A stretch of DNA of 30,304 nt from a virus. This document shows, in pieces, positions 1 through 30,304 of this stretch (position 1 is the first letter of the stretch; each line of letters begins with the position of its first letter). The notes beneath the pieces are model-generated. The model did not search any database, had not been told where the DNA came from, and saw nothing but the letters and a program-made list of their open reading frames with translations. Position numbers and translations under genes: made by a program. Location: IMG/VR virus record IMGVR_UViG_3300009370_000122, positions 1 through 30,304 of that record; one strand, written 5' to 3'.

Positions 1-2171
1 TTTGTGAGTGCCCCTACTGATCCATTGGCATCCACACGGGCAACAATACAATCTCTGTCTGTCGGAGTGAATGTAGAAAACTTTCCTTCGTCTTGATTGT
101 AGTACCATCGCGGAGGAGTGCCGAGCGGAAATGCTGCAACAAAATCTGGAGAATGGCCAGTCTGTAATGTAAATCGAGAAGTGTCGGTTCCCACAAATGT
201 AATATATCGAGTCCCTGGAAAATCTTCAAGGCTTGTAAGAACACCATAGGCACCGTTTACTGTATGAAGTGTGCTGTCGTTTGGATCATTTGTTCCGGGA
301 TGGATAAAAGTAAATTCAGTATTTGGATTATTTCTCGAATTTGTGAGTTGGACTTCACCTGAGTTTGCAGTATGATTCCATTGGTTTAAATGAATATCTG
401 CAAAAAGAATTCCACCAACCGGAATATTAATGGCAGGAGCAGAAGTTAATGCCTCTGGAGCAGTAATCGAATCTGGAGATTTCGGAGGCTGGAGAACTCC
501 AGAAAGAATGTTGCCAGAAATATCTGTTTTGATTTTACCGACAACCAGAAAGTCGTCTTCATGTAGTCGATTGCCAGACTGAAGAGAATCAATGGAATAC
601 CATGTGTCATTTGCATGGGGATGATATACCCATCCGCCGACTGTGGGTGTTCCTAGAACATAGAGGCCATATTCACCAAGAAGAGTGTTTGCATGATACT
701 TTTGCTGGGCACCAATATCAGAATCCCATTTTTGCGTGTTGGCCAAAAACAAAATATAGGCATCTTGATTTTTGACTACATTCTTTCCGCCAGTAAAAAT
801 AGAACCCGGAGGAGCATTTGATGCAATTCCGTTGTACTGAATTGTTCCGTTTGCAAGTGCGCTTCCGATAGATGCCGTGCCATCAACAGTATTGGCAATA
901 TATAATGACTGTGCGCTGGAAACAATGGCATCAGAATCGGTTCCTGACGTTGCCAAGAATCCGACGTTGGCCATAAGCCCGGTGGAGTTACTTTCCTCAA
1001 ATGCCAATCCGTAGAGATAGGACGATGCACTTGAGTCAAGGTCTGCAAGGCTTCGGCCAGCCCACTCGGCAAATGGATTTATTCCACTTCCAGAAATCTT
1101 GACCTTGCCATCAGGACCGTAAATTTTAATGTCCGTTCCCTTGATGGTTCCGTCTTTGGATATGCTCCACCCGGCAGCATAGTCGTCGTTTGCAACCAAT
1201 CCGTCTACATATAAGCCAGCCGAAGTGGGGTGGCTGGCTGGGGCAATAACCCTTGCCGCAGGAGACGAAATCATATTCTTTATGTGTGCATCATCAATTG
1301 CTGCATATGCAATATATGCGCCCGTGATTCTTCCCTCTTGGTCAATTCTTGCATCGGGATGCATAAAATTGAATGCCAGGCCATCCAGATACCAATCATA
1401 ATCATCATCACCACCAATGGATGTCGCAGTCCCGGCGCCGCCACTCAATTCAATCCCGGCGTCTGCCGAATCATAAGTCTGCCCCAAAGCAGAACTTGCA
1501 ATAATTTCAATCTTTAGTTTGGTAATTTCTCGGTTCGGAGGAGTATGCGCTCGCCATGCGGCGGTCTGCCAACTCCCAAGCGTATGCAAAGGAAATGTAG
1601 GAGAAATAAACGTATTTGAATACTCGGAAGCCCATGTTTTTCCGACAACAGACGAAAGGTCGCTGTTAGCTTTTTCTCTATGTGTCAGCGTGATCGCAAG
1701 GCCGGGTTCTCCTGAACCATAATACTCAAACTTATATGAATATGTTCCTTGGACAAAGACATTGGCATAAAGAGGTTCTGGAAATTCGACCTCTCGTTCC
1801 CAGACAGATCCTATGCTCTGGGCCCATCGGGCGCTATAGGAACCAAGAACACTATCCGAAGACTTTTCAACTTTATCTGTGCCGGATGTCTGAATATATC
1901 CATTGGCCACAGGAAAATTAAGTTCATCAAAATACCATGTATCAAATTTTGGATTAAATCCCCAAAACTCGGCGGTGTCCACAGACGTAGACAAAATTCC
2001 GGCAGGGACAACCAGGCCAGTGGCAGTAATGGCACCATCGACATGGAGTTTTGTTTCTGGAGCCTCAGTACCTATGCCAACTCTGTTGTCATCACCAAGA
2101 TGCACCAATGCAGAATTGCTACTTCTGCTTTTGAGAGTCTTTATATTTATCGGTGAATCAAACTTGGGCAT
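1..2171 (-). CDS. Tail fibre / receptor-facing structural protein, 3' end missing
   Basis: The frame is open from the ATG at 2171 to the window edge, giving 723 codons without a stop. Near the N-terminus (about residues 20-45) it reads HLGDDNRVGIGTEAPETKLHVDG, the short beta-repeat style found in many phage tail fibres and in T4-like cyanophage fibre proteins. Around residues 280-360 there is a segment of the type AYIAYAAIDDAHIKNM followed by DGTIKGTDIKIYGPDGKVKI, which resembles the C-terminal part of lambda J-like host-specificity proteins. The rest is Gly/Ser/Thr/Asn-rich and fits a beta-rich trimeric fibre. The last gene of a long baseplate operon is a usual place for a receptor-binding protein. 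A TAGGA about 13 bases upstream is the only ribosome-site candidate. The C-terminus, where a chaperone or receptor tip would lie, is outside the window. The fibre role is inferred from composition and position. Confidence 0.75.
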   Translation of the reverse strand, partial: MPKFDSPINIKTLKSRSSNSALVHLGDDNRVGIGTEAPETKLHVDGAITATGLVVPAGILSTSVDTAEFWGFNPKFDTWYFDELNFPVANGYIQTSGTDKVEKSSDSVLGSYSARWAQSIGSVWEREVEFPEPLYANVFVQGTYSYKFEYYGSGEPGLAITLTHREKANSDLSSVVGKTWASEYSNTFISPTFPLHTLGSWQTAAWRAHTPPNREITKLKIEIIASSALGQTYDSADAGIELSGGAGTATSIGGDDDYDWYLDGLAFNFMHPDARIDQEGRITGAYIAYAAIDDAHIKNMISSPAARVIAPASHPTSAGLYVDGLVANDDYAAGWSISKDGTIKGTDIKIYGPDGKVKISGSGINPFAEWAGRSLADLDSSASSYLYGLAFEESNSTGLMANVGFLATSGTDSDAIVSSAQSLYIANTVDGTASIGSALANGTIQYNGIASNAPPGSIFTGGKNVVKNQDAYILFLANTQKWDSDIGAQQKYHANTLLGEYGLYVLGTPTVGGWVYHPHANDTWYSIDSLQSGNRLHEDDFLVVGKIKTDISGNILSGVLQPPKSPDSITAPEALTSAPAINIPVGGILFADIHLNQWNHTANSGEVQLTNSRNNPNTEFTFIHPGTNDPNDSTLHTVNGAYGVLTSLEDFPGTRYITFVGTDTSRFTLQTGHSPDFVAAFPLGTPPRWYYNQDEGKFSTFTPTDRDCIVARVDANGSVGALT

Positions 2172-2184
2172 TAATTAAAACGTC

Positions 2185-2415
2185 CTATTTTTTCAAAAGT
2201 TGTTGAAGTAAATCTTTCATTTCACTTATTTCATTTTTAAGTTCATATACTTCAGATTTAATATTATTTAGGTCGTTTTCTTGATTTTTTAATTTTTGTG
2301 TCTGCTCTTCTTTCAGTTTATGTTCATTGAATGCACGAACATTCGTAGAAACCAATGCCCCATTGTCTTCGTCTTTCATATAGTCTGGATTATCTGTTTT
2401 AACCAAACGTGACAT
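2185..2415 (-). CDS. Small coiled-coil phage structural accessory protein
   Basis: A 76-residue protein in two parts. Residues 1-30 hold KTDNPDYMKDEDNGALVSTN, a motif resembling the N-terminus of small conserved proteins encoded among tail genes of T4-like marine phages. Residues 33-76 form a continuous charged heptad-like helix with repeated Leu, Ile and Met spacing (ending DLLQQLLKK), predicted to be a coiled coil. It lies 13 bases before the fibre gene and 24 bases after the 986-residue gene, on the same strand, so it is probably part of the same operon. No clear Shine-Dalgarno sequence precedes the ATG. The function is unknown. A trimerising connector or assembly aid for the fibre is possible but is only inferred from the coiled coil and the position. 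Confidence 0.8.
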   Translation of the reverse strand: MSRLVKTDNPDYMKDEDNGALVSTNVRAFNEHKLKEEQTQKLKNQENDLNNIKSEVYELKNEISEMKDLLQQLLKK

Positions 2416-2439
2416 TATTATAAAACCATTTTTATTTTT

Positions 2440-5400
2440 TTAAAATACGGCAATTGCTCGAAGAGAATTAACGACAGGAACCTTGGCTGGGTTGTCAGCC
2501 AAAGTAACAACCTTGATTGCAAAAGTTTTAAAACTGTCATAGGTCACCCCGGCATCTGTTGTATATGAAATTATTTCATCAGAATCAAACACATATTCAT
2601 GAACTCCTCCAGAGAGATTAGATGCGCCTTCAAATGTAGACTGGGGCCCAGAGAAAAAGTCTTCGTCTGGGGTCGTTCTTGTCATGAGCTTCCATTTCTT
2701 TCGATTAATATCTTCTGCATCTTCTTCTGCAAGAACCTTATGATATACATACATACTCGACCCATAGGGTTGTTGTGCCGTCAAATAAACTCGAATGCCT
2801 CTTGCAGTCATTCCTGCTGCAAGATTGACTGGGCGAGTGACATATCGAGCCTTTGCATTTCCTCCTTCTTGACCTTCTTCGGATAAAATTTCAAAGGCAG
2901 AACCTCCGGCAGATGCAGAACCCATTGTACCTGAATTGCTGACTACAATATCTTTTGAAGTATAAAACCCCTTTCCAGATTCTGTTTTTTCAGTTCCGCC
3001 AGAGTCACACATGACAAGAGACTTAATTCTATCGCTTCCATCGACTGTCACCTTAAAATATGCAGTTTCTGTGCTTCCCCCGCCGTTCACCTGAAACCTG
3101 TCGTTGTTTTGATAATTTGAACCCACAGCCGAAATATTAATATTTTCTTTCCTTAGGCCTCCCGAATTAATTTCATTTCGTATAGGAACAATATAAGAAT
3201 TTCTTGCATCAATCACAGGAGACACATCTGGATTTGTCGTACTCAACTCGAAACTTGCCTTGAATGATGCATCGCCATATGATTTTCCTGCATATAATTT
3301 CATTCTTTCTGGCATGTCGCGGGTTCCTGTGTCCTCTGTTTCAGAAAACAATGAACCAGATTCTCCCTCAATAACAGAAAGGGTTCCTTCGGAATCCGAA
3401 GATTTCTGAGCATAAACAGATCCAGTAATCTTTGTCGAAGAACGATTCGGAATTATTGTAGAAAACATATTTAATTTAAGTCTGTCATATTCAAAATGAG
3501 AATCCAAATTTGTTCCTGCAACAAAGTCCACATCTCCAATCTCAGGAGAAATTTTACTTCCACCAAAGGTGCATTGGTTCACCCTGAACATCAAGTCCTG
3601 CCATTGATCTGGGGTCCATGTTCTTCCGTTCTGTGACCTGAAAAATGAACCGCCATATTGTTTGGCATATGTTCCGCTGACCTTTTCGTAGCCATCATCA
3701 TCAAATTGAGCCAATGTCTTGTCTCCAACAACTGCCTCGCCACGGGTATCTGCAATCCAGCACCGATATGAACTGTCATTCGACCGAATAACAATTGAAT
3801 ATTCTCCCGGTTCCAAGTAATGAGGATAATCAAATTCAAATCGCGTATATGCAAATTCATCATTAAAATTAGGAAAAGAAACTGCCTTTGCACCTTCGAC
3901 CTCTACAGTTTCTGTATGATGGTCTATTGGGCTTTCCCAAGGAGGCAGCGCAAAATCTTCTACACTATGCCCACTTGCAACATGCACCTTATTTGGATAT
4001 AGCATCTTGGACGCAATAAATTTTTCCGAATGAGGAAATCCATTAATGGTTGGGCGAATTTCTAAAAACACAGGAATTTGTCCTCCCCACTCTGGCTTGC
4101 TCTGAAAACAAACATCAATACTCGGAACAAATACTCCATCTGGATGTGCAATTCCATTTATTAAAAAGGTCTGTGCAATTGGATCATTATATCCATCGCA
4201 AAGCTCCCCCATCATTTCTTCTTTTGTCTTAATCAGGCCAGGCAATGCCGCCTTGATGTCTTCAAGTTCAGTAGACACCGTTGCAGTTGCTTCAAATCCC
4301 TTATAATGATGGGGCATTGATACCGAGACATTGGGAATTTCAATAGTGGAATCATCAATGTCTGTGACCACAGACACACCGGGATCAGTTATTTCAATTC
4401 CAGTAATTTCTCCGGCTGCATCAGTAATTGCATTTCCCTGGGCACCAAGAATTTCTCCTCCCCAAAAAAGAATCTTTGGAACATATCCACCTTGGGCAGA
4501 GGCGCCTGGAGGGACAACTCCATTTACATCAAAATCGTCCAGACCCAGACCGCGCCAATTTGAACCAACTCCATGATTTCCGTGGTCATCTCGTTCTTGT
4601 TGTGCGCCAAGAGGATCAATGCACTTTGTCACTCCAAGAAAGGCTCGATTTCCATACTTGACCCACCAAATAGAACTTGCAGCAAATTTTTCATCCAAAT
4701 CAGGAAGACCCGAAGACTCTCCGAGGCCAGGGTCGGCAATCCCTCCAGTAGAAGCTCCAAACTGACCACCACCATGCCCTCCAAATGAAGCATTTTTATG
4801 AGCCTTAGTCCACCTTCTTAAATTATGAAACATTCCCCCGGCATGATGCCAATGTTCTTCATGCCTCCAGCTTTGCCTTCTTCCCAACCAGTCGCCACCT
4901 TGCCCCACATGGCCGCCCCATTGAGGATTTGAATGCGACCCTAAATTGCCTGCCGAACCTGCGCCAACCAATTCTTCTTCAATCGTATCCGCATCACTCT
5001 GACTCGTGGCCCACCATTTTGCATATGCGTCAATCGGGGCCCCCGATGCATCCTGACGGGCACCTGCAATCAAAACCCAACTTCCATCATTTCCTAATCT
5101 TTGTTCATGAGTAAAAAAGGATGCCTGATCGCCGCCTTGGGAATCTTCCCAATTCCACACACCCTCAAGACTTCCTCCAGACTTAGTAGACGGATCTTGA
5201 TTTCTGGTCATTCCTGTCTTTGCGCGTTCCCAGTCTAATTTCGGTCTGGGGCCATATACAACCCGATACCCATGTTCACAACAGGGGGATAATAGATACC
5301 CATCAGGGTCGCCCATATGAGTAACATCAAATCCTAACCATCCTAATTTTTTAAGACAGTCTAAATGTTGTAATCTTGTGTCCGAAGTGTGCATCGGCAT
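2440..5400 (-). CDS. Large virion structural protein with DPIAQTF domain
   Basis: A 986-residue protein. Residues 406-560 contain DPIAQTFLI, GVFVPSIDVCF, VFLEIRPTINGFP, FDYPHYLEPGEYSIVI and a C-W ending. This is the 'DPLAQTF' beta domain that, in T4-like cyanophages, is usually found towards the end of the same polypeptide that carries DUF4815. Here it is in a separate gene, directly downstream of the DUF4815 gene. Residues 560-986 are beta-rich and unassigned. Residues 75-280 are unusual: rich in Gly, His and Trp (for example EEHWHHAGGM at 181-190), after a Cys-Cys at 40-41. The ATG at 5400 has AGGAG about 10 bases upstream; a second ATG two codons later is an alternative start. It is probably part of the baseplate rim or fibre attachment, judged by domain and position. 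Confidence 0.85.
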   Translation of the reverse strand: MPMHTSDTRLQHLDCLKKLGWLGFDVTHMGDPDGYLLSPCCEHGYRVVYGPRPKLDWERAKTGMTRNQDPSTKSGGSLEGVWNWEDSQGGDQASFFTHEQRLGNDGSWVLIAGARQDASGAPIDAYAKWWATSQSDADTIEEELVGAGSAGNLGSHSNPQWGGHVGQGGDWLGRRQSWRHEEHWHHAGGMFHNLRRWTKAHKNASFGGHGGGQFGASTGGIADPGLGESSGLPDLDEKFAASSIWWVKYGNRAFLGVTKCIDPLGAQQERDDHGNHGVGSNWRGLGLDDFDVNGVVPPGASAQGGYVPKILFWGGEILGAQGNAITDAAGEITGIEITDPGVSVVTDIDDSTIEIPNVSVSMPHHYKGFEATATVSTELEDIKAALPGLIKTKEEMMGELCDGYNDPIAQTFLINGIAHPDGVFVPSIDVCFQSKPEWGGQIPVFLEIRPTINGFPHSEKFIASKMLYPNKVHVASGHSVEDFALPPWESPIDHHTETVEVEGAKAVSFPNFNDEFAYTRFEFDYPHYLEPGEYSIVIRSNDSSYRCWIADTRGEAVVGDKTLAQFDDDGYEKVSGTYAKQYGGSFFRSQNGRTWTPDQWQDLMFRVNQCTFGGSKISPEIGDVDFVAGTNLDSHFEYDRLKLNMFSTIIPNRSSTKITGSVYAQKSSDSEGTLSVIEGESGSLFSETEDTGTRDMPERMKLYAGKSYGDASFKASFELSTTNPDVSPVIDARNSYIVPIRNEINSGGLRKENINISAVGSNYQNNDRFQVNGGGSTETAYFKVTVDGSDRIKSLVMCDSGGTEKTESGKGFYTSKDIVVSNSGTMGSASAGGSAFEILSEEGQEGGNAKARYVTRPVNLAAGMTARGIRVYLTAQQPYGSSMYVYHKVLAEEDAEDINRKKWKLMTRTTPDEDFFSGPQSTFEGASNLSGGVHEYVFDSDEIISYTTDAGVTYDSFKTFAIKVVTLADNPAKVPVVNSLRAIAVF

Positions 5401-5429
5401 TGGCTAAAATCTCCTAAACATTTCTACAT

Positions 5430-8400
5430 TTATTCAATTTGCACGCCACCGTGAATTGAATAATATTTTTCATAAATTCCTGGGAATTCATCCTTCAAGT
5501 ATTGCCAGACACCAGACAATGAAGATGCCAACAATTCTTGAGTGGTTTCGCTAATTGTGCCAAATTCTCCGCCGCCCTGGACAAATGCAATCCCATGTGT
5601 ATTGATTGCAGTCCATGTTCCGTTTGCGACCTCTACCCCGGTAACAACAGCCAAACGACCTTCTGTTCCATCCTCATTATTTACAGCCGGAACATATCCA
5701 AGATCTTCTGGGTGGTCATTTATTCGGAAAGCATTCAGACGACTTCTCACCTCTTTCAACATTTCCAATCTCTTCGGTGAAGCCTCAACTTCTTCTTGTT
5801 CTTGGCCTTCTGCATGATAATATGCAGAAGCATAACTACTCACCAACCACTCTTCTTTACTATACCTATCAATAATTTCAACCAATTTTCTTCCGGCAGT
5901 CCACTCAGTTCTTGTGCTAGAAGGAAGATGCAATATACCCAACTTTTCTCCATAATGATTTGTCATGTCTCCCCGCGAACCGACTTGAGTTATTCCTTGC
6001 TCTCTGTTATTTGGATTAATAGATCGCATTCCAATTGTATAGACGCTGGTTCCGTCAATGGCAGTTGAAAGCCCGGTCGAACCCTGTGCCGTAGAAACCA
6101 ATTCAATAACAGGAGTATTGGTTGACCCTTCGGTATATATTAAATTGTTTGCTTTGCATTCCTGACCAGCACCTGCTCCCTCTACAATTTTAATTATTGT
6201 CTCTTTCGGAAGACCCAAGTTCTTGTCGAGTTTTGTGTCATCTCCAAAATTGTTTGGAACATATCTATGGGCGTCTGGAGACAAATGAATATGAGTAGTG
6301 TTTGAAGACGTATTTCTGGCTTGCCCAGAATAATGCCCATTATAATAATGAGTTGTTCCTCCGGTTGTCAGAGTTGCAATTGCACCAGAATTAAATCCTG
6401 TGATTGTTCTTCCAGATGCCGTTCCCTGGAAACCATGAGATTTAATATCTGCGCCGGAAGCTGCCCAGTTTGCATCATAATACCCATCTGCAAATTGACT
6501 ATATTTAATCTGACCAGACTCTTCATTAAATTCAGGAACAATATATCCAATCAGAGTACCTTCGGCGGCTGTCTTGGAGTCTCGAAAGTTGGGCTCTCGG
6601 ACGGCAAGAAGAACTGCATTTGCTGTTTCGGCCCCAGAGGACAATCTAATGACTTCATATGAACCATCAATTTCAGGTTGAAACAAGTCTGTTCCTGTAC
6701 GAGAAAGGTAAATTTCATTTGCACGACTAAAGTATCGCTCGACTCCGACATTTTCAAACAAGACTGTTGCCTTATGATTTGGCTTTAAGCCCTCTCCGTG
6801 TATAATAACATCTCTGGAACGAATATACGGAAGAATGCCCGTATTTTTTATCATCCCATCGGTAAGGCCATGTGTGGTAATGGCGGCATCAATTTCACTT
6901 GTATTAAATTTTTGGTCTGTTACTCCTTGTAGAGAGATATTTTTTCCAACTTCTGCTGCATTCATACTTTCGTCTGAATTATGAAAAGAAGTTCCAATTA
7001 TATCGTCACCCGGACGAAGAGCCCCGGAAATATCATCCCAAAAATCTGGCATTGCCTTAATTGCATTTGCAATATCGTCATAAAGAAGCTGCTGCCCATC
7101 ATCTCCTTCATACTTAGGATCGGTTTCGTCAATTCCCGCAAGATTATCAAGAACACCATTTACAAACGAATTGTATTCTGGAATCTTTGTCGTATCCATC
7201 CATCGGTCATTGTCCGGGGTTACCCTAAGAGTTCCTGTAAAATTTTGAAGGTCAAATGGATTAACACTTTCTGCGTCTGTGGCTACTGGCTGAGTAATTA
7301 ACGGCTTTACTGTATAGTCCAACATGACCACTTCTGGGCGAGTTGCTCGCGCTCCGGTTGTTGCAATCCCTGCCGAATGCTTGGTTTCGTCCGAATACGT
7401 CGCCATGTGTAAATTATAGGCTCCCCGCGTTCCGGGGATTCCTCGGGGTCGCATGACTCCCTTTCCAACTGCCGAACCATTTTTTAGGACATCAACAACG
7501 CCATGCCCATTAAAATTATCTACAAGAATGCCATTCTTGAAACGAGAAGTTCCGTCTGCAAAAGTAACATCCATTTCAGATGCAGCCTTTTCAAGTGCAT
7601 TCAAAGAAACATAATATTCAAGATTTTCTACTCTTTTGGCTAATCTGCCAATATCTTTCATGGTATGGCGGCGAGCAAGATTTTCTTTAATTTGAACTTC
7701 TTTTGATTCAAACGTATAAGGAGGAATTTCAAGAGTAAAAAGAGTTAATGATTTATCATTGTCATCATCCTTCGGAGGATATGGATTTACAGCCGAAGTG
7801 CCTCTAATCATTTTATAATTACCATCATCCGTTACAACCAATTTATCAATTCTTCCTGAAAAATGCTTTAATTTGACAGGAGTTGTCATGGGATTCGTTC
7901 TCAGGGCCAAGCCTGCACCACCACCCCGGCCAGCCTTGATTGATGATCTTGTCGGAATTGGTGCCATCAAAGAATCTGATATGGTATCACTCGTTCGTGT
8001 ATTTGAAGAAACATAGGCTCGAAAATCTAGCATATTACGAAGTGGATATGTCTTCTTTCCTCGACTGGTATATACCGGAATTTCGCTATATTTTAAATCT
8101 GCTTCAGTAAGAGTCTTAATTTTTCCGGCAACAGTTGCCCCTTCTCCTGCTGCTGCATCTGGATTGAATCCTTTAATAAATTCATCGGCAACAAATTTTG
8201 CAGTCGTGCTTGACGGAGAAGAAGTCACATCAATCAAACTAACCTTTGCATAATTTCCTGTATTATTTGCATACTCGGCAACATAGGCAGACACCCCAGA
8301 ATTTGAAGTAATTCTTTGCCCAACTTTAAATCCGGCTGTAGAAACAGAACTAAGAACAATATCTGTTGTATATTGATAAGAATCAACAGAAAAATAACTC

Positions 8401-11400
8401 GGGGAAGTAATGTTTTCTGCGGCGGCTGCTCCGTTAAAATCAGTTCCGCCCTTTGGCCCGGACATTCTCTTGAAATGGTCAAAGATAACAAAAAGATTTC
8501 CTGTCGGAGCATCAACGTCCGGCTTCAAAATAATAGAAGCATTGTCATAAAACATGTCTCGTTGCCCGGAGTCAAAACTAAATCGAGAAGTTACATCCTT
8601 GTCTGCATTTGCAATATCCGTATTGGCAGTTGTATTATCAACCTGATGAACCACCTTATGCAATTTAAATCCGTCTGGTTTCAATAAAGAAATTCGAGAA
8701 CCCGAAGTTGTTCCATATCCGTCTGCAACATACACTTGCCCTCTGGAAAAATCTGTCAAATCTCCGCTGGCAGGCACAGTAATCGAATGCGATGTATTTG
8801 CAGCAATTCTACTCTTGTAAGCCGGGCTTGCAAATTCTGCCCGTGCAGTAAATATGAGAACATACTTCTGACCAGAAGCAAAATTGGGGCTGGTAGTGAC
8901 TGTAATATTATCGGCACCATCGACCACAACTCGGGTAATCTTATCAGTCAAGATCTCGCCCGTGGTCATATTGGACAGAATAAAGTTCTCTTTTATTTCG
9001 GCTGTAGAATCAGTATCCAAAGTTGTACTATATGGATATGCCTTCGGTCGTGCAAAAAATACAAAATCGCTTGCCACCGGAGCAGTTCCAAAGTCTAAGG
9101 TGGCGGCGCTGCCTCCGGCGGTCTTGACAGAACATTCTGTATAATAAACTATAGTATTACCAGCCAAGCCACCGTCAAAAGTTCCAACCGTCTTTAGCGT
9201 CTTGGTTGCCTGACGGCCCGTAGAAAACAAAAGAGCATCTTCTCCCTCTGGCGTTTCTCCATACTTATTATATTTACACTCCCCATCAACTCGATTCCCA
9301 TATACTTCATCAGTCAAAAGACTTATATCCTTATCCTTGATTCCAGATATTGGATCAATGTCCCACATTTGATTTAGTGTGGCTGGATATTGGCCGACAC
9401 CTGTCGAAGTCATATTTTGATTATAGACAACAGATCGAGCCTGCTTCATTGTGAGGTTTATTGTATACTTATCTCCATATTGAGGTATGTATGGGGCCCC
9501 GTCCTCTTCTAGCGGTCTGTCAAGGATAACCATTCCTCGCTTTGACCACCCATTTCGTATATTGTATTTTGTTTCTGCCGAGGAGTTAGTTCCGACATAA
9601 TCAACAATAGTTCTCGGAGAACAATTTCCTACCGAAATGCTTGCGCCAATATATGATCCATTCCATGCAGCCGAAGAATTTTCATCAAGAACGAGCGTAG
9701 AATACGGGCTTGTGTTTTTGCCAGACGTTCGATGAAGTGACATCGGGCTTCCTGTTGTAGATGCTCCTGAAAATTCACCGCCCGCAATAACAATTGCAGT
9801 TGCATTTGAAGTAACAACATCCCTAAAATCAACATTAAAATTGGCATCAGAAGAACCGACAGCAGAAATCTTATCGTTTGCAGTAATTCCGTTTGGCCAG
9901 GTCGAGTGTGTATACGTTGTAAAGGCTGCATTTCCTGTTGCAGAAACATCAGTAATAATATTTGTGACGCTCGTCACATTTGCAATTGGAGAACTCTGAA
10001 AATCGCCCAGCCAGAGACTATATACATCTCCAAGCCTTCCTGCCTGTTTTGATTTTGTCGATGCCTTTTTATTGTATACCATCTGAATGGGTCGGACGGT
10101 TCCAATCAAAGTGGAGTTCCATGTGTCTGTCGTGGTCAGCGAATGATCTCTTACCAGTTTATGAGGAACACAATGCACAGAAACTGCTTCTCCGCGACGG
10201 CCCTCAAGATCGGTGTCTGCGGTAGATTTTCCGGCACCAGAACCTACAACAAAAAGCCCATTTGCATTTTCTGGATGAGCAACCGCTGCCGCTCGATCAT
10301 AGACCAAAACAAAATTATCTCCATAATCATTTTTTAGATTAAGATCTTCGGTAAGAAGATCACGACCCTTATCAACCTCAACAATATTTTGATGATTTAA
10401 CGAATGGCGATTCCCCTTAACATAAGAAACCCCTTCTGATAATTTTGCAACAAGTTTTGGATTATCCCTTGTTGTCTTATTTTTAACATTAATATTGTAT
10501 CCCTGAACAATATAATTTCCACTCTCTTCGTATGTTCGTTTGGCTAATTCACGACCCAGAACACTATAAATCCCATCTCCTGTTCCGTCTTCGCTGACCA
10601 AAAGATTTCCAGTATCAATTCTTGCAATTTCAATAAAATTTGGAACAGTTCTTTCATCAAAAAGAACTCCCTCTCCAATCTTAATTAAAGTTGTTTCTAC
10701 TTTATATCTATCTGCACCGGGCGCCGAATAATTTGAAGTATGCGAAGATGGATCAAGACTTCGCGGATCAGTTTGGTCAATGGACTCACTTATTGCCAAG
10801 CCAACGCGATATGTTGTTGTATTATTATATTTGGCAAGTTTTATACTCCCACCTGCCGATTTAATAAAAAGACCCTTCCAAAAATAAACTCCCGGCTCGA
10901 CAGTAAATGAAGAAGAAGACCCATAATGTCGTTGTTTATTCTGTGAATCTAATTCTAATGTAGTTACTGTATATCTGACCCTTCCGCTAACGGCATCACA
11001 AATTCTTAATGTTTCATCTGCACCAAATCCTTCATCTTCTCCCTTTAGCCATTTAAAATAAATTGTATCTGGATCATGAAGTTCGGCAGGAATCACTCCA
11101 GTAATTCTTGCCTCAACAGCAATATCTGCTCCGCCCGATGATGCCTGAGAAGTTTTTCTAATAAGAAGGCCGGGTGTGATGTCACGAATTCTGACAGGAT
11201 TTCCGTGGATGTCTTGCGCCTTTACTGCCAGCCATTTTGTATCATTCCTGTCATATATAATTTTCCCTCCCCACACCTTTGCCCCATCTTTGAATATATG
11301 CTTACCAAGACGTTCAAGTTGATTTTGAAAGAAAGTTTGTATTTGTGTTAACTCTCTGGCCTGAACTGCCCGGCCAGGCTGAAACAACAAACGATAATAT

Positions 11401-11456
11401 TGATTATCTTCATTAAAATCATCATAATATGGATGTCTGTTAAAGTCGATAGGCAT
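5430..11456 (-). CDS. Giant DUF4815 virion structural protein
   Basis: A 2008-residue protein. Residues 1-64 (RHPYYDDFNEDNQYYRLLF, GRAVQARELTQIQTFFQNQL) are the characteristic start of DUF4815, a family of large structural proteins in T4-like phages. Around residues 1262-1296 comes the family's helical segment (RHTMKDIGRLAKRVENLEYY), then FKNGILVDNFNGHGVVDV, a VNPFDLQNFTGTLRVTP segment and, near 1547-1570, RSRDVIIHGEGLKPNHK. The usual next module, the DPLAQTF domain, is absent and is encoded by the adjacent downstream gene. The last about 400 residues are a beta-rich domain I do not recognise. The ATG at 11456 is preceded by AAAGGAAA and by a CTAAATA box 33 bases upstream. In position it replaces T4 genes 9/10 after gene 8. 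A baseplate-periphery or fibre-connecting role is inferred. Confidence 0.9.
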   Translation of the reverse strand: MPIDFNRHPYYDDFNEDNQYYRLLFQPGRAVQARELTQIQTFFQNQLERLGKHIFKDGAKVWGGKIIYDRNDTKWLAVKAQDIHGNPVRIRDITPGLLIRKTSQASSGGADIAVEARITGVIPAELHDPDTIYFKWLKGEDEGFGADETLRICDAVSGRVRYTVTTLELDSQNKQRHYGSSSSFTVEPGVYFWKGLFIKSAGGSIKLAKYNNTTTYRVGLAISESIDQTDPRSLDPSSHTSNYSAPGADRYKVETTLIKIGEGVLFDERTVPNFIEIARIDTGNLLVSEDGTGDGIYSVLGRELAKRTYEESGNYIVQGYNINVKNKTTRDNPKLVAKLSEGVSYVKGNRHSLNHQNIVEVDKGRDLLTEDLNLKNDYGDNFVLVYDRAAAVAHPENANGLFVVGSGAGKSTADTDLEGRRGEAVSVHCVPHKLVRDHSLTTTDTWNSTLIGTVRPIQMVYNKKASTKSKQAGRLGDVYSLWLGDFQSSPIANVTSVTNIITDVSATGNAAFTTYTHSTWPNGITANDKISAVGSSDANFNVDFRDVVTSNATAIVIAGGEFSGASTTGSPMSLHRTSGKNTSPYSTLVLDENSSAAWNGSYIGASISVGNCSPRTIVDYVGTNSSAETKYNIRNGWSKRGMVILDRPLEEDGAPYIPQYGDKYTINLTMKQARSVVYNQNMTSTGVGQYPATLNQMWDIDPISGIKDKDISLLTDEVYGNRVDGECKYNKYGETPEGEDALLFSTGRQATKTLKTVGTFDGGLAGNTIVYYTECSVKTAGGSAATLDFGTAPVASDFVFFARPKAYPYSTTLDTDSTAEIKENFILSNMTTGEILTDKITRVVVDGADNITVTTSPNFASGQKYVLIFTARAEFASPAYKSRIAANTSHSITVPASGDLTDFSRGQVYVADGYGTTSGSRISLLKPDGFKLHKVVHQVDNTTANTDIANADKDVTSRFSFDSGQRDMFYDNASIILKPDVDAPTGNLFVIFDHFKRMSGPKGGTDFNGAAAAENITSPSYFSVDSYQYTTDIVLSSVSTAGFKVGQRITSNSGVSAYVAEYANNTGNYAKVSLIDVTSSPSSTTAKFVADEFIKGFNPDAAAGEGATVAGKIKTLTEADLKYSEIPVYTSRGKKTYPLRNMLDFRAYVSSNTRTSDTISDSLMAPIPTRSSIKAGRGGGAGLALRTNPMTTPVKLKHFSGRIDKLVVTDDGNYKMIRGTSAVNPYPPKDDDNDKSLTLFTLEIPPYTFESKEVQIKENLARRHTMKDIGRLAKRVENLEYYVSLNALEKAASEMDVTFADGTSRFKNGILVDNFNGHGVVDVLKNGSAVGKGVMRPRGIPGTRGAYNLHMATYSDETKHSAGIATTGARATRPEVVMLDYTVKPLITQPVATDAESVNPFDLQNFTGTLRVTPDNDRWMDTTKIPEYNSFVNGVLDNLAGIDETDPKYEGDDGQQLLYDDIANAIKAMPDFWDDISGALRPGDDIIGTSFHNSDESMNAAEVGKNISLQGVTDQKFNTSEIDAAITTHGLTDGMIKNTGILPYIRSRDVIIHGEGLKPNHKATVLFENVGVERYFSRANEIYLSRTGTDLFQPEIDGSYEVIRLSSGAETANAVLLAVREPNFRDSKTAAEGTLIGYIVPEFNEESGQIKYSQFADGYYDANWAASGADIKSHGFQGTASGRTITGFNSGAIATLTTGGTTHYYNGHYSGQARNTSSNTTHIHLSPDAHRYVPNNFGDDTKLDKNLGLPKETIIKIVEGAGAGQECKANNLIYTEGSTNTPVIELVSTAQGSTGLSTAIDGTSVYTIGMRSINPNNREQGITQVGSRGDMTNHYGEKLGILHLPSSTRTEWTAGRKLVEIIDRYSKEEWLVSSYASAYYHAEGQEQEEVEASPKRLEMLKEVRSRLNAFRINDHPEDLGYVPAVNNEDGTEGRLAVVTGVEVANGTWTAINTHGIAFVQGGGEFGTISETTQELLASSLSGVWQYLKDEFPGIYEKYYSIHGGVQIE

Positions 11457-11488
11457 GAGATTTCCTTTTAAAATCTAACTTCTTATAT

Positions 11489-11495
11489 TATTTAG
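11489..11495 (-). promoter_or_regulatory. Candidate late promoter (CTAAATA)
   Basis: The minus strand reads CTAAATA 33 bases before the ATG of the DUF4815 gene, overlapping the stop codon of gp8. CTAAATA/TATAAATA is the type of -10-like box used by T4-like phages with a gp55-family late sigma factor. The distance to the start codon is close to that of the boxes before gp8 (30 bases) and gp48 (36 bases). The motif is AT-rich and short, so chance occurrence is possible; the repeated spacing is the main support. Confidence 0.4.
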
Positions 11496-13213
11496 AACTC
11501 AAAAACAAATTTAAAATTTTCTTTTTGGTCTATTCTTCTTGTAATTGGAGAAATGTTTTCATGATATAATATTTCTCCTGTATATTTAGCAAGTTGAGGA
11601 TTAATTACTGAATTCACAGGTTTTATTTCTGAATTAATTGGATACTTATGAAATGCCAAATTGGCACTTGCAATTGTTGCAGTATCTCCTAATCTATTAT
11701 AAACAACATCTCCATTTGCAAACTGCCCCTGCACATCCGATAATGCCAAATATTGATTCTGAGAATCTCCACAAATACTATGAACTAGGCCCGATGCAGA
11801 TTCAGATCCAACCGGGTCACTCGTATTGTACACCCTTTGGTCTTTTTCAAATTTAATACTGGTCGGAGAAGCAAAATAAAGAGTTGTTCGTGCATCATAA
11901 GACGCACCATATGCAGGCAGTCCAGTAACAGAATTTATTGGATTCTTTATCAAACCCACCTGTCGAATTTCATTATTATATCCTGCAAAAATTCCTGTCT
12001 GATGATCTTTTGGTAGAGGGGTTTCTGGAGAAACAATTACATATTTTGCATTCAATTCCATCAGAGGATTATATCCATGGCCTCCGCCCGATGGGGGAAT
12101 TGCAAGATCTACCAATGCACCCGTACCGTCATACAGAGAATTTGTTGTGGCATGATAATGGCCCAAAACAGAAACAGTTGCATCTGAATTTGCATAATTA
12201 GTTCCGGTCAATGCAACATCAATAGAAGTAACATTTCCATATCTGTTAACATTTCCAATTCCCAAAAATCCTCGACCATTTATATCGCCAGATACAGTCA
12301 CTATCGGACCAATCTTAAACATGTCTCCATTTGCAATATTACTGACCGAAGTATTAAAAAATAAATTTGTTGCCTTGTCTTGTGAATATCCAACATCTCT
12401 CTCGACACCATCAGGCCAAGAATCAGAAATTCTCCTATAAGTCCCCTTTGCTTTTCCTGATGTAATCATGAATGCACAATTATTATAGTAGTCTTGTTGG
12501 ATCGCCAGACCAGAATCTGCAATTATTTTCAACTGGTTTGTTGCAGAGTTTGCATGAACCGTTGTGTAAATAGTTGCATTCGAGGCAAGGGCAGAATAGC
12601 TGCCATTGACAAATCCGTGCCCGCGATAATATGCACCAATTCCTGTACTACTGTTTGCAGAAATGGGAAGATGAAGAATCCTTCCTAATTTACTAAAACT
12701 CGAAACATCTCCATCTCTGAATGCAGGAATTACGGTTGATGTTGCAAACTTTTTGAAAGTTGTTTCTGGAATGGTATACATATATTTCCAGACATATCCA
12801 TCAATTTCTTTCGTGGCTCCCAAGTTTTTGTGTGTTGGTTTTGACGAAGATGGAGAATATCCATTGTTGTCAATACATTTATATACATCTCTGTCCATCA
12901 CTCCTGCAAGAACATGATAATTGGTCCCCAACTTGGTGTTTGCAGAATGATACATTTCATATTTGGTTCCAGTCAACCAATCATTTCGCTTAATTCCAAG
13001 AGAAACTTGATTTCGATTGACACGAACCAAACCAGCCATTTTGTTCCATATATTATTATGATCTGCGGGAACATCATTTGCCGAAGGAGGATTGTCTTCG
13101 TCGGCCCAGGCGGCAACCTTTCCTACATAAAGATATATAGGATCTCTTGCAAATGAATGTGCAAATGTGTTTGCGTTGTATACGCTAAACTTTTTTCCAA
13201 TAAAAGATGGCAA
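11492..13213 (-). CDS. gp8: Baseplate wedge subunit gp8
   Basis: A 573-residue protein similar to T4 gp8, which bridges gp7 and gp10 in the baseplate wedge. The N-terminal half has the family order: IYLYVGKVAAWADEDNPP, then WNKMAGLVRVNRNQVSLGIK and NDW, then DRDVYKCIDN and a DGYVWKYMYTIPE segment. The C-terminus GEILYHENISPITRRIDQKE aligns with the T4 ending GEMIYMENRPPIIMAMDQTE and both finish in a Phe-rich strand. It is about 240 residues longer than T4 gp8 (334), with the extra beta-rich sequence between residues 190 and 500. The start is TTG, because no in-frame ATG lies near and AGGAG at 13223-13227 is correctly spaced. It sits between the gene-7-position protein and the DUF4815 protein, as T4 gene 8 sits between 7 and 9. 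Confidence 0.9.
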   Translation of the reverse strand: MPSFIGKKFSVYNANTFAHSFARDPIYLYVGKVAAWADEDNPPSANDVPADHNNIWNKMAGLVRVNRNQVSLGIKRNDWLTGTKYEMYHSANTKLGTNYHVLAGVMDRDVYKCIDNNGYSPSSSKPTHKNLGATKEIDGYVWKYMYTIPETTFKKFATSTVIPAFRDGDVSSFSKLGRILHLPISANSSTGIGAYYRGHGFVNGSYSALASNATIYTTVHANSATNQLKIIADSGLAIQQDYYNNCAFMITSGKAKGTYRRISDSWPDGVERDVGYSQDKATNLFFNTSVSNIANGDMFKIGPIVTVSGDINGRGFLGIGNVNRYGNVTSIDVALTGTNYANSDATVSVLGHYHATTNSLYDGTGALVDLAIPPSGGGHGYNPLMELNAKYVIVSPETPLPKDHQTGIFAGYNNEIRQVGLIKNPINSVTGLPAYGASYDARTTLYFASPTSIKFEKDQRVYNTSDPVGSESASGLVHSICGDSQNQYLALSDVQGQFANGDVVYNRLGDTATIASANLAFHKYPINSEIKPVNSVINPQLAKYTGEILYHENISPITRRIDQKENFKFVFEF

Positions 13214-13222
13214 AGAGTATGT

Positions 13223-13227
13223 CTCCT
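13223..13227 (-). promoter_or_regulatory. Ribosome binding site for TTG-started gp8
   Basis: The minus strand reads AGGAG, 9 bases before the TTG at 13211-13213. It fixes the start of gp8 at this non-ATG codon: the codons just upstream contain no in-frame ATG, and the next methionine downstream lies far inside the conserved domain. Confidence 0.6.
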
Positions 13228-13243
13228 GACAGATGTATATTAC

Positions 13244-13251
13244 TATTTATA
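13244..13251 (-). promoter_or_regulatory. Late promoter, exact TATAAATA
   Basis: The minus strand carries TATAAATA, identical to the T4 late promoter -10 consensus, 30 bases before the gp8 start and in the 47-base gap after the gene-7-position gene. Distance and orientation fit a late promoter that would drive gp8 and the fibre-proximal genes independently of upstream read-through. Confidence 0.6.
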
Positions 13252-13260
13252 ATACATTAT

Positions 13261-16200
13261 TTAATAATTAATATTCCAATTATTTGCTCCAACTGCTGTG
13301 GGGGCATTGTATCTATATGGATGCGGATGATTATTTCCTGACACATACACCCAATCTATCTGGTTTACTGTTTCGACGCCTGCATTCATATCATACCGCA
13401 AATATGTAATTTTCTTTCCTACCCATTCAGCCTGACCAGACAAGTCAAAATACTTCTCCGTCCAGACATTAAGCCCGTTGTGGCCATCATCTCCGAGATC
13501 AGGGAGGGAATGTAAGGTTTCACTATCATCGTTCTTCCATTTGAATGCATATGTGTTTGATGTTGGCTCCATTCCGGCGGCGGTCATCTTATATCTAAAT
13601 CCTACCTTGTCATATGCGGCTCCATGAATGTGGGTCGGCAAGGTAATTTGCATTGTCTGTTGACCAGACCCGGTGACTTGAATATAATTATTGGAATCTC
13701 CGCCTTCCCACACATATGTAATGGGGACAGAGGAATGCTGGTTCAAAAACTCCCATCCATTTTGCGTGTTTGCATATTCCCACCGATATACTTCGGTTTC
13801 GTTTGTGGTTCCGTCTTTGTGAATTAGATGTTCTTGCAGTCTATATTTGTGAGCCAGATACCCTTCGACAAGTGCAATTTTTGTATTTGAAAGTTTTTCA
13901 TTGAATACAACAATTTCTGCAATATCTCCGTCCCAACTTGCAGTTCCGTATGGATATTTTGCATTCACACCATGAGTTCCTGTGTCCCAAATTGTATTAT
14001 TTGATGGTGCCCAGGCACCAATCGAAGTAACATAATTCTGCTGTAATTGATTACTCAACCCAGTTCGACTCAAATCGTTTGAAATATTATTAATTTCTGA
14101 ATTTGAAAACCGACGACCATCAACATGGAAATTCAAAAGTTCGGAAGTTGACCCAGATGCAGCATTGATAGAAACACCAACAATTCTGAATACATTTTTT
14201 CCTGTGGCATAAGAAGTATTTGTCAAAGGTCTGGCAGTATTGGGAGAGGCGGCCCCGAACGTCGAAACCGTTGCCGTATTTGTCTGCTCAATTCCACCTG
14301 TTGAATTTGTTGTATTGATTAAAACGGCGCCCATTGTTCCATCAACATCATATCCTAAAGATAACGTTCCGGGCTGGTTTAATGCGCCGTCTGATAGAGA
14401 GTCCTTGTTTCCGCCATACCCAGAATTGATTATCATTGGATTAAGAGTGGAGTCATAAAATGAAGAATTGATTGTAAGATTAGATTGAACAACCGCCATG
14501 ACTGTCCATGTATTTGCAACAGGAACGGAAAGTGTATTAGAAGCAAGACTCTTTGTTGCCTGTAAGCCTACAGTCGGAGGCTTGTCTGTTCCCGGGCCAC
14601 CAATGGAACTCCATTCATATACCTTGCTTGCGCTTCCTGTGTGGTCAGACCACACATAGGCAGATCTCCTTGGCGTTGGATTATTGATTACTGTATTTGC
14701 CGAAAAGCGAATCGCAGGCATACCGTTAATTGCATTGGCAACATACTGAGGGGTATAAAAAATTCCACCATGAGTATTTGCATACACATGATGCTTGTTT
14801 GGGCTTCGGTCGTTCCATGAAATAACGTTTGCTCCAGAGTATCCTGGCTTGACATATGGAGTTTTATATGGGAAAACGGCATCATATCCATGAGCAGTCC
14901 CGCTTGTGCCCTCGCCCGTAAGGCCGGGAATCCAGCCATGAACAGTATTAGAATATTCTTCGAGCATAAACCCATCGAACCATTGTACTACATTTGCCGA
15001 ATAGTCTCCTCCGGCTGGGATTCTATGAGGAATGCTTATTGACAGCCGGGCCCGGGTTGCCGGAGATCTCCGCATATCCAATGTTGTTGCATTTCTTTGC
15101 CATACATAGTTTTCTTGCAACCCATAGCCACGGACATGGCCCACCTGGCTATAAAAATCGGAATCTCCATACTCAGAAGATACATGAGAATGTGTGGAAT
15201 TTACCCTTAAAACAGTAGAAGAATTTGCGGTAGCCAGGGTTGCAGACATCCCACTATAATTTTGTCCCTGAGCCACCTCAGTCATAACATTCGATGTCAT
15301 TTCCCAATAACTAAGAACCCACATTTTGAATGGTTCTAATACAATTGGATAATAATAATCAGAGCGGCCGCCTGCCTGCCAATATTTTTGGTCATCTGGG
15401 TTATAGTGCAAGCCGACTTGGGAGAGTGTTGTCCAACTATCTGAAGTTAGTTTTAATATGTTTTTGTCCAAACCTCTTTTATTTTTTGTGTCCGCAGCCA
15501 ATCCAAGACGGTCGCGGGCATCCCCACCATCAGAAAATAACATCGAAGACACCGAAGCATTATTTGCTGACACATTTCTATAGGTTTGGCCAATGTGGTC
15601 AAAATCGTCAGGAACAATTACACCAGTATCATCAAAGTCAGAAAACCAACCGAGGGGAAGACGATTTTTAGTTGAGCCAAAAACTGCATTTGAGGTTCCT
15701 CCCGGAACATCTCTCTTGACCTGAAAATTTTCTGGAACAACCGAATCTGCGCTCCACCATCCTGCAAGGGAATCCAGAGATTCCGGGGAGAAGGTGTCGA
15801 GGAGGTTTGTGTTGGAACGTTCTTTTACGTCAATTACATAGATGTCAGTGTTTCCAAAATTACCGACGCCTCTGGAAGAGGAAAAGGCAATCTGGGTGCC
15901 ATCAGGGGACCATGCGGGGCCCCGATCAACCGCAACATTACTCGTCAGCCATATCGGATTACTTCCATCTTCGTTCATCACTTTAATATCAAAATTGTGA
16001 TTGGGCGGGGCCGAATCGGCATGAGCCATATTCCATGATTGAATGGCAACCTTGGTGCCATCGGGGGACCACCGTGGATAGTAATCATTCATGACACCGG
16101 GGGGGTGGATAGAAGGAGAATGATTTGGGATTTTCGTCCGATTCGTCCCATCTGCATTCATCACAAAGATTTTATTGTAATTACCAGACCCAGCATCATT

Positions 16201-18696
16201 CGGATGCGGGTAGGAGTAAAAGCCAATCTTGGTGCCGTCAGGGGACCATGAAGGACCGCGATCACCCGTAGCACTATTCGTGAGTCTCGTCTGGTTTGTT
16301 CCATCTGCGTTTATCACATAGATTTGGTCCCTGAATTCGCCCTCGGCGATGGCTGTGTTTGCGACAAAGGCAATCTTGGTGCCATCGGGGGACCATGCGG
16401 GCTGCCGCTTTCTTGGAAGGTCGGCGATGGGCGCATCAGCCCGCAGGGGAGTCACCGACTGAGCATCATGTGTGAGTCTTGTTAAAGACGCTGCCGTGTG
16501 AAACGGAAATTCGTCGGTATCAACAACTCCGCCCGCATCCATCACATAAATCTCATTTTGATATGAACCAACAGGAGCATACGCATCAGCATCCCCCCAC
16601 AGCCAGCTATGTATTTTTGACTCAAAGGCAATCTTGGTGCCATCGGGGGACCATGCAGGGTACAAGCCGGACCCCCACCCTGGCATGAGGCTCCGAACAT
16701 TAGTTCCATCGACATCCATCTTAAAAATTTCATAGAGGGTCAGGGCGGGATTGGTATAGCGGGAGAAAGCAATCTGGGTGCCATCGGGGGACCATGCAGG
16801 GTATTGGTCGATGAGTAACGAATTGTCTGTAAGTTGTGTAATCTTCCCAGGCTTCACATCAATCATGTCACTCATTCTTCGAGAACTCTCTGAAATTGTC
16901 GTGCCGAACATCTTCATTCCGGCTGGATGAACTGCCTCGCGGACGACCGTTGCATAGTCTTTTATTTGTTGTTTGGAACGAATATCATATGCATAGATTT
17001 GCCAATAATGGCCATCCTGTATATGTGCCCCTGTTGTCGAAAGAAGACTCCGCTCGTCACTATAACTTCCGCTATGCATACCCAATTGAGTCTGCATGGG
17101 AGTAAGTTCTTCAAGAGAAATAAAATCAATCTGTGTGATTCCCTGTGAATATGTTGCACCATCTCCGGGCTCATTTACCTTGAAGGTTGGTTTGATGAAA
17201 GTGGTATTAAACGGAAGAAGCACTTCTCGATCTACTGCCTTCTGGGCAGAATTATAATATCGGGTTCCGCTCGTCAAATCCCTTCGGCCGCCATTGCCAT
17301 AATTCTTTGCAGAATAGGGAGAACCTCCAACATTTCTTCTTGTTTCTCTTCCCTTGAAATATGCCGTATATACAAAAAACTCATCATCAATTGCCTGCTT
17401 ATGAGAAACCAACCAAAGTGGATCTTCCCATTGATCTTTGTAATTGTCTGCACTCAACTTTCTGAGGTCATGACGAACGCAAGAAACTCCGGCCGAAAAG
17501 CGATTTCCTTCGGCAACAGATACGGCAGAATTTCCACCCAAATCCCTGGCACGAATGGACATTCGATAAAGACGATCCTCACCACCAATTCCCACATTCT
17601 TTGCAAATACAATATGTCTTTGATCGCCAGTCGCAGAAGCGAGCGTACTATTGTTTCCAATTTCTAATACAACCCCACCATATGAGCCATAGACATTGGA
17701 GACTAATTTAATTTCCCCGGTGCCGTCTCCGGTGGTATGCCATATTCCGGTATTGCTATAATCAATATTTGCAGACCCCCACGGAGGGTTTGTGCTATTT
17801 GCCCGCTGATGAACCAGCCCATCATACATAGAAATAACATTATTTGTAGATCCATACTGAAAATCCTCAAAAACCAACATACTTTTTGTCATGGGCAACA
17901 CTATTGTATTTGAAACTGTCGAATTGACATCATCCACATAAATATCTTCAAAGAAATCAAAATTTCCAGATTGATCTGTCATGTATATGTGGGCTGTAGA
18001 ACTTCCATGTTCAAGATATTTCATCGGGTCATAAATTTCAGTATTTGACACTCCAGAAGTATATGAAGTAGATGTGTTTCCAATTCTTCCTGTAATAAAC
18101 GAGTCACTTCCCCCTGGAAGAACTTGGACCCGTTCTACAGTTCCGTATGCGCCCGAAGTGGCCCCAACAATCCTCGTATTCTCAATGTCATTCAGATTTT
18201 CAACATAATTAACCCTAATCCTAGATTCTTTTGTATAATTTCCTCCGCTGGCAATCAAAACATCCTGAAACGGATAATAGAGTTCAATTTCATCATTAAA
18301 CAAAAGGCGAAAGAGCATCTTAAAGGAATCTTCTGTTCCTACTGCACGATAAAAATCAACTAGATTCTTATATAAAAGTCTTCGGTCGGCTGCATCTGCC
18401 ACCTGTTGGGGAAGACCGTGGCCATATTGTTTTTGAAAAGACCCAATAAACTTATCAAGATCTGTTGTATCAATATCATTAATATCGGTAATAACCTTTG
18501 TTGCATGATCTGCGCCATAATAATGAGAAAGGCCGTCCGAAGTCGCAATTCCAGAATTAGCCTGAGCAAGAAACTCATAATATTTTTCAATAAATGTAAC
18601 AAATTTAGGATGATCTCCCCGAATAAAATCCGGGATCTGTTCTGACACCAAAAGAGAAGTCTGATGCGTATTTGCAGTTTTAATTATTGCTGCCAT
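13261..18696 (-). CDS. Gene-7-position baseplate protein with TolB-type propeller and LamG-like extension
   Basis: An 1811-residue protein between gp6 and gp8, the place of T4 gp7. Residues 1-170 carry the start typical of this marine T4-like family: QIPDFIRGDHPKFVTFIEKYYEFL, then a helical part ending GTEDSFKMLFRLLFNDEIEL. The family's usual C-terminal signature, HPAGMKMFG, occurs at 590-598, so residues 1-605 look like the complete core, with a beta-rich domain at 260-500. About 1200 more residues follow. Residues 614-965 hold six PD40/TolB-type blades (xPxWSPDGTxIxF; Trp at 635, 682, 768, 817, 876, 929). A LamG/ConA-like pattern begins LAGWWSAD (about 975-981) and resumes at SWNDRSPN (Trp1294) to EGYLAHKYRL (about 1617). 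Residues 1640-1811 are another beta domain. Start ATG has AAGGGAA upstream. The core belongs in the wedge; the extension probably contacts the cell surface (inference). Confidence 0.85.
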   Translation of the reverse strand: MAAIIKTANTHQTSLLVSEQIPDFIRGDHPKFVTFIEKYYEFLAQANSGIATSDGLSHYYGADHATKVITDINDIDTTDLDKFIGSFQKQYGHGLPQQVADAADRRLLYKNLVDFYRAVGTEDSFKMLFRLLFNDEIELYYPFQDVLIASGGNYTKESRIRVNYVENLNDIENTRIVGATSGAYGTVERVQVLPGGSDSFITGRIGNTSTSYTSGVSNTEIYDPMKYLEHGSSTAHIYMTDQSGNFDFFEDIYVDDVNSTVSNTIVLPMTKSMLVFEDFQYGSTNNVISMYDGLVHQRANSTNPPWGSANIDYSNTGIWHTTGDGTGEIKLVSNVYGSYGGVVLEIGNNSTLASATGDQRHIVFAKNVGIGGEDRLYRMSIRARDLGGNSAVSVAEGNRFSAGVSCVRHDLRKLSADNYKDQWEDPLWLVSHKQAIDDEFFVYTAYFKGRETRRNVGGSPYSAKNYGNGGRRDLTSGTRYYNSAQKAVDREVLLPFNTTFIKPTFKVNEPGDGATYSQGITQIDFISLEELTPMQTQLGMHSGSYSDERSLLSTTGAHIQDGHYWQIYAYDIRSKQQIKDYATVVREAVHPAGMKMFGTTISESSRRMSDMIDVKPGKITQLTDNSLLIDQYPAWSPDGTQIAFSRYTNPALTLYEIFKMDVDGTNVRSLMPGWGSGLYPAWSPDGTKIAFESKIHSWLWGDADAYAPVGSYQNEIYVMDAGGVVDTDEFPFHTAASLTRLTHDAQSVTPLRADAPIADLPRKRQPAWSPDGTKIAFVANTAIAEGEFRDQIYVINADGTNQTRLTNSATGDRGPSWSPDGTKIGFYSYPHPNDAGSGNYNKIFVMNADGTNRTKIPNHSPSIHPPGVMNDYYPRWSPDGTKVAIQSWNMAHADSAPPNHNFDIKVMNEDGSNPIWLTSNVAVDRGPAWSPDGTQIAFSSSRGVGNFGNTDIYVIDVKERSNTNLLDTFSPESLDSLAGWWSADSVVPENFQVKRDVPGGTSNAVFGSTKNRLPLGWFSDFDDTGVIVPDDFDHIGQTYRNVSANNASVSSMLFSDGGDARDRLGLAADTKNKRGLDKNILKLTSDSWTTLSQVGLHYNPDDQKYWQAGGRSDYYYPIVLEPFKMWVLSYWEMTSNVMTEVAQGQNYSGMSATLATANSSTVLRVNSTHSHVSSEYGDSDFYSQVGHVRGYGLQENYVWQRNATTLDMRRSPATRARLSISIPHRIPAGGDYSANVVQWFDGFMLEEYSNTVHGWIPGLTGEGTSGTAHGYDAVFPYKTPYVKPGYSGANVISWNDRSPNKHHVYANTHGGIFYTPQYVANAINGMPAIRFSANTVINNPTPRRSAYVWSDHTGSASKVYEWSSIGGPGTDKPPTVGLQATKSLASNTLSVPVANTWTVMAVVQSNLTINSSFYDSTLNPMIINSGYGGNKDSLSDGALNQPGTLSLGYDVDGTMGAVLINTTNSTGGIEQTNTATVSTFGAASPNTARPLTNTSYATGKNVFRIVGVSINAASGSTSELLNFHVDGRRFSNSEINNISNDLSRTGLSNQLQQNYVTSIGAWAPSNNTIWDTGTHGVNAKYPYGTASWDGDIAEIVVFNEKLSNTKIALVEGYLAHKYRLQEHLIHKDGTTNETEVYRWEYANTQNGWEFLNQHSSVPITYVWEGGDSNNYIQVTGSGQQTMQITLPTHIHGAAYDKVGFRYKMTAAGMEPTSNTYAFKWKNDDSETLHSLPDLGDDGHNGLNVWTEKYFDLSGQAEWVGKKITYLRYDMNAGVETVNQIDWVYVSGNNHPHPYRYNAPTAVGANNWNINY
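15886..16800 (-). repeat. Six direct repeats encoding TolB-type propeller blades
   Basis: Six copies of a roughly 30-base unit, core GTGCCATCGGGGGACCATGC on the plus strand with few changes, occur at 15886-15919, 16045-16077, 16222-16253, 16370-16402, 16628-16660 and 16771-16800. Each encodes WSPDGT(K/Q) in the minus-strand frame. Spacing between the blade tryptophans is 47, 86, 49, 59 and 53 residues, so the blade cores are much more conserved than the loops. Similarity at DNA level, including synonymous positions, suggests recent duplication or gene conversion between blades. This is a repeat inside a gene, not a mobile element. Confidence 0.85.
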
Positions 18697-18720
18697 AATG
18701 TATACAGTTCCCTTTTATTA

Positions 18721-20595
18721 TTAATACCCATGACCGCTATCTTCTAATATAGAAGGGCGATTTCTATCTGTATCATCAATACAATTTACTGTAATATCAG
18801 AACTGTCAATGGTAACAATAGTATTCTCTCTTGCCATTATATCATCAATTCTTGGTTTTGCTGAAAAATAAATATATTCAGAACCATCTGCAATTGTCGT
18901 AGCTCTGAGCGGACCAACAAGCATCTCCCCCGAATTATAATCAACAGACCCAATATTAGAATCAATTGGTGTCCCATAATCTGTACGCGCTTTCTCGGGA
19001 CTATTAAATCCAGTAATAGAAGTTCCCCCACCCGTCTGAACAATTTTTAAAATCCCATCCACATCAATAATCATACAATTTTTATGTCCCAAATAGGTAA
19101 ACAAGGAAGATTGAATTACGGGCTGATTTCTTGCATATGGCCTGTACAATGGATTATCAAAATGAACTCGATAGGAACCCTGAACACGCATGATGGGCTT
19201 GATGCGTTTCTTGATTGCAATTCTCATATTATTATTTAAAATACTTTCTTCGGTGTCATCAATTGCTCTTGATAATACCGAAAATCTAAAATAATTATCA
19301 AATTTATTTAAATTATCTGATGTGTATTTAAGGATTGATGCCGACACCAATGCCTTCAACTGATCGGCAGTCCTTGCCGACTTTCTCGGATCATATGCAA
19401 CAAGAATATCAGGAATAATCCAAAGATAGTCGGGATCAACAAATTTTGGTTTTACTGTCACCACATTTCGTTTTTGAAGAATATCTTGCTCCACCCGATG
19501 AGCCTCGGCCCGGGAAAGAACATATCCTGCCTTTGGCTTGATGGAGATAAAAACTCGACCATATGCCGGAGGATTATTGTCTTCTCCTCCCCACACCTTT
19601 ACTGACTCTACAATATTATAATCATTTTCTAATCTTGTCTTATAATCATTTCCGGTAACAACTCTCTTCTGAAGCGAATATTGCCTTGGGGCTTGAATCC
19701 GAATCGTGGAAGTTTCTTCGCGCTCGGAACCTCCCGATGATCGTGTATACAGAGGAGACAGGGCAACAGTAGCCGACGTTGCTCCGATGAGTGGCTCGGC
19801 CAAAACAAATGTTTTTGCACCATTTCCCTCGCTGCCCAAGACCGAAACATTATATTCCAGTTGAACCAGATCTCCGGCAGTTGGTTTATTTCCAATTACA
19901 CCATCCCCAAAATAAATTTCATATTTGTTATGATTTCCTTCTTGAATAAAATAGGCTTTGGTTGTCGATGTCATTTCGGTAAAATCATCTGCCTTGGTAT
20001 AGATGTCTCCACCAACGGCAACAGTAAGCGTGTCAAGGTCAACTTCTTCATTTGGAATTTCAAATGTTTCGTTTGTTGTCGTTCCAACCACAGTCTGTGT
20101 GGACGAAAATGCAATTCCTTCTTTAATCTTGACATTCTTTGCAACATATGTCAGAGTAGAAGAATCTAACTTGGCAACGCGAGACTCTGTTGCAAGATAG
20201 GTATATATGTTTGTTCCAATTTTAGATGTAAACTTGGCACCCTTTGGAATTAAAATACTCGACCCCGTTCCCTGAAAGGTTACATCAATTTCGACAGAAG
20301 ATCCTTTTTTTGAAGCCGGAGTATATCCAAGATGCTTGGCGAGCGAAACTACAGAAGACCGCAGGGAAGCACTATCCATGAACATTTCACTTGCGAGCAT
20401 GTTCGTATAGAATCCATTATAATGCGTATTGTATGCAAGAATATCAAGAAGAATACTCATGGCAGAACCATCAAAATCATATCCTTCAAATTCGGTCTGA
20501 CCCTTCAGATATGTTTTTAATGCCGACTTGATTGAATCAAAATCAAGTTCTGTAATCTTTAGTTTATTTGAGGTGGTAGTATAAGAGGTGGCCAT
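18721..20595 (-). CDS. gp6: Baseplate wedge subunit gp6
   Basis: A 624-residue protein of the T4 gp6 / baseplate J family. gp6 dimers form the inner ring of the baseplate that joins the wedges around the hub. T4 gp6 is about 660 residues, so length is normal. The N-terminus has LDFDSIKSALKTYLKGQ followed by FDGSAMSILLDILAYNTHYN and GFYTNMLASEMF, the most conserved segment of phage gp6 proteins, then SLAKHLGYTP. Near residues 290-330 come the GGSEREET and TGNDYKTRLENDYNIV-type segments of the baseplate J core. It starts 3 bases after the gp25 stop, so translation is likely coupled; GGAGAG lies about 12 bases upstream. Gene order 5-25-6-(7)-8 supports the call. Confidence 0.95.
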   Translation of the reverse strand: MATSYTTTSNKLKITELDFDSIKSALKTYLKGQTEFEGYDFDGSAMSILLDILAYNTHYNGFYTNMLASEMFMDSASLRSSVVSLAKHLGYTPASKKGSSVEIDVTFQGTGSSILIPKGAKFTSKIGTNIYTYLATESRVAKLDSSTLTYVAKNVKIKEGIAFSSTQTVVGTTTNETFEIPNEEVDLDTLTVAVGGDIYTKADDFTEMTSTTKAYFIQEGNHNKYEIYFGDGVIGNKPTAGDLVQLEYNVSVLGSEGNGAKTFVLAEPLIGATSATVALSPLYTRSSGGSEREETSTIRIQAPRQYSLQKRVVTGNDYKTRLENDYNIVESVKVWGGEDNNPPAYGRVFISIKPKAGYVLSRAEAHRVEQDILQKRNVVTVKPKFVDPDYLWIIPDILVAYDPRKSARTADQLKALVSASILKYTSDNLNKFDNYFRFSVLSRAIDDTEESILNNNMRIAIKKRIKPIMRVQGSYRVHFDNPLYRPYARNQPVIQSSLFTYLGHKNCMIIDVDGILKIVQTGGGTSITGFNSPEKARTDYGTPIDSNIGSVDYNSGEMLVGPLRATTIADGSEYIYFSAKPRIDDIMARENTIVTIDSSDITVNCIDDTDRNRPSILEDSGHGY

Positions 20596-20597
20596 TT

Positions 20598-20987
20598 TTA
20601 TCTATTTCTCTCCAAAAAGAATTTTGAAACTCTTTCCGTTTCTTCGTTGATGATAAAAAATCTGAGATATACTATGTATCCATTTTCTTCTTCTCTTGCT
20701 TCAACTTGGAGTTCATTCACAGTCACTCTTGGTTCAAAATTATTTAGGGTTTCTGCAATGGCACCCTTGATTCTCAATGCCGTTGCAAATGTCATCGGCT
20801 CAAACAATTGCTTCATAAGATTAGAGCCGAGTTCGGGATGAAATGCCCGCTCATAATGGTTTGTCAATATTAGATTTCTTACAGATTTGATAATTGCATC
20901 GGCATCATATTTCATGCTGAGTTCCCCTGTATTGGGGTGTGCAGTAAAATCCAAATCAAAATCTGCCCATTTTTTGGCTACTGGCAA
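20598..20987 (-). CDS. gp25: Baseplate wedge subunit gp25
   Basis: A 129-residue protein of the GPW/gp25 family (T4 gp25 is 132 residues). gp25 lies at the base of the wedge next to gp6 and gp53 and is thought to help start sheath polymerisation. Visible family features are DLDFTAHPNTGELSMKYDA at the start, VRNLILTNHYERAFHPELGS in the middle (NHYERxFxPxxGS), and LFEPMT followed by a beta strand ending with a charged tail. The start codon is TTG: a strong GGAGGA lies 7 bases before it and the next in-frame ATG is at residue 24, inside the domain. It sits between gp5 and gp6 on the same strand with gaps of 23 and 2 bases. Confidence 0.93.
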   Translation of the reverse strand: MPVAKKWADFDLDFTAHPNTGELSMKYDADAIIKSVRNLILTNHYERAFHPELGSNLMKQLFEPMTFATALRIKGAIAETLNNFEPRVTVNELQVEAREEENGYIVYLRFFIINEETERVSKFFLERNR

Positions 20988-20994
20988 TTTACAG

Positions 20995-21000
20995 TCCTCC
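20995..21000 (-). promoter_or_regulatory. Strong ribosome binding site for TTG-started gp25
   Basis: The minus strand reads GGAGGA, 7 bases before the TTG at 20985-20987. It is the strongest Shine-Dalgarno sequence among the minus-strand genes here and decides the non-ATG start of gp25. Confidence 0.6.
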
Positions 21001-21010
21001 CTTTATGTAT

Positions 21011-22312
21011 TTAGGCGTTCGCATCCACTCGTTTTCTCAAGTTGCCTCGGCCATCCACAATATCTTTGATAATTTCGTCTACGTTTGCGACCGCATCTTC
21101 GACAGAAGAATCTTTAAATGTCATAGACCCTCCGGCAGCAAGATATATATCTTTTTCTGCGGCAACATCAACATTACCGAACCCCTTTATTAGTGCATCT
21201 CCTACAGCAGTAACCTTTGCCGTGCCTCCACACGTTGCGCTCATATCTTGGCCGACGGCGGCCGTCAAATGCGTTCCAACAGAAACGTCCGCAGATTCTA
21301 CCACCATAATGTCGGCTGTCTTTTCAGTCCTTACTCGAATATCCTTTTCGCAATAAATATCGGCTTCGCCTACAATATGAACTGCACAGGAACCTTCAAC
21401 CTTTACGGCATCGTCGCCAATCGTGACCGAGAAATTATCTCCGACCACCTTTGTAACTTTTGTTCCGTCTGGATGAATTTCATAGAACGTTCCGGTACGA
21501 TGGGTTTCTTTAAGGCGCTCTGCTCCAGGGGTATCATCGACTTCGCGAAGATGCCCGCTGTCTGATTCTTCTACAGTATTAAACGGATACTGTGCGCCAA
21601 ATTTTGTCTTCGGTTCCACAACCGTATCGGCAGTTATATTATCACTTAATCTCTTGACCTTTGTGACAAGGGTTTGTGCGCCGCCATGTGCATGTGCAGC
21701 AGGAATCGTTCCTTCTATAATTCCTCTGGCCAGTCTTGGAGTATTAATTTCATTTGGTTTTAATGGATAATAATCCGTGACATCTTCTTGGTTCAACACT
21801 CCGCGCTTATCTGCATCTGGAATAACTTTAGATTTTCTTGGTTGGCCGTCTATTACTCCACCCGAACCTTCGCGATCATCAAAAAATCCATAATCCCCCA
21901 TCCTCGGAGCAGGCTTTCCTATAATAATTGGAACATCATTTCCGCCAACATCGAACGTAGGGGAAGGAGTATCTTCAATATAATTTTCCATTTTTCCTGC
22001 ATTCTCAAAACCAATATTAATTGTTCCCAACATTACGGGCTGCTGGCGATCCAGACCATCGCGAAAGAATCCAAAAACACGGGTTCCTGGCTTTAGTGCA
22101 ACAATCTTTCCATGTGTACTGTTCAGGGGCATGACAGGATACGCCCAAGGCAATTCTGCTGTTGGCGTATCCTCTTTTGCCGGAGAATTGTGACCAAGAA
22201 TCCGAACCTTGCATCGGCCAGCGCCGAGAGGATCGAGATTATCTTCGACCACGCCTTCCCACCAATGAAAATTTCCTGTCTGCCCGATTCCAAGGACATC
22301 TTGTTGTTGCAT
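21011..22312 (-). CDS. gp5: Baseplate hub spike gp5-like (OB fold, no lysozyme domain)
   Basis: A 433-residue protein. Residues 1-105 match the N-terminal OB-fold of T4 gp5 / VgrG-type spikes: HWWEGVVEDNLDPLGAGRCK, RILGHNSP, LPWAYPVMPLNS, and VFGFFRDGLDRQQPVMLGTI. The C-terminal 150 residues are short repeating beta strands (EKDIRVRTEKTADIMVVESA, VSVGTHLTAAVGQDMSATCG, KDIYLAAGGSM), as in the triple-stranded beta-helix that pierces the outer membrane. The lysozyme domain that T4 gp5 carries between these parts is absent; residues 110-270 show no such domain. This is common in T4-like phages of marine hosts. It starts 3 bases after the gp27-like stop, with AAAGGG upstream inside that gene. Confidence 0.9.
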   Translation of the reverse strand: MQQQDVLGIGQTGNFHWWEGVVEDNLDPLGAGRCKVRILGHNSPAKEDTPTAELPWAYPVMPLNSTHGKIVALKPGTRVFGFFRDGLDRQQPVMLGTINIGFENAGKMENYIEDTPSPTFDVGGNDVPIIIGKPAPRMGDYGFFDDREGSGGVIDGQPRKSKVIPDADKRGVLNQEDVTDYYPLKPNEINTPRLARGIIEGTIPAAHAHGGAQTLVTKVKRLSDNITADTVVEPKTKFGAQYPFNTVEESDSGHLREVDDTPGAERLKETHRTGTFYEIHPDGTKVTKVVGDNFSVTIGDDAVKVEGSCAVHIVGEADIYCEKDIRVRTEKTADIMVVESADVSVGTHLTAAVGQDMSATCGGTAKVTAVGDALIKGFGNVDVAAEKDIYLAAGGSMTFKDSSVEDAVANVDEIIKDIVDGRGNLRKRVDANA

Positions 22313-22315
22313 AAC

Positions 22316-23629
22316 TTAAATTACCCTTTCTGGAAGAGGAACTGGCCACGAATCTCTCGACAATTCCATTATTGTTGTATATTGCCCGTTAAATATAATA
22401 TGTTTTATTTTAGAAACCAAATATCTTCCTGAAAAATTTGTATCTATTCTTGCAGCATCTGCTCCTGTCTTTACCTCTATGGCTGGAACATTTATTTCAA
22501 TAATTTCTCCAACTCGACGTTGACTATCACCCGAAACCGAAACTTCTAATTTAATCTGATTTATTTGGTTAAGCTGAGAAACCCTTTCTAAAACTGTGTC
22601 GGCTCGCTCGTCTGTAAAATTTCGATCTGTATCAAATGATTTAAAATTAGTAGGAACAAACCGATAATGACTCGCACGCCGTTTACTCAAAATTTTACTA
22701 TTTGTAAGTAGTGTTTTGTTTCCAGAAACTTCATTAAAATTCACATGCTTATAATCATTGTATGAATCTTCATAATCAAATACATTTACAGTATGTTGGC
22801 GTTTCAATAAGTCGTTCGTAACAACAGTTGATGCATATAATCCAGATTTAATATTATTAATCATATTTGGTAACTCCAGAACACGAAACTTCCGAATTCT
22901 GGCCATTGAGGATAAATCCTTGGCAGTTGCTCCGGGTTTTGGCGTATCATAGTTATAAATCATCACAGGCTCTCGTTCGGCTGGATTTACAATATGTTCA
23001 AGTGGCATAAATTGAAAATATCCATCAAGATGTTCATAAAAAATATAACTAGATCCTTTGTACTTGGATGGTCTTGCGACTTTTGCTATCATATTTAAAG
23101 CCTCAATTGGCGATTTATTTGCAAAACTCACACTACAATCATTTTTTGTATCTGAAATTACAATTTTTTTATCGGATACTGCCAACAAAGGAGCATAAAG
23201 ATCGTTTACTATTGTTTTTATATTTACGTTTCTATATGTTTTATGAATTCTAGTCGAATCTGAAGTTATTTTTTCTCCAGAACAAAATTTTAAGGTAATT
23301 AATCTTCTGGACTCAAAAGAAGCCAAATCAATATCATATACTCGTCCTATAAAAACAATTTCCTTTTTTTGGGGAGTATTAAAATGCAAAATAACAATTT
23401 CATCACCATGAAATCTCATTTCATTGTATATATTAACTGCATCAAGAATTTTTATTTCTCCAGAAATAATTTGAGGATCATCTCCAGTTAATCCCATACT
23501 TTCTGTCAAAATTATTGTATTCCAGGCTTTGGGTCCAAACTCCGTCAAGTGTTTTCCATTTGTTGAAATGACATTACATTGCGAAACGATAACATCGCCC
23601 GCTCCTTGATATTTTGGGTCATCCAACAT
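22316..23629 (-). CDS. gp27: Baseplate hub protein, gp27-like
   Basis: A 437-residue protein (T4 gp27 is 391). Its role would be the hub ring that anchors the gp5 spike and joins it to the tail tube. Features seen are an N-terminal barrel-like part (EFGPKAWNTIILTESMGLTG followed by the DAVNIYNEMRFHGDE segment and KEIVFIGRVYDIDLASFESR), and a middle part (SPIEALNMIAKVARPSKYKG followed by YIFYEHLDGYFQFMPLE) that matches the pattern 'fragment/GYHFRSL' of phage hub proteins of the gp27/gpD type. The final part (RVGEIIEINVPAIE, FSGRYLVSKIKHII) is also typical of such hubs. It is directly upstream of the gp5-like gene, 3 bases apart, which fits a 27-5 pair. Sequence divergence from T4 is large, so the name rests on pattern and position. 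Confidence 0.82.
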   Translation of the reverse strand: MLDDPKYQGAGDVIVSQCNVISTNGKHLTEFGPKAWNTIILTESMGLTGDDPQIISGEIKILDAVNIYNEMRFHGDEIVILHFNTPQKKEIVFIGRVYDIDLASFESRRLITLKFCSGEKITSDSTRIHKTYRNVNIKTIVNDLYAPLLAVSDKKIVISDTKNDCSVSFANKSPIEALNMIAKVARPSKYKGSSYIFYEHLDGYFQFMPLEHIVNPAEREPVMIYNYDTPKPGATAKDLSSMARIRKFRVLELPNMINNIKSGLYASTVVTNDLLKRQHTVNVFDYEDSYNDYKHVNFNEVSGNKTLLTNSKILSKRRASHYRFVPTNFKSFDTDRNFTDERADTVLERVSQLNQINQIKLEVSVSGDSQRRVGEIIEINVPAIEVKTGADAARIDTNFSGRYLVSKIKHIIFNGQYTTIMELSRDSWPVPLPERVI

Positions 23630-23632
23630 TCG

Positions 23633-24280
23633 CTATCTCTTCTTCACAACCAGGCTTTCAAATTCACTCACAAATTCTGGAAGCAGGTTTCGTCTAAGGA
23701 AAATTATTTTTCTTTTATCTTCATTGTCTTGTAATTCTTTGTCATAGGCAGAAACATTTTTGTTGGTATCAATTGCTGCCCACGACCTTTCTGCTTGAAG
23801 GACTCCGTTTATTGTTGGCGCATATGTATATGTAAAGTCATCCCCATTATGAATAATCTGGCCCGCCGGAAGAATAACATCTCCCACCGTATAATTATCG
23901 TCAGTCGCCGGGGCGAGTATTTCTTTTGTTTCATAATGAGAATGCTGCGCCCGTGCAACCTCGGCACTTCCATATTTTTCTATGATATACTTGTCAAAAG
24001 TATTCATGTCCAGAGGCCAACACCATTGAGGGTCGCGAATTTCATTCATCAAAAGAATTACCCAATGATACCGAACGTCGCCATAATACTTGTATGCCAA
24101 ATGCTCCGGGCGCTCTTTGTCTCTTACCTGATAATTGTAATATATTGTTTTGTCAGTTCTGGCTCCGAGGGTTGCTCGAACCCGTTTGAATATATCCGTG
24201 ACCACCCTGTACTGGCCTGAGCCATCAAAGGTATCATAAGGAACTGTCGGAAAGTATTTAAAATATTTACCATCTGCCAT
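23633..24280 (-). CDS. gp53: Baseplate wedge subunit gp53
   Basis: A 215-residue protein (T4 gp53 is 196). gp53 completes the inner wedge with gp6 and gp25. The N-terminus KYFKYFPTVPYDTF is the family signature (a short sequence of the form 'YF..FP.V.YD'), followed by DIFKRVRATLGARTDKTIYY, and PEHLAYKYYGDVRYHWVILL, which matches the 'P..lAyklYGd..lyWvil' core. The LMNEIRDPQWCWPLDMNTFD segment follows. The C-terminus has a beta-rich insert and the helical end NLLPEFVSEFESLV. It lies between the gp48-like and gp27-like genes with gaps of 5 and 3 bases, so it is part of one tightly packed operon. Confidence 0.93.
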   Translation of the reverse strand: MADGKYFKYFPTVPYDTFDGSGQYRVVTDIFKRVRATLGARTDKTIYYNYQVRDKERPEHLAYKYYGDVRYHWVILLMNEIRDPQWCWPLDMNTFDKYIIEKYGSAEVARAQHSHYETKEILAPATDDNYTVGDVILPAGQIIHNGDDFTYTYAPTINGVLQAERSWAAIDTNKNVSAYDKELQDNEDKRKIIFLRRNLLPEFVSEFESLVVKKR

Positions 24281-24285
24281 CTATA

Positions 24286-25893
24286 TTAGAATCCTTGTTC
24301 AAAATCTTCTCTTGTGAGTAGTGACATTTCGGCAAAGGTCAAAGATATGTCAGTCTGAATTGGATAACCATCATAGAAGGTGTGATTATCCCCAATTCCG
24401 CTATAGTTGACATTAATATTGACCAGGGCACAATCTTTAATTCTATGAGTATTTTCAAGATTCCAATATTCAATTTGGAATACATGAGGATATGTCCAAT
24501 AACGAGTCATTCCTGCATTTTCACCGGGGGCTGCATGAGTCTTAAACATTCGCACAATACTCGCAATATTAGCAGCCTCTGTTGCATTTTTTGGAGCCAT
24601 TTTAAAATCAAAAGTAAATGTTCGATTATTGACCCCATCAAAGAATAAATCAAAATGTGGATTTACAGAAAGGCCTCGCTCTCCCCCTCCGCCAGATTCT
24701 AATTTTAGTTTATGTTTTACAATCGCATCATTCTGAAGCGCCGCGCCGAGGCCTCTTCCCAAAAATTCTGCGGTGAATCCCGACTTATTGGCTCCAGCGT
24801 TATCTGCGGCTGCCTGGAGAGCATCATACCCAGAACTTACTGCATCGCGAATCGCCTCAGAATTTTTATTCAACACGGCAGAACCCAATTTACTAAGAGC
24901 AGTATCAATTCCCTTTGTATCAATTGCACCATAAATTCCAAGATTTCCACCGCTCCAATTTGCCTGATATGTTTCTGAAATGCCAAAAGGAATATATAGA
25001 ATAATATCACCTACAGTTGACCGAGTTCCTTCTGTCACCGGAGAAGTCTCTTCTGATTCGCCTTCGGCGGCGGGCATTGCTGCATCTGCCTCGGGCGGTT
25101 CTTCATCTCGTATGGCATCTGCAAGTTTCCCAGGAAGAGCCGAAATTTCACCCCAGGTATCAGAGACTGCACCAGAAATGTCATCCCATGCATTTTCTAA
25201 CATACTAAAGTCAGGCGTCGGCAACTCAATTTTATCAAGATCAGGAATCAAATCTTTCAGGGCATCAAGATTTAATTTTGCACCAATATCATCTAGGGAT
25301 GGTAGGTCAGGAATATCAGGAATTTCCCCAGAAAGCAAATCCCCGGCAACATCCAAGGCACCCGCAGTAAGATCCTGAACCACATCCAAGGCGCCACCCA
25401 CAAGATCATCAACTGCTCCTACGACAGGCCCGAGTGCAGTCTCTACAACACTCTCTATGCCAGTTTCCAGACTTCCTGCAATGCCACCAACGGCACTATC
25501 AAGTGCGCCACCGACGTTGCCGATAATGTCTTCTGCACCAGAAACCAGAGAGCCGACTGCACTCGAAACTCCTAGCTTGTCGGCAGCATTTCCCACAACC
25601 CCACCCAGCAAAGCTCCTCCAATTCCGCCACCAACTGCGGCTCCGGCAAGACCCCCAAGAAGAGTTCCTTCGGCACTCGTTTCTGCCTCTGTTGAGCTTT
25701 TTTCTCCGGCAGTCTCTATTTTTCCACCGTCAATATCAACAATACTAAACCGAATAAAATGCCTCTGGCCGACGCCTTCGACATCAGAAGGAAAACTAAG
25801 TCCCGTAGAAGAATGTTTGTCTCCAAACAATGAAGCAAGAGGCCCGCTTCCGCCGCCCAATAGCTGAGAGCCCATGTCTGAAAACATTCCCAT
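24286..25893 (-). CDS. gp48: Baseplate tail tube cap, gp48-like, with Gly-rich insert
   Basis: A 535-residue protein; T4 gp48 is 364. The C-terminal 200 residues carry the family pattern seen in gp48 of T4-like phages: FTFDFKMAPKNATEAANIAS, a FKTHAAPG turn, YWTYPHVFQIEYWN, a KDCALVNINVNYSG strand, and DGYPIQTDISLTFAEMSLLT before the end. gp48 sits on top of the hub and starts the tail tube together with gp54. Residues 75-215 are an unusual low-complexity segment made of repeated GG, GA, GAVDDL and VGGALD units, partly like a glycine zipper, followed by an acidic, Pro-rich stretch. AAAGGAAA precedes the ATG. It is the first gene of the minus-strand block, behind a candidate late promoter in the divergent region. 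Confidence 0.8.
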   Translation of the reverse strand: MGMFSDMGSQLLGGGSGPLASLFGDKHSSTGLSFPSDVEGVGQRHFIRFSIVDIDGGKIETAGEKSSTEAETSAEGTLLGGLAGAAVGGGIGGALLGGVVGNAADKLGVSSAVGSLVSGAEDIIGNVGGALDSAVGGIAGSLETGIESVVETALGPVVGAVDDLVGGALDVVQDLTAGALDVAGDLLSGEIPDIPDLPSLDDIGAKLNLDALKDLIPDLDKIELPTPDFSMLENAWDDISGAVSDTWGEISALPGKLADAIRDEEPPEADAAMPAAEGESEETSPVTEGTRSTVGDIILYIPFGISETYQANWSGGNLGIYGAIDTKGIDTALSKLGSAVLNKNSEAIRDAVSSGYDALQAAADNAGANKSGFTAEFLGRGLGAALQNDAIVKHKLKLESGGGGERGLSVNPHFDLFFDGVNNRTFTFDFKMAPKNATEAANIASIVRMFKTHAAPGENAGMTRYWTYPHVFQIEYWNLENTHRIKDCALVNINVNYSGIGDNHTFYDGYPIQTDISLTFAEMSLLTREDFEQGF

Positions 25894-25907
25894 ATAACCG
25901 TTTCCTT

Positions 25908-25915
25908 TATAAATT
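25908..25915 (+). promoter_or_regulatory. Candidate plus-strand late promoter (TATAAATT)
   Basis: TATAAATT differs by one base from TATAAATA and lies 42 bases before the gp4 start in the divergent gap. The region 25908-25928 is almost pure A/T, so one match has little statistical weight. It is the best candidate for transcription of the rightward genes. Confidence 0.3.
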
Positions 25916-25929
25916 AAATATAAAATACA

Positions 25930-25940
25930 TATTTATTTAG
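25930..25940 (-). promoter_or_regulatory. Candidate late promoter for the gp48-gp53-27-5 operon
   Basis: The minus strand reads CTAAATAAATA, preceded by GC, 36 bases before the gp48 ATG. The same 10-mer CGCCTAAATA occurs upstream of gp25 (around 21007-21016), and a CTAAATA box lies before the DUF4815 gene. Together with the exact TATAAATA before gp8 this suggests a shared late promoter motif. Confidence 0.45.
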
Positions 25941-25957
25941 GCGACATATATAAGTAT

Positions 25958-26416
25958 ATGGCATACAAAGGAAAGTGGAAACCAAAGAATCTTGAAAAAT
26001 ATGAAGGGAATCCCTTCAAAATCACCTATCGTTCCCTATGGGAAAGACAGGCATTCAAATGGTGTGACGAAAATCCAGAAATACGTTCATGGAGCAGCGA
26101 AGAAATCATTGTTCCTTATATTTCAAAAACTGACGGAAAGCGCCATAAGTATTTTCCCGATCTAAAGATTACATATGCAAATGGAAAAACCTCTCTCATA
26201 GAAATAAAACCCAAGAGACAAACAAAACCGCCCAAAGTCAAATCCAGAAAAAGCCCAAAATATATAAAAGAAGTCTATGCCTACGGAATGAATACATCAA
26301 AATGGGAATATGCCAAAGAATATGCAAAGGACCGAGGATGGAATTTTGAAATCTGGACTGAAGATGAATTAAAAAAACGAGGAATACGCATAATTAAACA
26401 ATCAAAACATAAATAA
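25958..26416 (+). CDS. gp4: Head completion protein gp4 (TnsA/PD-(D/E)XK nuclease-like)
   Basis: A 152-residue protein similar to T4 gp4 (about 150 residues), which is needed to finish DNA-filled heads before tails attach. The nuclease-like core is visible: YRSLWERQAFKW with Glu29, then HKYFPDLKI with Pro67-Asp68, then LIEIKPKRQ with Glu82-Ile-Lys84. This is the E...PD...ExK arrangement of TnsA-like endonucleases. The C-terminal half is basic (KPPKVKSRKS), consistent with binding DNA, and ends KQSKHK. Whether gp4 proteins cut DNA is not established; the acidic residues are kept here. There is no good Shine-Dalgarno sequence; AGGCGA is 15 or more bases upstream. It is the first gene of the plus-strand block and ends 4 bases before the next gene. 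Confidence 0.88.
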   Translation: MAYKGKWKPKNLEKYEGNPFKITYRSLWERQAFKWCDENPEIRSWSSEEIIVPYISKTDGKRHKYFPDLKITYANGKTSLIEIKPKRQTKPPKVKSRKSPKYIKEVYAYGMNTSKWEYAKEYAKDRGWNFEIWTEDELKKRGIRIIKQSKHK

Positions 26417-26420
26417 ATAT

Positions 26421-27065
26421 ATGGCAAACAAAAACACATTTAAAACTATTATAGAAGGAACAATGAAGCGAGGAGAACTTCCTTCTAATGTCTTAGAATC
26501 AAGAGAATGGTATAGAAGAAAAGCAAAAGACGTAAAGACTGTGCGACGAACAAAGTCCCAAAGAATTTTAAAAATAGGAAGACAAAATAAAAGAATGAAA
26601 CCGACCATCAAGGGTCGCATAATGCTCGGAAAAATGTTCATGTTTGAATATGATCCAAAGATGAAAGAAAGTCTTCCCTATTATGATAAATTTCCTCTAA
26701 TATTTCCAATAGCTGCCGACGAAGAAGGATTTCTCGGAATCAATTTACACTATCTTCCTCACACATGGCGAGCAATTCTGATGGACAATCTATATGATCT
26801 TTTAACCAATGAAGACATGGACGAATCAACACGACTACGTTTATTCAATAATGGATACACAATTTTAAAGAAATCTGCTAAATATAGATACTTTAGACCA
26901 TGTGTAAAAAAATACTTATTTGAACAGGTTTCTTCTCGATTTATGGAAGTTCCGCCAGACGAATGGGAAATTGCATTGTTTCTTCCTCTGGAAAGATTTC
27001 ATGGCGTCACCAGAAGAAAAGTTTGGAATGATACAAGACGAAATTTCAAAAAAGGAATGAAATAA
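26421..27065 (+). CDS. Conserved T4-like phage protein, function unknown
   Basis: A 214-residue protein. The first about 75 residues are very basic (RRKAKDVKTVRRTKSQRILK and GRQNKRMKPTIKGR). The rest is a compact domain: GKMFMFEYDPKMKESLPYYD, FPLIFPI, GFLGINLHYLPHTWRAILMD, a YRYFRPCVKKYLFEQVSSRF helix and PDEWEIALFLPLERF. I recognise this pattern as a protein shared by many T4-like phages of marine bacteria, but I cannot attach a firm role. The neighbour gp4 and the basic N-terminus would suit a DNA-end or head-neck function similar to T4 gp2, but this is a guess. It follows gp4 by 4 bases and is followed at once by the tube-like gene, whose AAAGGAA ribosome site lies inside this gene. Confidence 0.8.
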   Translation: MANKNTFKTIIEGTMKRGELPSNVLESREWYRRKAKDVKTVRRTKSQRILKIGRQNKRMKPTIKGRIMLGKMFMFEYDPKMKESLPYYDKFPLIFPIAADEEGFLGINLHYLPHTWRAILMDNLYDLLTNEDMDESTRLRLFNNGYTILKKSAKYRYFRPCVKKYLFEQVSSRFMEVPPDEWEIALFLPLERFHGVTRRKVWNDTRRNFKKGMK

Positions 27066-27842
27066 ATGCCATTTGACATAAACGAATTCACATCAAGAGT
27101 AAATGGAACTCTGGCCAGCCCGGCATATTTTCGCGTAATGTTTTCGGGAGCCATTGTCGATACAGAAGACTCAAGACTCATGGCAGTTCTGTGCAATCAG
27201 GCACAACTCCCCGGTCGGGCATTCGCCACACAAGAATATACGACACACGGCCCAATAAGAAAAATTCCATATCAAAATGTATATGATGATGTTGTTCTTA
27301 GTCTATATTGTCGAGAAGACATGGGAATGAAAGCCATGTTTCAAGAATGGCAAAATTTCATCTGTGACAATAATTCGAGCAATGAATACAGCTATTTTGA
27401 AGACTATGTTTCTGATGTCGTCATAGAACAATTTGATTCTTCCGGCAGATCACAATATGGAGTAAAACTGATTGATGCCTATCCTGTCATGGTGGCTCCA
27501 CTTCAATTGGACTGGGCGACCCAAAACGGATTTCATAATCTACAGGTGACACTTGCATATCGTTATTGGAGAGAAGAACCATTGAGTATAAATCCATTTG
27601 GAAACTTCTTGAGCGTCAACAGTCTGTATCCCAACTTTGATGTGGGTGGGCTGCTTGAACAGACAGGGGCTGCAATCTTCTCCAGGGCAGATGGCCAGTT
27701 CATGTCCAAGGTTGGTCAGGGAATGAACTTCATGAAGAATCTTGGGAAAAAGAGAACTCAGAGTGGTAGTGCATCTGCTGCGAGTAGTGCAGGAAATCTG
27801 GCAGGAGAACCTATAAATTTTGATGGAACTATGCTAGTTTAG
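27066..27842 (+). CDS. Tail tube-fold protein (gp54/gp19 type)
   Basis: A 258-residue protein with the pattern of the T4 gp19/gp54 tail-tube superfamily: SPAYFRVMFSG, VLCNQAQLPGRAFATQEYTT (the 'C..a.lPg' segment), HGPIRKIPYQNVYDDVVLSL, FQEWQNFICDNNSS, then GVKLIDAYPVMVAPLQLDWA and LQVTLAYRYWREE. In T4, gp54 starts the tube on gp48, and gp19 forms the tube. Being next to a gp26-family gene and the probable tape measure gene, rather than to a sheath gene, it is more likely a gp54-type initiator than the major tube protein. Residues 190-258 form an extra tail rich in Gly, Ser and Ala that the simple tube fold does not need. AAAGGAA is 7 bases before the ATG, inside the upstream gene. Confidence 0.8.
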   Translation: MPFDINEFTSRVNGTLASPAYFRVMFSGAIVDTEDSRLMAVLCNQAQLPGRAFATQEYTTHGPIRKIPYQNVYDDVVLSLYCREDMGMKAMFQEWQNFICDNNSSNEYSYFEDYVSDVVIEQFDSSGRSQYGVKLIDAYPVMVAPLQLDWATQNGFHNLQVTLAYRYWREEPLSINPFGNFLSVNSLYPNFDVGGLLEQTGAAIFSRADGQFMSKVGQGMNFMKNLGKKRTQSGSASAASSAGNLAGEPINFDGTMLV

Positions 27843-27874
27843 TTAATTTTTAAATAAAAGGAGAACCCTAAATT

Positions 27875-28609
27875 ATGGCTTTACCAAAAATTGATGTTCC
27901 GCTTTATGAGTTGAATCTGCCATCAACAGAAGAAAAAATATCATACAGACCTTTTCTGGTGAAAGAAGAAAAAATTCTTTTGATGGCCAAAGAAGGAAAA
28001 GACGAAAAAGAAATCACAAAGGCAGTCAAGCAAATTATTAACAACTGTGTGGTAACAAAAGGAATAGACTCAGAAAAATTACCATTATTTGACATTGAAT
28101 ATATTTTATTAAATCTTAGATCAAAAGCAATGGGCGATGTCATAAAAACTAGCTATGTTCATCAAGATTGCCCGCAGGCAAAAAAAGAAGGGAAGGAACC
28201 AAAAGCAATTGAAGTTGAAATTAATACAAACACAATTGAAATTATTAAAGATCCAACTCACACGACCAAAATTCAATTATCTAACAATGTCGGCATAATA
28301 ATGAAATATCCAGATGTGAGTATGATGGAAAAAATGCAAAATGTTGATGTAACAACTCCAGATTCTACAATTGATATAATTACAAAATGTATTGATTCTT
28401 TATACGACGAAGAAACCGTATACGGAAAAACCGACTATACACCAAAAGAGCTTAAAGAATTTATTTTAAATCTTACACAAGAACAGTTCTCAAAGATAGA
28501 ACATTTTTTTGCATCAATGCCAAAACTACAAAAAGAAATTGAATTTGTATGCACCTGTGGATATAAGGAAAAAATATTGTTGGAGGGACTCTCTAGTTTT
28601 TTTGGCTAG
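27875..28609 (+). CDS. gp26: gp26-family protein, probable tail assembly chaperone (zero-frame product)
   Basis: A 244-residue protein of the T4 baseplate hub gp26 family (T4 gp26 is 208). Family features are the start MALPKIDVPLYELNLPST, ISYRPFLVKEEKILLMA at 22-38, INNCV, LPLFDIEYILLNLRSK at 69-84, LSNNVGIIMKYP at 135-146, and the end LEGLSSFF preceded by a Cys-x-Cys (226/228). With Cys99, the Cys pair may bind metal. AAGGAG lies 11 bases upstream. The two final Phe codons form a T TTT TTT slippery heptamer, so a share of ribosomes is predicted to continue in the -1 frame and make a 306-residue form. Position just before the probable tape measure gene fits a G/G-T type chaperone pair. T4 gp26 is classically called a hub protein, so both names are possible. 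Confidence 0.88.
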   Translation: MALPKIDVPLYELNLPSTEEKISYRPFLVKEEKILLMAKEGKDEKEITKAVKQIINNCVVTKGIDSEKLPLFDIEYILLNLRSKAMGDVIKTSYVHQDCPQAKKEGKEPKAIEVEINTNTIEIIKDPTHTTKIQLSNNVGIIMKYPDVSMMEKMQNVDVTTPDSTIDIITKCIDSLYDEETVYGKTDYTPKELKEFILNLTQEQFSKIEHFFASMPKLQKEIEFVCTCGYKEKILLEGLSSFFG

Positions 28610-28637
28610 TTCTCTCTGACCGCTCGTTGGAGGGAAC
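28597..28637 (+). promoter_or_regulatory. Programmed -1 ribosomal frameshift site with hairpin
   Basis: The slippery heptamer T TTT TTT is at 28597-28603, in the correct phase (AGT TTT TTT GGC TAG). After a 5-base spacer (28604-28608) the bases 28609-28620 pair with 28626-28637 to form a 12-bp stem with three G-U pairs and a 5-base loop CGCTC. The lower 8 bp are GTTCTCTC with GAGGGAAC. The zero-frame stop TAG is at 28607-28609, at the base of the hairpin. A -1 shift continues with WLVLSDRSLEGTLRTNFSL into the ORF at 28660 and stops at 28792-28794. All three parts of a classical -1 site are present. Actual use is inferred. Confidence 0.75.
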
Positions 28638-28659
28638 TTTACGAACAAACTTTTCATTA

Positions 28660-28794
28660 ATGCAATATTATAATTATACCTTATCAGACCTTGAAGGAAT
28701 GATGCCCTGGGAAAGAGATTTATATGTTGGATTATTAAAAGAATATATAGAAAAAATAAAACAAAAACGAGAAGAAGAAAAGAGAAGAACCTAA
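28660..28794 (+). CDS. -1 frame extension ORF of the gp26-family gene (tail assembly chaperone 'T' part)
   Basis: A 44-codon ORF starting MQYYNYTLSDLEGMMPWERD and ending in a charged helix (EKIKQKREEEKRRT). The motif 'M..Y.YtL.dlE.MmPWERDlYv.LL' is characteristic of small proteins found after gp26-family genes in T4-like phages. There is no Shine-Dalgarno sequence before the ATG: the 20 bases upstream read ACGAACAAACTTTTCATTA and similar A/T sequence. The -1 frame is open back to 28597 without a stop, so the ORF is probably translated mainly as the C-terminal 63 residues of a 306-residue frameshift product rather than alone. It ends 6 bases before the probable tape measure gene. It is sometimes compared with T4 gp51, but T4 gp51 is far longer (249), so I give no symbol. 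Confidence 0.75.
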   Translation: MQYYNYTLSDLEGMMPWERDLYVGLLKEYIEKIKQKREEEKRRT

Positions 28795-28800
28795 AAACCA

Positions 28801-30304
28801 ATGGCAACCGAAACAAATAATTCTGAAGGCAATCTGGTAATTACTCCAGAACAACAACAAGTAATATTCAAACCTCTTGCCGCATTTGCTCAAGGCGCGC
28901 AAAAGATTGGTTTGGCCCCGGCGGCGGCTGGAGCGGCAGTTGGTGGGTTTGTCAAAAAACATGCAGACACTTCGGGTATCGGCCCAAGAGATTTTTATAC
29001 TGCCGGGGTGGAGGGAAATCCAATTGCAATGATGCTCTTTGAAATGACCTCCGATTTAATGACAAAAACAAAAGATGCCATGACAGATATTTTTAATTTC
29101 GGAGGAAAGGACGAAGACAAGCCTGCAACAGAAGGCGTTCAAGAAGAAATTAAAACTGGCGTTGAAAGTATTGACAACTCTCTACAAGAAGACCCAGGCG
29201 CGGGACTGGAAGAAATTGAAAAAGCCAGAGAATCTGCTCGACGAAAAGCAAGCGGACGAGAAAGCGGCAAAGAAGCCGCCAAAGAGAAAAAAGAAAAAAG
29301 GGGATTTTTTGCCAAATTGGCAGACAATATGATGACTGCGATGGGGAGCAATCTCCTTGGCACGGCAATATTTGGTGGAATTACTGCATGGTTGCTTACT
29401 GACGATGGAAGAGAAACTGTAAAGGCTCTTTGGAACGCCATGCCCTGGGATGCTATAGGAGAAACCATTGTAGATTCTCTTCCGGGCCCAGAAGATATAA
29501 CAGAGGTGGTCGAAGAGGATCCAGGAAAAACAGCAATGGCCACCGGATCGGCAACAAGGTTTGCCGCAACCCGAGGATCACGACTTTTTCCGGGGCAAAC
29601 GCTTCCGCATACGGCATCAGGAAGGTTCATCAGAACAACCGCCGAAAGATTTGCTGCAAACGCAATAGATCCCTCAAGACTGGAAGCGAAAAGACTAAGA
29701 GACATCGCTAAGTTTGCAAAAAAAGGGGGCTTCAATCTAGTGGGCCCTTCGTCTGTGCGGCAACCGGCCGGGGCGGCGGGCGGTGTGGGCGGCCAAACGG
29801 TGAAACTTCCAGAACGTTTAACAAAGAAAGGGGCAGCAGCGGCGGCCGAGACAGCAGAAAGTGGACTAGAAAGTGCAGGGAGGCATCTCAAAAAACTAAA
29901 AGCCGCCGGATGGATCGGAAAGGCATTGGAGCTTGGATTTGCTGCCAAGGACATATTAGACTTATCCAACGCTCTTGATGCAGGAATCATAGATCAAGAT
30001 ACCTTTGATTATTTGGCAGGGTTGCGGGCAATGCAATTTATCGATACGGCTGGAGGTGCTGCTGCTGGTGCAGGTTTGGGCGTCGGGGCAACGGGAGCGA
30101 TTGCTCTCCCCACAGCAGGTATCGGGGCCCTGGCAGGGCCACTTGTTGTTGGGGGATTCTCCTGGGCAGGAGCAGAATTTTTTGAATGGCTAGGAATTGC
30201 ACAAGATAAATGGAAAGATGCATGGATAGAAAAGCATGGTAAAATCCCAGAAGGGGTGGAAGAATTTTTACAACTTCAGAATGCTCAAGAAGAACGAGCA
30301 GAAG
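28801..30304 (+). CDS. Probable tail tape measure protein, 3' end missing
   Basis: The frame is open from the ATG at 28801 to the window edge (501 codons). After an N-terminal part (GNLVITPEQQQ, FKPLAAFAQG) it alternates charged helical stretches (EEIEKARESARRKASGRESG) with hydrophobic Gly/Ala segments: residues about 177-198 (MGSNLLGTAIFGGITAWLL) and 413-463 (DTAGGAAAGAGLGVGATGAI and beyond). That composition, the place directly after the frameshifted chaperone pair, and the tube initiator two genes upstream, all fit a tape measure protein (gp29 in T4), which fixes tail length and has segments able to enter the host membrane. I see no direct sequence match to T4 gp29, so the name rests on context. 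GC content is visibly higher than in the preceding gene. The ribosome site is a weak AAGAGAAGAA in the ORF before. Confidence 0.7.
   Translation, partial: MATETNNSEGNLVITPEQQQVIFKPLAAFAQGAQKIGLAPAAAGAAVGGFVKKHADTSGIGPRDFYTAGVEGNPIAMMLFEMTSDLMTKTKDAMTDIFNFGGKDEDKPATEGVQEEIKTGVESIDNSLQEDPGAGLEEIEKARESARRKASGRESGKEAAKEKKEKRGFFAKLADNMMTAMGSNLLGTAIFGGITAWLLTDDGRETVKALWNAMPWDAIGETIVDSLPGPEDITEVVEEDPGKTAMATGSATRFAATRGSRLFPGQTLPHTASGRFIRTTAERFAANAIDPSRLEAKRLRDIAKFAKKGGFNLVGPSSVRQPAGAAGGVGGQTVKLPERLTKKGAAAAAETAESGLESAGRHLKKLKAAGWIGKALELGFAAKDILDLSNALDAGIIDQDTFDYLAGLRAMQFIDTAGGAAAGAGLGVGATGAIALPTAGIGALAGPLVVGGFSWAGAEFFEWLGIAQDKWKDAWIEKHGKIPEGVEEFLQLQNAQEERAE

Follow-up and report, generated by a model that had tools for sequence, protein, structure and literature searches.

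A probable programmed −1 ribosomal frameshift site in the tail assembly chaperone gene of a T4-like phage

The locus analysed here raises the question whether a gp26-family gene of a T4-like phage encodes one protein or two. A 2016 review describes the G-T frameshift as conserved in long-tailed phages except T4 (PMC5009743). The window, a stretch of 30,304 nucleotides of viral DNA (IMG/VR record IMGVR_UViG_3300009370_000122, positions 1 to 30,304), carries a gp26-family gene which a sequence-only reading had taken to end in a −1 frameshift signal joining it to a small ORF. Judged by slip site, reading frame, conservation, homology and constraint, all of them read from sequence, we consider it very probable (about 0.94) that the gene encodes a tail assembly chaperone and that its ribosomes are programmed to shift by −1 at this site. 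The features are compiled in Table 1.

Table 1. Features of the proposed frameshift locus (positions in the window)
Feature	Position	Strand	Basis
gp26-family gene, short form, 244 aa; probable TAC-N / G-like tail assembly chaperone	27875..28609	+	PF12322, phrog_150, AlphaFold2 model
Internal Shine-Dalgarno-like element GGAGGG, 9 bases 5' of the slip site	28582..28587	+	sequence; conservation and codon bias among relatives
Slippery heptamer T TTT TTT, in phase	28597..28603	+	sequence; T6C, T6T or T6A in phase in 159 readable IMG/VR loci
−1-frame extension, gp51-like tail (TAC-C / T-like)	28597..28794	+	phrog_634, phrog_150 C-terminus, homology to T4 gp51 200-245
Zero-frame stop TAG, base of the hairpin	28607..28609	+	sequence
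Probable 3' stimulator, a stem-loop of 13 bp with a loop of 5 bases	28608..28638	+	folding; suppressed synonymous change
Possible tape measure gene, interrupted by the end of the window; 567 aa in L001, where it is complete	28801..30304	+	position only

The gp26 gene ends with AGT TTT TTT GGC TAG (28595-28609) in frame with its ATG at 27875, which places the heptamer in phase. No stop codon interrupts the −1 frame between the slip site and the TAA at 28792-28794, six bases before the next ATG (28801), and the long form is predicted to have 243 + 63 = 306 residues. The first ATG of the small ORF lies at 28660, where no ribosome site with proper spacing was seen by eye. On the phase of the heptamer, the frame open back to it, the missing ribosome site and the distance to the next gene, the sequence-only reading was borne out. 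Runs of T7 number 10 on both strands of the window, fewer than the 28.65 expected; since such runs are by themselves not rare, the evidence for a slip site lies in its phase, position and conservation. The gp26 product belongs to the family PF12322 (T4_baseplate; 2.5e-58, 197.8 bits, cut-off 24.5) and matches phrog_150 (9.5e-64). The −1-frame peptide falls into the gp51 family phrog_634 (9.8e-20, profile positions 56-118 of 121). It also matches, weakly, the far C-terminal end of the gp26 family profile phrog_150 (6.9e-4), which suggests fusion in some members of phrog_150.

Conservation was followed in two sets of IMG/VR relatives. The first holds the best 80 of at least 595 confirmed relatives, among them the contig of the window itself (L001, 100% identical); the gene in L007 runs off its contig, so that 79 loci are readable. 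In all 79 the −1 frame continues over the gp26 stop with a related tail (cut by the contig end in L062). An in-phase T6C (59 loci) or T6T (19 loci) occurs within the last 15 codons of gp26 in 78 of them, with the P-site codon of the slip site 9-30 bases before the stop; the remaining locus, L079, has a T7 slightly above the 15-codon limit, at the place where its −1 frame opens. Elsewhere in the gp26 genes of this set, in-phase T6N was counted 27 times in 17,805 codons. The second set, the best 80 of 594 with some contigs in common with the first, has an in-phase slip site at every locus (71 T6C, 7 T6T and 2 T6A; the tail of L142 is cut short). The check proposed beforehand, a conserved slip site, thus succeeded in 79/79 and 80/80 of the loci fetched from these overlapping sets, and conservation of the −1-frame protein across the zero-frame stop, as foreseen, was found among these IMG/VR relatives as well as in 12 of 22 phage records.

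The position of the start codons bears on the alternative reading of the small ORF as an independent gp51 gene, with translation beginning at the ATG at 28660 or through coupling once gp26 has terminated. In 55 of 78 loci the first in-frame ATG comes 20-21 codons past the slip site, and the residues before the first ATG are conserved and present in T4 gp51. In the window this ATG lacks a correctly spaced ribosome site, and coupling would have no need of a T6Y heptamer. A separate gene would agree with the annotation of the tail as a CDS of its own in ValKK3, Bellamy, Melnitz, P-SSM2 and KVP40, with the ATG that overlaps the stop in K355 and LR756511, and with an in-frame ATG 3-6 codons past the slip site in 11 of the 78 loci. 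Weighing both sides, we regard it as very improbable for the window and prefer the programmed −1 frameshift.

A further element, GGAGGG at 28582-28587, does not appear in the sequence-only reading. Anti-Shine-Dalgarno pairing peaks at this place in 120 non-redundant loci, being −4 kcal/mol or lower in 108 of them as against 28 of 480 background blocks; 12 loci miss this cut-off. The stretch encodes Glu-Gly in 100 of the 120 loci, where the Glu codon is GAG in 67/100 compared with 608/2,732 in the gene body (p 1e-20). The observed pairing is also stronger than in a synonymous-codon null (mean −7.0 versus −5.0, p 3e-15), and 12 of the 20 loci without Glu-Gly still reach −4. Among the 11 frameshifting phage records scored, Desulfovibrio phage 7757 being left out, ten reach the cut-off and Moby does not. 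Judged by codon choice and predicted pairing, the internal Shine-Dalgarno-like element is selected beyond its amino acids. The working distance of −1 stimulators upstream of the slip site is given as 9-14 nt in PMC5009743. No report of a Shine-Dalgarno stimulator at T4-like chaperone sites was found in the open-access part of the literature. For the ratio of short to long form, the conserved element adds a second signal that can be put to a direct test.

On the 3' side, the hairpin claimed over the zero-frame stop was confirmed by folding. Its predicted arms, 28608-28620 and 28626-28638, form 13 bp after a 4-base spacer or, counted as 12 bp, after a spacer of 5 bases. The predicted energy is −17.0 kcal/mol (z −3.1), equalled by 2 of 200 shuffles, and for the wider stretch 28570-28680 (z −4.3) none of 200 shuffles was as good. 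The expected covariation and conservation across relatives did not hold. The window's hairpin is confined to its own clade (L001-L006) and was not seen at the IMG/VR loci outside it. Within the clade, the inner 11 pairs form in all six sequences and the outer two are broken in some. Ten of the 13 pairs are invariant, one changes on a single side, the outermost does not form in two sequences, and one shows a both-sided change in a single sequence of the six and is broken in three; by no measure does covariation exceed that of shuffles, of which 330 in 500 attain the observed value. Support for the window's hairpin instead comes from suppressed synonymous variation. Of the conserved codons, 1 of 7 varies synonymously in the stem region, compared with 16/17 in the rest of the tail (p 3e-4) and 63/77 in gp26 (p 6e-4), the stem codons having been chosen after the fold was seen.

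A universal 3' RNA structure was rejected, RNAalifold giving no consensus for 47 sequences nor for the 42 outside the window clade. The mean z at the site (−0.94) does not differ significantly from that of controls (−0.34; p 0.21). Values of z under −2 occur in 14 of 41 non-redundant loci versus 13 of 123 control stretches (p 0.001) and, outside the window clade, in 10 of 37 loci (p 0.03, with controls from all 41), in differing forms. No shared register was found among the possible structures of other clades, and a comparison of 28000-29200 with Rfam found none of its families up to E 1. Separate 3' structures may exist in some of the other clades.

As improbable as a separate gp51 gene is slippage of RNA polymerase on the T run, which would yield an mRNA pool with one base more or fewer: T7 in the window and T8 in L049, L050, L052, L053 and L065 would suit it, but the run is no longer than T6 before a C at most loci (59/79 in the first and 71/80 in the second set), selection is seen on the Shine-Dalgarno-like element, whose target is the ribosome, and in the window clade the stem extends over the stop.

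The AlphaFold2 model of gp26 (pLDDT 89.5) gives a suggestive structural match over its N-terminal part. Residues 1-95 align with the HK97 tail assembly chaperone 2ob9 (Z 7.5), with 3fgx (Z 7.5) and with 3klu (YqbN, Z 6.7). Of the 981 chains that Foldseek proposed for alignment, no others reached Z 2, and Z values of 6.7-7.5 lie under the level that the tool calls safe. Foldseek itself, run against the PDB with the gp26 model, returned nothing significant (HK97 TAC at rank 26, E 5.7), nor did the gp26 profile match the sequence of any solved structure in the PDB. From the family, the −1 architecture and this suggestive fold match we infer a chaperone function, in line with the earlier proposal that gp26 and its partner are tail assembly chaperones. 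The proposal is not new, since the title of a 2022 paper by Vladimirov, Gautam and Davidson (Virology 566:9-15) reportedly claims genes 26 and 51 as the tail assembly chaperone genes of T4-like phages. In PMC3004832 (2010), T4 gp26 and gp51 are listed as hub assembly chaperones; gp51 is described as essential and absent from the particle with its function given as unknown, and genetic evidence is cited for gp26 within the hub.

Around the locus, on the other strand, lie the tail tube cap, a gp53-like gene and further tail genes, followed onward by head closure, DNA end protector, tail tube, gp26, the gp51 tail and a long gene. This order matches phiM19 and, details apart, ValKK3; in P-SSM2 the head closure gene is on the other strand. 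The complete 567-aa product of the long gene has no Pfam or PHROG match, and in Bacillus SP-15 and Listeria LIS04 a tape measure annotation stands on the gene that follows gp26 and its tail. Elsewhere in the window, the minus strand at 13261-18696 encodes a 1811-residue baseplate-wedge-like protein in which five stretches match the WD40-like beta-propeller family PD40 (Pfam 2.3e-38). The head closure gp4-like protein at 25958-26413 also matches a TnsA-like endonuclease N-terminal domain (PF08722, 3.6e-19). An ORF of 283 codons (29139-29990), perhaps a by-product of base composition, runs antisense to the possible tape measure gene.

We propose that most ribosomes would stop at the TAG at 28607 and release the 244-residue short form, while a minority would slip one base back on T TTT TTT, probably aided by the Shine-Dalgarno-like element behind and the stem-loop ahead, and continue in the −1 frame to a 306-residue long form with a gp51-like tail. 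Slippage itself, its efficiency and the part of each stimulator are what we infer from these signals. By analogy with lambda G/GT, the tape measure protein would carry many short and few long forms, and tube subunits would be recruited through the tail domain.

Outside IMG/VR, the tail match is present in 545 phage records. Twenty-two records were chosen for spread, so that fractions among them are not frequencies; 12 have a −1 junction and 10 have other arrangements. The claim that related phages keep the slip site stands for the 12, namely Aeh1, ValKK3, KVP40 (a near relative of ValKK3), Moby, OLIVR5, phiM19, XG4, Desulfovibrio 7757, Bellamy, Melnitz, P-SSM2 and S-8S53, and fails for the 10, which are without a −1 site. 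Two separate genes are found in T4, RB43, Krischvirus LF73P4 and kv_tblp8. In Vibrio phage K355 (L088 4212) and the uncultured phage LR756511 (L180 3275), the ATG of the tail overlaps the gp26 stop as TAATG, which suggests that coupled re-initiation has replaced frameshifting there. The sequence A CTT TTC in K355 was considered as a slip site and rejected, being judged unable to re-pair. A gp51-like tail in the +1 frame follows gp26 in Streptococcus GXN1, Bacillus SP-15, Listeria LIS04 and the 484-kb uncultured phage LR756508. GXN1, SP-15 and LIS04 have NCC CGA TTY in common directly ahead of the stop, where a +1 shift might take place. No annotated record opened has a single CDS covering both frames; the tail is either given as a gene of its own or left without annotation.

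T4 itself makes its two forms from two genes. Both gp26 and gp51 carry PF12322 (8.8e-64 and 3.9e-52), and BLASTP relates one to the other with 2e-6 in a single comparison. A profile of 45 −1-frame tails, each read from the slip site, matched all four T4-type gp51 proteins tested (5.6e-10 to 1.8e-5), compared with 0.2 for the best of 200 shuffles; among 35 real proteins no short form reached 1e-3. In T4 gp51 the match starts at F200, just where the PF12322 domain (1-201) runs out, so that T4 has as one chain the product that slippage should yield. By homology, T4 gp51 is a gp26 paralogue that carries the frameshift-type tail in frame from the slip position on. Genes 26 and 51 are divergent in T4 and tandem in RB43 (L090 3501-4794), where a long gp51-like and a short gp26-like gene might be an intermediate of the duplication. 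In a 36-row tree, T4-type gp26 and gp51 form one clade (99/95), to which the frameshifting Aeh1 and ValKK3 are nearest, weakly (88/75). RB43_gp26 falls beside the gp51 rows (96/79), apart from the other gp26 rows, and GXN1, RB43_gp26, OLIVR5, K355, XG4 and Moby have long branches; for these reasons only the joint T4-type clade is relied on. The tree is consistent with a gp26/gp51 duplication inside Straboviridae.

Frameshifting in T4-like tail assembly chaperones was already published in 2022, and the window is a further well-formed case. According to papers citing Vladimirov et al. 2022 (PMC10274946/PMC10885494, PMC12846349), poly-T slip sequences in the TAC-N genes of T4-like phages, as well as a short gene with a fused longer gene in some of them, are credited to that work. 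Added here are the conserved internal Shine-Dalgarno-like element, the hairpin limited to the window's clade and a distant branch with a +1-frame tail; the homology of genes 26 and 51, compared between T4 and the −1-frame tails, was shown in the present analysis. We give roughly even odds to a wider scenario in which T4-like chaperones had an ancestral frameshift (internal Shine-Dalgarno and T6Y), 3' hairpins were added separately in some clades, and the route to two forms was swapped several times, by duplication inside Straboviridae, by overlapping start codons and by a +1 shift at NCC CGA TTY in SP-15, LIS04 and GXN1. Independently of that scenario, the sequences confirm that the old T4 exception is local: the relatives examined mostly keep the frameshift, and the long form of T4 is hard-wired as gp51.

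Among known systems, T4 genes 26 and 51 resemble the window in carrying PF12322, gp51 with the same C-terminal tail, and differ in being two genes, both of which lack a T6 run at the matching place. The window shares with lambda G/GT (PMC5009743) the encoding of a short and a −1-extended long form by one gene, a likeness found in sequence architecture and conservation, and the HK97 chaperone is joint top structural match; unlike lambda G/GT, the window's gp26 has no sequence match to any solved structure. An internal Shine-Dalgarno sequence is not mentioned for lambda-type sites in the text consulted, in contrast to the window's element. The −1 signal of E. coli dnaX, as described in the literature, combines a 5' Shine-Dalgarno-like element, a heptamer and a 3' stem-loop, and the window has the same parts, an X XXY YYZ heptamer, a Shine-Dalgarno-like element 9-14 nt upstream and a 3' stem-loop, the first two widely conserved and the last in the window clade. 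The dnaX heptamer is A_AAA_AAG instead of a T run, and frameshifting yields the short form in dnaX, whereas in the window it would yield the long form.
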